A DNA stretch of 64,000 nucleotides from Nitrospirota bacterium. GTDB lineage: Bacteria > JACPQY01. The notes beneath the pieces were generated by a model, which saw only the letters and a list, made by a program, of their open reading frames with translations, did no database searches and was not told the origin of the DNA. Both the position numbers and the translations under genes were made by a program. The DNA lies in assembly GCA_016180645.1 (NCBI GenBank), contig JACPAV010000021.1, positions 1 to 64,000 of the forward strand. Direction: 5' to 3'. Shown in pieces: positions 1 through 64,000 of the stretch; position 1 is the first letter of the stretch, and the number at the start of each line of letters is the position of its first letter.

Positions 1-555
1 CTTGAGGACGTTTTCCACATCCGCGCCGGTCATGGAAAGCGCCTCACGCAACTTCGCGAGAACGTCGCGGTAGGCGAGGGTCACCTTTGGGGTGCCCTCC
101 TTGCCACCAGGCCCTCCGCCCCCCTGCGGCTTCGAGGCCAGCGTCATCTTGATCATCATGTCCATCACCACGCCCACGCTCATGAACGGATTGTCGCTGG
201 TCTTGGCGCTGATTTGTTCGACGGTTTTCTTGAGGCGGTTGACGAGGGACTTGAGGAGGACGGCGAGGATCTTGGGCGACTTGTCCAGCATGTTGGTGAA
301 GCCGTCCTTGTCGAGGACGAACAATTCCACGGGTTCGCTCGCAATCGCGGAGGCCGCCCGATCCTGATCCAGAATCAGGGCCATTTCGCCGAAAAGGGAA
401 CCGGGCCCGAGGTTCTCGAGCACGAGTTTCTTGCCGTCTATCAGCTTGGAGATTTCAACCTTGCCGGTTTTTATGAGGTAGCCGGCATCGCCCTTCGCGC
501 CCTCGCGAAAGATGATCTGATCTTTCGGAATAACTTTTATGGGTACCGTCGACAT
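1..555 (-). CDS. Cyclic nucleotide-binding domain protein (C-terminus cut off by window edge)
   Basis: The reading frame opens at the ATG at 555, preceded by a GGACGGAG ribosome site, and runs off the left edge (185 codons seen). Residues about 5-120 form a CRP-type cyclic-nucleotide-binding beta-roll. The phosphate-binding cassette reads FGEMALILDQDRAASA, with the Gly-Glu and Arg-Ala-Ala-Ser that contact cyclic nucleotide phosphate in this family. A helical stretch follows (LAVLLKSLVNRLKKTVEQIS), then a Gly/Pro-rich linker and a second helical part. No helix-turn-helix is visible in the part seen, so this is more likely a cNMP-sensing scaffold than a CRP transcription factor; the missing end could change that. 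It is the most downstream gene of its strand in the window. Confidence 0.8.
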   Translation of the reverse strand, partial: MSTVPIKVIPKDQIIFREGAKGDAGYLIKTGKVEISKLIDGKKLVLENLGPGSLFGEMALILDQDRAASAIASEPVELFVLDKDGFTNMLDKSPKILAVLLKSLVNRLKKTVEQISAKTSDNPFMSVGVVMDMMIKMTLASKPQGGGGPGGKEGTPKVTLAYRDVLAKLREALSMTGADVENVLK

Positions 556-578
556 TTTCTCCGTCCTTTCAGAGGGTT

Positions 579-608
579 CTATTAGACCAATTTAGAGGGG
601 GTTGTCAA
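579..608 (-). promoter_or_regulatory. Probable promoter of the cNMP-binding gene
   Basis: On the minus strand TTGACA (608-603) is followed after 18 bases by TAATAG (584-579), about 24 bases ahead of the ATG at 555. The -35 is perfect and the -10 weak. Confidence 0.45.
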
Positions 609-697
609 ATCGCGGGGGGCGGTTTTCAGGCCTCGTGGATTGCCAGTCGGGTTCGGATCGATGGCCACCTTTCGGTGAGGTTGGTGCGCCCTCGCCG

Positions 698-3600
698 TCA
701 AGGCAGGCCGGTCACTTGGACGGCCGTCGGACGGTTGGCCGTGCCTCCATCCCCGAGTTGGCCGGAGCCTCCGGCGCCCCAGCATCGGGCGGTCCCATCG
801 GAGACGGCGGCGCACGTATGACTGGCGCCTCCAGTCACCGCGACCGCGCCAGTGAGGGTTGAGACCGCCACCGAGGTGGGCTTGTCCGCCGTGCTCCCAT
901 CGCCCAACTGCCCGAAAATGTTGTACCCCCAGCATCGGACCGTGCCGTTGGCCAGAAGCGCGCAGGCGTGGTTGCTGCCCGCGGTGACCGCGAAGGCGTT
1001 CGTGAGCGTCGATGCGGCCACGGGTGTCCACCGATCCGAGCCGCTTCCATCCCCGATCTGGCCGAAGGCGTTGTATCCCCAACATTTGACTCCGCCGTCC
1101 GCCGAGAGGGCGCAAGTGTGGTAGTCGCCCACCGCAACAGCGACCGCTCCGGTAAGCGTGGAGACGGATACAGGAGTGGATTTGTTCACGGTTGTTCCAT
1201 CGCCGAGTTGGCCGCTTGTGCCTCTTCCCCAGCAGCGGACGGTGCCATCGGCGAGCAGCGCGCAGGAATGTGCGAATCCCGATGTCACGGCGATGGCTCC
1301 GGTGAGAGTCGAGACCGTGACGGGAGTGGATTTGTTCGCCGTCGTTCCATCCCCCAGTTGGCCCACGTCGTTTTTCCCCCAACACCTGATCGCACCGTCG
1401 GAGTGAAGCGAGCAGGTGTGTGAGGTCCCTCCTGTGAGGGCAACGGCCCCCGTCAGCGTTGAGATGGCCACGGGAGAAGTTTTCTGCGCGGAACTTCCAT
1501 CTCCGAGTTGGCCGAAATCATTCCGCCCCCAACAGCGGGCCGATCCATCCGAGATCAGCGAGCAGGTGTAGTAGTCTCCGGCCGTCAGGGAGGTTGCTCC
1601 GGTCAACGCAGGGACAATCGTCGGGGTCGATTTGTTCGTCGTGCTCCCATCGCCGAGCTGGCCGTTGCCGTTCCCTCCCCAGCATTTGACGGTTCCGTCC
1701 GAGAGCAGGGCGCATGAATGAATGTAGCCCGCGACGATGCCCTCGCGCCACGGTCTCGCCGGTGCGCCGGCCGCGGTGGCTTCATGCAGCCGGGCCAGTT
1801 TCACTCCCAGGGAGCCGGTGAGGCCGCCGACCGCAACCGGGATCGGGCGGTTGACCGTGGTTCCATCTCCGATCTGGCCGTAGAGATTGTATCCCCAGCA
1901 CCGAACCGATCCGTCCGAGACTGAAGCGCAGGTGTGGTAGGCTCCGCCCGTGATCGCCGCCGTGCCCGCGATCGTCGAAGCGGCCACGGGAGTGGATTTG
2001 TTCGCGGTTGTGCCATCCCCGATTTGTCCGTAGCTGTTTCCTCCCCAGCACCTGGCCGACCCATCCGAGATCAGGGCGCAGGTGTGACCGAGTCCGCCGG
2101 TCATGGCCGTCACGCCCGCGAGGGTGGAAACGGCCACCGGCGTGGGGCGATTGGTCGGCGTGCCATCGCCGATCTGGCCGCTGAAGTTGTTTCCCCAGCA
2201 CCGGACTGTTCCATCGGACACGAGAGCGCACACATGCTGGTCGCCCGCGGCCACGGCCACGGCGCCGGTAAGGGTGGAAACGGCCACGGGCGTGGTTTTT
2301 TGCGCCGTTGTCCCGTCTCCAACCTCGCCGCTGCTGTTGAGCCCCCAGCATCTGACGGTTCCGTCCGAGAGCAGGGCGCAACTCTGGCCCAATCCGGCCG
2401 TGATGGCCACCGCTCCGGTGAGGGTGGAAACGGCCACCGGCGTCGTTTTCTGGTTCGCCGATGTTCCATCTCCGAGTTGGCCGTTTGTATCGTTGCCCCA
2501 GCATCGGACCGTTCCGTCGAAAAGGAGGGCGCAAGTGTGCTCCTTCCCCCCCGCGAGCGTCACCACGCCGGTGAGAGTCGAGACGCCGACCGGTGTCGTT
2601 TTCTGAACGAGTGTTCCATCGCCGATCTGGCCATAATTGTTGAGCCCCCAACACCTGGCGGTTCCGTCCGCCGTGAGCGAGCAGGAATGGGCGTTGCCTC
2701 CGTTCAGCAGGATCGTGCTCGAAAGAGCGGGTACGGTGTTGGGGGTAAGACGATTTGCCGTCGTTCCATCGCCGAGTTGGCCGTAGGAATTGTACCCCCA
2801 GCACTTGGAGGTTCCGTCCGACGCGAGCGCGCAGGTGTGATATCCCCCTGCGGTGATTGCCTGAACGTTTCCGCCGGCTGGAGGCGGGCCGCCGAGGGTG
2901 GTGGCGGATTTTTCGACGGAGTTCGTGTCGCGGTTTCCGAGTTCGTCCTTGGCCCTCGCCACGAAAAAGTAGGTGGCCGAGGCGCTGAGGCCGGTGACGC
3001 TCTGGGAAGTGGCCCCTGCGACGGTGGTGTAGGTGGCGGTGAATGTGGTTGTGCAGGTGCCGGACGTGGTGGACTGGCAGATCTCGTAGACGAGGGTGCT
3101 GGAGGGGCTTACGTTGTCCGTGGCGGCGGCCCACGCGAGATCGATCTGGGAAGTGGAGACGGCGGCGGCGGAGGCGAGCCCGGCGAACGTGGGGGGCGAT
3201 ACATCCACCGTAAAGGTGAACGCTGCCGGTGAAGGGTCGGAGTTCCCTGATGAGTCTTTCGCCCGCACCTTGAATGTATGCGATCCGGACGTCAGCCCGG
3301 CGTAGGTTTTCGGCGAGGCACACGATGAAAACCCGCCTCCGTCCAAATCGCACTCGAAGGTGGCGGATGAATTCGAGCTGGTGAACGCGAAAGTGGCCGA
3401 CGGCTGACCGATGATCGCTGCGGGCTGATTCGTGATCGTTGTATCGAGGACGGTGAGATCGACCGTCCAGGTGTAGGAGGCGGGTGTGGGATCGCGGCTT
3501 CCGGAGGAGTCGACGGCGCGGACGCGGAAAGTGTGGCTTCCTTGAGTGAGGGGAGAGAGCGTGAGGGGAGAGGTGCAGGGAGCAAACGGAGCGGAATCCA

Positions 3601-5254
3601 GCGAACACTCGAAAGCGGCGGTAGCCAACGTGGAGGTGAACGAGAACGTGGCGGAGGTAAACCCGCTGGTGGCGGAAGGCTGGCCGGTGATTGTGGTGTC
3701 GAAGGCGCCCGGGGAGACGGGGGCGCTGGGATCGATCGTCCAGGTGACTGTGGCCGGAGATGCGTCGACCTGCCCCGCGGCGTCGATGGCACGGACTCGG
3801 AATATGTGACTGCCTTGAGTGAGAAGGGAGAGCGTGAGGGGAGAGGTGCAAGAGGTAAAGGGCGCGGAGTCGAGTGCGCACTCGAAAGTGGAGTTGGATT
3901 CGGAGGACGTGAAGGTGAACGTGGCCGAGGCGGAGGACGTGGCCGAGGGCGGCTTTTCCAAGATGAGGGTGTTGGGAGGGAGATCGAACTGTTTCACGGC
4001 TTCGGGATCGGCCGCCTGATCCGGGGTGATGACGTTGACGATGAGATCCACGGGGCTGGTATCGGTGTTTCCGATGTTGTCGGCCGACTTGATTTTGACG
4101 AGGTGCTCTCCCGGCGAATCGAACTTCCACGTGAAAGGCGATGTGCAGCCGAAGTAGGGGCCGCCGTCGATGGAGCAGGCGAACTTGCAAGCGGACGTTC
4201 CGGTGCAAGAGAAGGTGAAGGTGATGGGGATGCCGGTGATCGTCACCCCGGCCGGGAGCGCGGCGGCGGGCGTGCCGGGCTCGGCGGGGATGGAGGTGGC
4301 GGCCGTTTCCGGCGGCGTGAGCGTAATCCCCTGGGGATCGATGGAAACCTCCACGGTGATTCCCTGCTCCGTCTGGAGGGTTTGGCCGAGGTTCTTGCCG
4401 AGGAGGACCATCATGCCTCGAGTGAGATCCACGGAAGGTTTCTTTTGGGGGTCCCTGGCGTACTCCGGGCCGGCGGTGATCGTTTCGATGAGGGTGGAGA
4501 CGCCGTCCTCGTCGCCGTCGGGGAGTTGGACGATTTCGGGCGGGATCTCCTGCTCATCGATAACCAGCCCGCGCTTGTCTTTGGAGACGATGAGAGGCAT
4601 CTGAACGTCTACGAGGCTCAAGTCCGGTTCTTCCGGTGGGCTGATGACGATTCGCAGTCGGCGTTCGCCCGGCGCGAGAGATTTTTCTGGAATGGGAGCC
4701 GTGAATTGAAAGGCGAAGGCCGGGTCGTCGCTCGTGGCTCGTTTCTCGTGGCTCGCTTGAATTCGTGATCCCGTGACCCCGTAAGCCTGTGATCCCGAAG
4801 GATCCGCCTGGTTCACGGGTTCACGGGACGCGGGGTCACGATCTGGCGCTCCGCGTCGCCCACTTCCCGACGTGGCCGCGCGGATTCCTCCACGGACGCC
4901 GCTGACCACCTGTCCGCGAATCCCTTCGGCGGCGGACTGATCGTCGAGCCGGATTCCGGCCACGGCCCCTCGGAGGGCCTCGTCGGCGGTCGAAACGTCC
5001 TCCACGGCGGCAACACCTTCGGCGCGGCTCAGTTCATCCGCCCACTGCGGATCTTCCGCGCGCCGGCCTCCTCGCACGCCTGCCCGAATGCCTTCCAACG
5101 CCGCCGCCTGTTCCGCCGTGAGCGGGATCGCGAATTCCAGCTCGACCGCGCGCTCGCGCTTTTTGTCGGAGCATCCCGAGCAACCGGACAGATGAAGTAA
5201 ACAAAGGATCGCCGCCGGCGCCCACCATCCGCGCCGGAGGAACCCGAAATCCAT
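698..5254 (-). CDS. Giant lipoprotein: four Ig-like repeats, FN3, and 14 RCC1 repeats
   Basis: 1518 aa. A lipoprotein signal (hydrophobic core, then LSGC near residue 25) predicts a lipid anchor. Residues about 30-190 are charged, with repeated AEGIR/LEGIR-like helices. About 270-700 holds four related Ig-like repeats of the type CxLDxxxFxxCxSP...GSHxFxVRAxDxxG. A fibronectin type III domain follows (about 695-795). From about 800 to the end there are 14 RCC1-type repeats of about 50 aa (HTCAL..DG..RCWG.N..GQLGDGT), each with paired Cys. Repeats 1-7 and 8-14 are separated by an extra segment of about 20 aa, so two seven-bladed propellers are likely. Cysteines in each blade suggest an oxidising, extracytoplasmic location. 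The function is unknown; such repeats usually bind proteins. An in-frame palindromic segment lies at codons about 138-175. Confidence 0.85.
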   Translation of the reverse strand: MDFGFLRRGWWAPAAILCLLHLSGCSGCSDKKRERAVELEFAIPLTAEQAAALEGIRAGVRGGRRAEDPQWADELSRAEGVAAVEDVSTADEALRGAVAGIRLDDQSAAEGIRGQVVSGVRGGIRAATSGSGRRGAPDRDPASREPVNQADPSGSQAYGVTGSRIQASHEKRATSDDPAFAFQFTAPIPEKSLAPGERRLRIVISPPEEPDLSLVDVQMPLIVSKDKRGLVIDEQEIPPEIVQLPDGDEDGVSTLIETITAGPEYARDPQKKPSVDLTRGMMVLLGKNLGQTLQTEQGITVEVSIDPQGITLTPPETAATSIPAEPGTPAAALPAGVTITGIPITFTFSCTGTSACKFACSIDGGPYFGCTSPFTWKFDSPGEHLVKIKSADNIGNTDTSPVDLIVNVITPDQAADPEAVKQFDLPPNTLILEKPPSATSSASATFTFTSSESNSTFECALDSAPFTSCTSPLTLSLLTQGSHIFRVRAIDAAGQVDASPATVTWTIDPSAPVSPGAFDTTITGQPSATSGFTSATFSFTSTLATAAFECSLDSAPFAPCTSPLTLSPLTQGSHTFRVRAVDSSGSRDPTPASYTWTVDLTVLDTTITNQPAAIIGQPSATFAFTSSNSSATFECDLDGGGFSSCASPKTYAGLTSGSHTFKVRAKDSSGNSDPSPAAFTFTVDVSPPTFAGLASAAAVSTSQIDLAWAAATDNVSPSSTLVYEICQSTTSGTCTTTFTATYTTVAGATSQSVTGLSASATYFFVARAKDELGNRDTNSVEKSATTLGGPPPAGGNVQAITAGGYHTCALASDGTSKCWGYNSYGQLGDGTTANRLTPNTVPALSSTILLNGGNAHSCSLTADGTARCWGLNNYGQIGDGTLVQKTTPVGVSTLTGVVTLAGGKEHTCALLFDGTVRCWGNDTNGQLGDGTSANQKTTPVAVSTLTGAVAITAGLGQSCALLSDGTVRCWGLNSSGEVGDGTTAQKTTPVAVSTLTGAVAVAAGDQHVCALVSDGTVRCWGNNFSGQIGDGTPTNRPTPVAVSTLAGVTAMTGGLGHTCALISDGSARCWGGNSYGQIGDGTTANKSTPVAASTIAGTAAITGGAYHTCASVSDGSVRCWGYNLYGQIGDGTTVNRPIPVAVGGLTGSLGVKLARLHEATAAGAPARPWREGIVAGYIHSCALLSDGTVKCWGGNGNGQLGDGSTTNKSTPTIVPALTGATSLTAGDYYTCSLISDGSARCWGRNDFGQLGDGSSAQKTSPVAISTLTGAVALTGGTSHTCSLHSDGAIRCWGKNDVGQLGDGTTANKSTPVTVSTLTGAIAVTSGFAHSCALLADGTVRCWGRGTSGQLGDGTTVNKSTPVSVSTLTGAVAVAVGDYHTCALSADGGVKCWGYNAFGQIGDGSGSDRWTPVAASTLTNAFAVTAGSNHACALLANGTVRCWGYNIFGQLGDGSTADKPTSVAVSTLTGAVAVTGGASHTCAAVSDGTARCWGAGGSGQLGDGGTANRPTAVQVTGLP
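4731..4840. repeat. Palindromic/minisatellite segment inside the RCC1 gene, in frame
   Basis: The 11-mer CTCGTGGCTCG occurs at 4731-4741 and 4745-4755. It is followed by an imperfect inverted repeat, 4764-4782 against 4810-4840 (CGTGATCCCGTG / CACGGGACGCGGGGTCACG). The segment keeps the frame open and encodes low-complexity residues (ASREPVNQADPSGSQ) between the helical N-terminal part and the Ig-like domains. The same CGAGCCACGA core recurs inside the thiolase gene at 50427-50508. Confidence 0.6.
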
Positions 5255-5323
5255 GCGGGCAATACTAGAGCCTGTTCCGGCCCAAATCCATCGCCAAAAG
5301 CGAAGTCGGAGCGGGGTGAACTC

Positions 5324-7672
5324 TCAGTCCAGGGCCGTGAGTTCCGAGGGAGGAGGCGGGGGAGCCTTCGGGCCGTGCTTCTTGCGCGCGAAAGGGTTTC
5401 GAAATCTCTTCGGCTTCCTTGCGTCGGCCTCCGGCGTGTAGCCCCGGTATTGGTAGCGATACAAGTAGCGCGGGTAGAAATAGGGGCCGTGGTAGTCGAT
5501 GTCGTTCAGGACGAGCCCGAGGACGTTGGCGCCCGCCCCCTTCATCGATTCCACCGCGCGGAGCAGCATCTCCCGCGGCGTCCGACCGATGCGGTACACC
5601 AGGACCAACCCGTCCACGTGCGGCGCGATGACGGAGGCATCGGCCACCGGAAGGATCGGCGGGCAATCGACGATCACGATCTCGAATTCTTTTTTCAGCG
5701 TCTCGATCAAACCTCCTCGCATCAACTGTTCGAGCGTTTCGGAGGGGTGGACGGGCGTGGGGCCGGCGGGGAGGATGCGGAGTTTATCCAATCCCGGCGT
5801 GGTCTGAAGCGTTTTCGGGTCCAGCCCTTCGAGGAAGAAATCGTAGACGGTGCGGACAAGGGATTTCCACGGCGCGCCGTCGAGCACGATGTTGGTCAAC
5901 CCGCGCTCCGGTTTCATGGGAAAAATTTTGTGCATGGTCGGACGGCGGGTGTTCGCCTCCACGAGGAGCGTCGGGTACCCGGCCTGTGCGAAGGTAATGG
6001 CGAGATTCGAGGTGATGAAGGACTTTCCTTCCTGGGGCGTGGCGCTCGTCAGGAGGAACGCCCGATGTTTGACCGCCCCGCGGCGCATGCCCATCCGAAG
6101 GATCCTGAAGCTCTCGCCGACCGGATCCTTGGGCCAGAAATGGGCCACCATCTTGTCCTGATAATAAGGACGCGGGTTCGCGCCCTCCTCCTTCCGCTTC
6201 CTTCCCACGCGCCGGGCCTCGGCGCCCTCCGGATCGAAATGCGGAATGACCGACAGGACCGGGTGCCCGACCAAGGCCTCCACTTCCGCGACGTTGTCGA
6301 GGGAGAAATCGAACGACTCGCGCAGAAAGGCCAGTCCGATTCCCAGGATGAATCCGAAGGCGAGGAACGACAGCATGGGGGTGAGTTGCAGCCGCTTCGA
6401 GGCCGCGGCCGGCACGAGAGCGAGCTCGACGACGCGCACAAGGTCGCTCGTGTAACTTTGCTCGTACTGCGCGGTCTGCCAGGCCTTCTCCATTTCGTCC
6501 AGCATGCTTTGCCGTCGTTCCACGTTCCGCTCCAGCCGCACGAGCTGGATCTGATCTTCCAGGACCGTCAGTTTGGATGCTTCGAGCCGGCCGCGCGCGT
6601 CGGCGATTTCCCCTTCCTCGCGCCCCACGTCATCCAGCGTTCGCCGGAGCACGAGGACCAATTGTTCCTGGTCCTGGCGAAGTCGATCCCCGAGGCTGTG
6701 CACCTGGGGGTGAGCGGTGGTGAATGAGCTTTCGAGTTCTCTTTTCTCGGAAAGCGTCCGCACGAAATCGGCGCGATGCTGTTCGTAGTCCTCCGGCGCG
6801 CCGGCAAAAACGAGGGTGGGCACCGTTCCCCCGCGGGCGTAGTCCTCTTGAAGCAAGGTGTCGAGGATCCTGGCGACGGCCTTTCTCCTTTCGACCAGGG
6901 CCTCCTCCCGTTCTTCCAGATCGATCAGACGCCTGAGTTGGAGGTTCAGCGAGGCTTCCGCTTCCATCATGCGGTGCGACATCTTGAAATCGGCGAGCTC
7001 CCTTTCGGCTTGATCGAGTTGGCCATCCAGCCGCTTGCGCTGATCGGCCGACGAGGAGTGGGCTTGGTCGGCTCTCTCCCTCGTCCGCCTGTTCCGGTGG
7101 TCCCTGTAGGCTTCGGCGGTGAAATTGGCGATATCGCGGGCCTCCTTCGCATCGGCGGCCGTCACCTCGATATCCATGATCATCGTCCCCGGCCGCTCGA
7201 TCACGCGGATCTTGGACTGAATCTCCTTCACGGCGCGAAGGTGCTCCTGGTGGGCGGAGATCGACTCCTCCGTGGAATCGGGTGGAATCCGCCCGAGGCG
7301 TCGGGCCACCTCCATGACGACGGGCACACTGGTGACGATGTAGCCTTCCGTCTTCGTGTCGGTCCAGGAATACCCCCGTCCTCCGGGAGCCATGGTGAAG
7401 AATTGGTCGAGTTCCACGCTGGACCGGGTGCGGAAAACGGGTTCCTGGCTTCGGATGAAGGCGAGAGACACGATGAAGGAGACGGTTACGGTGAGGATGA
7501 CGATGTGTTTCCGCTTCAGAATGATCTTCAGGACATCCGGAAGGGAGGCGTGGTGTTCGTGTGGGCGGGGCGTCGGCGGGACGGGGGGGGCGGGGGGATT
7601 CACGGGCGGCGCGTAGAGGGATCGCTCAGGCCATGCGGTGTGAGGGTCCTTCGTGGCCGGCGACCGAGGCAT
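5324..7672 (-). CDS. Wzc-like polysaccharide co-polymerase / BY-kinase-like protein, copy A
   Basis: 782 aa. A Pro-rich N-terminus is followed by a first membrane segment (about 52-72), a periplasmic Wzz-type domain, a long coiled coil (about 190-420), a second membrane segment (about 445-465) and a cytoplasmic P-loop kinase domain. Walker A is SATPQEGKSF (about 543-552) and Walker B is VIVDCPP (about 666-672). The Walker A' reads LVEANTRRP where bacterial tyrosine kinases have DxDxR, so both acidic positions are changed (Glu and Asn). A cluster of eight tyrosines (DIDYHGPYFYPRYLYRY...) and a basic, Pro-rich tail end the protein. The family controls exopolysaccharide chain length or export through C-terminal Tyr phosphorylation. 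The ATG at 7672 overlaps the HD-GYP gene by 47 bases and has no good ribosome site, so the start is uncertain. Confidence 0.85.
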   Translation of the reverse strand: MPRSPATKDPHTAWPERSLYAPPVNPPAPPVPPTPRPHEHHASLPDVLKIILKRKHIVILTVTVSFIVSLAFIRSQEPVFRTRSSVELDQFFTMAPGGRGYSWTDTKTEGYIVTSVPVVMEVARRLGRIPPDSTEESISAHQEHLRAVKEIQSKIRVIERPGTMIMDIEVTAADAKEARDIANFTAEAYRDHRNRRTRERADQAHSSSADQRKRLDGQLDQAERELADFKMSHRMMEAEASLNLQLRRLIDLEEREEALVERRKAVARILDTLLQEDYARGGTVPTLVFAGAPEDYEQHRADFVRTLSEKRELESSFTTAHPQVHSLGDRLRQDQEQLVLVLRRTLDDVGREEGEIADARGRLEASKLTVLEDQIQLVRLERNVERRQSMLDEMEKAWQTAQYEQSYTSDLVRVVELALVPAAASKRLQLTPMLSFLAFGFILGIGLAFLRESFDFSLDNVAEVEALVGHPVLSVIPHFDPEGAEARRVGRKRKEEGANPRPYYQDKMVAHFWPKDPVGESFRILRMGMRRGAVKHRAFLLTSATPQEGKSFITSNLAITFAQAGYPTLLVEANTRRPTMHKIFPMKPERGLTNIVLDGAPWKSLVRTVYDFFLEGLDPKTLQTTPGLDKLRILPAGPTPVHPSETLEQLMRGGLIETLKKEFEIVIVDCPPILPVADASVIAPHVDGLVLVYRIGRTPREMLLRAVESMKGAGANVLGLVLNDIDYHGPYFYPRYLYRYQYRGYTPEADARKPKRFRNPFARKKHGPKAPPPPPSELTALD

Positions 7673-8564
7673 CCTTAATGGTGATCATCGGATGGAGTCG
7701 AAGGTCGAGGATCTCGCCGGTGGGTCCATCGGGACCGTCCTCCAAGAGTTCCACCACGGGGTTCATTGGCGTATCGGGATTCGGCGACCGAACACGCGCC
7801 ATACGCCCCGTGGAAAGCCGCACGAGCGAGCCCGGAGGGTAGGGAGTGACCGTGCGAAGCGCGGCCATCAAGACGCGTTTTGGGAAATGCTCGCGCGAGT
7901 CCTTGACGAGGAGCGAAAACCCGTCGAGAAAAGACTTCGGCTTGCGATAGGGCCGGTAGTGCGTGAGGCTTTCGATCGTGTCGCAGAAGCCGACGATTTT
8001 CGCAAAATATTCGATTTCGTCGCCGTGCAGCCCGTGCGGATAGCCGGTCCCGTTCTGGCGCTCCTGTTCGTGAAGCGCGATGCGCGAGAAGACGGCCCTC
8101 AGACCCGACTCGCTGAGAATGCGGAAACCGATCTCGGGATGTGTTTCCACGATTTTGCGCTCCCGTTCGGTCAGGGGCCGCTGCATGTGGACGATTTCCC
8201 TGGGGAGGTCGAACATTCCCACGTCATGCAACAGCCCGCCCGCTCCGAGGATGAGAAGGTCTTGCCCGCCGATCTCCAGTTCGTGGCCCATGGCCATCGC
8301 CAGGATGCTGACATTGATGGAATGGTCATAGAGAAAATCGGATTCATAGTCCCGAGACGAAGGCGCGAAGATCTGGGCCAGCCACAAGAGTTCATGGCTC
8401 CGCAGGCTGGAGAGCACTTCCGCAAGAGTCAGGAAGATTCGATGATCCCTGACGTCAGTTCCATTCCGGACGTGATCGACAAAATGGTGGAGGTCATCAC
8501 GGAGCGTGGAGGTCAACCGATCGACCTCTGGCTCCCCCTCCCTCAGCCCATTTCCGTTATGCAT
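7626..8564 (-). CDS. HD-GYP-like domain protein, copy A (degenerate active site)
   Basis: 312 aa, cytoplasmic. The core HD is present (LLHDVGM, about residue 113), as is GYP (GTGYPHGLHGDEI). Two parts of the canonical HD-GYP signature are altered: HDxGK has become HDVGM, and the HHE triplet before RxDGxGYP has become EQE. The domain may therefore bind c-di-GMP or act as a scaffold rather than hydrolyse it; that is inference. A C-terminal extension (PYPPGSLVRLS...) is typical of HD-GYP proteins. It lies upstream of, and overlaps, the Wzc-like gene, an arrangement repeated at 19.5-22.7 kb. Confidence 0.8.
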   Translation of the reverse strand: MHNGNGLREGEPEVDRLTSTLRDDLHHFVDHVRNGTDVRDHRIFLTLAEVLSSLRSHELLWLAQIFAPSSRDYESDFLYDHSINVSILAMAMGHELEIGGQDLLILGAGGLLHDVGMFDLPREIVHMQRPLTERERKIVETHPEIGFRILSESGLRAVFSRIALHEQERQNGTGYPHGLHGDEIEYFAKIVGFCDTIESLTHYRPYRKPKSFLDGFSLLVKDSREHFPKRVLMAALRTVTPYPPGSLVRLSTGRMARVRSPNPDTPMNPVVELLEDGPDGPTGEILDLRLHPMITIKDASVAGHEGPSHRMA

Positions 8565-8607
8565 GGCCTCTGATAAACAATGGCCGGATTTTGTTCTCCC
8601 TTGTTTT

Positions 8608-8641
8608 TTGACATGTTAGCAGAGTACCTGTAGAATGTCAA
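8608..8641. promoter_or_regulatory. Face-to-face overlapping divergent promoters
   Basis: Plus strand: TTGACA (8608-8613), 17-base spacer, TAGAAT (8631-8636), pointing to the DUF3179 gene. Minus strand: TTGACA (8641-8636), 17-base spacer, TAACAT (8618-8613), pointing to HD-GYP copy A. The -35 of each overlaps the -10 of the other, so the two polymerases cannot bind together. The plus-strand start would fall at about 8643, the ATG itself. Confidence 0.65.
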
Positions 8642-8642
8642 C

Positions 8643-9920
8643 ATGTTGCACATGTGCGCGGACGGATACGGCATCGGCGGGAGGATCAAGATAGATCACG
8701 TGTGCTTTCTAATGGTTGGAGTGCTTGCGTTCGCATGTGGAGAAAACAATAGTCCGATCGAATTGCAATCGGCTTCGGACCGCTCGTGTCGCGCGATCCA
8801 GCCTCTGGAGAGCGGAGCGCCGCGTGGGCCTCTGGCCGGGGGTTTCCAAGCGATCGACCGGCAGTCGGGCAGCGAGTGGAACGTTTTTGGAGAGGCTGTC
8901 GCCGGTTCGATGGCGGAGGGCGGGCGCCGGCTGGAAACGATCGGTGAGGCTTTCACGGCCTACTGGTTTGCATGGAGCGCCATCTGGCCTGGAGCCGAAG
9001 TGTGGGGTCGTGAGGCGCGACCCAACGCCGCCGTCAAGATGCCGGAAACGTTGGCCGACGGTTCGTTGAAGCCCTCGTGCAGCGCGGGGCGCGACTGTAT
9101 TCCGGCTCTAAGGCCGACGTGGGTCGGCGCGGGCAATCCAGCCGCCTTTGCCTATCTGACGGATGAGGACGAAGTCGTTGGGATTCGTCTCGGCGGGAGC
9201 GCGCGCGCCTACCCCCACAAAATTTTGTGGCGGCATGAGGCGATCAACGACGTGCTGGCGGGCGCGCCGATGGCCGTCACCCACAGCGCGCTCACGCGTT
9301 CGACCGTCGTTTTCGACACCTACAGAGAGGGCGAGTCTCCCTTGGATCTGGGAGTGACGGGCAGTCTCTACAACTCCAACACCGTTTTCTATGACCGGGA
9401 GACGGACAGCTTCTGGAGCCAGATGCGGATGCAGATCATTCGGGGACCCCTCGCGCAGTCGCGATGGGGCGAGGCGAAAACCTGTCCGTTCGTGGAGACG
9501 ACATGGAAAACCTGGCGGACCCTTTTCCCTGAAACCGAAGTCATCTCCGAGAAAACGGGATTTGACATCGACTACCGGAAGTATCCCTACACAACGCCCC
9601 GGGCGGGAGAGGAATCCGACGTGGACTACAGGACCGACGATGCGGATACGTTCCGCCCCACCGTTCCGCCCGTGGACCATTTGGCGGACCCCGGCCAGGC
9701 CGGGTACGTGGGGTCGAAGGACCTTGCGTTCGGAGTCATCCAAAAAGATGCGGCCAAGTTCTATCTCTGGAAGGACCTGAGCGCGCTCGGCGAGCGCGCC
9801 GCCGTTAACGACACGGTGGGCGGCGTTCCGATCGTCGTTTTCTGGGACGCTGGAAACAGGTGGATCTCCGCCTATCATCGCGATGTGGAGGATCGAACGC
9901 TGGAGTTCGAGAGCCGATAG
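8643..9920 (+). CDS. DUF3179 family lipoprotein
   Basis: 425 aa from the ATG at 8643. A lipobox LAFAC (Cys at about residue 32) after a hydrophobic stretch predicts a lipoprotein; ATG 8652 and GTG 8700 are alternative starts that keep the signal. The body matches the DUF3179 pattern: ARAYPHKILWRHEAIND, THSALTRSTVVFD, GSLYNSNTVFYDRETDSFWSQ, GGVPIVVFWD. The family's function is not established; it is usually an exported protein. An ideal sigma70-type promoter places the transcript start on or near the first ATG, so the mRNA may be leaderless. It is monocistronic and ends before a large hairpin. Confidence 0.8.
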   Translation: MLHMCADGYGIGGRIKIDHVCFLMVGVLAFACGENNSPIELQSASDRSCRAIQPLESGAPRGPLAGGFQAIDRQSGSEWNVFGEAVAGSMAEGGRRLETIGEAFTAYWFAWSAIWPGAEVWGREARPNAAVKMPETLADGSLKPSCSAGRDCIPALRPTWVGAGNPAAFAYLTDEDEVVGIRLGGSARAYPHKILWRHEAINDVLAGAPMAVTHSALTRSTVVFDTYREGESPLDLGVTGSLYNSNTVFYDRETDSFWSQMRMQIIRGPLAQSRWGEAKTCPFVETTWKTWRTLFPETEVISEKTGFDIDYRKYPYTTPRAGEESDVDYRTDDADTFRPTVPPVDHLADPGQAGYVGSKDLAFGVIQKDAAKFYLWKDLSALGERAAVNDTVGGVPIVVFWDAGNRWISAYHRDVEDRTLEFESR

Positions 9921-9926
9921 GTCCGT

Positions 9927-9974
9927 TTCGAGGCCGAACCCCATGCCGAGGACGGTATGGGGTTCGGCCTCGAA
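9927..9974 (+). terminator. Long perfect hairpin after the DUF3179 gene
   Basis: An 18-base arm (9927-9944) is perfectly complementary to 9957-9974 with a 12-base loop. It begins six bases after the stop codon. There is no U-tract, so termination would not be the classical intrinsic type. The right arm ends exactly at the boundary of the repeat unit at 9975. Confidence 0.5.
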
Positions 9975-10116
9975 GAGCGTCTAACAGAATGCGTAGGGGA
10001 GGGTCTTCAGACCCTCCCGACAAGAGGGAGCAAGTAGGGGAGGGTCTTCAGACCCTCCCGGCAAGAGGGAGCATCTGAAGATGCTCCCCTACGAATCGGC
10101 ATTCTGTTAGACGCTC
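9975..10116. mobile_element. 142-bp MITE/REPIN-like unit with 18-bp terminal inverted repeats (copy A)
   Basis: The left end GAGCGTCTAACAGAATGC (9975-9992) is the exact inverse of 10099-10116. Between the ends lie three hairpins, each headed by GTAG: 9993-10018, 10034-10059, and one inverted at 10067-10092 (ending CTAC). Stems such as GGGAGGGTC or GGGAGCATC enclose a TTCA loop. GAA flanks both ends (9972-9974, 10117-10119), compatible with a 3-bp target duplication. No transposase is encoded. Confidence 0.7.
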
Positions 10117-10135
10117 GAAGACCATCTCGTGTGGA

Positions 10136-10300
10136 TCAGGAGTCTCTGTTCGACGCGGCGCACGCCCCTTGTCCGGGCCTCTTGCCGCACGACACGAGCG
10201 CGGACTCTTCGAAAATCTTCTCGGACTCGATCCGGGGCGGCTCGTACTTCGCCTTGGCGCCATCTTTCTCCTGTTCGGGTTTTCCCGGTTTGCCGTCCAC
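10136..10300 (-). CDS. 54-aa peptide with C-terminal Cys-Gly-Lys...Cys motif, coupled to the giant secreted protein
   Basis: The GTG start at 10300 shares a base with the TAG stop of the preceding 1611-aa gene (TAGTG), so translation is probably coupled. The first 18 residues are Lys/Glu/Gly-rich. The end reads KYEPPRIESEKIFEESALV, then SCGKRPGQGACAASNRDS. The layout (PPRI.SEK.FE..AL..CGK...G.C....R.S) resembles small peptides seen in environmental bacteria whose last 20-25 residues carry two Cys and end in Arg-x-Ser. I recall that pattern but cannot name a family. A RiPP-like precursor or a small Cys-containing partner of the secreted protein are options. No modification enzyme is adjacent. 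Confidence 0.6.
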   Translation of the reverse strand: MDGKPGKPEQEKDGAKAKYEPPRIESEKIFEESALVSCGKRPGQGACAASNRDS

Positions 10301-13300
10301 TATGGCGTGGGATCCACAATCCACATCGGGAGGTACCACACGTTGCCGCCCACGCCGCCGAGAACGAGGTAGGTGTAGTTGAGGTCCGGCACGAGGCTGC
10401 CGGCCAGACTGACGCCGAGGTTGAACGGGTAGCCGTTCGATGTGAGCTGGACGGGGCTCTTGAGCGTGCAGCAGTTGGTGGTGATGTCGTAGGCGAAGAC
10501 CTTGCCCACCGTGTTCGAAAAGTAGAGGACGCCCTTGTACACGACCGGTTGGGACCGGATGGGGTTCGTTCCATCGGGCTGGACGGGGAAGCCCGTGCAG
10601 GCGGCCCCGGTCGATTCGACGACGCAGTGGAGCTTGCCCGTGTCGTCCCCGAAGAAGATCCCGCCGTGCGCGAGCCACGGTTGGAGCGCCTTGGAAGGTC
10701 CCACGCCCCCGCCGCCGGTGTACCCGCCGGTGAAGTTGGTGTAATCGGTGAAGTCGCTCTTGTTGAATACGCGGAGCGCCCCCGCCGATCCGGACGCCGT
10801 CGGGACGTAAAACCGGCCCTGGGTGATGTGCATCCAGGGCAAGCCGTAGACCGCGTAGCCGCCGCCGATGTTCTTGGTCAATGTGGCCGGTGCGGTGTCC
10901 GGCGTGAGGAGGCCGTCCGCCGCGGTAGTGGCCTGGAATTCGGTGACGCCCCTCGCGCCCGTGCCTGCCACGTACACGCGCAGGTTGGTGGCGCTCGCGT
11001 TGTACTGCATGGCCGTGCTGTCCTCCGTAGGCGGATTGGCGTCGACATCGACGCACTTGTAGATGTACGGGGCCGTCGAGCCGGTGCAGTTTGTCGTGTT
11101 GCAGTAGGTGTTGGAGGCGTTGTTGTTCCAGCAGACCGAGCAGACGTAATCAACGGCCGCCCCGGTCTGCGCGCCGAAATAGATCATTTCGTTGTCGCCC
11201 TGCACACCTGTGGTGATTTTGTTGAAAGTGACGGCCGATCCCTTGCAGGCCGTGCCGCCTCCGGTGTATCCACCCGTGTAGCCTGTTTCGATGCCGATGG
11301 CCGAGCCGGTAAACGTGGCGCCGACCATTTTCCCCGTGGTCGTGCCGAACCAGATCCATTCCTTTTCCGTTCCGGCGCAGGTATTGGCGCCCCAGTTCTG
11401 CGTGTAGGCCCACACGGTGCCCACGCCGTCCCCGCAGGCGCCCCCACACAGCGTGTCCACGGCGGCGGAGGCGCGCAGGTCGGTTCCCGCCGAGTTGACG
11501 ACGTAGATTGAATCTCCGCTTCCGGCCGCCCCTTCGCGCGAGAGGACGAACGTGCCCAGGAACGTATCGCCCGCCGTGCCCGCGAGGTCTGAGTCGTAGT
11601 CCGACTGCGCCTGTGTACACTGTGTCCATATGTTGGCGCCGAACGCTTGGAGGGTGCCGCGGATGACGGACAGACTTCGGACTCCCGCGTCGAAGGTCCC
11701 CGAGATTCCCGGGGGGGAACCGAGGGCGACATTGGAGTTCCCGCTGTCGCAGATCGACGAGCCGCAACCGGCGTTCTGGATGGTGATCGTATCGCCGGCG
11801 GCCACCGTGGCGCCCGAACCGGGCGTGATGGTCAGCTTCTGATTGGTATCCCAGGAGCAACTGGGCCCGGACCCCCAACCGTGTGAACTGCTGAGCAGGA
11901 GATACGTCAGAACGCCCGGGCACGTCGCCTGGTTTGTCGCGGAAGAGAATTCGAGGATGACGCGATCGCCGGCGGAAAGGCCGGCCGTCGGCGTCCCCGC
12001 CGTGTCCGTGGCGGTAGCCAGGATCAAATCGGGCGCCGAGCCGTTCGTGGTGAAGTCGGTGTCGTTGGGATCCGTATTGGCCCCGTAGGCGGTCCATGCG
12101 ACGGATGATGAACCGAGGCTGTCCATGGTCCGCGCCTGCCAGTGGTAGGAGCCGTTCGACAGGCTCAGGGATACCGTTTGGCTCGACCCGCTCGCCACAT
12201 ACGTCGTGGCGGAAACGGTGGGCACGCCGGTGAAGGCGATGCCGACCGCCTTGACTTCAACTTGCAGCTTGACTGTGTCGGAATCGGGGTCGGTCATCGT
12301 GGCCGTGAACTTGACCGTATTGGAAGTGATGGAACCGCCTTGGGCGATGGGCGTGTCGTTTCCGTCGGCTTGAGATGGGGAAGTCGGTGCGTTGGGCGCG
12401 GTGGTGGTCGGCGTGGCGCAGCGTTCCACGGTGTTGGTATCCTGGTTCCCCATGGCGTCGCGGGCCCGCGCGACGAAACAGTACTGTGTGCCCGCCGTCA
12501 GGCCGGTATCGGTGTAGCTGGTGCCGGTGAACCCGCCGGGGGGCACCGCGTTCGACGGCCCGGGCGTGAAGCCGGTGGATCCCCTGTAGATGTTGTACGT
12601 CACCGGTTCGGAGGCATCGCTCCCGGCGGCCCAGGAGACCGTTACGCAGCCGCTGCCGCAGGTGGTGACTGCCGAGGTGGCGCCCGCGAACGTCGGCGGC
12701 GTCGTGTCGGTGGAAACGCCTCCGATATCGAATTCATCGATGTTCCATCCGGACAGCGCCACCGCGTTGTCCGTCGTCAAGTTGAACCGGATTTGGAGGG
12801 ACGTCTGTCCGTCCCAGGCGTTGGCCGGGCTCGGCGCCACCTCGTGCAGGAACCACGCGGCGTCCCGCACGCTTCCGCTCCCCGCTGTCGCGCCGGCGGT
12901 CCACACGTCGGTGAAGCTGCATCCCCCTCCCGCGCACGCTTGAATGCGCGCGATGTCGTAGCCGTTGCCCTCGTGGTTCAGCCACCGCCGGTAACGGATT
13001 TTGATGTTGGAGCGATTGGCGCAGTTGAAGGCGACGGAGGTGAGGTTGATCGTCTGATTGTTCGGATAGTCGCCCGACAGGTTGTTTCCCCACACCTTCC
13101 CGTTCCCGCTCGTGGCCCCGTATCCGCTCGGAGGGTCCGGGTTGCCCGCCGCGCTTCCACCCGAGCCGGTGGGCGTGCCCCAGGCCACATTCGCGCTGCT
13201 GGGCGTCCAGCCGCCGTTGTTCGACTCGAAATCGTGCGGAGGTTGGTTGGTGGGGCTGTAGCAAGAGATGAAATTGGCGCTGGGCGCGGCCGACTTCTCC

Positions 13301-15135
13301 ACCGTATTCGTGTCCTCTTGGGCCAGATTGTCCTTCGCGCGGACGACGAAGTAGTAGGTGGTGCCGTTCGTGAGGCCCGATGCGCGGTAGGAGGTGTTGG
13401 TCGTGCTGAACGTAGGCGAGCTGTAGTTCTGGCCGCCGGACGTGGTGGAGTAATAGATGTTGTAGGTGATGGGCGGTGAGGCGTCGTTCGCGGCCGCCCA
13501 TTGGAGGTCCACGAAGCCGCCCTTCCCCGGATCGCTTGCCGCCTCGAGACCCATGAAATCGGGCGGCGCGGTATCCACCGTGTTCACATAGCCTGATGCC
13601 GAACTGTAGGATCCCTCGTTTCCGGCGCCGTCCTTCGCCGCCACATGGAGGTAGTAAAACTTGTCCAGGGCAATGCCGTTCTGCCCGGAGGTGAGCGTGG
13701 TGCTCGTGGCGCTGCTGCCGATCAAGCCGTTGTATCGCAGGGTGCAGGTGCCGAAGTTCGGCGTGGCGGGGGAGGGATACTCGCAGACCTGAAGCCTGTA
13801 GTCCGCGATCCCGGACGGGTCGGTCGGCGCCGTCCACGTGGCCGTGATGTTGAGGTCCGAACTGGTGGAGCCATCCGACCAAGAAGGGCTTGTGGGGGCG
13901 CCCGGAGGAGTCGAGTCGCCCTGGATCTGGGCGGAGAGGCTGTAGGTGGTCGTCCCGTTGGCGTAGTCGTTGACCCAGATAGCGTAGGTGCCGGGGGAAA
14001 GCGAGACCGTGATCGACTCGTTGGCCGTGCCGGTATTGATGCTGGACCCCAATTGAGTCTGAAAGGTCTCGTCGTACACGTAGAGGTCGCAATCCACCGA
14101 GAGTCCGGTGAGATCAACCTTGACGCTGACCGAACCCGAGGAGCCGAGGACCATTTTCCAGAAGTCGTCCTCCTTGTCCGTGCTGCTGTTGAAGGCGCCG
14201 GACTGGACGCCGCCCGTCGTGGGGAGAGGGCAGATGGAGCTTCCGAAGGGACCGTTGTTGCGGTCGTTGGCGCTGCTGTCCGGTTCGGAGCAGTAGAAGG
14301 TTTTGAGAGTGTAGGTGGTGGAAGCGGAACCGATGGCGCGGGCCCGCACGTAGTAGGTGCGCGCCGAGAGGGCGGTCGAACCGCCGTCCACCCATTCGTC
14401 CGTGCTGCCCGTTCCCGCCGAGGAGTCCAGAAGCGTGCTCGGCCCGGAATCGTAGAGGTCCAAGTCCACGTTGGCGGAGAGTCCCGTCAGCCGGACGGTG
14501 AACTTTCCGGTGGAACTGGTCGCCGCGCTCCACCAGTCGGCGGTGTCCACGCTCGCGTTGATGTTTCCCGCGTACGTGCCGGTGGTGGGGAGGTGGCAGA
14601 CCTTGGATTCGTTGTAGGCGTTGTTCAGATCTCCGCTGGTGGCGGCCTCGTCGCACAGCTTCGTCACCGTGGCCCACACCCTGTAGTTTGAATCGGCCGT
14701 CCCGTACATGTTGACGAGCACGTAATACGTGCCTGGCGTGAGGCCGGACGCCGTGAGCTGCTCCGCGGTCGTGCCGGAATTCGCCGAGGAGGCGATTTCG
14801 TTCAGATCGCCGTTGTAGAGATGGAGGTCCACGTCCGAACCTAGCGTGTCCATATCGACGGTCAGGTTGGCCCAATCCGAGAGGACAAACTTCCAGTAGT
14901 CCCGACACAGCGCGCTCGGAGTCACGCCGTTGCACCTGCTGCCCCCGCTCACGTAGTCCGAGATGCCGTTGTTGGAGCCGGGCTGGGTTGTGGGAAGCGT
15001 GCATATGTCCGTGTTGTTGATGTAGTTATTGTTGTCGCTCAGGAGGAGCGGCTCGAGGCAGGCATGGGCGGAACCGCTTCGCAACATGAACCACAACGCC
15101 GCCGATACCGCCGTCGCCCAGACCCGCTTTCTCAT
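10300..15135 (-). CDS. Giant secreted multidomain protein (PPC, FN3, jelly-roll and propeller-like domains)
   Basis: 1611 aa. A signal peptide (MRKRVWATAVSAALWF..., cleavage near SAHA) directs export. Three pre-peptidase C-terminal (PPC) type domains follow (about 30-170, 172-295, 300-410), recognisable from DVDLHLY / NVDLDLY / DCDLYVY and GTYYVLVN-like strands. Next come FN3-like domains (about 410-625), a jelly-roll-like segment (about 630-800: DFESNNGGW ... NIDEFDIGG), further FN3-like domains (about 800-1020), a beta domain and a C-terminal PQQ-type propeller-like region (about 1130-1611: GIFFGDDTGKLHCVV, GVLYFSNTVGKVFAYD). Many Cys suggest an oxidising location. No protease or sorting motif was found. 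Its ATG overlaps the upstream lipoprotein stop, and its stop overlaps the 54-aa peptide start, so the three form one operon. Confidence 0.8.
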   Translation of the reverse strand: MRKRVWATAVSAALWFMLRSGSAHACLEPLLLSDNNNYINNTDICTLPTTQPGSNNGISDYVSGGSRCNGVTPSALCRDYWKFVLSDWANLTVDMDTLGSDVDLHLYNGDLNEIASSANSGTTAEQLTASGLTPGTYYVLVNMYGTADSNYRVWATVTKLCDEAATSGDLNNAYNESKVCHLPTTGTYAGNINASVDTADWWSAATSSTGKFTVRLTGLSANVDLDLYDSGPSTLLDSSAGTGSTDEWVDGGSTALSARTYYVRARAIGSASTTYTLKTFYCSEPDSSANDRNNGPFGSSICPLPTTGGVQSGAFNSSTDKEDDFWKMVLGSSGSVSVKVDLTGLSVDCDLYVYDETFQTQLGSSINTGTANESITVSLSPGTYAIWVNDYANGTTTYSLSAQIQGDSTPPGAPTSPSWSDGSTSSDLNITATWTAPTDPSGIADYRLQVCEYPSPATPNFGTCTLRYNGLIGSSATSTTLTSGQNGIALDKFYYLHVAAKDGAGNEGSYSSASGYVNTVDTAPPDFMGLEAASDPGKGGFVDLQWAAANDASPPITYNIYYSTTSGGQNYSSPTFSTTNTSYRASGLTNGTTYYFVVRAKDNLAQEDTNTVEKSAAPSANFISCYSPTNQPPHDFESNNGGWTPSSANVAWGTPTGSGGSAAGNPDPPSGYGATSGNGKVWGNNLSGDYPNNQTINLTSVAFNCANRSNIKIRYRRWLNHEGNGYDIARIQACAGGGCSFTDVWTAGATAGSGSVRDAAWFLHEVAPSPANAWDGQTSLQIRFNLTTDNAVALSGWNIDEFDIGGVSTDTTPPTFAGATSAVTTCGSGCVTVSWAAGSDASEPVTYNIYRGSTGFTPGPSNAVPPGGFTGTSYTDTGLTAGTQYCFVARARDAMGNQDTNTVERCATPTTTAPNAPTSPSQADGNDTPIAQGGSITSNTVKFTATMTDPDSDTVKLQVEVKAVGIAFTGVPTVSATTYVASGSSQTVSLSLSNGSYHWQARTMDSLGSSSVAWTAYGANTDPNDTDFTTNGSAPDLILATATDTAGTPTAGLSAGDRVILEFSSATNQATCPGVLTYLLLSSSHGWGSGPSCSWDTNQKLTITPGSGATVAAGDTITIQNAGCGSSICDSGNSNVALGSPPGISGTFDAGVRSLSVIRGTLQAFGANIWTQCTQAQSDYDSDLAGTAGDTFLGTFVLSREGAAGSGDSIYVVNSAGTDLRASAAVDTLCGGACGDGVGTVWAYTQNWGANTCAGTEKEWIWFGTTTGKMVGATFTGSAIGIETGYTGGYTGGGTACKGSAVTFNKITTGVQGDNEMIYFGAQTGAAVDYVCSVCWNNNASNTYCNTTNCTGSTAPYIYKCVDVDANPPTEDSTAMQYNASATNLRVYVAGTGARGVTEFQATTAADGLLTPDTAPATLTKNIGGGYAVYGLPWMHITQGRFYVPTASGSAGALRVFNKSDFTDYTNFTGGYTGGGGVGPSKALQPWLAHGGIFFGDDTGKLHCVVESTGAACTGFPVQPDGTNPIRSQPVVYKGVLYFSNTVGKVFAYDITTNCCTLKSPVQLTSNGYPFNLGVSLAGSLVPDLNYTYLVLGGVGGNVWYLPMWIVDPTP

Positions 15136-15515
15136 GGTCGTCCGGACCTCGGCGGGATCTTGACTGCGGAGCCGGGCACCTCATGCGCCTTTTCGAGAAC
15201 CCCTCGATCAAAAAGGCCGAGCTTGTCCTGCTGTTCCTTGGTCACTGCCGGAGCGTCCACACCGGCAAGATCCTCGGGAACGACGTCCGGCGCGGGGCCC
15301 TCCCCGGGGAGATCCACCTCAGTCCCAAACCTGCCGTCGGCTTCACCCGGAAGTCGCTCGTATCGCCCGCCCCGTTGATATACGCCGGCGCCTCCGTGGC
15401 CAACCGCGCTCTTGTCGCGCTTGGAACAACCTTGAAGAGTTGAAACTGCGGACAAAATGAGTAGAAGGGATAGACCCCACGCGAGTGATAACTGCCGTGA
15501 CCGGCTTTTTGGCAT
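15132..15515 (-). CDS. Small Gly/Pro/Asp-rich lipoprotein
   Basis: 127 aa. A classical lipoprotein signal ends in LQGC (Cys at about residue 30). The mature part is low in complexity (GGAGVYQRGGRYERLPGEADG...), with no domain I recognise. Start 15515 has a GGGA(C)GGGAG ribosome site. The stop overlaps the ATG of the giant secreted protein by four bases, which argues for a joint role at the cell surface, perhaps as membrane anchor or chaperone. A TTGACA (15562-15557) with a weak TACACG -10 (15539-15534) may be the operon promoter. Confidence 0.75.
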   Translation of the reverse strand: MPKSRSRQLSLAWGLSLLLILSAVSTLQGCSKRDKSAVGHGGAGVYQRGGRYERLPGEADGRFGTEVDLPGEGPAPDVVPEDLAGVDAPAVTKEQQDKLGLFDRGVLEKAHEVPGSAVKIPPRSGRP

Positions 15516-16014
15516 GCTCCCGTCCCTGATTCACGTGTACAAGAATTCATGTGGTTTGTCAATATCAAATTGGCGGCAATAGTGACTCTTATTGATGGCT
15601 TTTGAATTTAGACGTCACGGGTCACCTTGGCCGTCCGTCAGGGTCGTGAACGTCGAACATCTGAATCATGAACGTGGAACGGCGAACGTCGCACGTGGGA
15701 GGAGGAATTCCGGCGTTCACGTCGGCGTAGTGCGGTCGAGCGTGATGCGAGCCGGTATTCGAGGTAGGCGCACCCTTCAGGGTGCGTCATTAGACGCGGG
15801 CTAAAGCCCGCGGCTACCACTACTGCTGTACGCCGACCATGGAGGGTTGGCATGACGAAGGAAGTGCGGTCGAGCGTGATGCGAGTGCGATCCGGCGTGA
15901 TGCCGGCCGCACTTTCGACGCCGAGATCCCACGTTGAGTCCCTTCGTCGTCCCCGAAGCGGAGCGGAGGGGGCAACCTATTTGGCCGGCAGGAAGCCGGC
16001 GATAGGGTAGAAAG
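15516..16014. other. Intergenic region rich in repeats
   Basis: No gene is supported here. It holds the probable operon promoter at 15534-15562 (minus), an exact 23-bp direct repeat (15729-15751 and 15863-15885), a GTAG-headed hairpin pair (15764-15817), and a small hairpin GCCGGCAGGAAGCCGGC near 15984. The short frames seen in it lack ribosome sites and protein-like composition. Confidence 0.6.
15764..15817. repeat. REPIN-like pair of GTAG-headed hairpins
   Basis: GTAG (15764-15767) is followed by stem CGCACCC, loop TTCA, stem GGGTGCG. Then comes an inverted unit, CGCGGGC-TAAA-GCCCGCG, ending in CTAC (15814-15817). Two head-to-head REP units are the layout known for REPINs, which RAYT-type transposases mobilise in other bacteria. 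None is encoded here. Confidence 0.65.
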
Positions 16015-16087
16015 TGCGCCTGGAGGGAGTCGAACCCCCAACCCTCAGATCCGAAGTCTGATGCTCTATCCATTGAGCTACAGGCGC
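16015..16087 (-). tRNA. tRNA-Arg (anticodon TCG)
   Basis: 73 bases including the discriminator A. Acceptor GCGCCTG / CAGGCGC, D-arm GCTC...GAGC, anticodon stem TCAGA / TCTGA with loop CTTCGGA (anticodon TCG, reads CGA), T-arm GGGGG-TTCGACT-CCCTC. CCA is not encoded. Its 5' half is the attachment site of the element on its upstream side, so the original promoter now lies about 3 kb away, beyond 19123. Confidence 0.93.
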
Positions 16088-16089
16088 AA
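16049..16089 (-). repeat. Attachment site repeat at the tRNA (left)
   Basis: 41 bp, identical to 19083-19123. It covers tRNA positions 1 to about 39 (acceptor 5' strand, D-arm, anticodon loop) plus two upstream bases. Identity ends abruptly on both sides, marking the crossover segment. Confidence 0.85.
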
Positions 16090-16106
16090 CTAGTGATTTC
16101 AGAGGC

Positions 16107-16574
16107 TTACGAAGCCAGGGCTTCCTGAGCTTTGGCAACTCCAAAATTACTCCAAATTTTCGACCCGGAATAGGCGTCCAGGCGCTTGATCGCCTCCGCC
16201 TTGTGTTCGTCGGCCACGTGCGCGTAGATCTCTACCATCTCCAAGCTACTCCATCCTCCAAGTTCCATCAAGGTCTTGAGCAGGTACACGTCCTGCACGT
16301 ATGCCTTTAAGTGAATCCGCGAGTAGTTCAGCCAATCATCGGCCAGCATGTTGAACGTGGTCACCGCTTCCGGGGCCACCCTTTCCCACGGCCTTGCACC
16401 CGTCTGGACCTTCGCCCTCAACCCGTCCAACATCCCGATGGCATTCTCAAGCGTTTCCGCCTCATGCCTCTCAAGAATCCGCTCATGGTATTTCCGCGCC
16501 AGCTCCGGGTAGCGAACGAGAAAACGCCCATCCGGTAGCTGCCTCACGCCCTTGTATCGTTTGATTTTCGGCAT
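16107..16574 (-). pseudogene. Tyrosine recombinase/integrase remnant (internal in-frame deletion)
   Basis: 155 aa, against about 350-400 for the family. The N-terminal arm-binding part is present (RYKGVRQLPDGRFLVRYPE) and a core-binding segment begins (FNMLADDWLNYSRIHLK). Then the sequence jumps (AYVQDVYLLKTLMELGGW) directly to the last catalytic motif, with LGGWSSLEMVEIYAHV holding the nucleophilic Tyr. The Arg...His-x-x-Arg catalytic block is missing, so it cannot recombine DNA alone. The frame is intact, which points to an in-frame deletion. It sits next to the tRNA attachment site, as integrases of tRNA-targeted elements do, and two bases after the RHH gene. Confidence 0.8.
16138..16159. 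repeat. Putative integrase arm-type sites (left pair)
   Basis: Tandem ACTCCAAAATT (16138-16148) and ACTCCAAATTT (16149-16159), about 50 bp inside the left att repeat and within the 3' end of the integrase remnant. The same 11-mer occurs twice in the same orientation near the right end. Confidence 0.5.
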
Positions 16575-16575
16575 C

Positions 16576-16773
16576 TCACTTGCCCCCTTTCTTTGCCCTT
16601 ATCCTCTGCCTGCACATGGGGCAGACTTGTTGCCCAATCTCCTTCTTCAAGAGTTCGATCACCATCCGGTTGAACGCGATCCCACGGCGGGCGCAGTAAG
16701 CCTCAACCTCGGCCTTGAAATCAAGCGGCAGCCGAACGGCCCTGACCGTCGATGTCTTGTGCCTATCCTTCAT
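16576..16773 (-). CDS. Ribbon-helix-helix protein with CxxC tail
   Basis: 65 aa, basic. Residues about 8-47 fit an Arc/MetJ-type ribbon-helix-helix fold (VRAVRLPLDFKAEVEAYCARRG..FNRMVIELLKKEI). The tail adds CPMCRQR, a single CxxC knuckle that could bind metal when dimerised. It stops two bases before the integrase start; small DNA-binding proteins in that position often act as excisionase or repressor. Which one applies here is inference. Confidence 0.65.
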   Translation of the reverse strand: MKDRHKTSTVRAVRLPLDFKAEVEAYCARRGIAFNRMVIELLKKEIGQQVCPMCRQRIRAKKGGK

Positions 16774-16840
16774 GGTAATACCAATGTATTACCACATGGC
16801 TGTTTTGTCAAGCCCCCTTGATGCTACTGACTGCGGAGCC

Positions 16841-17575
16841 TCACGGTGCCGACCACGTGCGCTTGCCATTTGTGTCTGAAAACTCCAGCCAGGGGCCAGA
16901 TGGTGGCAAGAGCAGCTCCACGCGAGGGGTACCTTTGTCGTCAACGAGTGTCAGCTTTGACCCTTCCTTGAGTGTGCCCAGCGCCGCGCGGGGGGTGCCT
17001 TTCCCATCGTTCAAGCTCAGCACCGGCCCGTCATCATTCAATTCCAACTTGGCGCGATGGGTACCCTTCCCGTCCCAGAGGGCAAGCGCCGGCCCAGTCT
17101 CTGTGACGTTCAGGCCGCCGCGGTGAGTGCCCTTCTCGTCGGACAGGACGAGCCCCGATCCCTTATCGGCCTCAATTCTGAGGACAACTCGATTGGTACC
17201 CTTCTCGTCAAACAGGCCCAGTCCTAGTCCTTTCTCGTCCACTCTCAACGCAGCACGGTTGGCTCCTTTCTCATCGAACAGCAACAGGGACGACCCTGCT
17301 TAAGACCCGATCAACTGTGCGCGAGGGGTGCCCTTCTCGTCCCAGAAGGCCAGCACCGGCCCCGCCTCCGTGACGCCCAGGGCGCCGAGATCGTGCCCCC
17401 ATTTGTCCTCCAACACGAATTTACTTGCCCGAATGACCTTCCCGGCTTTCTCAGACGGCCAAGCCAGCGCGCAACCCACGATGACCGGGAACAGTGCAAA
17501 CCACAGCCAGCGGTTGCGCCGCTTCGTAAGGTCCAGCTCATGCTCCAGTTTGCTCAGGCGTTCTTCAATGGTCAT
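16841..17575 (-). pseudogene. Membrane-anchored DEKGT-repeat protein, split by one in-frame stop
   Basis: The frame opens at ATG 17575 (AAGGGGG ribosome site): an N-terminal coiled coil (IEERLSKLEHELDLTKRRNR), a membrane segment (WLWFALFPVIVGCALAW), then repeats of about 20-24 aa of the form GPxLxLxDEKGTxRAxL. A TAA at 17302-17300 interrupts the frame after residue 91, and the same frame continues unbroken to 16841. The stop occupies exactly one position of the repeat (LIGS-stop-AGSSL against LELNDDGPVL), so one nonsense mutation in a 244-aa protein explains it. A TTG at 17284 could restart translation. Repeat function is unknown; the membrane segment places repeats outside the cytoplasm or in the periplasm. 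Confidence 0.75.
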
Positions 17576-17729
17576 CTCGACCCCCTTTCGGTGTTAGGAT
17601 TCTTTCTCAATTTGCATCCATCCTAGTCCGCGTCTATCCCAGTGTCCAAGGAAGCCGGAGGCGGGGTAGGTGGTCCTTGCGATAGCTCATGCGTTGCCGG
17701 TCCTCGCAGGGCATGGTAGAGAAGCGGCC

Positions 17730-17933
17730 ATGACAAAAGGCACCGTCCGGCGAATTGAGAAAATCGTAGAGATTGCAACACAACTAGGCATGGCCGCCGT
17801 CATCGGTGGAACGGCGGATGCCGTGGTGGACGGTACGCGCAAGGGGCTGGACCTGTTCGGGATCATCATGGGTGCCCTATCTCTCGCCGTTGCAGTCTGG
17901 TTGACGGGACGGGTGAACGGAGATAAGCTATGA
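17730..17933 (+). CDS. Small two-segment membrane protein of the element
   Basis: 67 aa from ATG 17730 with an AGAGAAG ribosome site; an in-frame ATG at 17670 would add 20 residues with no ribosome site. A basic N-terminus (MTKGTVRRIEKIV) precedes two hydrophobic stretches (about 13-31 and 42-58) and a short tail. It overlaps the next small gene by ATGA. Size and layout are holin-like, but without a lysis gene nearby this remains open. Confidence 0.6.
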   Translation: MTKGTVRRIEKIVEIATQLGMAAVIGGTADAVVDGTRKGLDLFGIIMGALSLAVAVWLTGRVNGDKL

Positions 17934-18052
17934 ACATGGATGCAGCCAGTACGGTTCTTTTTGTCGCCTTCGCGGGGGTAGGCTTGTTCGCCATGGGTGC
18001 CGCCCTCTACGGCTTTCTAGCCACCCGTTCCAAGACCCCCGCCCATAATTAG
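17930..18052 (+). CDS. 40-aa single-pass membrane peptide
   Basis: The start ATG 17930 overlaps the TGA of the upstream 67-aa gene (ATGA), so the two are translationally coupled. The peptide has one hydrophobic segment (STVLFVAFAGVGLFAMGAAL, about residues 7-26), then a polar end (FLATRSKTPAHN). The strand is opposite to the rest of the element. I do not recognise the family. Confidence 0.55.
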   Translation: MNMDAASTVLFVAFAGVGLFAMGAALYGFLATRSKTPAHN

Positions 18053-18139
18053 CTTTTCCCCTCCGGCCATCCTCCCCCCTTCACTGCATCTCCGGCGATA
18101 GAAAAACGCTTTTTTCAACATCGGGACCCTTGCGGTAGC

Positions 18140-18322
18140 TCACTGTCTCGGTCCGATCACCCGCCGGACAAGTTCAGGGACCGCCAGGGGATGACAGTTA
18201 GCGCACACAGTAACCCCGTGGATGCTCACCCAGAAGGTAGACCCCCCGCAACCCCAACACGGACGAGAAGAATCCTCCTTTCCGCCAAGGGGTAGCGGAA
18301 TTTGGGGACTTGGCGGAAGCAT
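18140..18322 (-). CDS. Zinc-ribbon ORF, possibly the frameshifted C-terminus of the RepA-like ATPase
   Basis: 60 aa. A four-Cys zinc ribbon is clear: CWGCGG...FWVSIHGVTVCANCHP. This module is usually found at the C-terminus of RepA-like ATPases or primase-like proteins of mobile elements. It overlaps the end of the ATPase frame (18198-18848) in another frame and has no ribosome site, so the likely history is a frameshift that separated domain and ribbon. A stand-alone coupled gene is the alternative. Confidence 0.5.
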   Translation of the reverse strand: MLPPSPQIPLPLGGKEDSSRPCWGCGGSTFWVSIHGVTVCANCHPLAVPELVRRVIGPRQ

Positions 18323-18848
18323 CTACCATGACGGAAAGGGCTGATTTGAGCCGGTCCAAGTAGGCAAGGGAACGGTCACAAGGCTTCCCTTCCCGGCGCG
18401 AGCGCCCAGAATGATGGAGAACGAGTCCTGCCGCACCCGTTCGCCGGAGGACGTTTTCCCACGCGACAGAAATTGCCGTTCCTTCCGCGTTGTCGTTTTC
18501 CCTCGCCATCCTCCAAGTCTTATTAAGCGTGTCCAGGACGACGAGAACGACACCTTCACCGTGGATGATACTCGTCAGTTCGGTGGCATCGCGCATAAGA
18601 TCGAGTTCGGAAAGAAAAAAAAGATTGTCCGGCCAGCCGCCCATGTTGTCCAGTTTCTCTTTCAAGTTCCAGGTTGGATTTTCCGTAGCGACGAACAATA
18701 CCGGGCCGGATTTCGACGGGGTGATTCCCACAAGATCACCGCCCCCAGCGATTGCACGCGCCACCGCAAGTGCGAACGTAGTCTTGCCCTCGCCCGTGGG
18801 CGCATTGAGAATTGTCGAGAGGGTAGGGAAAAGGTACTCGCCCCACAA
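18198..18848 (-). pseudogene. RepA-like P-loop ATPase, probably 5'-truncated and frameshifted
   Basis: Walker A is NAPTGEGKTTFALAVA and Walker B is VVLVVLDTL, followed by LVLHHSGRSRREGKP, the order of RepA/AAA_25 helicase-type ATPases. The only start is a TTG at 18848, just 20 residues before Walker A. The frame stays open upstream to about 18958 (GLWGE preceded by SEQRIT) but has no ATG, so the 5' end seems lost toward the right att site. After about residue 175 the frame looks unlike the family, while the zinc ribbon expected there is in another frame. A replication or mobilisation role is inferred from the family. Confidence 0.55.
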
Positions 18849-18947
18849 CCCCGTGATGCGCTGTTCACTCTCCGCGTGAAAGCAATCGCGCCACGGGCAA
18901 GCAGTCGCGGTTTCCGCATGGCGCGAAGATCCAGAGCGGAAATTCTC

Positions 18948-18969
18948 ACTCCAAATTTACTCCAAATTT
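18948..18969. repeat. Putative integrase arm-type sites (right pair)
   Basis: Two tandem copies of ACTCCAAATTT (18948-18958, 18959-18969), in the same orientation as the left pair and about 113 bp inside the right att repeat. Confidence 0.5.
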
Positions 18970-19082
18970 CGTACCCTAATTCCATGTAACGGCTTGTCAT
19001 CGGTTTTCACGTCGATTGGAAATCGGACGATCTTTCAAGGGTGAATGACAGTCAGTGAGGATAGATGACGGTAGCCTTTGAA

Positions 19083-19123
19083 ATCCGAAGTCTGATGCTC
19101 TATCCATTGAGCTACAGGCGCAA
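19083..19123 (-). repeat. Attachment site repeat (right), partial tRNA-Arg
   Basis: Exact 41-bp copy of 16049-16089. The sequence beyond the anticodon loop does not continue the tRNA, so no functional tRNA is encoded here. Confidence 0.85.
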
Positions 19124-19473
19124 GGACGCGCAGTCCCTGCCGTACGCCGAGCCACGAAGGTGAGGCCCGGCCAATCGGCAGGGGCAGGCGTACTATCTTC
19201 ATCGTCGCGGGCATCCCCATCGCCACGAGGGCATGGGGCCATGATATGTCGCCGTGCCACGGATGGCACGGCATTGAACATGGCCTGCCCGCCGTCAAAG
19301 GATGATAGTGCGGCCGACCTCACGTCGGGCCACGTTGAATGGGGTCGATTGTACAGAAAATCAAACCGGCCACCAGTTGAAGGATCAGGACTTCGACTGC
19401 CGACAACGGAAGCAGTTCGGCTCAATCGAACCCCGCCTTGGGCGTGATCGCCCGTGGGGTTTGGCTCTCTTCG
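19124..19473. other. Intergenic, no gene supported
   Basis: 350 bases between the element and the second Wzc-like gene. It should hold the ancestral upstream region of the tRNA-Arg gene and contains a two-hairpin repeat (19215-19283). Short frames overlap both strands but none shows a ribosome site or a recognisable domain. Confidence 0.55.
19215..19283 (+). repeat. Two-hairpin dispersed repeat, copy 1
   Basis: The first imperfect hairpin is CCCCAT...ATGGGG (19215-19238). A spacer CCATGATATGTC follows, then a 9-bp stem GCCGTGCCA, loop CGGA, TGGCACGGC (19251-19272). The reverse complement of 37213-37281 has the same layout, with matching changes on both stem sides (GCACCA/TGGTGC). Confidence 0.6.
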
Positions 19474-21759
19474 TTACTCGAGAAAGTTGAGGGGTGGTAC
19501 GCCGCCTGTGGTCTGGGGCGGGGTTGGCGAGGGAGGTGCAGCGCGACGCCACGGCCACTTCCGTCCTCGGAGCGTCGGCCGCGGGCGGGCATCGGCCTCG
19601 GGGGTGTAGCCCTTGCGCTGATAGCGGTAAAGATAGCGAGGATAGAGATAGGGGCCTTGGTAGTCGATGTCGTTCAAGACCATCCCGATCAGATTCGCTC
19701 CTACGCCTTTCATCGTATCGACGGCGCGAAGGAGCATGTCCCTGGGCGTACGCCCGACCCGGTAGACCAGGACGACGCCGTCCACGTGGGGCCCGATCAC
19801 GGCGGCGTCCGCCACCGGAAGGATGGGAGGGCAGTCGATGATGACCACCTCGAAATCTTTCTTCACCTCCTCCAGGAAATGCCGGTTCATGAGCTGCTCG
19901 ATCGTCTCGGAGGGATGAACCGGTGCTGGACCGGCCGGAAGAATTTTCAAGTTCTCCAATCCTGGAAACCTTTGAACCGACTTGGGATCCAGCCCGTCGA
20001 GGATCAAGTCGTAGATCGAACGGACCACCTCTTTGTAACCGACGCCGTCGGTGGTGATGCTGGTCAGGCCTCGATCGAGCCGGAGCGGGAAAATCTTGTG
20101 CAGGGTGGGACGCCGGGTATTCGCTTCGATGAGCAGCGTGGAATAGTTCGATTGGGCAAACGCAATCGCGAGATTGGAGGTGACAAACGACTTGCCTTCC
20201 TGCGGCGTGGCGCTCGTGACCAGGAACACCTGGCGGTCGCTCCGCCCCCTTCGCATCCCCATCCGCAGGATTCGGAAAGCCTCGCTGGTAGGGTGCTTGG
20301 GGTAGTAGTGGGCCACCATGGCGGTGTCGGGCGGGATCTTGGAACCCGCTGGATCGGACGACGGGGAGGAGCGGCCGTTCCCGCTTTCGCGGAGATCGAA
20401 ATGGGGGATGACGGAAAAGACCGGAAGTTTCACCAAGGCCTCGATTTCGGAAACGTTCTCCAGAGAAAAATCGAAAGCTTCCCGGAGGAACGCCAGTCCC
20501 AATCCCACGATGAGGCCCATGAGCAGGATGGGAATAACCGGGGCCAGGCCGAACTGGGATTTGTCCGGATGCGCGGGCAGGAGCGCGTATTCGATGACCC
20601 GGACGAAGTCATCCCGATTTCGCGATTCGAATTCGGCGGTTTGCCACGCCTTCTGCATCTCATCCAGCATCTCCTGGTCGTGCTCGACTTTCCGCTGGAG
20701 CCGTACGAGCTGGATCTCATCCTCCAGGTAGCTTGTTTTGGCCGCTTCAATCCGGTTCTTTTGCATGGCGATGTCGTTTTCCCGGCGGAGGATTTGCAAT
20801 TCGAGTTGTTCGATCGTTCGTATGAGATCCAATCGCAGGCTCTTGAGCCGGGAATCCAATTCCAGGATGACAGGATGTTGCGGGGTCAGTTCGGACGTCT
20901 TCTCCTGTTTTTCCGAAAGAACGCGGATGAAATTCTGCCGGAGCTGCTCATAGTTGGGCGGCGCGTTGGGGATGTCGAGCGAAGGCAGGCTGGGCTGGCG
21001 CTCCAGGTACGGTGCCTGTAGCGCCTGCAGGGTTTCCCCCAAAGCCGATTTCTGATTCTCGAGGTCCTCCTGTATCTCCTCAAGTTCGATCAGCTTGGAA
21101 AGGTGGAGCTTCAACGAGGATTCGACCTCCAGGAGTCGGTGCGAGATCTTGAACTCCCCGAGCGCGCGCTCGTCCGCTTCCAACGCGGCTTCCAGCCGCA
21201 TCCTCTGCTTTCGGGCCGCTTCCTGGGCGGTGGCGGACTGCTCCCGGCTGTTGAGCCCTCGGTACCATTTGTAGGCCTCGGCCGTGAGGTTGGCGATGTC
21301 GCGCGACTCCTTCGCATTCGACGACGTGACCTCGATATCGACGATGGAGGTTCTCTGTCGTTGCCGAGGGCGGATCATCCCCTGGATGGATTTGACGATG
21401 GGAAAGTACTGGTCGTTCTGGAGGATCTCCTCGTGCTTGAGGTCCGCCGGAATGCGGCCGAGCTTCCGGGCCACTTGGATGACCACCGGGAGGCTGTTGA
21501 CCACATGCACTTCCGTGCTCAGGTCCGTCCACGCGAAGCTTGTGCCCCCAGGGGCGGCGTAGGAGACCTGCTGAATTTCGACACTCGCCTGGGTGCGGTA
21601 AGACGTCCCCCGGGTCCGCGTGAACACGACCGACAGCACGATGGAGACGGACAAACATAGGAGGATGATCCACTTTCTCTTGAGGATGACCCGCGAGATG
21701 TCGAGGATCGAAGGCTTCGGCCCGGCAGATCCTTGGGCCGACGGACGGCTCTCGGGCAT
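19474..21759 (-). CDS. Wzc-like polysaccharide co-polymerase / BY-kinase-like protein, copy B
   Basis: 761 aa and clearly paralogous to the 5.3-7.7 kb gene along its whole length. First membrane segment about 30-50, Wzz-type periplasmic part, coiled coil about 165-410, second membrane segment about 428-447, then the kinase-like domain: Walker A SATPQEGKSF, altered Walker A' LIEANTRRP (not DxDxR), Walker B VIIDCPP, seven tyrosines in DIDYQGPYLYPRYLYRY... and a basic Pro-rich tail. The ATG at 21759 directly follows the TAA of the HD-GYP-like gene, so the two are co-translated. The shared Walker A' change suggests a distinct subfamily rather than random decay. Confidence 0.85.
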   Translation of the reverse strand: MPESRPSAQGSAGPKPSILDISRVILKRKWIILLCLSVSIVLSVVFTRTRGTSYRTQASVEIQQVSYAAPGGTSFAWTDLSTEVHVVNSLPVVIQVARKLGRIPADLKHEEILQNDQYFPIVKSIQGMIRPRQRQRTSIVDIEVTSSNAKESRDIANLTAEAYKWYRGLNSREQSATAQEAARKQRMRLEAALEADERALGEFKISHRLLEVESSLKLHLSKLIELEEIQEDLENQKSALGETLQALQAPYLERQPSLPSLDIPNAPPNYEQLRQNFIRVLSEKQEKTSELTPQHPVILELDSRLKSLRLDLIRTIEQLELQILRRENDIAMQKNRIEAAKTSYLEDEIQLVRLQRKVEHDQEMLDEMQKAWQTAEFESRNRDDFVRVIEYALLPAHPDKSQFGLAPVIPILLMGLIVGLGLAFLREAFDFSLENVSEIEALVKLPVFSVIPHFDLRESGNGRSSPSSDPAGSKIPPDTAMVAHYYPKHPTSEAFRILRMGMRRGRSDRQVFLVTSATPQEGKSFVTSNLAIAFAQSNYSTLLIEANTRRPTLHKIFPLRLDRGLTSITTDGVGYKEVVRSIYDLILDGLDPKSVQRFPGLENLKILPAGPAPVHPSETIEQLMNRHFLEEVKKDFEVVIIDCPPILPVADAAVIGPHVDGVVLVYRVGRTPRDMLLRAVDTMKGVGANLIGMVLNDIDYQGPYLYPRYLYRYQRKGYTPEADARPRPTLRGRKWPWRRAAPPSPTPPQTTGGVPPLNFLE

Positions 21760-22680
21760 TTAGGCGAGCGCCTCTCCGATGGTGATCATGGGATATCGGC
21801 GAAGGTCCAGGAGCTGTTCGGTGCCCGCTCCGTTCTCATGCTCAAGGATCTCCACCACGGGTTTCATGGGAGTCTCGGGATTGGGCTTGTGCACCCGCGC
21901 CAGTTTTCCGCTGGAGAGCTTCACCAGGGAACCGGGTGGATAGGGGGTGATGCGCCGGAGGGCGGCCAGCCAAAGATGGCGCGGGAATTGATCCCGAGAC
22001 TGTCCGAGGAGAAGTGAAAATCCGTCGAAGAATGATTGAGGCGCGCGGTGGGGCCGGAAGTGGGTGACACTCTCGACCGAATCGCAAAAGCCCACGATCT
22101 TGGCCAGGTGCTCAATCTCCTCTCCCCTCAAGCGATGCGGGTAGCCGCTCCCGTCCTCGCGTTCCTGTTCCTGAAGCGACAGCCTGGAGAAAGCTTTCTT
22201 GAGCCGGGAGTCTTGGAGGAGCCGGGCGCCTCGCTCCGGATGTGTCTGAACCACCTTGCGCTCCTCCTCGGTGAACTTCCTTCCCACCTTGAGGAGATCC
22301 TCCGGAAGATCGAACATGCCGACGTCGTGCAGGAGTCCGCCAGCGCCGAGGATGAGAAGATCCTTGCCCTCCACGGACATCTCCCGGCCCAAGGAGAGGC
22401 TCAGAATGGCCACGTTGATGGAGTGGTCATAAAGGAAGTGGGATCGATACTCGCCTTCGTTGGGATGGAAGACGGATTTCAGCCATCCGTCGGGATGAAG
22501 GGCAAGGTCGGAAGCCATTTCGGTCAGGATGGAGAACAAACGGTGCTCCTCGGTGTCCCGCCCGTTTCGCAGGCGATCGACAAAACGCATCAATTCCTCG
22601 CGCGCGGTGCGCACCAGCGAATCAATGCGTTCCCGTTCGCGGGCGGCCACCCTTGATTCATCACGACCCGTGCTGCTCAT
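21760..22680 (-). CDS. HD-GYP-like domain protein, copy B (degenerate active site)
   Basis: 306 aa, paralogous to copy A. It keeps LLHDVGM and GSGYPHRLRGEEI. The Lys of HDxGK is Met, the HHE triplet is EQE, and the preceding His of copy A is also lost (LQEQE). The conserved C-terminal extension reads PYPPGSLVKLSSGKLARV. A strong AGGAGGG ribosome site precedes ATG 22680. It likely reads c-di-GMP or another signal and passes it to the Wzc-like partner encoded immediately downstream; loss of catalysis is inference from missing metal ligands. Confidence 0.8.
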   Translation of the reverse strand: MSSTGRDESRVAARERERIDSLVRTAREELMRFVDRLRNGRDTEEHRLFSILTEMASDLALHPDGWLKSVFHPNEGEYRSHFLYDHSINVAILSLSLGREMSVEGKDLLILGAGGLLHDVGMFDLPEDLLKVGRKFTEEERKVVQTHPERGARLLQDSRLKKAFSRLSLQEQEREDGSGYPHRLRGEEIEHLAKIVGFCDSVESVTHFRPHRAPQSFFDGFSLLLGQSRDQFPRHLWLAALRRITPYPPGSLVKLSSGKLARVHKPNPETPMKPVVEILEHENGAGTEQLLDLRRYPMITIGEALA

Positions 22681-22822
22681 GGCCCTCCTGTAGGTAAATC
22701 ACATGCTAGCACAGTGGACCGGACAAGGAAAGTGGGGATCCTCTCCCGCCGAAGGACGGAGGAGGAGAACCCTGTCGGGTGGGCCTCGGCCGGCTCGTCG
22801 AGCGGTACGGGGGCGAATGCGC

Positions 22823-22851
22823 TTGACACCTCCAGGTCGAGTTGCTATGAA
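22823..22851 (+). promoter_or_regulatory. Promoter of the lrp-like/gltBD operon
   Basis: TTGACA (22823-22828), 17-base spacer, TATGAA (22846-22851). The -10 covers the ATG at 22847, so translation must begin later, at ATG 22877. Confidence 0.6.
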
Positions 22852-22876
22852 AAAGACCTGTGAATCAAAGGCAACA

Positions 22877-23413
22877 ATGGAAAAAAACCTTACAAAATTA
22901 GGCAAAGATCCCCATTCGCTTGACGAGATAGACATCGGGATCCTCGCCCTCCTTCAGGAGAACTGCAAACTCCCGCTCGCCCGGATCGGCCGGAAGGTCG
23001 GTCTCAGCGCGCCGTCGGTCATCGATCGGATCAAGAGGATGGAGGAGGAAGGGCTCATCCAAGGCTACCATGCGCGTCTGGATGCCCGAAAGCTGGGGAA
23101 GGACGTCACCGGCTTTGTGGGCGTGTCGATCGCCCACCCGAGGCAGATCGACCCTTTCGTAACCGCCGTCCGGTCCATGCGGGAGATTCTGGAGTGCCAC
23201 CACGTCACCGGCGGGTATACGCTTCTGCTCAAGGTGAAGCTGGAAAACACGACCGCCTTGGAGGACCTCATCCGCAGAATCCGTTCGCAGGCGGGCGTTG
23301 AACGTACCGAAACCATGATCGCCCTGTCCACCCCCACCGAACGAGTCCAGATCGATCTGGGGTCCGCGTCTGAAAACGGCCACAACGGTGGCAAGCGCCG
23401 GAGAAAACCATGA
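22877..23413 (+). CDS. Lrp/AsnC family regulator
   Basis: 178 aa from ATG 22877; earlier in-frame ATGs lie in or before the promoter. An N-terminal winged helix-turn-helix ([47 protein letters not shown]) is followed by an RAM-type effector domain ([16 protein letters not shown]... [14 protein letters not shown]) and a basic tail GGKRRRKP. Its stop overlaps the gltB ATG (ATGA). In enterics Lrp activates gltBDF; here the regulator shares the operon, so it probably adjusts glutamate synthase and its own expression to amino-acid levels. That is inference from position. Confidence 0.85.
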
Positions 23414-26400
23414 CCGGTCAGTCGCTCCGGCCCCAAGGGCTTTATCATCCCGACCACGAGCACGATTCGTGCGGCGTCGGGTTCGTCGTCGACATGAAAG
23501 GGGTCCCTTCAAACGACATTCTTCGGAAAGGCATCGAAGTCCTGAACAACCTCACGCATCGGGGAGCGTGCGGCTGCGACCCGCTCACGGGCGACGGCGC
23601 GGGCATCCTGTTCCAAATCCCACACGCGTTTTTCGAAAAGGAGTGCGCCAAGCTGGATCTTCTGCTCCCGGCGCCGGGGGAATATGCCGTCGGAATGGTC
23701 TTTCTTCCCAGGGAAGTCTCCCAGCGCGATTCGTGCGAGCAGGCCTTCGAGAAAATTGTTCGTCGCGAGGGACAGCGACTTCTAGGCTGGCGCGAAGTTC
23801 CCGTCGATCCCTCCCAGTGCGGTCCTCAGGCGCGGGAGATCCGCCCCGAGATCCGTCAGATCTTCATCGCGCCGGGGCGGAACGTTTTTGGGCAGGACGC
23901 CTTCGAGCGGAAACTTCTCGTCATCCGCAAGCAGATCGAGAACTGGGTGCGCGGATCGGGCCTCCGGGACGCCGACGCGTTCCACATCCCGAGCCTGTCC
24001 AGCCGGACGATTGTGTACAAGGGCCTTCTCATTTCTCACCAGATTCCCCGGTTCTATCTCGATCTTCAGAATCCGATGCTGGCGAGCGCCATCGCCATGG
24101 TCCACCAACGCTTCAGCACGAACACGCTTCCCTCATGGGACCGCGCGCATCCTTACCGCTTCCTCTGCCACAACGGCGAAATCAACACGCTGCGCGGAAA
24201 CATCAATTGGATGCATGCGCGGCAGGCGCTGTTCCAGTCCCCGTTGTTCAAGGACGACATCAGGAAGATCATGCCGGTCATTTCACCCGGCGGGAGCGAC
24301 TCCGCCATGTTCGACAACGCCCTTGAGCTGCTTGTCCACACCGGTCGTTCGCTTCCCCACGCCATGATGATGATGATCCCGGAGGCGTGGCAGAAACATC
24401 AGCTCATGGATGAAACCAAGAAGGCCTTTTATGAGTACCATGCGTGCATCGTGGAGCCGTGGGATGGTCCGGCCTCCATCGCCTTCACGGACGGGCGTGT
24501 GGTCGGCGCGGTGCTGGACCGGAACGGACTGCGCCCCTCGCGCTACGTGGTCACCAAGGACGGTCTGGTGGTCATGGCGTCCGAAGTGGGCGTGCTGGAC
24601 ATTCCGGCCGAGAACATCCTCCTGAAGGGTCGGCTGCAACCCGGCAGGATGTTTCTCGTGGATCTGGCCAAGGGACGGATCGTGGCGGACGAGGAGATCA
24701 AAGCCGAGATCGCCGCGCGCAAGCCGTACCGCCGCTGGCTCGACGACCAGTTGGTGAAACTGGAAGACCTGCCTTCCCACAAGATGCTGCCCGAATCGCT
24801 CAAGCCGGCCGATCTCCTGCGGCGTCAGCTTGCCCACGGGTACACGCTGGAGGATCTCCGCCTCCTGATGGTTCCGATGGCGCTCAACGGGCAGGATGCC
24901 GTGGGCTCGATGGGTGTGGACACGCCGCTCGCGGTCTTGTCGGAACGGCCCCAGCTCCTGTTCAGCTATTTCAAACAGCTCTTCGCCCAGGTCACGAATC
25001 CTCCGATCGATCCCCTGCGGGAAGATCTCGTCATGTCCATTGAAACCACCCTCGGGCCCGAAAGGAATCTTTTTGAAGAGACGCCGGACCACGCCCGAAA
25101 GATCAGGCTGACGTCACCCACGCTAACGAACGAAGAACTGGCCCGGCTCAAGGAATTGAATCAGCCCGGCCTCGTCTCCCACACGATTCCCGCGCTGTTC
25201 GAGGCGCGGAGGGGTCCGGACGGACTCCGCTCGGCGCTGGACGAACTGTGTCGGCGGTCTGCGGAGGCGATCGACGGGGGAGCGACGATCCTCATCCTGT
25301 CCGATCGAGGCATGGACCAGACCCATGCGGCGATCCCGAGCCTCCTCGCCGTCTCCGCCGTGCATCACCACCTCATCCGGGAAGGAAAACGTGTGCGGGC
25401 GGGCCTCGTGATCGAAACGGGCGAACCGCGAGAGGTGATGCACTTCTGCCTGCTGATGGGATATGGCGCGGGGGCGGTCAATCCTTACCTGGCGTATGAA
25501 TCGGTCCGACAGCTCGTGCGCGAGGGCATCATCAAGGAGGTGGACGACGACGAGGCGGTCACGCGCTACCGAAAAGCCGTGGACAAGGGACTGCTCAAAG
25601 TCGCCACCAAGATGGGGATCTCTACGTTGCAGAGCTATCGAGGCGCGCAGATCTTCGAAGCCATCGGCATCAACAAGGAGGTCATCGACAAGTATTTCAC
25701 GTGGACCGCTTCCCGCATCGAGGGCATCGGGATGGACACGATTGCCCGCGAGACGTTGATCCGGCATGAGAAATCTGTTGCGGAGTCTGCCGGCGCGGGC
25801 GCCGACCTTGAGGCCGGCGGGCAATATCAGTGGCGCCGGCGGGGAGAGTTTCACCTCCTGAACCCGGACACCATCGGGAAGCTCCAGCACGCGGTGCGGA
25901 GCAAGAACCCGGCGACGTACAAGGAGTTCGCCGAGATGGTCAACAATCAGAACCAGCGGTTGGCGACGATCCGCGGGCTCCTCCGTTTCAAACCGGGGAA
26001 ACCGGTTCCGTTGGATGAGGTGGAGCCGGCCGCGGAGATTGTGAAGCGGTTTGCCACGGGCGCCATGTCGCTCGGGTCCATCAGCCGCGAGGCGCACGAG
26101 ACCCTTGCCGTGGCCATGAACCGGATCGGCGGGAAGAGCAATACGGGCGAAGGGGGCGAGGATCCTGAACGCTACCTTCCGGATCCGAACGGAGATTCCC
26201 GGCGAAGCGCCATCAAGCAGGTGGCGTCGGCCCGATTCGGGGTGACCATCGGTTACCTCATCAACAGCGACGACCTCCAGATCAAGATCGCCCAGGGCGC
26301 GAAGCCCGGCGAGGGGGGTCAGTTGCCGGGGCACAAGGTGAGCGAGTACATCGCAAAGGTCCGGTACTCGGTTCCCGGCGTGGGGCTGATCTCCCCCCCC

Positions 26401-27945
26401 CCGCACCACGACATCTATTCGATCGAGGACATCGCCCAGCTCATCCACGACCTGAAAAACGCGAATCCCCAGGCGAGAGTCCACGTCAAACTGGTGGCGG
26501 AGGTGGGCGTAGGCACGGTGGCGGCGGGCGTCGCCAAGGCGAAGGCGGATGTGGTGCTCATCAGCGGCTACGAGGGCGGCACGGGGGCCTCGCCGCTCAC
26601 CTCCATCCAGCACGCCGGCATCCCCTGGGAATTGGGATTGGCCGAGACGCAGCAGGTCCTCGTGATGAACGGCCTTCGCGGACGGATCATTGTCCAGACG
26701 GACGGCAAGATGCAGACCGGGAGGGACGTTGCCATCGCGGCCCTTCTGGGCGCGGAGGAGTTCGGCTTCTCCACGCTTCCCCTCGTGGCCCTCGGTTGCA
26801 TCATGATGCGGGTCTGCCACCTCAACACCTGTCCGGTCGGAATCGCCACGCAGGATCCGCTCCTTCGGAAGAAATTTGCCGGCGAGCCCGAGCACGTCAT
26901 CAATTATTTCTTCTTTGTTGCGGAGGAGCTCAGGCAGATCATGGCGGAACTCGGGTTCCGAAAAGTGGCCGACATGGTGGGTCGAACGGACAAGCTTGAG
27001 ATGCGCGACGCCATCGACCACTGGAAGGCCAAAGGCCTCGATTTCACCCCGCTCCTCCACAAGGTGGAGTCTTCGTCTACAGCGGCGATCCGGTGCGTGG
27101 AGGCGCAGGACCACGGGCTTGAAAACGCACTCGATCACGTCCTGATCCAACTTTCCCGCGAGGCCATCGAGCAGAAAAAGCCGGTCGAAATTCGGATGCC
27201 GATCCGGAACTCCAACCGGTGCGTCGGCACGATGCTCAGCGGCGAGATTGCGAAGAAGTACGGGGATGAGGGGCTCCCCCCAGAGACGATCCAGATTTAC
27301 TTCGAGGGATCCGCGGGCCAGAGTTTCGGTGCATTCCTTGCGCATGGCGTCTCGCTGACGTTGGAAGGCGATGCGAACGACTACACGGCCAAGGGCCTTT
27401 CCGGGGGGCGCGTGGTGGTTCATCCACCGTCGGCCTCCACGTTTGTGGCGGAGGAGAACATTCTGGTGGGAAACGTCGTCCTCTACGGAGCCACCGGCGG
27501 AGAGGCGTATTTCAGGGGGATCGCGGGCGAACGATTCGCCGTCCGGAACAGCGGGGCAACCGCGGTGGTGGAAGGCGTGGGCGACCACGGGTGCGAATAC
27601 ATGACTCGGGGAACCGTGCTCGTTCTTGGAAGGACGGGTCGCAATTTCGCGGCCGGCATGAGCGGCGGGGTGGCCTACGTGCTCGATGTGGACCGCGATT
27701 TCAAGAAGAAGTGCAATACGGGCATGGTCGAACTTCAGGAACTCATGGACCCATCGGATGTCTCCACGGTCCGCCGTCTCCTCCAACGGCATTTGCAATT
27801 CACGAAGAGTGCGGTGGCGGATCGCATTCTCAAGCGTTGGGATGACTACCGGACTCTGTTCGTGAAAGTCCTCCCCGTCGAATACAAGAAGGTCCTTGCC
27901 CATCAGCACCTGAGCGAGGAAGCGCTCAAGCTCGCGGCGGTCTAG
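23410..27945 (+). CDS. gltB: Glutamate synthase large subunit
   Basis: 1511 aa, normal family length. A short propeptide ends at HDSCGVGF, so Cys21 becomes the N-terminal nucleophile of the glutaminase domain (about 21-430). The central domain and the FMN-binding (beta/alpha)8 synthase domain (about 800-1200) follow, with [22 protein letters not shown] and [14 protein letters not shown]. The 3Fe-4S ligands are [12 protein letters not shown]. The C-terminal GXGXG beta-helix is seen at about 1240-1480. It converts 2-oxoglutarate plus glutamine to two glutamates with reductant from GltD. A ten-C tract (26393-26402) encodes the conserved Pro run. Confidence 0.97.
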
Positions 27946-27970
27946 GGCAATGGGATCAAGGTTTCAACCT

Positions 27971-27992
27971 GTAGCGGAGCCTTCAGGCTCCG
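27971..27992. repeat. GTAG-headed REP hairpin between gltB and gltD
   Basis: GTAG (27971-27974) followed by stem CGGAGCC, loop TTCA, stem GGCTCCG. It lies in the 59-base gap between the two subunit genes, where it could modulate the gltB:gltD message ratio. Confidence 0.6.
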
Positions 27993-28004
27993 CGCTGTGA
28001 CTCG

Positions 28005-29462
28005 ATGGGCAAGATCACCGGATTCCTGGAAAAGCAGCGCGAGCTGCCCCCGGATCGGCCGGTCGGCGATCGCCTCAAAGATTGGAAAGATGTCCATAAG
28101 GAGTTTCCGGAGGAGCTTCTGCGCTCTCAGGCCGGCCGGTGTATGGACTGCGGCGTGCCCTTCTGTCACAAGGGGTGTCCGCTGGGAAATATCATCCCCG
28201 ATTGGAACGATCTGATTTACCGGAACCGCTGGCGGGAGGCGCTGGACCGGTTGCTCTCCACCAACAACTTTCCTGAGTTCACGGGCCGAATCTGTCCGGC
28301 CCCCTGCGAGGACGCGTGTGTGCTCAGTATCAACGACCGACCGGTGACCATCGAGCGGATCGAGCAGGCGATCGTGGAGAACGGCTACCGGCAGGGATGG
28401 ATGACGCCGTCCTCCCCCGCCCGCCGCACGGGCAAGAAGGTGGCGGTGATCGGTTCCGGTCCCTCCGGCCTGGCCTGCGCCGATCAACTCAACAAGGCAG
28501 GACACAAAGTCACGGTGTTCGAACGGGCCGACCGGCCGGGCGGCCTCCTGATGTACGGGATTCCGGATTTCAAATTGGAGAAGCATGTGGTTCGCCGTCG
28601 CCTCGACCTCATGCAGGAGGAGGGAGTCGAATTCAAGACGGGCGCCCACGTGGGCGTCAACGTCCCCGCCGACGATCTTCGCAAGCGATTCGACGCGCTC
28701 GTCCTGGCCGGCGGGGCGACGCAGCCCCGGGACCTGCCGATTCCGGGGCGTGATCTCCAGGGCATCCATTTCGCCATGAACTATCTTCCTCTGCAAAACA
28801 AGCGAAACCAAGGCGATCCGATTGCAGACGCGGATTTTATATCGGCGAAGGACAAGCGGGTGGTCGTTCTCGGGGGGGGGGACACGGGATCGGATTGCCA
28901 CGGGACGGCGCTCCGCCAGGGCTGCCGATCTCTTCTGTCGTTGGAACTCCTGCCCAAACCGCCCGAGCAGCGGATGTCGAACAACCCCTGGCCCGAGTGG
29001 GGACGCGTGTTCCGGACCTCCAGTTCACACGAGGAAGGAGGAAATCGAGATTGGGGCATTCTGACCAAGGAGTTTTGCGGCCGCGAAGGCCGGCTCGCGA
29101 AGATTCGCGTGGTGCGGGTCGATTGGCAGGCCTCGGCGAACGGCGGCCCGCCCAAGATGGTGGAAATCCCCGGATCGGAGTTTGAGATCGAAACCGATCT
29201 CGTCCTGTTGGCGCTTGGATTCCTGGGCCCGGAGAAGGGAACTCTCCTGAAGCAGCTTGGCGTCAACGTGACGGACCTCGGGAGCGTGGCCGTGGATGGA
29301 AGCTACATGACCAACCAGGAGGGAGTGTTCTCGTGCGGGGACATGCGGCGGGGGCAGTCGCTTGTCGTGTGGGCGATCTGGGAGGGCCGTGAGGCTGCGC
29401 GCGGTGTGGACAAGTACCTGATGGGGGAGACCGGCCTCCCCAGCAGTCCGTTCCATTACTAA
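28005..29462 (+). CDS. gltD: Glutamate synthase small subunit
   Basis: 485 aa. N-terminal Cys clusters for two 4Fe-4S centres ([26 protein letters not shown]) are followed by an FAD-binding [13 protein letters not shown] and an NADPH-binding GGGDTGSDC. It passes electrons from NAD(P)H to GltB. A ten-G tract (28872-28881) encodes the GGG of the second nucleotide-binding motif, so slippage there would truncate the enzyme. A MITE-like unit is inserted directly after the TAA stop, which it duplicates. Confidence 0.97.
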
Positions 29463-29598
29463 GAGCCTCTGACAGAACGCCGATTCGTAGGGGAGCATCT
29501 TCAGATGCTCCCTCTTGTCCTTGCCTCCTCGTAGGGGAGCACCTACAGGTGCTCCCTCTTGGTTGCTCCCTCTTGTCTACGCATTCTGCTAGACGCTC
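29463..29598. mobile_element. 136-bp MITE/REPIN-like unit (copy B)
   Basis: Ends GAGCCTCTGACAGAACGC (29463-29480) and the inverse of GAGCGTCTAGCAGAATGC (29581-29598), 15/18 and 17/18 matches to copy A. Inside are two full GTAG-headed hairpins, GGGAGCATC-TTCA and GGGAGCACC-TACA, and a partial inverted one ending in CTAC. TAA flanks both sides (29460-29462, 29599-29601), the left one being the gltD stop codon. Confidence 0.7.
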
Positions 29599-29650
29599 TA
29601 AGAACTGCGACACCTTGACTTCACGGGTCAAGATATGCGATAGGGCGATC

Positions 29651-30142
29651 ATGAAAAAGTCGTTCCTTACCCTCCCGCTTTCACTTCTGTGCCTGGCGAA
29701 TCTGTCCTGCGGGAGTGCCTACGATGACGCGTCCTCATCGCCCAACACGACGGTCCAGGAGCCGTCGACGAGTGCACCGGCCACTTCTGATCAGGGCTCT
29801 ACACCTGCAACACCGGCGGCTCCGGCGGAGGGGACGCTCAGTGGGTCGGTGCAGCCGATACTCACGGCCAATTGCTCGTGCCATTTGGGTGCACTGGCTC
29901 CAGCCGGAATGAATCTCGAATCGGGAAAAGCCTTCGCGAGCACCGTGGGGGTTCAGTCGACGGTTGGCTCCTGCACGAAACTCAAGCGGATCGAGGCGGG
30001 CAAGGCGGATGACAGTGTTCTAATCAAGCGCGTGGAAGGGAGTTCCTGCGGAGCCCAGATGCCGAAAGGGCGGACGCCGCTTTCGGCGGACCATGTCTCC
30101 ACGATCCGGAAATGGATCGAGGCGGGGGCTCCCAATAATTAG
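29651..30142 (+). CDS. Cytochrome c-like lipoprotein with contracted CxCH motif
   Basis: 163 aa from ATG 29651. Lipobox ANLSC (Cys at about residue 20), then a Ser/Thr/Pro-rich linker to about residue 65, then a small domain resembling the one-heme cytochrome/PSCyt type: VQPILTANCSCHLG, AGMNLESG, IEAGKADDSVLIKRVEG, MPKG, IRKWIEAGAPNN. The expected CxxCH heme site is one residue short (Cys-Ser-Cys-His), and MP supplies a possible axial Met. Whether heme is attached is open. It sits just upstream of a barrel protein with a normal CxxCH. Confidence 0.7.
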   Translation: MKKSFLTLPLSLLCLANLSCGSAYDDASSSPNTTVQEPSTSAPATSDQGSTPATPAAPAEGTLSGSVQPILTANCSCHLGALAPAGMNLESGKAFASTVGVQSTVGSCTKLKRIEAGKADDSVLIKRVEGSSCGAQMPKGRTPLSADHVSTIRKWIEAGAPNN

Positions 30143-30257
30143 TGATGAGTGAAGCGTGATGAGTGATGAGAGAAAGAGCAACGGCGGCAAAGACTCATTC
30201 TAGGTTTCTTCCGGTTCTTTTCCTTCTCATCACTACTTACTCTTCACTCATCACGCG
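30142..30257. repeat. Inverted repeat covering the start and signal peptide of the cytochrome-porin gene
   Basis: A roughly 30-base arm at 30142-30171 (GTGATGAGTGAAG...) pairs with 30225-30255 (26 of 30 positions by eye). The left arm contains the start codon and the right arm encodes the hydrophobic end of the signal peptide (LLITTYSSLITRS), so a palindromic mini-element seems to have been taken into the gene. Confidence 0.6.
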
Positions 30258-31329
30258 CTCCGCGTACGGCGAGCCGTATCTGGCTGTTCGCTCCGGAGAG
30301 AAGTGTCTCGTCTGTCACGTGAACATGACGGGGGGGGGGAAGCGGACGGACCACGGCGCCAAGTACGGCCAGAAGTACCTGCCCATCATCGAATCGGAGC
30401 CCGTTTCGTTTCGATTTTCCAATGTTTTGGCCATAGGCTCCGATGTGCGAGTGGACGAATCGAATCGGCGCTACCGCAAGCCCGAGTCCCTGCGTTCGAG
30501 TCTCGCGCCCGGGGTGGCACCCACCAAGAACGGAAACGGCGTGGAAGCCGGCCAAGCGAGCTTCTACGTCGAGGCGAACATGCTCGACAGTGCCGTGAAT
30601 TTTTATCTCGACGAATCGTTCGCGCCGGCCGCAACCACCCGGGAGGTGTTTATGAGGGCCGAACATCTGGATTCACGCTCGTACGTGAAGGTGGGACACT
30701 TCTTCATGCCGTACGGCCTACGGGTCGTGAACAACGAAACGTTCATTCGCGAGCAGACCGGCTACACGATGACCCAGGGAGGCGACGGGATTGAATTAGG
30801 CCTGGAGCCGGATCCCATCGACCTCACGTCTGTTCGAATCGCGGTGGTGGACGATGCGGCCACCGGGCCGGATGCGTCCGGCGTGGTCGAGGCTGTGCAC
30901 GATCTATTCCGGATCGGCGCTTCAGGCGGCTATCAATCGGGGGACGGCTCCGATCGCAGCGCACTCGGAGAGTATCTCGGCATTCGGCTCACCCGGTACG
31001 CCCAGATCCTTCAGGAACTCGACTTCCTTTCTGAAATCCGCCCCGGCAAGGATGAAACGGCCCTCATCCACTACCTGGAGGCCAATGTCACCCCGCACAA
31101 GGGGGTCAACCTGAAGGGCTTTTACGAACGTTGGTCGCCAAGCAAAGGCGCCGCGTCCTTGTGCAGGGCCGGACTCGATCGATTCGGCGGCGGCGTGGAA
31201 ACTTTTCCTGTCCCGTTCGTGCGATTGGGCGTTTCGAGTTCATTCACCATTGTGGGAGACGACTACGCCCCTGTCCTTGGCCACGACCGCGCCTTCTCCT
31301 TCCTCGCCCAGGCCCACCTGTTTTTCTGA
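30166..31329 (+). CDS. Outer-membrane beta-barrel protein with N-terminal c-type heme motif
   Basis: 387 aa from ATG 30166 (GTG 30163 also possible). Signal peptide to about residue 35. Mature N-terminus YLAVRSGEKCLVCHVNMTGGG holds one CxxCH, followed by RTDHGAKYGQKYLP. The rest is barrel-like, with alternating strands: ASFYVEANMLDSAVNFYLDES, SYVKVGHFFMPYGLRVVNNETFIRE, DGIELGLEP, and a C-terminal Phe (AQAHLFF). I recall similar CHVNPTGGG...PYGLR proteins in Geobacter-type bacteria; they have no agreed name. An electron-conducting porin or a redox-linked transporter is inferred. A ten-G tract (30330-30339) encodes the Gly run right after the heme motif. Confidence 0.75.
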   Translation: MRERATAAKTHSRFLPVLFLLITTYSSLITRSAYGEPYLAVRSGEKCLVCHVNMTGGGKRTDHGAKYGQKYLPIIESEPVSFRFSNVLAIGSDVRVDESNRRYRKPESLRSSLAPGVAPTKNGNGVEAGQASFYVEANMLDSAVNFYLDESFAPAATTREVFMRAEHLDSRSYVKVGHFFMPYGLRVVNNETFIREQTGYTMTQGGDGIELGLEPDPIDLTSVRIAVVDDAATGPDASGVVEAVHDLFRIGASGGYQSGDGSDRSALGEYLGIRLTRYAQILQELDFLSEIRPGKDETALIHYLEANVTPHKGVNLKGFYERWSPSKGAASLCRAGLDRFGGGVETFPVPFVRLGVSSSFTIVGDDYAPVLGHDRAFSFLAQAHLFF

Positions 31330-31418
31330 GAAGTAACGGCCCGACGCCTGAGGGATAGGGAATGGGGGACGTTGCATGGAATAGTACTTATTCAAGCCAT
31401 GTGTTGGGAGAGAACAAA

Positions 31419-31536
31419 GGGGTCAAGTCTTGACTTGATACTTCTGAGGATCGCCGATGGAGCAAGTTGTGCCAAGTCAAGACCAACCCGTCCGCCCGCG
31501 CTGTCCCCAAGTAGTATCAAATCAAGACTTGACCCC
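31419..31536. mobile_element. 118-bp inverted-repeat element
   Basis: 23-bp ends: 31419-31441 begins GGGGTCAAGTCTTGACTTG and 31514-31536 is its inverse with one mismatch. No ORF lies between. Such GGGGTCAAGTCTTGA termini are familiar around REP-type or small MITE elements in environmental proteobacteria (recollection). Confidence 0.55.
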
Positions 31537-31545
31537 ATGCCTCAA

Positions 31546-31632
31546 GAGCTTCTGACAGAATGCCGATTCGTAGGGGAGCATCTTCAGATGCTCCCCCTTG
31601 TCGGGAGGGTCTGAAGACCCTCCCCTACGCAT
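31546..31632. mobile_element. MITE/REPIN-like unit, truncated (copy C)
   Basis: Left end GAGCTTCTGACAGAATGC (31546-31563), a GTAG-headed hairpin GGGAGCATC-TTCA, and an inverted GGGAGGGTC hairpin ending in CTAC. The right terminal repeat breaks off after CTACGCAT, so this copy has lost its end. Confidence 0.6.
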
Positions 31633-31791
31633 CATGACCAACATAAACCTTTCAAAAAATGGCAAAAGTCGAGCTAAGCCTTGTGAGAAGACAAAGGTTA
31701 CATCTGTGATCTGTTTTTCTGAGAGGCATTCAGAGTCAGGCATTCGGGGTCCATGCTGAAAGCCGATGGCCGATCGCCGAAAGCTTGATTC

Positions 31792-34497
31792 CTACCGGTT
31801 GAACTTGGAGAGGGCGTTGATTTCGGGATCGGTGTTGGGGTCGCCGCGGTTGAAGGCGGGCATGTTGTCCTTGGTGTAGTAGTTGCCGTACTTGCCGTTC
31901 CACAGGAGGCCATGGCCCATGTTGTAGAGGATGACGCCGGTGCGCGGGCCGAGCGATACGGTTTCCTCGTACACGTTCGGATGGGTGCCCAGATTGTGCC
32001 CTCCGCCCTGTTCGTGGCGGCGGGGCCTTCTTGACCCCCGGACGGCAATCGAAGATCCGTCTCCCCAGTGCCGGAGGGGCATGCCCGGGGGCCCGGAGTA
32101 GTTCGTGATCACGTCCGAATAGCGGCCCTTCACGTCCGCCAGCAGCGATTTGAAAGTGAAGTTTTCGTCGTTCTCCGACAGGTGGAAGATTTTCCGCGCG
32201 CCGCCGCTCTCCTTCAAAATGAGGTCGATCGCGTCGACGTTCTTGAACACCTCGTCCAGGAAGCCTTCGTATGCCTCCATGAATTCCGAGTAAGGGGGCT
32301 GGTAGCCGAGAGAGGACTGCGTCTGTGCCGTGATAAAGAATCCGTCGTATCGTTCGCCCTCCGGCAGATCCTTCATGGCCACCTCGCGAAGCCCTTTGAT
32401 CGCCATGTAGTGTTGGGGATTGATTTCCGTCGTGAAGAGGTCCCGCGGGAAACCCGGATCGAGCCCCGTTCGGGCCATCTCATCGAGGTCCTGCTTCCTG
32501 TCCTTGTCGGCGCCCGTCGGATCCTTGAATTTGTACTCGTATTCCACCTCGGCCCGCCCCACGAGCCATTCGGGAAAGACCTCTCCGGGGTTTGTGAGCC
32601 ATCCCGCTTTCTTCACGGTTCCATCGGGGGCCACGGTTTTCAGCGTGAGGAGGTCCATGGCCACCCGGATGCAGATGGCCGGACCGCAGGAGCGATTGAC
32701 CAGGCCGCTCCCGGTGTTGTTTGAGGGCAGTTCGTCGGCGTAGACCAACTCGGTGAGTTTGGAGTAGTCCATCCCTTTCCGAAGGACGAGGGAGAAGCCG
32801 CTGAGAATCTCCAGCTTCCCGCCCAAGTAGAAATAGGGATTGTCCATCGGAAGCAGCGCATACTGTGCGCGGACGTCGAAGTCCTTCACCTCCATCGGGG
32901 CTTGGTCTTGGACGGATGCCAGGCTCGTTTTCGCGAGTTGCCGTCCGAGACTTTGCATCCGGCCGAGGTTGGTTCCCCCCTGACGGTCCGGCCCGAAATT
33001 CGGCACGAGGGCAATGCTTCTTCCCCCCTCCAGCAAGGGGATGGGGCTGTCCGACGATTCGGATCCTTCGATGGAATTCCCGTCGCAATCCACGTACCGT
33101 CCCTGTGCGTCGATCTTGGGAATCGGATTGCCGAGCGGTCCCGTGAGCCCTCCCTGGGGGCCGATCTGGAAGAGGCAGGTCCCGCCGATTTTGGATTCGA
33201 CGAAGTTGCAGACGTTTTCGGCATAGTCGCCGGTAAGTTTGGTGTTGGATCCCGGGCCGGCCTCGACGTGGGCGCCCCACACCACGAATGTGGCCAGGAC
33301 TTCGCTCGGATGGTCCGCGGAGACGAACTGCCACGTGTATACGTTGAAATCGAGGACCGTAGGCATGCGGGAATCGCCGTTCAGGAACCGCACCGGCTTT
33401 TCCTGAAGGTCTTTCGGGGTCATGCACTCCACTCCGGCGTCGACCATGCCGTTGTCGAGAATGCCCCGGTCCTCATCGGTGTTGGGCACGCCGTCTTCGT
33501 TGCAATCGATCTCCGCCTCCACGATGCCGTCCCCGTCGGCGTCCCTGAAATCGTCCGTATGCTGGAAGCTCTTCCTGAAACAGCCGACTTCCTTGTGGGG
33601 CTGGTCCCGCTCGGCGAAGCGCATCTTGGCCGGCTTCATCCCGGCGAGCGCCTCTCGGAGCGCATCGGCGGTCCGGTCTTCCACCCAGAGCCAGTAGGGG
33701 TAGTTGTGAAAATTCATCGCGCCCACCGGGAAGGCGAGCTCCAGCACGCCTTCGATCTTCAGGAGATCTCCGATGCGAACGCCGCCGGGACCCTTGATGT
33801 CGAAGTTCTTCAAAAGGTTCGGACCCCAGAGGCCTTGCGGGTCCGGGAGGGAATGGTTGTGATGGACATACAGGATGATGTTTTCTTTGCGGATACGGCC
33901 GTTCGTTTCACCCGCGAGCCTCTCGCGCAATCCCGCGAGTTGGAGCGTCGGGAAGCCGACGAAGGGGAGACCGATCACCGCGGTCACCTCGTCGTTCTGC
34001 TGGAGCACCATAGCTTTGGCATAGATGCTTGCTTCGGTGTCGATGCTCGTGGCGGGACGGCCTTCGTCGTAACCGCCCATCCAGAGCGCCTCGAATTGGC
34101 CGTTCCTGTTGGCGTCTACGAAACCTTCCCGGCAGGTTGCAGGGTCCGGATCCGGCTTGTCCAAGTAGCCTTCATAGATCTCGGAGGAGTTGCGTTGGCG
34201 GTGGCCGGGCTCGCGCCATTCCCAGCATCCATCCGAGACTCCGTCGGCCGGCTTCGCGGGGTAGGGCAGGCTCGGGGAATCGAGTTCGTCGCTGTAGTGG
34301 ATCGGCAGCTCGAAGCAGAATTTGCCGCTCGGGCAGGACCCGTCCGAGTTGTAGGGAACGGGCATGATGTCCACTTTCGACGCGCCCGCTCGGAACCGGC
34401 CGTCTTTCGGCAGTTCGACCTGGAATTGAGGTTCGAGCGACTTGCTGCACGAGACCGCGAGCGCGAGGGAGATGAGGATCGGGATGGGCTTCCGCAT
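31792..34497 (-). CDS. Neutral ceramidase-like lipoprotein hydrolase
   Basis: 901 aa. Lipobox AVSC near residue 17. The N-terminal half resembles neutral/alkaline ceramidases: FRAGASKVDIMPVP, a GYDEGR...DTEASIYAKAMVL segment where the family carries metal-site residues, GLPFVGFP, and YVHHNHSLPD where the family has THTHSGP. A calcium-binding-like Asp run (DADGDGIVEAEIDCNEDG) is inserted near residue 320. In the family, Zn and Ca sites cleave N-acyl bonds of sphingolipids. Motif agreement is loose, so another amide or ester substrate is possible. The ATG overlaps the TAA of the FadL-type gene by one base. Confidence 0.6.
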   Translation of the reverse strand: MRKPIPILISLALAVSCSKSLEPQFQVELPKDGRFRAGASKVDIMPVPYNSDGSCPSGKFCFELPIHYSDELDSPSLPYPAKPADGVSDGCWEWREPGHRQRNSSEIYEGYLDKPDPDPATCREGFVDANRNGQFEALWMGGYDEGRPATSIDTEASIYAKAMVLQQNDEVTAVIGLPFVGFPTLQLAGLRERLAGETNGRIRKENIILYVHHNHSLPDPQGLWGPNLLKNFDIKGPGGVRIGDLLKIEGVLELAFPVGAMNFHNYPYWLWVEDRTADALREALAGMKPAKMRFAERDQPHKEVGCFRKSFQHTDDFRDADGDGIVEAEIDCNEDGVPNTDEDRGILDNGMVDAGVECMTPKDLQEKPVRFLNGDSRMPTVLDFNVYTWQFVSADHPSEVLATFVVWGAHVEAGPGSNTKLTGDYAENVCNFVESKIGGTCLFQIGPQGGLTGPLGNPIPKIDAQGRYVDCDGNSIEGSESSDSPIPLLEGGRSIALVPNFGPDRQGGTNLGRMQSLGRQLAKTSLASVQDQAPMEVKDFDVRAQYALLPMDNPYFYLGGKLEILSGFSLVLRKGMDYSKLTELVYADELPSNNTGSGLVNRSCGPAICIRVAMDLLTLKTVAPDGTVKKAGWLTNPGEVFPEWLVGRAEVEYEYKFKDPTGADKDRKQDLDEMARTGLDPGFPRDLFTTEINPQHYMAIKGLREVAMKDLPEGERYDGFFITAQTQSSLGYQPPYSEFMEAYEGFLDEVFKNVDAIDLILKESGGARKIFHLSENDENFTFKSLLADVKGRYSDVITNYSGPPGMPLRHWGDGSSIAVRGSRRPRRHEQGGGHNLGTHPNVYEETVSLGPRTGVILYNMGHGLLWNGKYGNYYTKDNMPAFNRGDPNTDPEINALSKFNR

Positions 34498-35951
34498 TAT
34501 GGCAGCGGTCCTTCCGGTTGAAGGGTTGGGGCGGATTCCGAAGCAGGTGCTTCTTCGGGGTCCACGGCACGTCCGAATCGATAGATGATGCCAACGTTCA
34601 GGAAACTTACGGCATTGGTATATTTTCCCGGCGCCGCCGGTTTCTGGAGTGATTCGTTGAGATCGACGGTTCGGTCACCATACAGGACTTGGACGAAGGC
34701 CGCCTTGACGCTCAAGTCCTCGGCGACTTTCACGTCCGCCCCGAGAGTAGCCGCCATTTTGTTCGAATCGAACGTGGCGGGCGTGAGCCATGAGTCCGGG
34801 ATGGCGTTGGAATCGAAACTGCCGCCGAGAAAGGGAGAGACACGATCCGTGTAGGCGTACTTGAATCCCAGGCGGACTCCGAACGCGTCCTGAAACTGCT
34901 GCTCGCTCACTTGCCGTTCGGGGATCAGGTTGTGCCTCCGGTCAAAGGTTTCCAGCCGGATTGCGTCGAAGGAAGACCAATCCACCCACTCCATGTAGAG
35001 CCTCGTCCGGAGTTTTGAGGTGGGATAGTAGTCGAAGGACGATTTGAGCGAAGCCGGCAGCGTATATTTGGCCGTGACGCCCGCGAGCAAGGGCTGAATT
35101 CGATCGGCCTCCGAAGGGGTGGGATCGAGGATGATGCCTCCGTCGCCCGTTCGGCAACCAACGCGCCGGCACAGGAAGGAGCCATCGGGCGTGAGCGAGA
35201 ACACTCCTTTGGACTCCACGGATGTAGGCGTGGTGAAACTTGCCCCGAATCTCCAGGAGTCATAGTTGAAAAAGACGCCGAGAATTCCGCTGAAGGCATT
35301 GCCGGCCAGGTTGTCCAAGTGCCGGATGGCATCCACGTCCTGGGATTCCGGCTTGCCCCCAGTGAGCGTTGCCGCGATGTCCGCATGCGCGGTGCTGTCC
35401 AGGAAGGCTCGCACATAGCTGAATCCGAAACCGACAAAGGCGTGTTCCGTCAGAGGATGGGCGTAGGCCGGCGTCACATAGTAATGGGTGAGAGTGCTTT
35501 CGGTGGAAAAATATTTCTGAGCTCCGTTCGGGTCGTCCCATTCGGAGGAGGAGCCAAAGGGAGCATAGGCGCCGATGCCGAAAACTCCTTCTCCGGCGGG
35601 GTGGGAGAATCCGGCGAATGGGAAGGGGAAGCGATTGCTGAGACTGGCCTTCCGGGAGGTGGCCGAATCGCGGAGCAGCCACTCGCCGGTATTCTGGTCT
35701 TGGAAGTACTCGTGGCTGCGCGTGTAGCTGCTGGTTCGGAAGAAGTAGCTCGCGTCGAGCATTGCCGCCGGGGTGGGGTCACCTCCCAAGGCGGCGGGGT
35801 TCCAGAAAACGGCGGAGGGGTTGGCCTCCGTGGGACCGCTGTCGGGTCCGCCGACCTGCGTGATGTAGAAGCCGCTCGCGCGGGCGAATTTCATCCCATG
35901 CAAGGCAGTCGTGAACAGGAGGGTGAGGGCGATCAGCGCGGTAGGACGCAT
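34497..35951 (-). CDS. FadL/TodX/OmpP1 family outer-membrane transporter
   Basis: 484 aa from ATG 35951; an upstream in-frame ATG (36017) would precede the signal peptide. Signal MRPTALIALTLLFTTALHG..., then the family's N-terminal hatch (ASGFYITQVGG...EANPSAVFWNPAAL) and a barrel with ITPAYAHPLTEHAFVGFGFSYV-like strands, ending in VGIIYRFGR. The family moves hydrophobic molecules such as fatty acids or aromatics across the outer membrane. It is co-translated with the downstream ceramidase-like lipoprotein, which suggests uptake of lipid hydrolysis products. The predicted transcript start (about 35953) nearly coincides with the ATG. Confidence 0.85.
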   Translation of the reverse strand: MRPTALIALTLLFTTALHGMKFARASGFYITQVGGPDSGPTEANPSAVFWNPAALGGDPTPAAMLDASYFFRTSSYTRSHEYFQDQNTGEWLLRDSATSRKASLSNRFPFPFAGFSHPAGEGVFGIGAYAPFGSSSEWDDPNGAQKYFSTESTLTHYYVTPAYAHPLTEHAFVGFGFSYVRAFLDSTAHADIAATLTGGKPESQDVDAIRHLDNLAGNAFSGILGVFFNYDSWRFGASFTTPTSVESKGVFSLTPDGSFLCRRVGCRTGDGGIILDPTPSEADRIQPLLAGVTAKYTLPASLKSSFDYYPTSKLRTRLYMEWVDWSSFDAIRLETFDRRHNLIPERQVSEQQFQDAFGVRLGFKYAYTDRVSPFLGGSFDSNAIPDSWLTPATFDSNKMAATLGADVKVAEDLSVKAAFVQVLYGDRTVDLNESLQKPAAPGKYTNAVSFLNVGIIYRFGRAVDPEEAPASESAPTLQPEGPLP

Positions 35952-35959
35952 CGCCGCGG

Positions 35960-35987
35960 ATTGTACCAATGGGCCGGTCAAAGGCAA
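35960..35987 (-). promoter_or_regulatory. Promoter of the FadL/ceramidase-like operon
   Basis: TTGCCT (35987-35982), 16-base spacer, TACAAT (35965-35960). The start would be about 35953, leaving at most two bases before the ATG. Confidence 0.45.
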
Positions 35988-35997
35988 GCCCTCTGCG

Positions 35998-36026
35998 TTG
36001 ACTTTGTGTGATTCCAAGAGTAAAAT
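35998..36026 (+). promoter_or_regulatory. Promoter of the lipoprotein at 36054
   Basis: TTGACT (35998-36003), 17-base spacer, TAAAAT (36021-36026), followed by an AAGGA ribosome site at 36043 and ATG at 36054. Confidence 0.6.
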
Positions 36027-36053
36027 ACCGCTCTTGAAAGGATAAGGATATCC

Positions 36054-37205
36054 ATGAGAGTCAGTGTCGCAAGGAAGATTTCCATCGTTCTGCTCGCTTC
36101 CGCCTTCATCGGCTGTGAGAATGACAAGGGGGGCAGCGGGTCAACTTCCGCGGGTCCGGCGGGAAACCAAATTGAGAAGATGGGACCGGCTAAGATTTCC
36201 ACCCCAAGCGATGTCCAGGCCTCGCTCGATTCGTATGGCAACGGAACGAGTGGGTATGTTTCCCTGGTGAATCGACTTCTGGCGACCAGCAAGCATTTCA
36301 TCTCTTCGGTTCAGGGTCTGAATCTTTCGAACGACAGCGCGCAGTTGCCGTTCTCGACCGCGCCGCTCAGACCTCAGGCCACGGCCACGCCTTGCCCCAA
36401 GATCGGAAGCAATGGGAGTTTCAAGACGGTCGATGGTTCACTGGAAGGGAACCTGAGCCTGACCGTCGATTTCGGGGTTACCGGCTGCACGCCGAAGGAA
36501 GTCAAGGAAGGCATCCTGTTCGGAAAGATCGACGTCGATCTCAACGCGGAGAAGGCCGCGGGCGACTGGACGTTCCGATACGAAGGGTTCAAGGTCATCA
36601 ACAAGGGCGCCCAGATCGTAGTCGGCGCCGACGGCTCCATCAAAGTCGCCTGGATTGGAAAGGCTATCCCGATGATGGCCGGATCCACGGGCGCGCCGTC
36701 CGACATGACCACCACTCTCGATCTCAAGGGGGTGGACTCCGGACGTGAAGTGTCGGTCAAGGGCGAGAGCGTGTTCAAACAGAAAACGAGCACCATTTTC
36801 GATACGACCGAGGACATGGAGGTGGCGGTCAGCGGCATCACCCATCTCCTGAAGGGCAGTTCGCTCCAGGAGATTCAGTCCGGAAAACTTGTCTCGATCA
36901 CTCCGCTTGGAACGCCGGAGGTTCAGGAGGGCGAGGAGGCGAAGCTGAAACTGGATCAACGCGTGGATTACGGCAACTCCGTTTTCGGCCGCCTGGTGAT
37001 TGAGAGTAATCGCGCGGTCTTGTCCTCCAGCTGTTCCAAGAACCCCGTTTCCGGCGAGACCACGCTTTCGAACGAGCTGGGCGCGGCGAAACTGACCTAT
37101 CGGGACGCTTGCGAGGGGAAGGCACTGGCCACGATCAACGGGCAATCAGCGGGAGACTTGAATACGGTGACGCTTCAGCCGGTCGCCACCGTTCCTCAGC
37201 GGTAG
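36054..37205 (+). CDS. Lipoprotein of unknown function (shares C-terminal motif with 61355-62773)
   Basis: 383 aa. Lipobox FIGC (Cys about 21), a Gly/Ser linker, a domain with PCPKIGSNGSF...LEGNLSLTVDFGVTGC and mostly beta-strand predicted sequence. The C-terminal block CSKNPVSGETTLSNE...CEGKALATINGQSAG matches in pattern the end of the lipoprotein at 61355-62773 (CKREPVSGTMILTT...CDGTAGLKVNGKEAG). I do not recognise the family; a repeated lipid-anchored beta domain is the best description. It has its own promoter, divergent from the FadL operon. Confidence 0.75.
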   Translation: MRVSVARKISIVLLASAFIGCENDKGGSGSTSAGPAGNQIEKMGPAKISTPSDVQASLDSYGNGTSGYVSLVNRLLATSKHFISSVQGLNLSNDSAQLPFSTAPLRPQATATPCPKIGSNGSFKTVDGSLEGNLSLTVDFGVTGCTPKEVKEGILFGKIDVDLNAEKAAGDWTFRYEGFKVINKGAQIVVGADGSIKVAWIGKAIPMMAGSTGAPSDMTTTLDLKGVDSGREVSVKGESVFKQKTSTIFDTTEDMEVAVSGITHLLKGSSLQEIQSGKLVSITPLGTPEVQEGEEAKLKLDQRVDYGNSVFGRLVIESNRAVLSSSCSKNPVSGETTLSNELGAAKLTYRDACEGKALATINGQSAGDLNTVTLQPVATVPQR

Positions 37206-37212
37206 GCGCGGG

Positions 37213-37281
37213 CCATGGTCCATGCCGCACCATCCGTGGTGCGGCGACATATCATGGTCCCATACCCTCCGTGGCATGGGG
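37213..37281 (-). repeat. Two-hairpin dispersed repeat, copy 2
   Basis: Inverse of 19215-19283 with stem CCGCACCA-TCCG-TGGTGCGG and a second CCCAT...ATGGGG hairpin. It follows the stop of the lipoprotein gene and could serve as a transcription or mRNA stability barrier between the convergent genes. Confidence 0.55.
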
Positions 37282-37323
37282 CTTTAGCCCGCGTCTTGTG
37301 CGCAGGCTGAAGCCTGCGGCTAC
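37279..37323. repeat. REP pair whose CTAC head contains the bioB stop codon
   Basis: Hairpin GGGC-TTTA-GCCC (37279-37290) and hairpin CGCAGGC-TGAA-GCCTGCG (37301-37318) ending in CTAC (37320-37323). On the minus strand that reads GTAG, and its TAG is the bioB stop. Confidence 0.6.
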
Positions 37324-38348
37324 CCGGCCTCGAGCTGGTCCACCCGCGCGAACCCAACTACCGGCTGCCCGTTCCCCTCGGGCAACAGCACCTCGAACCC
37401 CATGTCCCGGATCATCCGGATATCCGCATTTTCATCGTTGCCCGGAGTGGTGAGGTATCCGTTCGTGAAAATCGAGTTGGCGGCGTAGAGCGCGAGGGGC
37501 TGGAGCGAACGGAGGTTGACTTCCCGTCCACCCGCCGCGCGGATGTCACGCGAGGGGTTGACGAACCTGAACATGGCCAGCGTCTTCAGGCAGTAGGTCG
37601 GGGTGAGTCGCCCCTGGCTTTGCATGGGCGTTCCGGGACGCGGATCCAGGAAATTGACGGGGATGGATTCGACGCCGAGTTCGCGTAGGGCGAAGGCGAG
37701 ATCCACCACGTCTTCATCGGACTCGCCCATTCCGATGATGCCGCCGCAGCAGGCCTCCATGCCGGCTTGCTTGGCGATCTTGACGGTGCTCACGCGGTCT
37801 TGGTAGGTGTGCGTCCCGACCACATCGGGGAAGTGGCGCTCCGCGGTTTCCAGATTGTGATTGAATTTGTCCACTCCGGCCTCCTTGAGGCGGCGGGCCT
37901 TGTCGGGCGTGAGCGTTCCGAGCGAAGTGCAGACGTTGATCTTCAAGGTGCGTTTGATCTCCTCGACGGCCCCGCAGATGACCTCCAGATCCTTGTCCGA
38001 CGGCCCGCGCGTGGCCGTGACGATGCAGAACTTCCAGGCTCCCGAATCGGCCGCGGCGCGAGCCTGTTCGAGGATCTCTTCGCGAGTCATGAGTTTGTGG
38101 CGATCAACGGGCGTTTCGTAGTGGGCCGATTGCGAGCAGAATCCGCAATCCTCCGGACAGCCGCCCATTTTCGCGTTGAGCAGAATGTGAACTTTCACTT
38201 TGTTCCCGTGGTGATGACGCCGGATCCGGTAGGCGGCGTCCAGGATGCTCGGAACGTCGCTCTCCGGCGAGCGCAGCACGGCTAGCGCCTCCTCACGCGA
38301 AGGCGCGTTTCCATTCAAAACTCTCTCCGCCAGTTCCAGCCAGTTCAT
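37320..38348 (-). CDS. bioB: Biotin synthase
   Basis: 342 aa. The radical SAM cluster motif is CPEDCGFC (about residues 64-71), preceded by NAKMGG and followed by CSQSAHY. Typical BioB stretches CTSLGTLTPDKARRLKEAGVDKFNHNLET and EACCGGIIGMGES are present, including the Cys and Arg/Asn residues that hold the auxiliary 2Fe-2S and substrate. It inserts sulfur into dethiobiotin. No other bio gene is adjacent. The gene is monocistronic. Confidence 0.97.
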   Translation of the reverse strand: MNWLELAERVLNGNAPSREEALAVLRSPESDVPSILDAAYRIRRHHHGNKVKVHILLNAKMGGCPEDCGFCSQSAHYETPVDRHKLMTREEILEQARAAADSGAWKFCIVTATRGPSDKDLEVICGAVEEIKRTLKINVCTSLGTLTPDKARRLKEAGVDKFNHNLETAERHFPDVVGTHTYQDRVSTVKIAKQAGMEACCGGIIGMGESDEDVVDLAFALRELGVESIPVNFLDPRPGTPMQSQGRLTPTYCLKTLAMFRFVNPSRDIRAAGGREVNLRSLQPLALYAANSIFTNGYLTTPGNDENADIRMIRDMGFEVLLPEGNGQPVVGFARVDQLEAG

Positions 38349-38545
38349 TTGGGAGCGCGATCATACCAAATCGCCCGCACAAAACGAAGGTTGACGATCC
38401 GGTTGAGCCCCAAGGGCCGGTTTGCTACGCTTCCCCCGGTGACTGATCAGGCTCCGCCCGTTCCCGCGATGGATCCAAATAGGAAGTCGTCTGCAAGGGT
38501 TGGCCCCTCGGCTCCACCGGGGGAAATCCGGAGAACTGTAATGTC

Positions 38546-40336
38546 ATGAACGTCCCCCGGCAGCCACCCGGGCGGGCCGCGGGCCGGCGCTTCCACGGGT
38601 GGGATCAACCGTACTTTATTTCATCCCTACGTCACTTCTTGCGTCAAAGAACCGGTGGAATCCTTGCGGCTCTGGTTTTGCTTTACGCCATTTCGTTGGT
38701 TTTGTCGTTGCTGACCAATTACAGCTTCGTCTGGACGCAGCCGGAGGAGTTCAATTATCGTGAGTACATCTTGGCCGACGGCCTTCAACTCGGATGGCGC
38801 GACATCCTCAAGGTCTTCGACTGGCAGACCTTCGAATTTACCCCGCGGACCACCCGCCCTCTTTCGTCGCTGATCGAGATTGTCGACACCAAGCTTCGCG
38901 TTTGGCTGTGGCAGTTTGTTCTCCCCCACCCGAGCTTCTCGATCACGTGGGGCCTGCTGCTTTTCGTGAACCCCTTCCTCTTGTACAAACTGCTGCGGGG
39001 TCTTGGAATCGGGAAAGCCTTGTCGGTCATGGTCGCCTCCCTCTACCTCACCCATCCTGCGACCCTTTCCTTGCTGGCTGTGAACTTTCGGCCGGCCAAG
39101 CCCGTCGCCAACTCAGCCATCCTCCTGTGCCTGGTCTTGGCCTCCTCCTGCAATCAGCTTTCCCGGAGCGCGCGGAGTTCGAACGTTGGATCGAGCAGGC
39201 AAGCCGTCCTTTTTGGTTCGCTGTGTCTCATCCTGCTCACCTCCCTGTTCTTCGACGAAACGGCTTTCCTCTCTTTCATTGCCGTGCCCCTGCTGTTCCC
39301 TCGCATCTTTTTTCCCCGAATAGGACGAACATTGCTATATGGCTCAATCCCTCTGGTTGCTTTCGCGTGCTATTTGAAACTCTTTCCCATTCTTGCCCAA
39401 CGGGCTGGATACTCCGGTGAGGGCCTAGACCGCTATGCCGAAATCACCCGGATCACCGGCGACCCTGTCGTCACCGGCCTGACCCAGCTATCGGAAGGAA
39501 ATCATCATTCACTCGCCGACCTTGCCGCTCCCATCAGCCGGTTTGTGTCGACCCTATGGAGGAACGTGGGGGGCGATTTTCCAACTAACGTTGTGATCTT
39601 CTTCTCGGACACACTGGGTCTGGTCAGCCCGTACCTGCCGAAATCATGGCTCTACCTTCCCTTATGGAGTGGGACCCTTCTTCTAGCCCTGTGGGCTGTC
39701 ATCACCATGATGGTCCAACGGCGGAGAGGCGAGTGGGGCAGCGGATCGTTGATGGCATCGGATGTCTACTCGGTTGAGACCGCCTCGGCCGTCCTACTGG
39801 TGGTTGTGACGCTGTGCGCAAACGTCCTGCTCCATGTCGTGGGCAACCACGTCTGGGGGTTGCACTGGCTCAGCACGTTCTGGGCAATCTTCTTCTATCT
39901 GTTTGCCGCTCTGTGGCTGAACAGGGCCAAAATGAGGCTCCCGATCGTGGGCCTCCTCTCCATCTTTATCATGAGCGCATCCTTCTACAACTTCATCCAC
40001 GTGAACAACGCATTCAAGATGTTCTTCTACTATCGCACCGTTGAGATGAGCGAGGTATGGAATCACAAGACGAATCGGTTTACGGTTCCTTTCAGCAGCG
40101 CGGCGACGAACTATCGTTTGACCCGATTGATCTGGGAAAGTCATGAGAACCGGGATTCGATTCAAGGCATTCCAGCAGAACTATATTACCTTGTCCACGA
40201 TCTGAGGCTTGTTCCGCCGGGAACGACGTATCCGAAGACGTACGGGAACTTCTCCGATGGCCACATCGCAACTTTCACCCTGGAACGGTCCACGGGGATC
40301 GCGCGGAAGTACTTTGGCACGATCCCCGAGAATTAG
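38546..40336 (+). CDS. Polytopic membrane protein, GT-C glycosyltransferase-like
   Basis: 596 aa with about ten hydrophobic segments (first at about 40-60; others around 130-180, 215-265, 350-440). A loop after the first segment carries WTQPEEFNYREYILADGLQLGWRDI, a position where GT-C enzymes place acidic catalytic residues. No signature confirms a specific family; O-mannosyl- or arabinosyl-type transferases are possible. The soluble C-terminal part (about 480-596) is short. It stands alone between bioB and the GH31 gene. Function is inferred from topology only. Confidence 0.6.
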   Translation: MNVPRQPPGRAAGRRFHGWDQPYFISSLRHFLRQRTGGILAALVLLYAISLVLSLLTNYSFVWTQPEEFNYREYILADGLQLGWRDILKVFDWQTFEFTPRTTRPLSSLIEIVDTKLRVWLWQFVLPHPSFSITWGLLLFVNPFLLYKLLRGLGIGKALSVMVASLYLTHPATLSLLAVNFRPAKPVANSAILLCLVLASSCNQLSRSARSSNVGSSRQAVLFGSLCLILLTSLFFDETAFLSFIAVPLLFPRIFFPRIGRTLLYGSIPLVAFACYLKLFPILAQRAGYSGEGLDRYAEITRITGDPVVTGLTQLSEGNHHSLADLAAPISRFVSTLWRNVGGDFPTNVVIFFSDTLGLVSPYLPKSWLYLPLWSGTLLLALWAVITMMVQRRRGEWGSGSLMASDVYSVETASAVLLVVVTLCANVLLHVVGNHVWGLHWLSTFWAIFFYLFAALWLNRAKMRLPIVGLLSIFIMSASFYNFIHVNNAFKMFFYYRTVEMSEVWNHKTNRFTVPFSSAATNYRLTRLIWESHENRDSIQGIPAELYYLVHDLRLVPPGTTYPKTYGNFSDGHIATFTLERSTGIARKYFGTIPEN

Positions 40337-40522
40337 ATGAGGGGACGCAGTCGCGAGCGACTCGAAAGGTGAGGTCCTCCGGGCCAAGAGCGCTTGTTCA
40401 CGGCCATTCCCGGTTCTCGCCATATCGAAGCATCATGCGCAATGCGTTGCGGTCTCCCGATCTGCGACTCGGAGGAAGGGCGCCGGGTGGGGAGCTGTCG
40501 GTTCTGAGAGGAGGATCACAAG

Positions 40523-43006
40523 TCAGTCGTGCGGACTCGATGGACTTGCGGGTGGTTTGCGGAGAAGGAACTTGATTTGGCCGGTCTTGCCTTCGCCGGT
40601 GAAGGTTGGGCCGGGGGAGCCTGGGAGGGCTTGTGACGGAAAAGGATCCTCCAGTGGGTCAAGGGAGAGATCGGAAACGCGATAGCCTTCGATCCCATAT
40701 CCGGAAAAATCGCCGAGGTGAAATTGAACGTCGAGTCTCCGCTTCGATGTGAAATCGAGCGTGGCCGTAATGTCATCCTTCGCCGTCAGTAGAACGATTC
40801 CTCCCCCCACGAACTGGAATTCCGTCGAGCTGTTTCGCTTCGGGTAGAGATGGATTCGCCACGGTTGCGTCGCTCGTTCGAGCGTGGTTACGGTGGTGTC
40901 CTTGGTGTCGGCCAGCGTGTCGACGTCAGCCGGCGCGAGGGGAAGGATGGCGGGAAGCCGCACGAAGAGACCGATCCTGTCCAACGGTATCGGATACGAG
41001 GCGAGGTTCGCCGGTCCCGTGAAGTATTCCTCGGTCCAGAAATCGATCCAAGAGTCCTTCGGGAGATAGATATCTCTTGAAGTCGCCTCTTCCACGACCG
41101 GGGCGACCAGCAGCGATCCGCCGAAAAGGTATTCGTGGGGGGCCTCGTAGGAACGTGGATCGGCAGGGAAGTCGAGGGGGAGCGCCCGCATGATCGGGGT
41201 GCCCGTCTCATGGGCCACGGCGGCATGCGCGTAAAGGTAGGGAAAGAGCGAAATGTGGAGCCGGGCGTAATCCCGCAGGATCCGGAGCGTTTCCTCATCA
41301 TGGGGCTTGGCCCAGGGGCGATGTTCACCGCCCCCCCCCAACTGCATGATGGGCGAGAAGGCTCCGAACTCGGCCCATCGGATGAGGGTGTTCTTGGCCG
41401 GGGTGCCACCTCGGAATCCGCCCACGTCGGAGCCGTAGAAAGGGAAACCTGACAGGCCGAGGTTGATCCCGCCCCAGACGGCGGCGGGGAGTCCGCCGAT
41501 GATGCCTGGGGAATCCACCCCCACGGTGTGGTCCGAAAAATCATTGGCGAGGTCGCCCGGCCAGATGCAGGAGTAGAGGCTCTGAGATCCATACGTCCCC
41601 GCCCTCGAGATGGAGAACCAGTCGTCGCCATGGATCTTCTTCGTGACATCGTAGAACGCCTGGTGGTAGAGAAACTTGTAGAGGGCGTGCATGCGGTTGG
41701 CGTCCAGCCCGTTGAAGAACGTGTAGAGTCCGCCAACGTCCTCCCCGGCGAGAGCGGGAAGGATCTCTTCGCCGAAATCGAGTTTCCAGCCTTGTATGCC
41801 GAGGCTCAGGAGCTTTTTCGCAAGGTCCTGGTACCAGCGGCGCGCCTCCGGGTTGGTGAAATCCACCATGGCCCCCGGACCGCGGCTCCATGGGGAGATA
41901 AACGGAGAGCCGTCGGATGTTCGCACGAGGTAGTTCTTTGATTTGGCCTCGTCGAAATAGTCTTTCATGTCCGGTTCCGCGGCCAGGTCCGGGTGGTTGA
42001 CATGCTGGGTGATCCACGCGATGACGCGAAAGCCCTTCCGGTTAAGGAACTTGATCAGTCCCTCCGGATCGGGAAATCGGTGGGTCTTGTCGAAGTCGAA
42101 GCTGTTGTGGCCCGTCTCGTAGGGGGCGTCGATCCAGAACACGCTCGAGGGAAAATCGAGCGAGCGGAGCGTTTCCGCGTCTTCCATCGCATCCTTCTGC
42201 GCCTGTCCCGGCGGGTCGCGGTCGTACTCGTTCCGCCAGAAGTGGACACCGAACGCCCATCGCGGAGGCATCGGAGGAGTGCCGGTTTCCACTGCATACC
42301 GCTGAAGGAGTTCAAGGGGCGAAGCGCCTTGATACACATGGACCGTGAGGGATTGGGTGTAGAACTCGGACCGGATCCGGTCGGCGGTGGTCTGCCCGAC
42401 GTCCACATATCCGCGCTCGCGGTTGGCCACCCAGACGGAGTAGCCGTAATTCGACAAATAGAAGGGGATAGGCAAATGGGCTTCATTGTTCCCGCTTTCG
42501 CTGTTTGCGAGTTCGATCTGCATGGCGCGCCGGCGCCCGTTGTTCAAAAGGGAATCGAAGTTTTCGCCCAGGCCGAGGATTCTTTCATCCGGGCGAAGTT
42601 CATGGGAGAAGACGAGGAACATGGCCTCCGGGGCCGGTCCGAGGCTGAGCCTCCATTTTCGATCGTCCAGCTTCTCCATCTTGAACGGGAGAGCCGTCCC
42701 GCCTGAAAAAGTCACCGTTCCCTCACATAGGACGGTGGTGCAGGGGCCAGCCTGCGCATCGATGGCATCCAGCGCCCGGTGCGCCTTGATGAGCGAGAAG
42801 TTTCCATTGCGAAGCAGCGATTCGCCGTCCGTTCCCCACCGGATTCCGAAGGGGGACAGCGTTACACGTGCTTCGACGGGGGTGGAGATCAGGGTTTGTG
42901 GCGCGTCCGGCTTTTTCTCGCCGGAACATGCCGCAGCCAAGGCGCAGAGGCTCAGCCATGAGCCGAGGGACGTGGGAGAGTTCCGACCGTCAAGACGGAA
43001 GAGCAT
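40523..43006 (-). CDS. GH31 alpha-glycosidase lipoprotein
   Basis: 827 aa from ATG 43006, chosen because it gives a lipoprotein signal ending in ALAAAC. N-terminal beta-sandwich (about 30-250), then the GH31 barrel: PPRWAFGVHFWRNEY, FPSSVFWIDAPY, RVIAWITQHV, the nucleophile Asp in GWKLDFGE (about residue 409) and the acid/base region SRAGTYGSQ...WPGDLANDFS (about 470-485), then YGSDVGGF. The DFGE nucleophile block is shared with sulfoquinovosidase-type as well as other GH31 enzymes, so the sugar is open. Cell-surface or periplasmic anchoring suggests glycan scavenging. It is divergent from an OmpA-type barrel gene. Confidence 0.88.
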   Translation of the reverse strand: MLFRLDGRNSPTSLGSWLSLCALAAACSGEKKPDAPQTLISTPVEARVTLSPFGIRWGTDGESLLRNGNFSLIKAHRALDAIDAQAGPCTTVLCEGTVTFSGGTALPFKMEKLDDRKWRLSLGPAPEAMFLVFSHELRPDERILGLGENFDSLLNNGRRRAMQIELANSESGNNEAHLPIPFYLSNYGYSVWVANRERGYVDVGQTTADRIRSEFYTQSLTVHVYQGASPLELLQRYAVETGTPPMPPRWAFGVHFWRNEYDRDPPGQAQKDAMEDAETLRSLDFPSSVFWIDAPYETGHNSFDFDKTHRFPDPEGLIKFLNRKGFRVIAWITQHVNHPDLAAEPDMKDYFDEAKSKNYLVRTSDGSPFISPWSRGPGAMVDFTNPEARRWYQDLAKKLLSLGIQGWKLDFGEEILPALAGEDVGGLYTFFNGLDANRMHALYKFLYHQAFYDVTKKIHGDDWFSISRAGTYGSQSLYSCIWPGDLANDFSDHTVGVDSPGIIGGLPAAVWGGINLGLSGFPFYGSDVGGFRGGTPAKNTLIRWAEFGAFSPIMQLGGGGEHRPWAKPHDEETLRILRDYARLHISLFPYLYAHAAVAHETGTPIMRALPLDFPADPRSYEAPHEYLFGGSLLVAPVVEEATSRDIYLPKDSWIDFWTEEYFTGPANLASYPIPLDRIGLFVRLPAILPLAPADVDTLADTKDTTVTTLERATQPWRIHLYPKRNSSTEFQFVGGGIVLLTAKDDITATLDFTSKRRLDVQFHLGDFSGYGIEGYRVSDLSLDPLEDPFPSQALPGSPGPTFTGEGKTGQIKFLLRKPPASPSSPHD

Positions 43007-43082
43007 GCGTGGTGCGATTGTCGCCCAAGCCAACCCCACCCGCAAGGGAAGACGGGATTGTTCATGGGCGGGCGAAATCCGA

Positions 43083-43108
43083 TACAATACAGATCGGAAA
43101 TTTCCGAT
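43083..43108 (+). promoter_or_regulatory. Palindromic operator candidate before the OmpA-type gene
   Basis: A perfect 16-base palindrome ATCGGAAATTTCCGAT (43093-43108) lies five bases downstream of a TACAAT -10 box (43083-43088) and just ahead of the ATG at 43115. It sits between divergent surface genes. Confidence 0.45.
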
Positions 43109-43114
43109 TTCGTA

Positions 43115-44812
43115 ATGTTCCACTCGAATCGAAAAGGCCGATTCAGGCTGGTCGCCGTGCTCGGGGGTTGGACGCTCTGCACGCTTTCAGCCTCCGCTGA
43201 GGCCTATTCGCGGGGTACCACTCAAACGGGAGGCGGCGGGTTCCTGAGGGCGTATTCCACACAAAGGACCGAGGAGGGGGTAGGGATGCTCAAGTTCCAA
43301 ACGGGGTTCTTCGTGGCCGAGGATTTCATGATGGAAGGGGATCGGCACAAGAGCGTGGATGGGTCGATTTCCTATACATACAGCCCGGGCTATCTGCTCC
43401 CTTTCAATCGTCTGGAATTCTCCTTTGCGAGCGACGGCAAGTATCAGCCGATGACTCTCCCCGAGGAGGGACAACGGAACGACGGCTATTTCGGGAACCT
43501 GACCGCGGGGCTCAAAGTTCTGGCTGTGGACAGCCGGTATGTGGATGTGGGCCTGGCCGCCATCGCGAAACTTTTCAATCAAGAGGAGACGGCGGGACTC
43601 GCCCCGGCATCCCTCAGCCCCACCTTCCTGATCCTTGGCACGGTGGATCTCCAGGACATCCGATTTCACCTGAACGCCGGCCTTTACAACGACCACTCGC
43701 AAAAGGCGCTGCTCACCCGCCTTGATGAATTGAGCCGCCCGCTGCGGTTTGCGCAAGGAGTCTACATCGAGGACAGTTGGGTTCTCGGCGTGGTGATGGA
43801 AGTTCCGGTCGGCAACGCCTCCGCCTTCATCGAGGGTTTCACCTATCAGGACCGCGACGGCAAGGCCCTGAGCAGCGAGACGTCCGGCTCGCGTTCAACG
43901 GCGATGGAGCGAAGGGATATTTCTTTTCTGCAGAACCCGGTGTGGCTGACACCGGGCCTGAAGGCCCGCGTCTCGCCGCGGTGGGTGGTGGACGGCGCGA
44001 TGGACGTGGGACTGCTCACAGGGGATTTCCCGGGATTCCTCGACACGGGAATCCTGCCGCCGTGGCGATTTGTGTTCGGACTGTCCTACCTGACCGGTGT
44101 TCCAGAGTCTCCACGAAGAGGGCGTGAGGACTCCACCGCGGCGGGGGGGGGGAGATTGGTGGGGCGCGTGATGGAAGCCGGCAGCGACGAACCCCTTGAG
44201 AATGTGACGATCGCCTTCTCCGATCCACAGCTCGTTCCGAGGGTGACCATTCCGGGGGGGCACTTCGAGGTGGAGCACTTCCCCTCGGGGGATTATGCCG
44301 TTGTGGCCAGCTTGGGGGGGTATGAAACTCTCACGCAGAAGTTTCAGATTCGGGAGGGCGAGGTGTTCAATCTATCGCTCCCGCTGGTGAAAGGATCGGC
44401 GGCGGCGGCGAAACGAACGGTGGCCAAGGCGAAAAGCGAGGGAGTGCACGAGAAGCGGATCGTCTTCGAGTTTGGCAAGGTGGATCTGCCGTCCGAATCG
44501 TATCCGGTCCTCGACCGGCTGGCGGAACTCCTGCGGTCGCGTCCGGAGGTGCTTCTCCGAATCGAAGGTCACACGGACGGGATTGGGGAGTTCGCCGTGA
44601 ACCAGATCCTCAGTCGGGGTCGGGCCATCGTGGTGGCCGACTACCTGGCCGCGAAAGGGATCAATCGAAAGCGTCTGGTCCCCATCGGCCTTGGACCGAG
44701 GTATCCTTCAGGAACGAATGCCACGGAGGAGGGGCGCCAGAAGAACCGTCGGGTGGAGTTCGAGCTGATCCCGCTTCCGCTCCAGAACGGTCAGGGGGAG
44801 GTGAGCAAATAG
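43115..44812 (+). CDS. OmpA-family protein: beta-barrel, carboxypeptidase-like regulatory domain, OmpA C-terminal domain
   Basis: 565 aa from ATG 43115; an earlier ATG (43058) would precede the signal peptide. Signal to about residue 30, a barrel-like region (about 35-330) with repeated amphipathic strands, a carboxypeptidase-regulatory-like beta-sandwich (about 345-425: GRLVGRVMEAGSDEPLENVTI...GDYAVVASLGGYE) and an OmpA peptidoglycan-binding domain (about 445-560: FEFGKVDLP...LLRIEGHTDGIGE...NRRVEFELI). It should tie the outer membrane to peptidoglycan. It contains a ten-G tract (44143-44152). Its 3' end overlaps the convergent GH36 gene by 22 bases. Confidence 0.85.
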   Translation: MFHSNRKGRFRLVAVLGGWTLCTLSASAEAYSRGTTQTGGGGFLRAYSTQRTEEGVGMLKFQTGFFVAEDFMMEGDRHKSVDGSISYTYSPGYLLPFNRLEFSFASDGKYQPMTLPEEGQRNDGYFGNLTAGLKVLAVDSRYVDVGLAAIAKLFNQEETAGLAPASLSPTFLILGTVDLQDIRFHLNAGLYNDHSQKALLTRLDELSRPLRFAQGVYIEDSWVLGVVMEVPVGNASAFIEGFTYQDRDGKALSSETSGSRSTAMERRDISFLQNPVWLTPGLKARVSPRWVVDGAMDVGLLTGDFPGFLDTGILPPWRFVFGLSYLTGVPESPRRGREDSTAAGGGRLVGRVMEAGSDEPLENVTIAFSDPQLVPRVTIPGGHFEVEHFPSGDYAVVASLGGYETLTQKFQIREGEVFNLSLPLVKGSAAAAKRTVAKAKSEGVHEKRIVFEFGKVDLPSESYPVLDRLAELLRSRPEVLLRIEGHTDGIGEFAVNQILSRGRAIVVADYLAAKGINRKRLVPIGLGPRYPSGTNATEEGRQKNRRVEFELIPLPLQNGQGEVSK

Positions 44813-46800
44813 AGTCGGCCCTCGCGGGGTCCGAGCTCCACCCGGTGGGTTTTCGAGGCGACCATTCTCTCGCCGCTGAAGATCTCTTCAATTCTGTCGT
44901 ACTGGCGTACGTCCAGATCGATCGACCGAGGGGAGTCCTCCCCATTAAGCACGGCGACCACACTCGACTTGCCCGTTTCGCGGATCCAAAGAGGCGGGAT
45001 GGGAAAGCTCCCCGGAACGAGGTACGGTTCGAGATTGGTCTTTGGGATGATTCGCGCTGGGTATTGGAATAGGTCGGGGATGGTGAAGTATTCCTCTTCG
45101 GGCTTGCCGCCATACAGCAATGGAATCAATGGCGCGATGCGTCGATAGAGAGCCAGCCGATCGGGTGGAAGGGCGGGGAGGTGATCGCCGATGGCGAAGA
45201 TCCCGGGCGCCATGAGCGCCGCCGAGAGAAAGAATCGCGCTTCGTTTTCCGGAAGATCGCGGACGAGGGCGGCATCCGGGTCCGGCGCGATGGCCGGCCA
45301 TGGAAAATGGCGCGTGGCGAGGTTCAGCACCTCCGCCTTGACGTATCGCCATTCCAGCGGGAGATTGAAGAAGGCCACGTCCGGCCCGATCCGGATTCCG
45401 TGGGCGACACCGACGGAGGGGAGAAGCGGAGCGCCGCACGCCAGGATGTAGGCCTCGGGACCGGCGGCTTCCCCAATCCCCAGCATCGCGCCGCGATACG
45501 CTTCGAGCGCGGTCTTGTTGGAGTCGTATCGCTTTCCCTCGATGGCGCCGCCGAATAGAAAGTCCAGCTTGAGATAGCGGTATCCCCAGCCGACGATCTT
45601 CCGGATCTGGCCGAGCATCCAGGCGTTTGCCTCGGGGTGAGTCGTATCGAGGATGAGTTTCGTCGCTCCCCCGCCGAAATTGGCCACGCCGTATTTGACG
45701 AGTTCGCCGTCGGAGCCGCGCAAGAACCAGTCGGGATGCTGCTTGGCCACCGACGAAGTTACATCGACCAGGAACGGTGCGAACCAGATGCCGGGAATGA
45801 ATCCCATTTCCCGTATCTTTTGCGCGGTCCCGTCCATTCCGTCCGGGAATTTCTCATTGGCTTCCCACTCGCCCCAGTTCTTCTCCCATCCGTCATCCAC
45901 CTGAATGTTGTTGATCCCCAACTCCGGCAGGTTTTCCTTGATGAACTGCGCATTGGCCAGCACGTCCGCTTCCGTCACCTTGTCGAACAGCGTATTCCAC
46001 GAGTTCCAGCCAACGGGAACGAAGGGTGGTTTGATGGGTGATGGCTGGAAAGTCACCGAAGGAGGCCTGATCGAGAGACGGCGAGGAGGAGCCGGGGAGA
46101 CGGCGCCGTTCAAAATGAGGTCTTCGAAGGAAACCTCTGATCCCGGTCGAAGCGGAACCGAATCCCCTGTCGCTCCTTGGACGGCGTAGAGACCGCCTTT
46201 CTGGAGCAGGAACCTTGTCTTCCAAACCCGCGCCGTGGCGACGACGGAGATGACGGATGGGGGGTATTCCCAGTTTCCGGGACCGGCGTACCACCAAGAG
46301 GTTGAAGCCTCAAGAGACACGACATCCGTGTTGAAGGCTTGGACTCGATCCCGGTCGGCGGGCGCTGCGTTTCTCACCATCCCCTCATCCAAGAGCGGAG
46401 AGATCGACCAGGACTGATAGCCGTTGGCCAACCACGTGCCATTTGAACTGCGCTGAATCGGACCTAGGCTGAACCCCTGTAGGCGCACGGGGGTTGACCC
46501 CCCATTCGATACACGGATGTCGATGAAGTTCTGGCCTGCCTTGAACGAAAGGGTCAGATCCTCCACGGTGGAGGACACAAGGCCACTGTCGTCTTGGAAA
46601 CGTTCGAATGCCAACCATCGATCGTCCACTTTCAAATGCACTTGGTAGGGAATGGTTCCGTCCTCCGCGACGATAGAGCCGCCGTAGGACGGAGGATTGC
46701 ATGGGCCGCCGTTGCAGAGAGTCCTTTCCTCGCAGCCGGGCACAAGGGCGAGACACAAGACCACCGGGAGCATGAGTCCAGCGACTCGTCGGATGCTCAA
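44791..46800 (-). CDS. GH36-type alpha-galactosidase-like lipoprotein
   Basis: 669 aa from TTG 46800, which gives a proper signal (MSIRRVAGLMLPVVLCLALVPGC) and overlaps the toxin stop (TTGA). N-terminal beta-sandwich, then PVGWNSWNTLFDKVTEADVL, NNIQVDDGWEKNWGEW, GIWFAPFLV, the nucleophile Asp in YLKLDFLFGG (about residue 412) and the acid/base region GIRIGPDVAFF (about 470), as in GH36/GH27-clan enzymes. It probably releases terminal galactose or related sugars outside the cytoplasm. It shares the carbohydrate theme of the GH31 lipoprotein 4 kb away. Confidence 0.85.
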   Translation of the reverse strand: MSIRRVAGLMLPVVLCLALVPGCEERTLCNGGPCNPPSYGGSIVAEDGTIPYQVHLKVDDRWLAFERFQDDSGLVSSTVEDLTLSFKAGQNFIDIRVSNGGSTPVRLQGFSLGPIQRSSNGTWLANGYQSWSISPLLDEGMVRNAAPADRDRVQAFNTDVVSLEASTSWWYAGPGNWEYPPSVISVVATARVWKTRFLLQKGGLYAVQGATGDSVPLRPGSEVSFEDLILNGAVSPAPPRRLSIRPPSVTFQPSPIKPPFVPVGWNSWNTLFDKVTEADVLANAQFIKENLPELGINNIQVDDGWEKNWGEWEANEKFPDGMDGTAQKIREMGFIPGIWFAPFLVDVTSSVAKQHPDWFLRGSDGELVKYGVANFGGGATKLILDTTHPEANAWMLGQIRKIVGWGYRYLKLDFLFGGAIEGKRYDSNKTALEAYRGAMLGIGEAAGPEAYILACGAPLLPSVGVAHGIRIGPDVAFFNLPLEWRYVKAEVLNLATRHFPWPAIAPDPDAALVRDLPENEARFFLSAALMAPGIFAIGDHLPALPPDRLALYRRIAPLIPLLYGGKPEEEYFTIPDLFQYPARIIPKTNLEPYLVPGSFPIPPLWIRETGKSSVVAVLNGEDSPRSIDLDVRQYDRIEEIFSGERMVASKTHRVELGPREGRLYLLTSP

Positions 46801-47189
46801 TACGGTTTCCTCGCGTCTACGCCTGGGAGGGGGCGGAAGTGCTTGAGATTGAGGGTGTAGAGAGGAAGGGCCAGACGCGCAGCCGTGGCCCCAATCAACG
46901 CGTCGATGATCTCGGTGCCGTGACTGAGTCTGAATCTCTCGAACAGCGCCAGCCCGAGGGCGGAGTCCTCGGCCGTGAGGTGAACAACCGGCAGGGGGTT
47001 AAGTTCCTTTTTCAGGCGCGCGACTTCGGCACCTGTCCGGCAGCCATCGACAAGCTCCATCCAGACGAGCACCGGGATACCGATAACCTGGTGTCGGATC
47101 GATTGGAACCATTCGAGGGATTGGCCCAGCTTTCTGCCGACATCGACCAGAACGGACGTATCGAGGAGCAGATCGGGACCGGCGATCAC
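46797..47189 (-). CDS. PIN-domain toxin (VapC-like)
   Basis: 130 aa from the GTG at 47189, which overlaps the antitoxin stop (GTGA); the longer frame from 47279 lies inside the antitoxin gene and is unlikely. PIN acidic residues are visible: LLLDTSVLVD (first Asp), LVWMELVDG (Glu), EIIDALIGATAARL (Asp). The family cuts RNA, often tRNA. It is followed directly by the GH36 gene. Confidence 0.85.
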   Translation of the reverse strand: MIAGPDLLLDTSVLVDVGRKLGQSLEWFQSIRHQVIGIPVLVWMELVDGCRTGAEVARLKKELNPLPVVHLTAEDSALGLALFERFRLSHGTEIIDALIGATAARLALPLYTLNLKHFRPLPGVDARKPY

Positions 47190-47566
47190 CTGGACGGTTG
47201 GCAGGCGCGACGGCTCGCCCTTTTCCGGAGCTGACGGGCAAACTCTGCGCTGCTCCGTATGTCTTTCCGATCGGCCCACATGCCGACGAAGCCAGAGTTG
47301 AGCAGGTCGAAGGCCGTGCCCTTCCGAACGTCGGGGATCTCAATCGTTCCCAGGCGGTAGGCTTGTCGGCGGCCGTCGTTGACCAGCAGGATGGACTGGC
47401 CCTGCTGCCGGAGATCGCGTATGAGGCGCAAGACAGTTCGACCAGATACTCCGAGGACCGCGGCGAGGGCGGTGAGCGTGACGGACTCGCTACGGAGAGT
47501 ATCCAACAGCCGGCTCTCCAAGAAGGACCGGCGGACTTCACGTAGCCCCTTTCTTGTCGTAGCCAT
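47186..47566 (-). CDS. Antitoxin with winged-helix N-terminus
   Basis: 126 aa from ATG 47566 (GTG 47578 possible). The N-terminal helix-turn-helix (LTALAAVLGVSGRTVLRLIRDLRQQG) with a short wing (SILLVNDGRRQAYRLG) binds DNA. The C-terminal part (FDLLNSGFVGMWADRKDI...RQLRKRASRRA) should wrap the PIN toxin. This HTH_11-like type differs from the AbrB, RHH or Phd folds of common VapB. Weak promoter boxes (TGGACG, 17 bases, TACAGT) precede the start. Confidence 0.75.
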   Translation of the reverse strand: MATTRKGLREVRRSFLESRLLDTLRSESVTLTALAAVLGVSGRTVLRLIRDLRQQGQSILLVNDGRRQAYRLGTIEIPDVRKGTAFDLLNSGFVGMWADRKDIRSSAEFARQLRKRASRRACQPSR

Positions 47567-47646
47567 GACAATTGGCACTGTAGCGACAAATGGGCCGGAC
47601 GTCCACTCGCTTGCAAGCCGCGCGGACTCTGGGATAATCCGGCGCC

Positions 47647-48072
47647 GTGAGGGAGAAGCCGTACACCATTCCGAAAGACTTTGATCCCGGTGAGGATGGC
47701 CATCCCTATGCCGACCTCCACGGGATGCGGTGGACGAGGGATAAGCGGGGGACTTGGTGGATCACGCTCAAAACCACCCCGAAGCTGCTCAATCCGAACC
47801 GTGTCCTTCACGGCGGCGTCCTTTTCACGTTGGCGGACACGGCCATGGGCCGCACGGTGACGAGCCTTCTGGGCCCCGGTGAGGAGTGTGCCTCGATCGA
47901 AGTCCGGATCCATCACCTTCGGATGGTGAGGAGCGGCACGCTGAAGTCGCGGGCCTGGGTGGTGCATCGGGGTCGGCGCATCATCGTGCTCGAAGCGGAA
48001 GTAGTCGACGCTCAGGATCGTCTCGTCTCGAAGGCTTCGGGGACGATGTACGTGATGCGAAAACCTTCGTAG
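47647..48072 (+). CDS. PaaI-type hotdog thioesterase
   Basis: 141 aa from GTG 47647. Hotdog signature LLNPNRVLHGGVLFTLADTAMG (residues about 44-65), with the Gly-Gly and Asp/Thr that polarise the thioester in PaaI-like enzymes. Probably hydrolyses acyl-CoA thioesters, releasing CoA if intermediates of the downstream pathway pile up. It is separated from the dehydrogenase gene by 100 bases with a promoter, so it may be a separate unit. Confidence 0.82.
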   Translation: MREKPYTIPKDFDPGEDGHPYADLHGMRWTRDKRGTWWITLKTTPKLLNPNRVLHGGVLFTLADTAMGRTVTSLLGPGEECASIEVRIHHLRMVRSGTLKSRAWVVHRGRRIIVLEAEVVDAQDRLVSKASGTMYVMRKPS

Positions 48073-48137
48073 TCGCCGACGCGCCCAGCGAAGCCGGCGT
48101 CGTTTCCACGGGCGGTTTCCCGGGATTCCCGGGGGAC

Positions 48138-48188
48138 TTGACAACACAGCCATAAACTGAATATAGTTCATCACATGAATGATATTCA
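48138..48188 (+). promoter_or_regulatory. Promoter with TetR-type operator at the head of the acyl-CoA operon
   Basis: TTGACA (48138-48143), 18-base spacer, TATAGT (48162-48167). An imperfect palindrome with a three-base centre (48158-48171 and 48175-48188, 12/14 matching arms: TGAATATAGTTCAT / ATGAATGATATTCA) covers the -10, the transcript start (about 48174) and the first ATG. The TetR gene is second in the operon. Confidence 0.6.
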
Positions 48189-49215
48189 TTTCATGGCGGC
48201 GCGGTTCCACGGGGCCGGAAAGCCGCTGACCCTTGACGAGACCCCGCTCGTCGGGGGAGATGGGGTTCTCGTCAAGGTGGAGGCCGCGGGCCTCTGCGGA
48301 ACGGACCTGCATATCGCCGTGGAAGGCACATTCCCCACGGCCTTCGTGCCCATCACGCTCGGTCACGAAATGGCAGGAACCGTGGAGAGTGGGGCGGGTC
48401 GGTTCCCCAAAGGCGAGCGAGTGTGCGTCTATCCCCACGTCCCCTGTTTCACCTGCGAATACTGCCGCCGCGGCCGGGAGGCGTTGTGCCGGGGATCGAA
48501 AATCTTCGGCGTGCACGCCGACGGAGGCTTTGCCCAGTACGTTCGTGCGCCCGAGTCGTGCCTCTTCCGATTGCCGGCGGGCGTTCCGTTCGAAATCGGC
48601 GCGGCGTTGACGGACGCCGTAGCCACGGCGTTCCACGCCGTCCGCCGCCGCGCGGAGGTCAAACCGGGCGAACGCGCCGCGGTCTTCGGATGCGGCGCGT
48701 TGGGCACGTTTGCGGTCAAGATTCTGAAGGCGCTGGGCGTCTCGAGTGTGATCGGAGTGGACGTTTCGCCGCATGCTCTCGAACGCGCGCGCAAGGCAGG
48801 CGCCACGGCTGCGATCAATGTTCGCGATGAGGATGCCGCGAAGGAGATCAAGAAAATGACGGATGGGGGCGTGGACGCCGCGTTCGAATTCGTGGGCCGA
48901 TCATCGAGCGTCCGTGAAGCCGTCCGCTCCGTGAGGCCGGGCGGGAGGGTTGTCGTCGTGGGAATCGGCCCGGAGCCGGTCGAGTTGGTCCCGCTCCGCA
49001 CGTTTGTAGGGAATGAAATAACGGTGATGGGATCGATGGGTCTGGACCGGATGGACCTCGAAGAGGTCATCCGGTGGGCCTCGGACGGGGGGCTCGATTT
49101 GAGGGGCGACATTGAGGTCCGTCCTCTCGGCGAGATCAACGACGTGCTGCGCGAGGCGGCATCGGGAGATCGCCGCGCCGCCAAGTTCGTTCTGAGGCCG
49201 TGGCCATGGGAGTGA
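48175..49215 (+). CDS. Zinc-dependent medium-chain alcohol dehydrogenase
   Basis: 346 aa from ATG 48175; ATG 48193 (MAARFHGAG) is an alternative. Catalytic zinc ligands lie in GLCGTDLH and LGHEMAG; the structural zinc site is CFTCEYCRRGREALC (C-x2-C-x2-C-x7-C). The Rossmann motif is FGCGALGTFAVKIL, and DVSPHAL suggests NAD(H). It should oxidise or reduce a hydroxyl or carbonyl in the pathway encoded downstream, perhaps a hydroxyacyl-CoA or a free alcohol. Its 3' end overlaps the TetR start. Confidence 0.88.
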   Translation: MNDIHFMAARFHGAGKPLTLDETPLVGGDGVLVKVEAAGLCGTDLHIAVEGTFPTAFVPITLGHEMAGTVESGAGRFPKGERVCVYPHVPCFTCEYCRRGREALCRGSKIFGVHADGGFAQYVRAPESCLFRLPAGVPFEIGAALTDAVATAFHAVRRRAEVKPGERAAVFGCGALGTFAVKILKALGVSSVIGVDVSPHALERARKAGATAAINVRDEDAAKEIKKMTDGGVDAAFEFVGRSSSVREAVRSVRPGGRVVVVGIGPEPVELVPLRTFVGNEITVMGSMGLDRMDLEEVIRWASDGGLDLRGDIEVRPLGEINDVLREAASGDRRAAKFVLRPWPWE

Positions 49216-49844
49216 GGGAGCGGAAAGACCGCGAGAAGGAGGCGCGGCGAAAGGTGATCCTGGAGGCCGCGACCCGCATCTTTTCGCAGAAGGGGTTTGC
49301 GGCGACCACGATGGAAGACGTCGCCGATCGGGCCGAACTCTCGGTCGGCACTCTCTATCTGTATTTCCGGAGCAAGGAGGAGATCTATCTTTCCATGATT
49401 CTCGACGCGATGGATGTGTTTCACGAAGGACTCGTCCGAATTGCGGAGTCGCGCCGGGGTCCGGCGGAGAAACGGCGCGCCGTGTGGGAGCTTTTCATTC
49501 GATTCCGGGAGGAGCACCCGATGTACTACAAGGCCCTGCTCTACCTGCACGACGCGGACTTTACACGGTACCTGTCTCCGGCCGTAAGGAGCGCCGTCCT
49601 GGATCGCTCCGGCAGGAATTTTTCTCTCGGCGCCCGGATCCTCTCACCCCGTGGGAAGGAGTCGAGGCCGTCGAAGAGGGCCATCGACCTCATGTGGGCG
49701 GCCTTCCTGGGTCTCGTCTATATACAAGACTCCCGCGCAAACCTCTCCGAATCCTTCGACCCGGCGAGAAGTCGGTCGTTCCTGTTGGGCGCGTTTGAGT
49801 TCCTGGAGAATGGTCTGGCGGCGCGTTCGGGCGGGGCAGGTTGA
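49206..49844 (+). CDS. TetR family regulator
   Basis: 212 aa from ATG 49206. N-terminal TetR HTH (ILEAATRIFSQKGFAATTMEDVADRAELSVGTLYLYFRSKEEIY) and a helical ligand domain. It lies inside the acyl-CoA operon, overlapping both neighbours, and most likely represses from the palindrome at 48158-48188. An acyl-CoA intermediate is the probable inducer, as for FadR/PaaR-type TetR proteins (inference). Confidence 0.88.
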   Translation: MGVRERKDREKEARRKVILEAATRIFSQKGFAATTMEDVADRAELSVGTLYLYFRSKEEIYLSMILDAMDVFHEGLVRIAESRRGPAEKRRAVWELFIRFREEHPMYYKALLYLHDADFTRYLSPAVRSAVLDRSGRNFSLGARILSPRGKESRPSKRAIDLMWAAFLGLVYIQDSRANLSESFDPARSRSFLLGAFEFLENGLAARSGGAG

Positions 49845-50989
49845 TGTTTGTTGCGGGGGTCGGCCGGACGGCTTACGGGCGCGACGAGCGCTCCATGGCC
49901 GAGATGGTCTATGCGGCGGTCGGCACCGCGCTGGCCGACGCCGGGATGGATCGGGACGACATCGACACCATCGTTACCGCCTCGATCGACCTGTTCGACG
50001 GCAAGGTGGCTTCGAGCGTGTCGATCACGGAATCGGTCGGGGCCGTAATGAAGGAAGAGGCGCGGATCTCGGACGACGGAGCCGCGGCCCTTTTCCACGC
50101 CGCGACCATGATCCTCTCCGGCCGCAAGAGAAACGTGCTGGTCGTGGCGCACTGCAAGAACTCGGAGTCGGATGCGGATGAGATCACGAAGTGGACCTTC
50201 GACCCCAACTTCCAGCAGCCGCTCGGCTTGAACGACTCCCAGGCCGCGGCTCTCCAGGCTTCGGTGTGGATAGCGGCGGGGGGAAGCGAAGAGGAGATGG
50301 ACCGCGTTGCGGCTGTGCGCGGAGGAGTGGCCGTGGACCATGTTCGGAAATCTCCGTGGCTGGTTGAACCCCTCCGAGCGGCACATCGGGCTCCGATCGT
50401 GGACGGCTCCTGCGCCGTCGTCCTTACGAGCCACGACTCACGACCTCCAGGATGGGGGAAGTGCCGCGAGAGGACAGGAGTCCGGAGCAGCCGAGCCACG
50501 AGTCACGTTCGCGTTGCCGGCCTTGGCCTGTGTGTTGAACCACACTACCTGGGAGACCGGGATCTGGTCGGATGTCCCGCGGCAAAGAAGGCTGCTGAGC
50601 GGGCGTTCCGGATGGCGGGGTGGAAACCGGCGGACGTTGAGCGGGCCGAGATTTCCGCGCCCTTCGCGCATCAGGAGATCCTTTGGGCTGCGGCGTTCGG
50701 ACTGGCGCTGGATCCACCCCCACCTCAATCCTCCCCCGTCAAGGGGAAGGATAAGGAAGCTTTTCGCTCCCCCCTGGAGGGGGAGGGTGCGGGTGGGGGG
50801 GGGCGTGCGGTCGTGAACCCAACCGGCGGCTGGTTCGCGGGCAATCCCTACGTCGTCTCCGGTTTGGAGCGTGTGATCTGTGCCGTAGAGTCTGTTCGAC
50901 TCGGCCGGGCGAAAAAGGCCCTCGCCCATGGCTGCTGGGGTCCCGCGGGCCAGGGCCAGTGCGTGGTATTGCTGGAGGCCTCGCCATGA
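49844..50989 (+). CDS. Thiolase-fold protein I, lacking the catalytic Cys and His, with in-frame insertions
   Basis: 381 aa; ATG 49844 overlaps the TetR stop (TGATG). The thiolase fold is clear (VGRTAYGR...AEMVYAAVGTALADAGM, IVDGSCAVVLTS, VNPTGGWFAGNPYVVSGLERV, GCWGPAGQGQ). The nucleophile position (RISDDGAAA) has no Cys, and the GHP motif is GNP. It belongs to the SCP-x/Ltp-like thiolases that pair with DUF35 proteins, and probably forms a complex with thiolase II and the DUF35 protein. Two low-complexity insertions (around residues 197-222 and 290-322) match palindromic or repeat DNA and are absent from the pattern expected of the family. Confidence 0.8.
   Translation: MFVAGVGRTAYGRDERSMAEMVYAAVGTALADAGMDRDDIDTIVTASIDLFDGKVASSVSITESVGAVMKEEARISDDGAAALFHAATMILSGRKRNVLVVAHCKNSESDADEITKWTFDPNFQQPLGLNDSQAAALQASVWIAAGGSEEEMDRVAAVRGGVAVDHVRKSPWLVEPLRAAHRAPIVDGSCAVVLTSHDSRPPGWGKCRERTGVRSSRATSHVRVAGLGLCVEPHYLGDRDLVGCPAAKKAAERAFRMAGWKPADVERAEISAPFAHQEILWAAAFGLALDPPPPQSSPVKGKDKEAFRSPLEGEGAGGGGRAVVNPTGGWFAGNPYVVSGLERVICAVESVRLGRAKKALAHGCWGPAGQGQCVVLLEASP
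50427..50508. repeat. Repeat insertion 1 inside thiolase I, in frame
   Basis: Two 17-mers differing at two bases, CGAGCCACGACTCACGA (50427-50443) and CGAGCCACGAGTCACGT (50492-50508), flank a filler encoding RPPGWGKCRERTGV. The CGAGCCACGA core is also in the RCC1 gene at 4731-4755 (inverse). Confidence 0.55.
50715..50803. repeat. Palindromic insertion 2 inside thiolase I, in frame
   Basis: Outer arms CACCCCCACC / GGTGCGGGTGGGGG enclose two hairpins: ATCCTCCCC...GGGGAAGGAT and CTCCCCC-CTGGA-GGGGGAG. It encodes PPPPQSSPVKGKDKE...LEGEGAGGGG between two conserved thiolase segments. Double hairpins within outer arms mimic REPIN layout. Confidence 0.6.
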
Positions 50990-51038
50990 GCCGGGTGGCC
51001 CTCTACGCTACGCTCCAAGGACGGCGAGTGGAATTGCT

Positions 51039-52202
51039 ATGGTGACCCGCGCCGCGATTGTGGCCACCGGCCAGACGGACCACGCGAAGGCAAGGGATGA
51101 CGTGAGCCAGCCCGAGCTGATCTACGAGGCCGTCACGCGGGCGCTGACAGACGGGGAGCTTCGGCCTGCCGACATCGAGGCGGTCATTCTCGCCAACATG
51201 GAGATGTTCGAGGGAAGGATGCTGCCGGATCTGTGGTGCGCGGAGGCGGCGACGGCCGCGCTCAAACCGTGCGTCAAGATTGCGACCGGCGGCACATCGG
51301 GAACGTCCGCCGTCATCGCCGGCTTCCACCAGGTCGCCTCGGGTCTTTTTGACACGGTCCTGGTCGTTGGCTGGGAGAAACATTCCGAAGGCCACACGCA
51401 GGCCGGTATGTCCATGACGGACCCCTTGTGGGACCGGTACGTGGCCGGAGGAGCGCTCAACAACTTTGCCCTTTCGATCTCCCAATACATGCGAACGCGC
51501 GGCGTCACGCGGGAGGCGGCTGCGCGGGTGGCCGTGAAGGCCCGACATAACGCAGCGCTCAACCCCCACGCGCATCTCAAGATGCCCGACCTCACGTTCG
51601 AGCAGGTCATGGAATCGAGAGTTCTCGCGGAGCCGGTTCGGCTGCTCGACATGTGTCCACAGTCGGACGGCGCCTGTGCGGTCGTCTTCGCGGCCGAAGG
51701 CCGGGCGGAAACAATCTGTCCGAGACCCGCCTGGGTTCACGCCGTGGCGACCCGGCACGACAAGCCGTATCTCGGCGATCACGGCGACCGCCTTTCCACC
51801 ATGCGCACCCTTCGCGCCGCGGCGCGCGAAGTCTACCAAGAGCTGGATATCCGCGAACCCCTCAAGGAATTCGACGTTGCCGAAATCTACGAACCGGTCA
51901 CTTATGCCGAACTCGCGTGGTACGAGGCCCTGGGTTTCTGCCGTGAGGGTGAGGCGTCCCGCCTGATCGAAGACGGCGTGACCGAAATGGGCGGAGAGTT
52001 GCCCGTGAATCCTTCCGGCGGCGTGCTCTCCACGAATCCTGTGGGCGCCTCCGGCGTGATCCGGGCGGCGGAGGCGGCTCTGCAAATCCACGGCAAAGGC
52101 GGCAAGCGCCAAGTTCCCGACGTTCACCTCGCGCTCGTGACGGGCTATGGAGTCTATTCGTGGTCCGATGTCATGGTCCTAGGATCGGATAGGCCCCACT
52201 AA
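51039..52202 (+). CDS. Thiolase-fold protein II, lacking catalytic Cys and His
   Basis: 387 aa from ATG 51039; the longer open frame starts inside thiolase I. Fold markers: ATGQTDHAKARDDVSQPELIYEAV, IATGGTSGTSAVIAGFHQVASGLFDTVLVVGWEK, DGACAVVFAAEG, NPSGGVLSTNPVGASGVIRAAEAALQ. The nucleophile position lies in TGGTSG, without Cys; GHP is TNP; the C-terminal Cys loop is GYGVYSWSD. Thus all three classical thiolase residues are changed. With thiolase I and DUF35 it may carry out retro-aldol or another C-C cleavage, as Ltp2-ChsH2 does in steroid degradation; that comparison is inference. Confidence 0.82.
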   Translation: MVTRAAIVATGQTDHAKARDDVSQPELIYEAVTRALTDGELRPADIEAVILANMEMFEGRMLPDLWCAEAATAALKPCVKIATGGTSGTSAVIAGFHQVASGLFDTVLVVGWEKHSEGHTQAGMSMTDPLWDRYVAGGALNNFALSISQYMRTRGVTREAAARVAVKARHNAALNPHAHLKMPDLTFEQVMESRVLAEPVRLLDMCPQSDGACAVVFAAEGRAETICPRPAWVHAVATRHDKPYLGDHGDRLSTMRTLRAAAREVYQELDIREPLKEFDVAEIYEPVTYAELAWYEALGFCREGEASRLIEDGVTEMGGELPVNPSGGVLSTNPVGASGVIRAAEAALQIHGKGGKRQVPDVHLALVTGYGVYSWSDVMVLGSDRPH

Positions 52203-52206
52203 GCCT

Positions 52207-53091
52207 ATGAGGATTCAGCACACGATGGACCTGGCTTGGGAGATCGCGCCCGGGGAAATCTTCGCCGCCTTTCACGCTTACCTAGCCGAAGGCAAGATCG
52301 CGGCGACCCGATGTCCATCCTGCAACCAGGTTTACCTCCCGCCGCGCGCCGTTTGCGGGGATTGCTACCTCCCGCTTCGGGATTGGGTGGAAGTGGGCGG
52401 CTCCGGGATCGTCGAGGCCCTGACGATTTCGCACCATCCGATTCTGGACACGGTGACCGGGAAAATGAGGGCCACGCCGTATGTCAGCCTTCTTGTCAAG
52501 CTGGACGGAGCATCAACATCCGTGAACCACTACCTGGACGCCGATTCCCGCGCCGCCGTCATCGGTGCGCGCGTGGACGCGGTCTGGCGGGAACCCCGGC
52601 GGACAATGGCGGATCTCATCGGCTTCGGGATAGCACGTGGAGTTGCCGTAGAAGTGTTTCCGCGTCCGCTTCCTCCAAGGAGCGTCGCGCCTCCTCCCCG
52701 TGCGCCGGTCAGGCTCGACATCCCTTTCTCCTACGCGGCCGGAAGGGGCGCCTCGTGGTTCTTTGAAGGTTTCAAGCGTGGGGAGATCCTCGGAAGCCGG
52801 TGCCCATCTTGCGATCGGATACGCGTGCCGTCCCGCTCCTTTTGCCCGGCCTGTTTTTACACGTTGGGAGAGTCGGATCTGCGGCCGGTCGGCCCCCACG
52901 GAACCATTGTGGCGACAGCCGGCCCTCCCTCGCAGAGGCTCGGCCTCATCCGAATGGATGGAGCGGACAACGACTTGCTCCACAAGGTGGAGGCCGCACG
53001 GGGCGACCGCGTGAAGGCGCGCTTCCTTCCCGCGGACCGGTGCCGAGGAGATATCCGGGACATCGAATGCTTCGAACGGACGGGGCCATGA
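52207..53091 (+). CDS. Tandem DUF35 (zinc ribbon + OB-fold) protein
   Basis: 294 aa with two copies of the DUF35 module. Copy 1 (about 15-150): AFHAYLAEGKIAATRCPSCNQVYLPPRAVCGDCY. Copy 2 (about 180-290): FEGFKRGEILGSRCPSCDRIRVPSRSFCPACFY. Both hold C-x2-C...C-x2-C zinc ribbons followed by an OB-fold. In the family a single module pairs with one thiolase-like partner and shapes its CoA site. Here two modules match two thiolase-like proteins, suggesting a 1:1:1 assembly. Confidence 0.87.
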   Translation: MRIQHTMDLAWEIAPGEIFAAFHAYLAEGKIAATRCPSCNQVYLPPRAVCGDCYLPLRDWVEVGGSGIVEALTISHHPILDTVTGKMRATPYVSLLVKLDGASTSVNHYLDADSRAAVIGARVDAVWREPRRTMADLIGFGIARGVAVEVFPRPLPPRSVAPPPRAPVRLDIPFSYAAGRGASWFFEGFKRGEILGSRCPSCDRIRVPSRSFCPACFYTLGESDLRPVGPHGTIVATAGPPSQRLGLIRMDGADNDLLHKVEAARGDRVKARFLPADRCRGDIRDIECFERTGP

Positions 53092-53885
53092 GCGCGACGG
53101 TGCTCTTCGAGAGAAGGGATCATGCCGCAGTGTTGACTCTGAACCGGCCGGAAGCCATGAATGCCATGAATGTCGAGATGCGGGTTGAGCTGAACCGCCG
53201 TTGGGCCGAGTTTCGCGACGATCCTGAACTGTGGGTGGCTGTTGTTACGGGGGCGGGGGAGAAGGCTTTTTGCGCCGGCGCCGATCTGAAGGAGTTGGGC
53301 GGGTTCTACAAGTCTACGACACCGGCAGAACGCCGTGCGCGGTGGGAGGTGGAACCCGGCATCGGCGGCATCACGCATAATCTGGACATCTGGAAACCGA
53401 TCATCGCGGCGGTCAACGGTCACTGCCTGGCCGGGGGGATCGAGCTGGCCCTCGCCTGCGATATCCGCATCGCGTCTGAAAACGCCACCTTCGGCCTGAC
53501 TGAAGTGCAGTGGGGGATCATTCCCGGCGCCGGCGGCACGCAACGACTGCCGCGGCTCATTCCGTTCGGCCGGGCACTCGAAATGCTCATCACCGCGGAA
53601 AAGATCGACGCGGCCGAAGCCGGGCGGATCGGCCTCGTGAATCGCATCGTCCCGCAGGATGAACTCATGCCGACCGCCCTGGCGATGGCGGAGCGCATCT
53701 GCCGGAACGGGCCGCTCGCGGTGCGCTTGGTGAAGGAAGCCGCTTGCAGGGGCATGGACAGGCCGCTTGCCGAGGGCTTGCGGCTGGAGCAGCTCCTGGC
53801 CGAGTACGCAAGGCAGAGTGAGGATGCCCAGGAGGGGCCGAAGGCGTTTGCGGAGAAGAGGCAGCCTGCGTTCAAGGGAAGGTAA
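53088..53885 (+). CDS. Enoyl-CoA hydratase, crotonase family (1)
   Basis: 265 aa from ATG 53088, overlapping the DUF35 stop (ATGA). Oxyanion-hole motifs FCAGADLKEL and GHCLAGGIELALACD, then TEVQWGIIPGAGGTQRL. Both glutamates needed for hydration in classical crotonases are present (GGIEL and LTEVQ), so a true hydratase is likely, adding water to a 2-enoyl-CoA. It ends in KRQPAFKGR, typical of the family. Confidence 0.9.
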   Translation: MSATVLFERRDHAAVLTLNRPEAMNAMNVEMRVELNRRWAEFRDDPELWVAVVTGAGEKAFCAGADLKELGGFYKSTTPAERRARWEVEPGIGGITHNLDIWKPIIAAVNGHCLAGGIELALACDIRIASENATFGLTEVQWGIIPGAGGTQRLPRLIPFGRALEMLITAEKIDAAEAGRIGLVNRIVPQDELMPTALAMAERICRNGPLAVRLVKEAACRGMDRPLAEGLRLEQLLAEYARQSEDAQEGPKAFAEKRQPAFKGR

Positions 53886-53886
53886 A

Positions 53887-54792
53887 GTGGACGAACGATT
53901 TAGAACTCAGGACCTTCCCGACAAAGTGGTGGTTGTCTGCGCGCTCACGGGGGCACAGCAGGGCAAGGAGGCCAATCCAAACCTGCCCGAGCAGCCGGAT
54001 GAAATTATTGCCCAGGCCCTGGATGCCTGGCGCGCAGGCGCATCGGTTGTCCACATCCACGCGCGGGGCACGAATGGAAAAGCGACGTCAGACCCGGGTA
54101 TCTTCCGTCGCATCGTCGATGGAATCCGCGGGAAATCCGACCTCGTGATTAATTGCACAACCGGCGGAGCCGTGGCGGGGCTGCCGCTGGAGGATCGCAT
54201 CAAGGTGGTGCCGGAACTGAAGCCGGAGATCGCTTCCTTTTCCGTGGGGGGCGGTTCGCTCCTCGGGCGTTATGATTCGAAGGCCGGACGGTGGACTCGG
54301 GATCAGCTGGTCACGCTGTTCCGCTCTTATTCGGAAATGGAGAGGGCCGCACTTCTGTTCCGGGAACACGGGACAAAGCCTGAACTCGAAGTGTACGACA
54401 GCGGTTTCCTCAACAACATCTGGACGCTTCGGGAGGCGGGATGGCTTGAAGAGCCGCTTCTCGTCAACTTCGTGATGGGCATCAGCGGCGAGTGCACGCC
54501 GTGGACGCCGCGCAACCTGATGTTTCTAGCGGACAACCTCCCGCCCGGGTCCCACTGGCTGGTTTCCGCCATCGGAGCGCGGGTGCATTTCAGGAGCGTT
54601 GCGTTCTGCGCGGCCCTCGGAGGACACGTCCGGGTGGGGATGGAAGACAACGTTTACATCGGGAGGGGTGAACCGGCGACGTCCAACGCGCAGATCGTGG
54701 AGAAGGCCGTCCGAATCTGCCGTGAGATCGGCCGCGAGCCGGCAACGCCGGCAGAGGCACGATCCCTCCTCGGCCTGAAAGGCGGCTTCTGA
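53887..54792 (+). CDS. Beta-keto acid cleavage enzyme (BKACE, DUF849)
   Basis: 301 aa from GTG 53887. BKACE markers: VHIHARG (zinc His residues), INCTTGG, ASFSVGGGSLLGR, EVYDSGFLNN, and VGMEDN (zinc Glu). In the family a 3-keto acid reacts with acetyl-CoA to give acetoacetate and a new acyl-CoA. In this operon it could link a free beta-keto acid to the CoA pathway without a ligase. Its stop overlaps the next ATG (TGATG). Confidence 0.9.
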   Translation: MDERFRTQDLPDKVVVVCALTGAQQGKEANPNLPEQPDEIIAQALDAWRAGASVVHIHARGTNGKATSDPGIFRRIVDGIRGKSDLVINCTTGGAVAGLPLEDRIKVVPELKPEIASFSVGGGSLLGRYDSKAGRWTRDQLVTLFRSYSEMERAALLFREHGTKPELEVYDSGFLNNIWTLREAGWLEEPLLVNFVMGISGECTPWTPRNLMFLADNLPPGSHWLVSAIGARVHFRSVAFCAALGGHVRVGMEDNVYIGRGEPATSNAQIVEKAVRICREIGREPATPAEARSLLGLKGGF

Positions 54793-55976
54793 TGGCCGGC
54801 ACCTCGCCCTACTTCAACGAACAGCACGGGCAATTCCGCGCCGTCGTGCGCCGCTTTGTGGAGGAGGAAATGCGTCCCCACTGGCAAGAGTACGAAAAGC
54901 TGGAGACCCAGCCGGATGGACCGTACAGGCAAACGTTTCGGGACGTGTTTGCGCGCGCCGCCAAGCTGGGGCTCTTGGGAATTCGCGTCCCTCCGCCATA
55001 CGGGGGCACGGGACTCGATTTCCGGTACACCACGGTTCTTTGCGAAGAGTTGGTGCGCTCACTTGCGTTCGGCATGTGCGTCTCCATGCTGGCCCATGCG
55101 GAATTCGCCCTTTCGGCCATCGCGGGGGAAGGAACCCAGGCGCAGAAAGAGCGCTATCTGCCGGACGCCGTTCAAGGGAAAACAATATGGGGTCTGGGCA
55201 TTACGGAGCCCGACTTTGGATCCGACGTGGCCGGCATCCGGACGACGGCACGGAGAAAGGGAGACCGCTACATCATCAGCGGCTCCAAGACCTTTATCAC
55301 AAACGGTTCTATCGCGGACTACATCACGCTTGCGGTTCGAACGAGCGGCGCCGGAAAAGGCGGGCTGAGTCTCGTGATCGTCCCCACGAACACGAAAGGA
55401 TTCTCGGTCGGTAAGCGGTTGGAAAAAATCGGCGCGAAATCGTCCGACACCGCCCTCCTTTTCTTCGAGGACTGTGAAGTCCCGGTCGACAACCTCATCG
55501 GCGAAGAAGGGAAAGGTTTCTACTACATCATGGACCATTTCCAGGGGGAGCGCCTCGTCCTGGCATCCTTTGCCAACGGTCTGATGCAGGTTCTGTGGGA
55601 GGAAGCCCTCCGATATGGCGGAGAGAGAAAGGTGTTCGGGCGGCCGGTCCTGGACTTCCAAGTCTGGAAGCACCGGCTGGCCGATGTGCTGACAAAGATC
55701 GAAGCGTCCCGTCAACTCACCTATTGGGCTTGCGACCAACTGGTTCGGACGGGCCGCGCCCAGAAGGAAATCTCTATGGCCAAGCTGTTCGCCACGGAGA
55801 CCGTTAGGGATGTTGCCATGGAGGCGCTGCAAATCCACGGGGGCAACGCCGTCATGGCGGAGTACCCGGTGGGTCGCCTCATGACCGAATGCATGGGGAT
55901 GACAATTGGCGCGGGCACGAGCGAGATCATGCGAGAGATTATCTGGCGCGAGGTGACGCGCGAGGGACGGTTTTGA
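54792..55976 (+). CDS. Acyl-CoA dehydrogenase 1 (isovaleryl/long-chain-type active site)
   Basis: 394 aa. FAD and substrate motifs WGLGITEPDFGSDVAGI, FITNGSIADYITLAVRT, ERKVFGRPVLDFQ, LQIHGGNAVMAEYPVGRLM. The common catalytic Glu (YEGTSE) is Ala here (IGAGTSEI), while helix G carries FQGERLVLA. That is the arrangement of isovaleryl-CoA and long-chain dehydrogenases, whose base is the helix-G Glu. Branched or bulky acyl-CoA is therefore the likelier substrate. Confidence 0.92.
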   Translation: MAGTSPYFNEQHGQFRAVVRRFVEEEMRPHWQEYEKLETQPDGPYRQTFRDVFARAAKLGLLGIRVPPPYGGTGLDFRYTTVLCEELVRSLAFGMCVSMLAHAEFALSAIAGEGTQAQKERYLPDAVQGKTIWGLGITEPDFGSDVAGIRTTARRKGDRYIISGSKTFITNGSIADYITLAVRTSGAGKGGLSLVIVPTNTKGFSVGKRLEKIGAKSSDTALLFFEDCEVPVDNLIGEEGKGFYYIMDHFQGERLVLASFANGLMQVLWEEALRYGGERKVFGRPVLDFQVWKHRLADVLTKIEASRQLTYWACDQLVRTGRAQKEISMAKLFATETVRDVAMEALQIHGGNAVMAEYPVGRLMTECMGMTIGAGTSEIMREIIWREVTREGRF

Positions 55977-56641
55977 CCTCGGGCGCGTTTTTCGACGTGG
56001 ATGGCACCATCGTGCGGGGAAACCTCGCGTTGGCCGGTGCACTGGATTGGGTGAGACGAGGACGGATACGGCCCCTTGATTTCGCGCGCGGCGCCGCATG
56101 GTTCTGGGGCAACTATTTGGCCGGTCGCATGAACTATGGGGATCTTACGCGGGTCGGCTTCTATATCCTGGCAGGCCAGTCGGCCCAGTCGATACAAGAT
56201 GATGCAACGGACATTCTCGACCGGAGAATGCGGAAAAGGATCTACCCGCGAGCGCTTGAATGCATGCAGGAACATCGCAACGCGGGCCGACGGCTGGTGA
56301 TTGCCTCGTCCGCACCGGCTCCCATGGTACGCGCTCTTGCCGCGTGCGTAGGGATTGATGACACCCTGGTCACGGAGCTGGAAACCCTCGACGGGATTCT
56401 GACGGGGCAGGTGGTCGGCGACCTGTGCTACGGGGAGGGTAAGCGAAAGCGGGTCCAGGCTTTCGCCGAGCGTCATGGCCTGTCACTCTCCGACAGTTTC
56501 GCCTATGCGGACGGCTACACCGACATTCCATTCTTATCGTCCGTAGGCCACCCGGTGGCCGTAAATCCCGACCGGAGGCTCAAGCGTGAGGCGGTCAAAC
56601 GAGCGTGGCCTATCGTTCGATATGAGAAGGAGGGAGTATGA
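55973..56641 (+). CDS. HAD-IB family phosphatase-like hydrolase
   Basis: 222 aa from TTG 55973, which overlaps the previous stop (TTGA); no ATG fits. HAD motif I FFDVDGTIVRG, motif II LVIASSAPAPM, motif III Lys region GKRKR, motif IV DGYTDIPFL. The family removes phosphate from small molecules (SerB/CicA type). Its role inside a beta-oxidation operon is unclear; housecleaning of a phosphorylated or CoA-derived intermediate is a guess. Confidence 0.85.
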   Translation: MTSGAFFDVDGTIVRGNLALAGALDWVRRGRIRPLDFARGAAWFWGNYLAGRMNYGDLTRVGFYILAGQSAQSIQDDATDILDRRMRKRIYPRALECMQEHRNAGRRLVIASSAPAPMVRALAACVGIDDTLVTELETLDGILTGQVVGDLCYGEGKRKRVQAFAERHGLSLSDSFAYADGYTDIPFLSSVGHPVAVNPDRRLKREAVKRAWPIVRYEKEGV

Positions 56642-57426
56642 GCAAGACAACGGACGCGGTCCTACTGACGACCGATGGGGCGGTGGCCACGCTGACGCTA
56701 AACCGGCCGGATCGGATGAACTCGATCGATGTGGCCACGCTGGATCTCTTGTGCGAACGCTTGAGAGAGGCCGGGCGGTGCGGTGTCCGTGTGCTCGTCG
56801 TGACGGGGGCGGGAAATCTTTTCTCGGCGGGCGCCGATGGGTCTGAAATGGTGCCCCGCTCCTCCCGAGAGTGGGAGGCCCTCGTCGATCACTACCTCGA
56901 CCCGATCCGGCTCATTTCGGAACTTCCGATTCCCGTCGTGGCGAGAATCAACGGTGATTGCGTCGGCGGGGCCATGGGAATCGCCCTTTCGTGCGATTTC
57001 CGGATCGCGGTCGGCACGGCCCGTTTCGCCGCGCCGTTCGTGAAAATCGGCCTGGCGGGTTGCGACATGAGCTGCGGCTATTTTCTTCCTCGGATCATCG
57101 GATTGGGGCGGGCGACGGACCTGATGATGACGGGGCGCTATGTGGACGCGCCGGAGGCCGAGCGTATCGGCTTGATCCACCGAGCCGTCGAACCGAGGGA
57201 ACTCGATGCCGTGACGGATGAACTCGTCAAGAAACTGGCGTCCGGCCCTCCCATCGCATTGAACTTTACCAAGAAGGCGATCCGGCGTTCCCTCGACCGC
57301 AATATGGCCGCCGAGTTCGACTACGAAATCCTCGCGCAAGTCCAATGCCTCCAGACGGACGACCACCGTGAAGGGGTGCGGGCATTTTTCAAAGAGAAGC
57401 GCGCTCCGAAGTACGTCGGGACATAG
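56638..57426 (+). CDS. Enoyl-CoA hydratase/isomerase, crotonase family (2)
   Basis: 262 aa; the ATG overlaps the HAD stop (ATGA). Oxyanion-hole motifs FSAGADGSEM and GDCVGGAMGIALSCD are present. The two hydratase glutamates are replaced (GGAMG; APFVKIGLAGCDMSCGYFLPR). An Asp in GCDMSCG lies where isomerase-type crotonases carry a catalytic acid, so double-bond shifting or C-C chemistry is more likely than hydration. Confidence 0.88.
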   Translation: MSKTTDAVLLTTDGAVATLTLNRPDRMNSIDVATLDLLCERLREAGRCGVRVLVVTGAGNLFSAGADGSEMVPRSSREWEALVDHYLDPIRLISELPIPVVARINGDCVGGAMGIALSCDFRIAVGTARFAAPFVKIGLAGCDMSCGYFLPRIIGLGRATDLMMTGRYVDAPEAERIGLIHRAVEPRELDAVTDELVKKLASGPPIALNFTKKAIRRSLDRNMAAEFDYEILAQVQCLQTDDHREGVRAFFKEKRAPKYVGT

Positions 57427-57436
57427 GAGCGGGTGC

Positions 57437-58576
57437 GTGGATCTTGACCTGACCGAGGAACAAAGGATTTTCCGCGACCGCTTCCGGGAGTTCGCCCGTG
57501 GCGAGATCGAGGCCATCGCGAAGGAGTGCGATGAGAAGGGCGAGTTTCCGAAGGGACTCTTCCGAAAAATGGGGGCACTCGGCTATCTCGGCATTCCGTT
57601 CCCCCCTGACGTTGGGGGTGCGGGACTGGACCTCGTTACGTTCGCCCTTTCCGCCGAGGAACTGGGTCGCGCATCGGCCGGAATCGCCGTGGGGATCTAC
57701 GTCCACGTGGCCCTGGCGCTGAGCGCGGTCCACACCTTCGGCACGAAGGAGCAGAAAGAGAAATACCTCACGCCCGGTATTTGCGGCGAAAAAGTCGGGG
57801 CCTGGGGGTTTGCGGAGCCTGCCGGCGGGTCCGACCCCTCGTCTTTCAGCACGGTGGCTGAACGGGGTCCGAACGGTTGGCGATTGAACGGATCAAAAGT
57901 GTTTATCTCGAATGGAACCTTCGCCGATTTCGTGGTCGTCACCGCGAAAACAGCCCCGGAAAAGGCGCTTCAGGGAATGAGCCTTCTGATTCTCGAAAAG
58001 GGAACGCCGGGATTTACCGCCCGGCGCATTCCGGTCATGGGCGTACGGGCGACCGAATCGGCTGAGTTGAACTTTCAGGACTGCGTCTTGGGGGCCGATG
58101 CCCTCCTGGGAAAAGAGAACGAAGGCTTCCTGCAAGCGATGAAAACGCTGACGCTGGGCCGGATCATGGCCGCCGCGTTTGCCTGCGGCCTGGCAAGGGC
58201 CGCGCTGGAAGCAAGCCTGAAATTTGCCGGTGAACGGAAGGCGTTCGGACAAACGATCGGAGCGTTTCAAGGCAATCAGTGGACGCTGGCCGATATGGCG
58301 ACGCGTCTCGATGCCTCATGGCTGCTCACGCTTCGGGCCGCGCGGCTGGCCGACGCGGGGCGACCTCACATCAGGGAAGCGTCGATGGCCAAGCTCTACG
58401 CCTCGGAAACGGCCACGTGGATCTGCGAGCGGGCCGTCCAGATCCACGGGGCCTACGGAATGGCGATGGACTTTCCCGTCCAGCGCTACTACCGGGACTG
58501 CAAGCTTCTTGAGATCGGCGAGGGGACCAGTGAGATCCAGCGCAACACGATCGCGCGGCAGTTGGGATTCAAGTAG
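57437..58576 (+). CDS. Acyl-CoA dehydrogenase 2 (classical EGTSE active site)
   Basis: 379 aa from GTG 57437 with a GGAGC ribosome site; an upstream in-frame ATG overlaps the previous gene. Motifs WGFAEPAGGSDPSSFS, FISNGTFADFVVVTA, ERKAFGQTIGAFQ, VQIHGAYGMAMDFPVQRYYRD. The catalytic Glu is in IGEGTSEIQ, the short/medium-chain type. It thus differs in mechanism class from dehydrogenase 1 and should act on another intermediate. Confidence 0.92.
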   Translation: MDLDLTEEQRIFRDRFREFARGEIEAIAKECDEKGEFPKGLFRKMGALGYLGIPFPPDVGGAGLDLVTFALSAEELGRASAGIAVGIYVHVALALSAVHTFGTKEQKEKYLTPGICGEKVGAWGFAEPAGGSDPSSFSTVAERGPNGWRLNGSKVFISNGTFADFVVVTAKTAPEKALQGMSLLILEKGTPGFTARRIPVMGVRATESAELNFQDCVLGADALLGKENEGFLQAMKTLTLGRIMAAAFACGLARAALEASLKFAGERKAFGQTIGAFQGNQWTLADMATRLDASWLLTLRAARLADAGRPHIREASMAKLYASETATWICERAVQIHGAYGMAMDFPVQRYYRDCKLLEIGEGTSEIQRNTIARQLGFK

Positions 58577-58590
58577 GGAGGAGAGGCACC

Positions 58591-59367
58591 ATGGCTTATG
58601 AAAAGATCACGCTCTCCATCGAACCGCCCAAGGCGACGATCGCGATGAACGACCCCGCCGTCATGAACGCGCACAGCACGCCGATGCTGATGGAGATTCA
58701 GGACGCGGTGCGGAAGATCGAGGCGGACGAGCGCGTCATCGTGGGCGTCATCGAGGGCGCGGGCGGCCATTTCTGCGCCGGGATCAACCTCAATGAAACG
58801 CACGACATGACCGCTCTCGAGGGGCGAAAGCTCGCGCGCCTTTTGCACGAGACGTTTTCGCTCGTCCGCACGACGGACAAGCTCTACATCGCCAAGATCC
58901 GAGGGAACTGTCTGGGAGCGGGACTTGAACTGGCCGTATCGTGCGATCTGTTGATCGGCACGGAGACGTCGAAATACGGCTTCCCGCACATGAAGATCGG
59001 GATTCCGTCCATCGTCGAGGCGGGCATCGTGCCGCAGATGATCGGAATCACCCGCGCGCGGGAACTCTACTATCTGGCGAAATCGTGGGACGGAAAGCGG
59101 GCGCACGAGGAGGGCCTCATCAACCGCGTCGTACCGGATCGGGATCTGGACGCCGCCGCGGACGAGTGGGTGGAAACCCTGAGCGGCTACAGTCCGGTGG
59201 CGATGGCCGTTCAGAAGGACATCTGTCACAAGTGGATGACGGCCGACCTCGAGACGGCCATCGATTTTTCCATCAACTCCGTCTGCATCAGTTTCACATC
59301 CGAGGACCAGAAAGAGGGAATGAGGGCGTTTCTTGAAAAAAGGAAGCCGGTTTTCAAAGGACGATGA
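58591..59367 (+). CDS. Enoyl-CoA hydratase/isomerase, crotonase family (3)
   Basis: 258 aa, with GGGAGGAGAG upstream of ATG 58591. Oxyanion-hole motifs FCAGINLNET and GNCLGAGLELAVSCD; the second acidic region is MKIGIPSIVEAGIVPQMIG. One Glu of the hydratase pair is kept (GLEL); the other is displaced to PSIVEAG, as in ring-opening or isomerase subgroups. It ends in KRKPVFKGR. Confidence 0.88.
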   Translation: MAYEKITLSIEPPKATIAMNDPAVMNAHSTPMLMEIQDAVRKIEADERVIVGVIEGAGGHFCAGINLNETHDMTALEGRKLARLLHETFSLVRTTDKLYIAKIRGNCLGAGLELAVSCDLLIGTETSKYGFPHMKIGIPSIVEAGIVPQMIGITRARELYYLAKSWDGKRAHEEGLINRVVPDRDLDAAADEWVETLSGYSPVAMAVQKDICHKWMTADLETAIDFSINSVCISFTSEDQKEGMRAFLEKRKPVFKGR

Positions 59368-59377
59368 GGAGGAGATC

Positions 59378-60226
59378 ATGAGTCAAACCGTCGGCGCGAT
59401 CGACGCATGGGGATCGTGGATCGGTCCCGAAGGCGCAAAAAAGTGGCCGCAAGAATACGTCCACATTTTCAAGAAGTACCGCTCCCCGGAAGTCATTCTC
59501 AAAGGCATGACGACGGAGCAGATGATCGAGGACATGGACCGCGCGGGCGTGGATCGCTGTGTCCTGTCCGCTTTCTACCACAAGGACCTTGCGGTCGTGT
59601 CCAACGAAGAAGTCGCGGCCGCCGTGAAGAAACATCCCAAGCGGTTTGTGGGGTCAGGTACGGTCAATGTCTTGCGCAGGCCAATGGATGTTGCCCGCGA
59701 GGTCGAACGGCTTGTCCGGGAACTCGGCATGAAGGCGATCCGCCTTGAGCCGTACATGTACGGCGACGGCACGACGGGCCTCGCGCCGAACGACAAGCAC
59801 TACTGGCCCGTTTACGTGAAGTGCGTGGAACTCGACGTTCCGGTCTGCATTCAGGTCGGCCATACGGGTCCGCTTCTCCCTTCCGAGGCGGGCCGGCCGA
59901 TCTACCTGGATGAAGTGGCGCTGGCCTTTCCCGAACTCGTGATCCTGGGCTGCCACCTCGGCCAGCCGTGGCACGAGGAGATGATGATCCTGGCGTGGAA
60001 ACACCCGAACGTGTATGTGGAGACTTCAGCCCGTACCCCGAAACATTGGCCCAAGGAGTTCATCCAGTTCGCGGGCGGTTGGGGACAGGACAAGGTCATC
60101 TGGGCGACGGACTACCCACTGCTTCCCTTCGACCGCACCCTGCGCGAGGTGGATGAACTCGGCCTGACACCCGACGTGAAGCGGAAAATCGTACGCGAGA
60201 ACGCCCTCCGGGCCTTCAGGCTGTGA
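59378..60226 (+). CDS. Amidohydrolase-2 family protein without the N-terminal HxH metal motif
   Basis: 282 aa from ATG 59378, preceded by a strong GAGGAGGAG site. The fold resembles ACMSD-type amidohydrolases: MIEDMDRAGVDRCVLSAF, KRFVGSGTVNV, IRLEPYMYGDG, VPVCIQVGHTGP, LGCHLGQPWHEEM, VIWATDYPLLPFD, RENALRAF. The usual DxHxH at the N-terminus reads DAWGS, so the metal site must be altered. Members decarboxylate or hydrolyse C-C/C-N bonds. Last gene of the operon. Confidence 0.82.
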   Translation: MSQTVGAIDAWGSWIGPEGAKKWPQEYVHIFKKYRSPEVILKGMTTEQMIEDMDRAGVDRCVLSAFYHKDLAVVSNEEVAAAVKKHPKRFVGSGTVNVLRRPMDVAREVERLVRELGMKAIRLEPYMYGDGTTGLAPNDKHYWPVYVKCVELDVPVCIQVGHTGPLLPSEAGRPIYLDEVALAFPELVILGCHLGQPWHEEMMILAWKHPNVYVETSARTPKHWPKEFIQFAGGWGQDKVIWATDYPLLPFDRTLREVDELGLTPDVKRKIVRENALRAFRL

Positions 60227-60242
60227 GATTCGGGGGAGGGTC

Positions 60243-61295
60243 CTATTTTGACGCGCTCAAGAACGCGCCCAGGAACCCGCCGAGAAAGCCTGCGATCGTC
60301 TTTACCACCGTCACATCCTCTTCGCTGAAGTCCTGGATGGCCTTCGTTTGCACAACGACCACGCCGAGGGACGTGTTTTCATACAAGATGGGTACTCCGA
60401 GGTAGGAGCCGTACCGCTCCTCGCCGGTCTCGGGGAAATACTTGAATCGAGGGTGTTTGGCGGCATCACGCGCGCAAACGGTTGTCATCGTCTCGATCAC
60501 CAGTCCTGTCAGCCCCTCGCTCGTGGTCATTATGACTCTCCCGACGGAATCCGGATTGAGACCGGCCGTCGCACGCAACGTGAGCGCCCGATCCTCCAAC
60601 AGGTAAAGCGAACACACATCGATGGCGAGCCATTGCTGAATCGCCGCCGCGGTGTCCTGTAATTTTCGATCTCGATCCGAAGCTCTCGAGAAGAGGGCCG
60701 CCAGGTTTTCGAACAGCTTGAGTGGCTGACGGCGGCTTTCGGCTGAGTGCGGAGGCCCCTCCTGGAGGACCACTCGATTTCGGCCCAATCGCTTGGCCCG
60801 GTAGAGGGCGTAGTCCGCCCACGCCAGGAGATCGGTTTCAGCTTGGAGGGCCGGGTTCATCGCCGTCGCCCCGATGCTTGCCGTCAATTTCCCTTGGGGG
60901 AAGAGTTCTTCAAACAGTTCCTGCCCGGGATACTGGGCCGAACTCACGGACTTCAAGAGCTGGCGCGCGAACTCCGCACCGACGGACAAGTCGTGGGCGG
61001 GAAGGAGAATGACGAACTCATCGCCCCCCTGCCGACCCAGCGTGTCGATCGGCTTGAGGTTTCCTCCAAGAACTTCCGCGAACCGCCTCAAAAGGCGGTC
61101 GCCCCAATTCCGGCCGAGCGTGTCGTTGTAGATCTTGAAATAGTCGATGTCGACCAAAAGGACGGTCAAGGGGCTGTTGTCCCGCCGCGCTCGCCGCACC
61201 TCTTCCCGGAGCTTGGCCTCAACGTGACGCCGGTCGAAAACGCCCGTCGCCGAATCCGCGTAGTCAAAGGGTGAGGCGCCCGGATCGTCGGTCAT
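60243..61295 (-). CDS. GGDEF diguanylate cyclase with C-terminal GAF domain
   Basis: 350 aa from ATG 61295; the longer frame upstream is basic, low-complexity and unlikely. GGDEF domain about 15-185: GVFDRRHVEAKL, LLVDIDYFKIYNDTLG, active-site loop GRQGGDEFVILL, ADYALYRAKRLGRN. No RxxD inhibitory site precedes the active loop. GAF domain about 205-345 (AAAIQQWLAIDVCSLYLLED, EGLTGLVIETMTTVCARDAAKHP, SYLGVPILYENTSLGVVVVQ), similar to the GAF of PtsP. GAF after GGDEF is the reverse of the usual order. It makes c-di-GMP, linking to the HD-GYP-like proteins of the window. Confidence 0.88.
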   Translation of the reverse strand: MTDDPGASPFDYADSATGVFDRRHVEAKLREEVRRARRDNSPLTVLLVDIDYFKIYNDTLGRNWGDRLLRRFAEVLGGNLKPIDTLGRQGGDEFVILLPAHDLSVGAEFARQLLKSVSSAQYPGQELFEELFPQGKLTASIGATAMNPALQAETDLLAWADYALYRAKRLGRNRVVLQEGPPHSAESRRQPLKLFENLAALFSRASDRDRKLQDTAAAIQQWLAIDVCSLYLLEDRALTLRATAGLNPDSVGRVIMTTSEGLTGLVIETMTTVCARDAAKHPRFKYFPETGEERYGSYLGVPILYENTSLGVVVVQTKAIQDFSEEDVTVVKTIAGFLGGFLGAFLSASK

Positions 61296-61354
61296 GACGA
61301 GGCGATATTCTGGGTGCGGTCGACCGGGATTGCAAGGCCGGCGATGCGGCCGTT

Positions 61355-62773
61355 CTATCCTTCGGAATCGCGAGCCGAGCCCACGAGAAGAAAATCGCCG
61401 GTTTCGACCTTTCCTGCCTCTTTGCCGTTGACCTTGAGTCCCGCGGTTCCATCGCACTTTGCTCCACCGTCGAACGCCACTTCCACCGTTTGCGTGGGCG
61501 TAGTCAAGATCATCGTTCCGGACACCGGCTCCCGCTTGCATGACTCCGGATTCGCCGCCACCGATTCGGCTTTGAAAGAAAACTTTCCGTTCAAGGACGA
61601 GTCCCCGTCGCCCGTCTCATTGTGGGAGCGGCGTGCCTGAAGAAGCCGTGGGAATCGGTGGGCCGTAGCCGTGGACTTCCTGGAGGAATCGACACCGTAG
61701 GCTTCCTCCACGATCTTCTGAAGTTCATGGGATGGGCCCTCCACGCAGGTTTCCATTCCGTAATCGCCGAGTCGGCCGGTAGTATTCAGCGTCATGGCGG
61801 GGCCCTCTCGACCGATCGACCCGGCTATTTGGTTCAAGACCGATCCCGTAGAGGGTGATCCATCGGTCGCCTTGCCCTCGCACTCCTGCGAATAGTGCGC
61901 ATTGAACGTGAACTGCTCCTGCTTGGAGGCGACCTTCTGGCCCATCGATATCTTGAGCATGACATTTCCGCCCCCACTCTTCCCGTCCATTTCGTAGGCC
62001 AGTCCAAGCCCCACGCTGAGCCTTCCCTCGACCTCACCCGAGAAATCCAGGCTTTTCTCGATCCGCCCTCGAACCTGCCACTTGAATTCACCGTCTGCCG
62101 TGATGGTGTTCGTGAGCTTGATCGACTTGGGTGAGGGGTTTGTCGATGCCGTGGACGGTCCCCCAAAGGGAAGGGTGCGGTCGAATGCAATGCGGAAGCT
62201 CCGGTAGGTCACTTTCACATCCACGTTGCCCCCGGCCTCATCGAAGGTGCCCTCCGCGATGGATTCCCCTTGCACTTTGAAGCCATTCCCGCTTCTATCT
62301 CTCCCCTCGCAGTCCCCCTTCACCAGGTTTTTGAACGTGTTTCCGGAGGCACTACACTCCACGATCGGGCAAGTGAGACCGTATTTCGCGAGGTCGGCTT
62401 GCAGGTCCGCGCAGTCTTCGGCAGGCGTGCTCTCCGCTTCCGCATCGAGGTCTTTGGCGGCAGGAGATTCATCATCCGTCAACTGGTCGGTGAACTGCAT
62501 TCCAAGGAGGGCCATTTCCATCATCTCGTTCTGTCCGAACGATGCGTCTCCGGGGTCCAGAAGGGTTTGGAATCCCCCTTGGTCACCGAGAGCGGCCAGG
62601 GCGGCCTTGGCTTTCTCTGAAGTGGAGAGATCGGCATCCGGCATGGCGTCCAGCTTCGATGCCACGGACTGCTCCCCGTCAAGATTGCCGGTGTCAGCGG
62701 GACAGCTCGCGATAAAGGGAGTGGCGGCAAGGAGGGCTCCCCAGAAAATCCCATGTCGCATGCCGCGAATCAT
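61355..62773 (-). CDS. Lipoprotein of unknown function with shared C-terminal motif
   Basis: 472 aa (ATG 62773; ATG 62761 also possible). Lipobox FIASC (Cys about 24), an acidic helical region to about residue 130, then a predicted beta-rich part (VDVKVTYRSFRIAFDRTLPFGG, FKWQVRGRIEKSLDFSGEVEGRLSVGLGLAYEMDG) and a final block with CKREPVSG...CDGTAGLKVNGKEAG, matching in pattern the lipoprotein at 36054-37205. Several paired Cys suggest disulfides. Function unknown. Confidence 0.75.
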   Translation of the reverse strand: MIRGMRHGIFWGALLAATPFIASCPADTGNLDGEQSVASKLDAMPDADLSTSEKAKAALAALGDQGGFQTLLDPGDASFGQNEMMEMALLGMQFTDQLTDDESPAAKDLDAEAESTPAEDCADLQADLAKYGLTCPIVECSASGNTFKNLVKGDCEGRDRSGNGFKVQGESIAEGTFDEAGGNVDVKVTYRSFRIAFDRTLPFGGPSTASTNPSPKSIKLTNTITADGEFKWQVRGRIEKSLDFSGEVEGRLSVGLGLAYEMDGKSGGGNVMLKISMGQKVASKQEQFTFNAHYSQECEGKATDGSPSTGSVLNQIAGSIGREGPAMTLNTTGRLGDYGMETCVEGPSHELQKIVEEAYGVDSSRKSTATAHRFPRLLQARRSHNETGDGDSSLNGKFSFKAESVAANPESCKREPVSGTMILTTPTQTVEVAFDGGAKCDGTAGLKVNGKEAGKVETGDFLLVGSARDSEG

Positions 62774-62788
62774 ATCTGCCCCACGGAC

Positions 62789-64000
62789 CTATGGCAACAC
62801 CTTTCCGGGATTGAGAATCCCTCTGGGGTCGAATACGCGTTTGACCTGTCGCATGAGATCCAACGAGGACCCATGCTGCGCTCGCATGAACTTTCGTCCG
62901 CCTATCCCGATCCCGTGCTCGGCGCTGATGATTCCGCCTTTGGAGAGGGCGATTCGAATGATTTCGGCGTTGGCCTGACGCGCCTTCTTGAGTGCCGCGG
63001 CGTTTCCCTCATCAGCCGGGATGAGAACGTGCAGGATTCCGAATCCTGCGTGTCCGAAAGCGAAGAGCCGAAGCGATGTCCGGCGTTCGATCTCGCGGCA
63101 ACGCGCGATCATTTCCGGGAGGACTGAAACCGGAAACCCGACGTCGTTTCGTACAATAAAAGCTCCGGGATGGGCCGCCCGGATGGCGCGGGTGACGAAA
63201 TGACGGAACTCCCACGGATCGACCCCCCCGAGATTGACGGCCTCACCGCCGGCCTCGCGGCAGAGTTCCGTCGCCGGTCCTTCGGCCTGCGCGACGCCCG
63301 ACTGACTTCCCTGAAGTTCGAGGCAGAGCGTGGGACTTTCCTTTGCGTGCCATTCCTTAAAGCGATTGACGCAGGCAACCGATGCAGTATCCAGGAATTC
63401 CACGGCCGCCAGTTCGGGGAGGGACTGCTTGAGAGCTACGATCGCGCGGGCCGCTCCGGAGTCGTCGGCGAAACTGAAGGCGAGTTTCTTGAAGGATTCC
63501 GGTCGCGGCGCGAGCCGCAGGGTAACCTCTGCCACCACGCCCAGCGTGCCTTCGGCGCCCACGATAAGCTGCGCGAGATCCAACCCCGATGAACTTTTTG
63601 GAGAGGAAGTGCCGAGCTTGTGAACCTGCCCGCAGCCATCCACGATGGTCAGGGCCTTCACGTAGTCCCGCGTCCCTCCGAATTTCACCGAATAAATTCC
63701 GCTCGCATTGGTGGAGACCATGCCTCCAATGGTAGCCACGTCGGAACTTCCGCCCGGAGAGGGGGGGAAGAAAAGTCCGGACTCCTTGATCTGACGGTTC
63801 AGCTCATTGTAGACGATGCCCGGCTCCACGCGCACCAAGAAGTCTTCCGGCCGGAATTCCAGAACCTTCGTCATGCGGCTGACGTCCAGAACGACGCCTC
63901 CCTCGACGGGAATTGAATTGCCCTCCAAGCTGGAGCCCGCGCCGCGGGGCGTAATCGGAACGCCGAGAAAATGCGCCTTCCGGATGACTTTCTGAATGTC
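62789..64000 (-). CDS. FAD-linked oxidase, D-lactate/glycolate dehydrogenase type (5' end beyond window)
   Basis: 404 codons visible; the frame is open to the right edge (TPRGAGSSLEGN continues upstream of 63928). PCMH-type FAD-binding motifs: PRGAGSSLEGN, PPSPGGSSDVATIGGMVSTNASG, QLIVGAEGTLGVVAEVTLRL. The C-terminal FAD-oxidase domain ends ISAEHGIGIGGRKFM...VKRVFDPRGILNPGKVLP, typical of GlcD/DLD. It oxidises a 2-hydroxy acid and passes electrons to the respiratory chain or a cytochrome. Confidence 0.9.
   Translation of the reverse strand, partial: DIQKVIRKAHFLGVPITPRGAGSSLEGNSIPVEGGVVLDVSRMTKVLEFRPEDFLVRVEPGIVYNELNRQIKESGLFFPPSPGGSSDVATIGGMVSTNASGIYSVKFGGTRDYVKALTIVDGCGQVHKLGTSSPKSSSGLDLAQLIVGAEGTLGVVAEVTLRLAPRPESFKKLAFSFADDSGAARAIVALKQSLPELAAVEFLDTASVACVNRFKEWHAKESPTLCLELQGSQSGVAQAEGPATELCREAGGEAVNLGGVDPWEFRHFVTRAIRAAHPGAFIVRNDVGFPVSVLPEMIARCREIERRTSLRLFAFGHAGFGILHVLIPADEGNAAALKKARQANAEIIRIALSKGGIISAEHGIGIGGRKFMRAQHGSSLDLMRQVKRVFDPRGILNPGKVLP

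Follow-up and report, generated by a model that had tools for sequence, protein, structure and literature searches.

A 54-codon gene overlapping the stop codon of a giant secreted protein gene is probably a RiPP precursor of an unnamed family

A frame of 54 codons that opens on the stop codon of a gene for a giant secreted protein is found in the 64,000-nucleotide stretch of DNA analyzed here (called the window below). This raises the question of whether so short a frame is a gene and, if so, of which kind. A first-pass annotation had described a GTG start overlapping the stop of the 1611-aa gene (TAGTG), a product of 54 amino acids, an SCGK motif, a second Cys and a terminal Arg-Asp-Ser, and all of these are confirmed. 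The GTG occupies positions 10300-10298 of the minus strand and has one base in common with the TAG of the giant gene (10302-10300); the stop codon of the frame ends at 10136. The full peptide, VDGKPGKPEQEKDGAKAKYEPPRIESEKIFEESALVSCGKRPGQGACAASNRDS, carries SCGK and the second Cys and terminates in N-R-D-S. The features concerned are the following.

10300..15135, minus strand: gene of the 1611-aa secreted protein, with three PPC and two fn3 stretches; its C-terminal 575 aa are conserved in a second genus
10298..10302, minus strand: TAGTG overlap of the giant-gene stop and the peptide GTG start
10136..10300, minus strand: probable RiPP precursor peptide gene, 54 aa, proposed from the frame, its homologues and a six-peptide profile
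10185..10246, minus strand: block YEPPRIESEKIFEESALVSCG, conserved in relatives, with the leader motif YxxPxI, FE..AL and the start of the Cys-Gly-Lys
10139..10189, minus strand: putative core CGKRPGQGACAASNRDS, with the second Cys and the terminal Ser; we infer the core start, and cleavage is putative

The open frame alone is little proof of a gene, because the same frame stays open for 337 codons upstream, within the giant gene. Upstream of the GTG there is no Shine-Dalgarno sequence, so that the start would lean on the overlapping stop codon; the start codon is thus an inferred one. Third codon positions have a G+C content of 0.80. The peptide matched no Pfam or NCBIfam model, and the open-access literature gave no description naming the peptide family.

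The case for a gene comes from relatives, which the first-pass annotation had proposed to look for and which were found at three distances: in the same genome, in a second genus and in another phylum. Two paralogues are encoded in the same genome (G000), on contigs C8 (E 7.0e-6) and C16 (E 9.6e-6). A fourth member, on contig C22 of a genome from a second genus (G001), was detected at E 7.1e-5 with a profile built without that peptide; these two genomes make up the sample of the phylum. Moreover, a profile made from six operonic peptides of another phylum placed this frame at the top of the 1230 frames of the window (E = 6.3e-10), the next-best frame reaching E 1.7 and the best frame of the reversed window, used as a control, 0.32. 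The same profile matched the C16 copy (4e-9), the C8 copy (1.2e-4) and the second-genus copy (3.2e-3). A more divergent peptide on contig C5 gave no significant match to it (0.023). Comparison of a 22-codon block with paralogues gave 7/4/10, 7/4/9 and 11/4/14 changes at the first, second and third codon positions. Changes are fewest at second and most at third positions, a pattern that protein-level selection would produce, with the caveat that the block is short. To judge from these comparisons, the 54-codon frame is a real gene, since paralogues, a second-genus relative and the profile from another phylum all point to it.

Further members were collected with the pattern YxxPx[IV], then FE/LE/ME..[AS]L, then Cys. 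This yielded 25 different peptides from 12 genomes of five lineages. Two sequences were left out of the 25: that of G129, which has AGK for CGK, and that of G190, which lies at a contig end. The C-terminal residue, which is not part of the pattern, is Ser in 24 of the 25 peptides and Thr in the remaining one; by comparison, 16 of 183 long frames of the window's own genome end in Ser. At least one further Cys follows the motif in all 25. The Cys-Gly-Lys after which the first-pass annotation named the peptide is no hallmark of the family: CAK, CCK, KK, CDD or AGK stand at this place in other members. As one member (G129) reads AGK and keeps its terminal Ser, not all members need the first Cys. 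YxxPxI, FE..AL and the terminal Ser are the more general features of the family. A short gene with a conserved leader-like part followed by a variable core corresponds to the general description of a RiPP precursor.

The reach of the family depends on the search used. A profile that included the terminal Ser matched 24 of 386 genomes at E <= 0.05, with distant matches aligned only to about position 31 of 41. Nine of these genomes were counted as family by reading (G000, G001, G086, G105, G129, G150, G190, G266 and G288) and the other 15 (E >= 0.0024) were set aside as unproven, among them G162, where a 19-codon frame carries YTPPEI..IFE. A strict DNA pattern found only the three own-genome copies in the 386 genomes, with two matches for a control pattern; it missed the G001 and G086 members because it fixes the spacing before the Cys. 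Matches in two Bacteroidota loci (L011 and L012) were rejected as due to chance, the motif standing at the end of larger proteins and lacking FE..AL..CGK, and so was a match on contig C7 (L004, E 3.06).

Gene neighborhoods in other phyla bear on the nature of the peptide. The nearest relative outside the phylum, in G086, lies between a PqqD gene and a radical-SAM gene. In the phylum of G086, the peptide is present in 6 of 95 genomes, and all six peptides occur in the order HprK-like kinase, PqqD (a leader-binding protein), peptide, radical-SAM/SPASM enzyme. Pairs of a radical SAM and a peptide also occur in G150, G288 and G266. The "leader/core look of a ribosomal peptide" noted by the first-pass annotation is thereby borne out, and the conserved neighbors that it proposed to look for include modification enzymes beside the operonic homologues as well as a giant secreted protein in two genera. 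By reading of the stretches examined, 10 of the 25 peptides adjoin a radical SAM and 15 do not, nine of the latter belonging to a single genome (G105). With at least half of the copies orphaned, searches based on enzyme neighborhoods would overlook such peptides. The orphans of G105 (L121-L126) number at least nine, among them a group of two and a group of three adjacent peptides, with the core CDDYxYYxKDYEGC...GRGK...C...S. Orphan members of G150 and G288 (L115, L116 and L118) have a long Gly/Ser/Thr-rich insert between the first and last Cys.

The radical SAM encoded on contig C8 of the window's genome was also used as a query, and gave 17 loci in 15 of 241 genomes. Small frames with [YW]xxPx[ILVM] and a Cys 8-20 residues further on were found at 12 of these 17 loci, vs 3 in the reversed sequences; 40 shuffles gave a mean of 2.98 and a maximum of 6, and three or four of the 12 frames resemble chance frames by eye. 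In G087, a looser YxxP peptide belongs to an operon that also encodes a giant C25-peptidase protein, a radical SAM, an archaeal-type signal peptidase (61.5 bits against a cut-off of 51.85), an HprK-like kinase, PqqD, an NTP_transf_5 protein, Wzz, Wzy and a flippase.

In the window itself, no maturase, PqqD or kinase was matched. Candidate enzymes are encoded elsewhere in the genome. Seven radical SAM/SPASM matches were obtained, including those of C8 and C5. The C8 paralogue lies a few bases 3' of the C8 radical-SAM/SPASM gene and has a good ribosome-binding site; this linkage comprises the radical SAM and no PqqD. A homologue of this enzyme occurs in G001 (57% identity); about 150 bases of contig remain downstream of it, and they contain no peptide. 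The peptide beside the C8 enzyme is of the window type, and the C5 enzyme is nearer to the operonic radical SAMs (42% identity, vs 32-33% for that of C8), so that the window peptide could be served by either. PqqD is found as a stand-alone protein on C2, in two copies on C5 and as a fusion on C52; in G001, whose genome is 84% complete, there was no close match to the stand-alone C2 protein. HprK-like kinases are encoded on C5 and C32, with a counterpart on C33 of G001. The C32 and C33 kinases are only 32% identical and both keep His, GxSGxGK and DE, in line with the H, GxSGxGK and DD/DE positions retained in family-linked kinases. The C5 genes form a mixed cluster (L055, C5:131001-151000) with HD_5, Wzc-type, lasso-cyclase-like, kinase, PqqD and radical-SAM genes, to which a YxxPxL peptide, an ABC exporter, a lasso B2 gene and a second PqqD are added. 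The YxxPxL peptide beside the C5 kinase has a terminal Asp and no terminal Ser.

We consider it probable, with good confidence, that the window gene encodes a RiPP precursor of an unnamed family, modified by PqqD, radical-SAM and kinase enzymes that probably act in trans. In published work, YxxP leaders are bound by stand-alone RREs, and the HprK-like kinases of such clusters phosphorylate a terminal Ser or Ser3; it is on these precedents that the roles of leader binding and of the kinase are proposed. Thus, the YxxPxI leader would bind to a RiPP recognition element of the stand-alone PqqD type, the Cys-containing C-terminal part would be modified by a radical-SAM/SPASM enzyme, and the HprK-like kinase would phosphorylate the terminal Ser, which by analogy is a likely kinase target. 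The leader would then be removed, perhaps by a cut before the first Cys. Since the window copy is an orphan with no enzymes nearby, it would probably be modified in trans, by a radical SAM from C8 or C5, a PqqD from C2 or C5 and a kinase from C32 or C5. Points against this reading are that the window gave no enzyme match, that the peptide next to the C5 kinase ends in Asp, that the second genus gave no close match to the C2 PqqD, that the window start has no ribosome-binding site and that the C32 and C33 kinases differ widely.

The coupling to the giant secreted protein, to which the first-pass annotation had drawn attention, recurs in the second genus. In G001, the peptide gene has an ATG start and a strong ribosome-binding site and lies directly 3' of a gene for a 2252-aa secreted protein; over 605 positions, the C-terminal parts of this protein and of the 1611-aa protein share 40% identity. 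As the G001 peptide follows a protein with a related C-terminal part, the pair of giant protein and peptide exists in two genera, and the copy behind the giant gene is the sole peptide found in G001. The C16 peptide gene lies upstream of a large secreted protein gene. Searching the PDB sequences with the giant protein gave no match, and an AlphaFold model of its conserved C-terminal 575 aa (mean pLDDT 33.6) was discarded. Translational coupling may allow the window peptide to be made in step with the giant protein, and the two may act jointly. It is from two genomes and gene neighborhood that a link between peptide and giant protein, and any surface role, are suggested.

An alternative is that the window copy is decayed or fortuitous, persisting through its position after the giant gene and giving no product. 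It is indeed an orphan, it has no ribosome-binding site and a repeat element lies directly downstream. This possibility is nevertheless unlikely, because the window copy retains an intact leader motif, its two Cys and the terminal Ser, and because the coupling is also found in another genus, there with an ATG and a strong ribosome-binding site.

Alternatively, the peptide may be the precursor of a lasso peptide, with the B1, B2 and cyclase genes of C5 providing its processing in trans. The window sequence YEPPRI conforms to the lasso leader motif YxxPx[LIV], and the YxxPx[LI] spacing fits lasso leaders; C5 has a PqqD/B1-like gene, lasso-cyclase-like genes and a B2 above the NCBIfam cut-off (42 bits vs 33); and phosphorylated lasso precursors with Val at -2 are described in PMC10368454. 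However, assuming that the core starts at Cys38, CGKRPGQGACAASNRDS has no Asp or Glu at ring positions 7-9, its only Asp being at position 16. Moreover, the lasso-cyclase model is missed on C5 (282-329 bits vs a cut-off of 525), and the operonic homologues are without a B2 or cyclase match in the stretches searched. The C5 B2 and Asn-synthase queries found no match in the window, L113 or L133-L138. A lasso precursor is therefore very unlikely.

The least likely reading is that the peptide is no RiPP and serves the giant protein as a small Cys-containing partner, a chaperone or a lipoprotein: it would account for the adjacent, coupled start kept in two genera and for an LVSC that resembles a lipobox, but by inspection of the sequence no hydrophobic signal stretch precedes the Cys, the homologues of other phyla adjoin RiPP enzymes and not this giant protein, the C8 and C16 paralogues adjoin other genes, and the "Cys-rich small partner" of the first-pass annotation has no support of its own.

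Beyond the 3' side of the peptide gene are two genes that form a pair.

7626..8564, minus strand: HD_5 domain protein, first of the pair
5324..7672, minus strand: GNVR/Wzc-type polysaccharide co-polymerase with a tyrosine-kinase-like part (NCBIfam eps_fam above cut-off)

Of the five YxxP peptides in the phylum's two genomes, four have such a pair nearby: in G000, three of four (those of the window, C16 and C5, and not that of C8) lie within 15 kb of GNVR/Wzc and HD_5 genes, and so does the G001 peptide. With eight GNVR places in 4.7 Mb, the chance of three of four lying near one is about 5e-4, a post hoc estimate that includes the divergent C5 peptide; at the five other GNVR places of G000, no YxxP peptide was found in the stretches scanned. 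The window contains two HD_5 and GNVR/Wzc pairs (5324-8564 and 19474-22680), which are 54-57% identical to each other, and no other polysaccharide genes are named with either.

Other elements are visible in the window. Directly 3' of the peptide gene lies a MITE- or REP-like element of 142 bp (9975-10116). Its terminal inverted repeats, 18 nt long and perfect, enclose two direct repeats of 40 nt and a third copy in inverted orientation; near the matching place, the second genus has a transposase-like ORF. A 22-nt near-perfect hairpin at 9927-9974, between the convergent peptide and DUF3179 genes, is likely their shared terminator. A 1518-aa protein encoded at 698-5254 combines an OmpL47-type domain with 14 or more RCC1 repeats.

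It can be imagined that several precursors, each co-produced with a different giant surface protein or polysaccharide-export locus, share one set of radical-SAM, RRE and kinase enzymes in a dispersed RiPP system whose product serves as a surface tag or linker. This extension is possible, if doubtful; were it true, a phosphorylated, cross-linked peptide might join the giant protein or an exopolysaccharide via its terminal phosphoserine. The recurrent neighbors, giant secreted proteins and Wzc/GNVR genes, make a cell-surface role of phosphorylated YxxP-leader RiPPs testable. As to the first-pass remark that the peptide has no described function, it stands insofar as no Pfam or NCBIfam model matches, and not insofar as the kind of gene is already known; it is the family that is without a name in the libraries searched.

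Several known systems invite comparison. ScmC (kinase-like), ScmD (PqqD-like) and ScmE/ScmF (radical SAM) of SynChlorMet are among the nearest NCBIfam models. The scores are far below the cut-offs (26-33 of 125 bits for ScmC, 19-41 of 100 for ScmD and 92-105 of 400 for ScmE), SynChlorMet was rejected, and the open-access literature held nothing on it. The C8 radical SAM resembles the mycofactocin maturase MftC, compared here along with the PQQ enzyme PqqE, over its full length (137.5 bits); the MftC cut-off of 265 is not reached, the peptide matches no NCBIfam model, MftA included, and mycofactocin was rejected. A Cys-containing core with SPASM enzymes would fit a sactipeptide or ranthipeptide, the thioether bond being invisible in sequence.

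The closest published relatives are the phosphorylated lasso peptides and the linear polyphosphorylated peptides (LPP) of Bacillota, each with a defining set of traits that the present family shares in part. An HprK-like kinase phosphorylates the highly conserved C-terminal Ser of paeninodin (PMC9266682) and Ser3 of BsfA (PMC10368454). Paeninodin-type lasso peptides (kinase PadeK) resemble the family by the YxxP/WxxP leader, the PqqD-like B1 and the C-terminal-Ser kinase (PMC9266682); they differ in that the window core is without a ring acceptor and its operonic homologues have a radical SAM beside them, the stretches searched giving a match neither to B2 nor to a cyclase. In LPP, the phosphorylated residue is Ser3 of the core (PMC13381572); the window peptide lacks a Ser at the corresponding position, and its conserved Ser is the terminal one. 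The LPP leader YxxPxVLxHQxIxFETxxS is not reproduced as a whole: YxxP, I/V and FE are common to both, and HQ, the spacing and Ser3 differ; the peptide was not accepted as an LPP. Radical-SAM/SPASM enzymes are central in the present family, whereas "radical SAM" occurs 0 times in PMC13381572, whose authors describe the roles of paeninodins and LPPs as unknown. What the present family brings to this comparison is that radical-SAM chemistry, an HprK-like kinase and an almost invariant terminal Ser occur together. As for features in common with LPP, the leader YxxPxV...FET is near the family's YxxPxI...FE[T], both have a stand-alone RRE and an HprK-like kinase, and in both the clusters lie in the vicinity of polysaccharide genes (PMC13381572). 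The looser YxxP peptide of G087 can be compared with LPP as well, its neighbors including an archaeal-type signal peptidase, the NTP_transf_5 gene, an HprK-like kinase and PqqD, with a radical SAM in addition.

Follow-up and report, generated by a model that had tools for sequence, protein, structure and literature searches.

Three neighbouring genes in a stretch of DNA of 64,000 nucleotides (the window) probably encode a heteromeric C–C lyase of the Ltp3–Ltp4 kind, in which ThlII would be the catalytic subunit, ThlI its partner, and one DUF35 module would serve each thiolase subunit. Ltp3–Ltp4 is a little-studied enzyme of plant-sterol breakdown that splits C–C bonds; mycobacteria and related bacteria have it in their cholesterol regulon, and steroid biotechnology makes use of it. 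The literature describes Ltp3–Ltp4 with Rv3521 (Rv3521–Rv3523) as a heteromeric aldol-lyase acting on sterol side chains branched at C24, and in the portions of this literature accessible to us the evidence is genetic and neither an activity nor a complex is reported for any pair of type I and type II proteins. In M. neoaurum the conversion of phytosterol to 4-HBC persisted after deletion of ltp3 or ltp4, and Ltp3–Ltp4 goes unmentioned in a study from 2025 on Sal and Ltp2.

Results and Discussion

The trio, whose coordinates and reading frames were re-checked, lies on the forward strand, as do all genes named below. It consists of ThlI (type I, Ltp4-like; 49844..50989, 381 aa), a thiolase-fold protein and the proposed non-catalytic partner, ThlII (type II, Ltp3-like; 51042..52202, 386 aa, with the ATG at 51042 as the likeliest start), the proposed catalytic subunit, and a protein with two DUF35 modules of zinc ribbon and OB fold (52207..53091, 294 aa). 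A TetR-type regulator, assigned by eye (49200..49844), is encoded directly upstream of ThlI and is kept in a related (sister) genome, in which the operon is also present; a zinc alcohol dehydrogenase family protein (48175..49215) is located further upstream within the conserved operon. The host of the trio is a groundwater bacterium.

To look at the active sites we aligned both thiolase-fold proteins with eight thiolases from the window genome and others, all of which show an ACASG/NCSTG-like nucleophile motif, an HDCF or HDAT-like motif and GHP. In ThlI the nucleophile position reads ISDDGAAA, the HDCF slot SAPF and the GHP position GNP; the corresponding motifs of ThlII are TGGTSG, YEPV and TNP, with Gly84 at the nucleophile position, Tyr283 in the HDCF slot and Asn332 for the GHP histidine. 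The alignment thus bore out the original prediction that both proteins lack the nucleophilic cysteine and have GNP or TNP where the Cys-type thiolases keep GHP. As neither the cysteine nor the histidine common to SCP2-type thiolases, BbsB and archaeal acetoacetyl-CoA thiolase is present in ThlI or ThlII, a classical thiolase identity was rejected, in line with the original prediction. That ThlII also lacks the C-terminal cysteine, as had been pointed out, is true and yet uninformative, since Cys-type thiolases of this DUF35-associated class lack it as well; the C-terminal cysteine of ThlI (AHGCWGP) was rejected as a functional feature because it is kept in just 3 of the 41 type I proteins.

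Among 41 type II proteins the glycine at the nucleophile position, the tyrosine in the HDCF slot and the asparagine for the GHP histidine are each found in 41, and the invariant set comprises Gly84, Tyr283, Asn332, Gln348 and Gly370 (ThlII numbering). None of these three site residues is conserved in the type I proteins, where serine (15), histidine (10) and tyrosine (5) occur in the tyrosine slot, and no cysteine is aligned at the nucleophile position of the 41 type I proteins either. ThlI also tolerates an inserted repeat and its type diverges faster, with 68% between the sister genomes for type I vs 85% for type II; its model (pLDDT 65) matches thiolases in the PDB. The two proteins might both be non-catalytic carriers or scaffolds, that is 'lipid-transfer proteins' holding acyl-CoA for the dehydrogenases and crotonases of the operon, as the family names (lipid-transfer protein, thiolase-domain protein), the degenerate site of ThlI and its tolerance of the repeat would allow. 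We consider this very unlikely, as the family names are annotation only and ThlII has an altered yet invariant set of residues across 41 proteins and, within the operon, ranks with the better-conserved proteins.

The catalytic tyrosines of Ltp2 (YDHF) and Sal (YDCY) align to the HDCF slot, and ThlII shares with both the missing nucleophilic cysteine and the tyrosine in this slot. The Ltp2–ChsH2 aldolase (6ok1) resembles ThlII also in its thiolase fold and its DUF35 partner, but it has only one kind of thiolase-fold subunit, its DUF35 domain is fused to a hydratase domain and it is located on a separate branch of the tree. Sal–Shy from Comamonas testosteroni has, like ThlII, a glycine in place of the nucleophile and a DUF35 partner, and its dimer is flanked by two DUF35 domains, a further likeness to the assembly proposed for the window trio, whereas this dimer is a homodimer of a single Sal. 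Neither the acid Tyr344 of Ltp2 nor the catalytic Cys304 of Sal is present in ThlII, where Pro333 and Pro285 are found instead. The analogy to Ltp2–ChsH2 drawn in the original prediction held for the Cys-less site and the tyrosine slot, but not for the closest kinship, which is to Ltp3–Ltp4 with Rv3521 as described below.

An inert partner as suggested for ThlI has precedents in PhlA of the acyltransferase PhlABC and in ChsH2 with ChsH1. PhlABC even shows the architecture proposed for the trio, two different thiolase-superfamily subunits, one of them inert, together with DUF35, and ThlII matches sequences of PhlC and of archaeal thiolases while the ThlI model matches both folds. One could thus think of a multicomponent acyltransferase or Claisen-type enzyme similar to PhlABC or to the archaeal thiolase/HMG-CoA synthase/DUF35 system, performing acyl transfer or condensation. 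However, those enzymes need a catalytic cysteine in the active subunit, as in PhlC, which is absent from type II and not aligned in type I, and PhlABC has one DUF35 per pair instead of two, so that such an activity appears unlikely. The benzoylsuccinyl-CoA thiolase BbsAB is also a DUF35-associated thiolase-fold system but a true thiolase; identity with it was rejected, as the window proteins reach 39–138 bits against a cut-off of 750 bits.

The DUF35 protein contains two Cys4 ribbons (C36/C39/C50/C53 and C199/C202/C213/C216), and all eight zinc cysteines are conserved in the sister genome. Both ribbons match PF12172 and the OB fold of module 1 matches PF01796, while that of module 2 stays under the Pfam threshold; a purpose-built profile finds two full modules, in agreement with the two-module protein that had been predicted. 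The AlphaFold model of this protein (pLDDT 33) was left out of the analysis. Of the 42 paired loci, 37 have exactly two DUF35 modules, either fused or as two genes (36 if one owned by a neighbour is discounted), whereas the 15 solitary thiolase loci of two genomes have none or one and in no case two. In one genome a natural fusion combines ThlII–DUF35–DUF35 in a single ORF. A tree of the DUF35 modules did not resolve two clean classes (11 label changes vs a mean of 24 after shuffling). The module counts across the loci and the natural fusions lend strong support to the proposed ratio, in which each thiolase subunit has one DUF35 module.

The 42 paired type I/type II loci, most of them from about 17 bacterial families, were gathered from plasmid records and genome searches, while a contig scan with overly narrow patterns derived from the ThlI alignment found only the sister MAG. 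Paired Cys-less thiolases with two DUF35 modules are thus not unique to the window, and the pattern goes beyond chance, given that a related genome retains the operon and that members of about 17 families possess the trio. In the trees the type I proteins separate from the type II proteins: with 35 sequences the branch parting type I from the rest is supported at 99/95 and type II at 95/92, and with 93 sequences type I lies on one side of a 92/94 branch, while type II is split with three divergent pairs outside. Type I and type II have diverged together, as judged from their distance matrices (r 0.76, a value reached in none of 2,000 permutations). Two separate homodimers, each with an active site and a substrate of its own and linked only through the operon, would fit the Asp near the old nucleophile, which is kept in 40 of 41 type I proteins, but are highly improbable in view of the adjacency in 42 loci, the correlated divergence and the two DUF35 modules per pair nearly everywhere.

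The two subunits of the window fall together with their actinobacterial type I and type II counterparts in the trees, and their nearest relative is Ltp3–Ltp4 with Rv3521 rather than Ltp2–ChsH2. The actinobacterial members were assigned via subfamily and gene order and not via named Ltp3/Ltp4 sequences: pairs from Tsukamurella and Streptomyces exceed the cut-offs of NF005924 and NF006180, and the gene order of the actinobacterial relatives is Rv3521–Ltp4–Ltp3. Both systems have adjacent Cys-less type I and type II genes and a two-module DUF35 protein. They differ in gene order (ThlI–ThlII–DUF35 in the window, DUF35–ThlI–ThlII in the Ltp3–Ltp4 system), in the zinc ribbons, both intact in the window whereas most actinobacterial modules examined have lost zinc cysteines, and in the context, as the window has a BKACE (beta-keto acid cleavage enzyme) and no sterol genes. 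With their best NCBIfam models the window proteins stay far under the cut-offs (ThlI, NF005924, 155 of 419 bits; ThlII, NF006180, 398 of 514 bits), and the trio is a deep relative outside the Ltp3/Ltp4 subfamily cut-offs.

A retro-aldol reaction, as originally proposed, is the best supported reading, because type II lacks the cysteine, has an invariant tyrosine as in Ltp2 and Sal, and shows clade-level kinship to Ltp3–Ltp4. The paired thiolases would form a C–C cleaving complex as had been suggested, with the difference that only ThlII looks catalytic. We infer that ThlII binds a beta-hydroxyacyl-CoA, most likely a tertiary alcohol that is not oxidisable to a 3-ketoacyl-CoA, that Tyr283 would accept the proton of the beta-hydroxyl group, and that the C(alpha)–C(beta) bond would be broken without added CoA, giving acetyl-CoA or propionyl-CoA and a ketone or beta-keto acid. 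ThlI, with its degenerate site, would shape the dimer and the pocket, and each thiolase subunit would be capped by one DUF35 module, which would explain why the modules come in twos.

The substrate is perhaps a beta-branched acyl-CoA, probably derived from a branched acid other than a sterol. It could be made by acyl-CoA dehydrogenase 1 of the LCAD/isovaleryl-CoA dehydrogenase type (54792..55976), which has GAGT at the usual catalytic Glu, and a crotonase, with crotonase 1 (enoyl-CoA hydratase family, 53088..53885) as candidate hydratase feeding the aldolase. The BKACE (53884..54792; PF05853, 293.6 bits vs a cut-off of 24.8) could use up a beta-keto acid product with acetyl-CoA. The operon further encodes crotonase 2 (56638..57426), acyl-CoA dehydrogenase 2 (57437..58576) with GEGT and the usual catalytic Glu retained, crotonase 3 (58591..59367) and an Amidohydro_2 family protein (59378..60226), whose nearest solved relative is the uncharacterised 3irs. 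As aldol chemistry is reversible and the residues set no direction, the enzyme might also run forward in vivo, adding acetyl-CoA to a ketone, so that the resulting tertiary beta-hydroxyacyl-CoA could enter biosynthesis or ketones could be assimilated, but this is quite unlikely, as the neighbouring dehydrogenases, crotonases and BKACE appear catabolic and the known relatives are catabolic. A sterol pathway in the window organism was rejected, as no supporting genes were seen: the operon contains no steroid genes, and the Rieske matches were almost all in short frames (115–182 aa) with no clear ring-hydroxylating oxygenase.

Conclusion

In summary, the comparison yields a candidate active site in ThlII (Tyr283, Asn332 and Gly84), suggests how the subunits would divide the work and predicts that each thiolase subunit goes with one DUF35 module; the set itself occurs widely among bacteria that are distant from sterol degraders. 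As a tentative idea that we regard as possible rather than probable, the type I/type II/two-DUF35 set may comprise heteromeric acyl-CoA lyases that form a broad class of ancient origin. Their active site would be the third design known for the thiolase superfamily, with one subunit carrying Gly-Tyr-Asn, a partner that is inert and two DUF35 modules as caps. The known sterol members would be one branch of this class, while the branch of the window would remove beta-branches from non-sterol acyl-CoAs and pass a beta-keto acid to BKACE. If the proposed active site, subunit roles and stoichiometry are right, many annotations as 'acetyl-CoA acetyltransferase' and 'lipid-transfer protein' would be wrong.

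Results and Discussion

We aligned ThlI (49844–50989, type I, Ltp4-like) and ThlII (51042–52202, type II, Ltp3-like) with their relatives and with the other thiolases of the window's genome, of the sister genome G001 and of plasmid records. Eight thiolases belonging to the same C-terminal family carry the nucleophilic Cys, GHP and, as first residue of the HDCF-type motif, His. At these places ThlI lacks the Cys and has SAPF in the HDCF slot and GNP for GHP, and ThlII has Gly, YEPV and TNP, bearing out the original prediction that both lack the nucleophilic Cys and the GHP His; therefore classical thiolysis by either protein is not expected from its residues. At the former nucleophile the register of type I may be off by two or three residues, and whichever register is chosen the alignment has no Cys near this position in the window's ThlI. 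The missing C-terminal Cys of ThlII, also pointed out before, is uninformative as evidence, since Cys-type members of the class lack it too. Within thlI an approximately 95-bp palindromic repeat lies in frame (50712–50806, about residues 290–321); it has about 30 partial matches genome-wide, preserves the reading frame and is absent from thlI of G001.

By sequence ThlII is a plain thiolase relative and ThlI gives weak matches to solved thiolases. In a Foldseek search of the PDB with the AlphaFold model of ThlI, built from six alignment rows (pLDDT 65, pTM 0.70), the top-ranking entries were all thiolases or relatives of thiolases (probability 1.00), among them the Ltp2–ChsH2(DUF35) structure 6ok1.

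Searching 386 genomes with the ThlI alignment gave strong type I matches in about 20 genomes from about 17 families; the phylum of the window's genome (4.7 Mb, 65 contigs) was represented in this set by two genomes, its own and G001. A 35-protein tree places each type in a single group (support 99/95 for type I and 95/92 for type II). In a tree of 93 proteins type I occupies one side of a branch (92/94) and two changes are required for type II, since three divergent pairs (L119, L120 and L122) have their type II proteins beside Cys-type thiolases. Tree distances of the two types are correlated (r 0.76; 0.72 for 30 non-redundant loci; reached by 0 of 2,000 permutations), which supports joint inheritance of ThlI and ThlII but is not proof of contact, as shared species history contributes to the correlation.

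In NCBIfam ThlI scores best with NF005924 and ThlII with NF006180, and both cut-offs are passed by actinobacterial pairs and missed by the window's pair. Ltp4 is Rv3522 and Ltp3 is Rv3523; their neighbours are Rv3521 and the F420-dependent Rv3520c. The Nocardia locus has the same gene set, in which the F420-type oxidoreductase was recognised by eye. By subfamily and gene order the actinobacterial pairs are probably Ltp3/Ltp4. According to a review Ltp3–Ltp4 is a heteromeric aldol-lyase that cleaves a branch after carboxylation and hydration, a claim repeated in other papers from the same genetic study. 4-HBC formation was unaffected in M. neoaurum strains deleted for ltp3 or ltp4, which confines the role of these genes to other steps of the pathway.

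The same trio with a fused two-module DUF35 protein, as encoded at 52207–53091 of the window, was found in plasmid records of Tsukamurella, Streptomyces clavuligerus, Nocardia farcinica and Nonomuraea, and in a Cupriavidus plasmid the thiolase pair is accompanied by two separate DUF35 genes. Rv3521 is a two-module DUF35 protein. From 35 fetched regions, the window, G001 and the plasmid loci, all selected by similarity to ThlI and not by DUF35, 42 adjacent pairs were obtained after removal of one contig-end fragment. Counting same-strand modules up to 3 kb away, 37 of them have exactly two DUF35 modules, or 36 after discounting the Simplicispira plasmid locus L035, where the second module goes with an Ltp2-like gene next to the pair; the remaining loci have one module (three) or none (two), and a contig edge ends loci L092 and L109. 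Among 15 solitary thiolase genes taken as a control from the window's genome and G001, 11 have no DUF35 module nearby and 4 have a single one; the difference in two-module loci has a Fisher p of about 2e-9, although the loci are not independent. In L122 (8787–11147) a ThlII-type protein and both DUF35 modules are a single 787-residue ORF. As originally proposed, one DUF35 module per thiolase subunit would be the simplest reading of these gene arrangements, fitting 36 of 42 paired against 0 of 15 solitary loci as well as the fusion.

The zinc-binding Cys are lost from both modules of this fusion. They are also lost from one or both modules, with the module itself retained, in L034, L037, L038 and L103–L106, the type I/II group that holds the actinobacterial plasmid loci. 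At 9140–10770 of L035 the Ltp2-like gene, with the motifs YDHF and AYIHG, and the DUF35 gene that belongs to it adjoin the type I/II pair, so that one cluster holds two kinds of Cys-less thiolase.

Gly84, Tyr283, Asn332, Gln348 and Gly370 (ThlII numbering) are invariant in 41 type II proteins, whereas the matching type I positions vary, with residues such as Ser, His and Tyr in the Tyr slot and Asn in only 24 of 41; the Asp adjoining the old nucleophile (Asp78) is kept in 40 of 41 type I proteins. Between the two sister genomes identity is 85% for ThlII and 68% for ThlI. From this invariance, variation and identity, ThlI looks like a partner that lost the altered site kept by ThlII. Precedents for inert partners are PhlA of PhlABC, with Gly replacing Cys, and, next to ChsH1, the hydratase domain of ChsH2. 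The catalytic base is Tyr294 (YDHF) in Ltp2 and Tyr302 (YDCY) in Sal, at the same slot, and in Sal Gly replaces the nucleophilic Cys. ThlII shares this Gly with Sal and the Tyr with both aldolases, but has Pro285 where Sal has the acid Cys304 and Pro333 where Ltp2 has the acid Tyr344 (position read from Ltp2-like alignment rows). Its active-site design therefore appears related to that of Ltp2 and Sal, but not the same; candidates for the general acid are Asn332, a residue contributed by ThlI or the DUF35 protein, and water. With Gly for Cys and Tyr in the base slot, retro-aldol C–C cleavage by the trio, as suggested from the beginning, is likely.

The operon on the + strand encodes a PaaI-type thioesterase, zinc alcohol dehydrogenase, TetR, ThlI, ThlII, the two-module DUF35 protein, crotonase, BKACE (beta-keto acid cleavage enzyme, 53884–54792), acyl-CoA dehydrogenase, HAD phosphatase, crotonase, acyl-CoA dehydrogenase, crotonase and an Amidohydro_2 protein (gene ends include the stop codon; thioesterase, TetR and HAD assigned by eye). 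The order from zinc dehydrogenase to Amidohydro_2 protein is identical in G001, where a CoA-transferase-family gene follows directly downstream on the opposite strand (L124, 393–2393); genes of this family lie on a different contig in the window's genome. Between the window and G001, crotonase 2 shows 95% identity and a dS of 0.28, compared with 1.3–2.3 for most other operon genes, and the HAD gene upstream is by eye also very similar, suggesting recent recombination or transfer of 55900–57426.

Acyl-CoA dehydrogenase 1, whose best matches of known structure include long-chain and isovaleryl-CoA dehydrogenases, has GAGT at the usual catalytic Glu, and dehydrogenase 2 has GEGT. As GAGT-type enzymes have the base moved to another helix, the two are mechanistically different, as had been predicted. 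We infer a beta-branched acyl-CoA as substrate, which would be desaturated and then hydrated to a tertiary alcohol; this calls for a retro-aldolase because oxidation to a ketone is impossible. A carboxylate-bearing branch, as proposed for C24-branched sterols, would yield a beta-keto acid, which is the kind of compound that BKACE acts on. Such a product is supported by a BKACE adjoining the pair in genome G186 (L089) and by a second BKACE directly beside an acyl-CoA carboxylase subunit gene in the window's genome (L126, contig 3, 9760–12223) and G001 (contig 71, 45895–48320). No sterol genes were seen in the operon, and Rieske matches in the two genomes are almost all short.

The window's trio branches deeply within a kind of system that is already known but has hardly been characterised, and the observation of paired Cys-less thiolases is more general than the sequence of the window alone could show.
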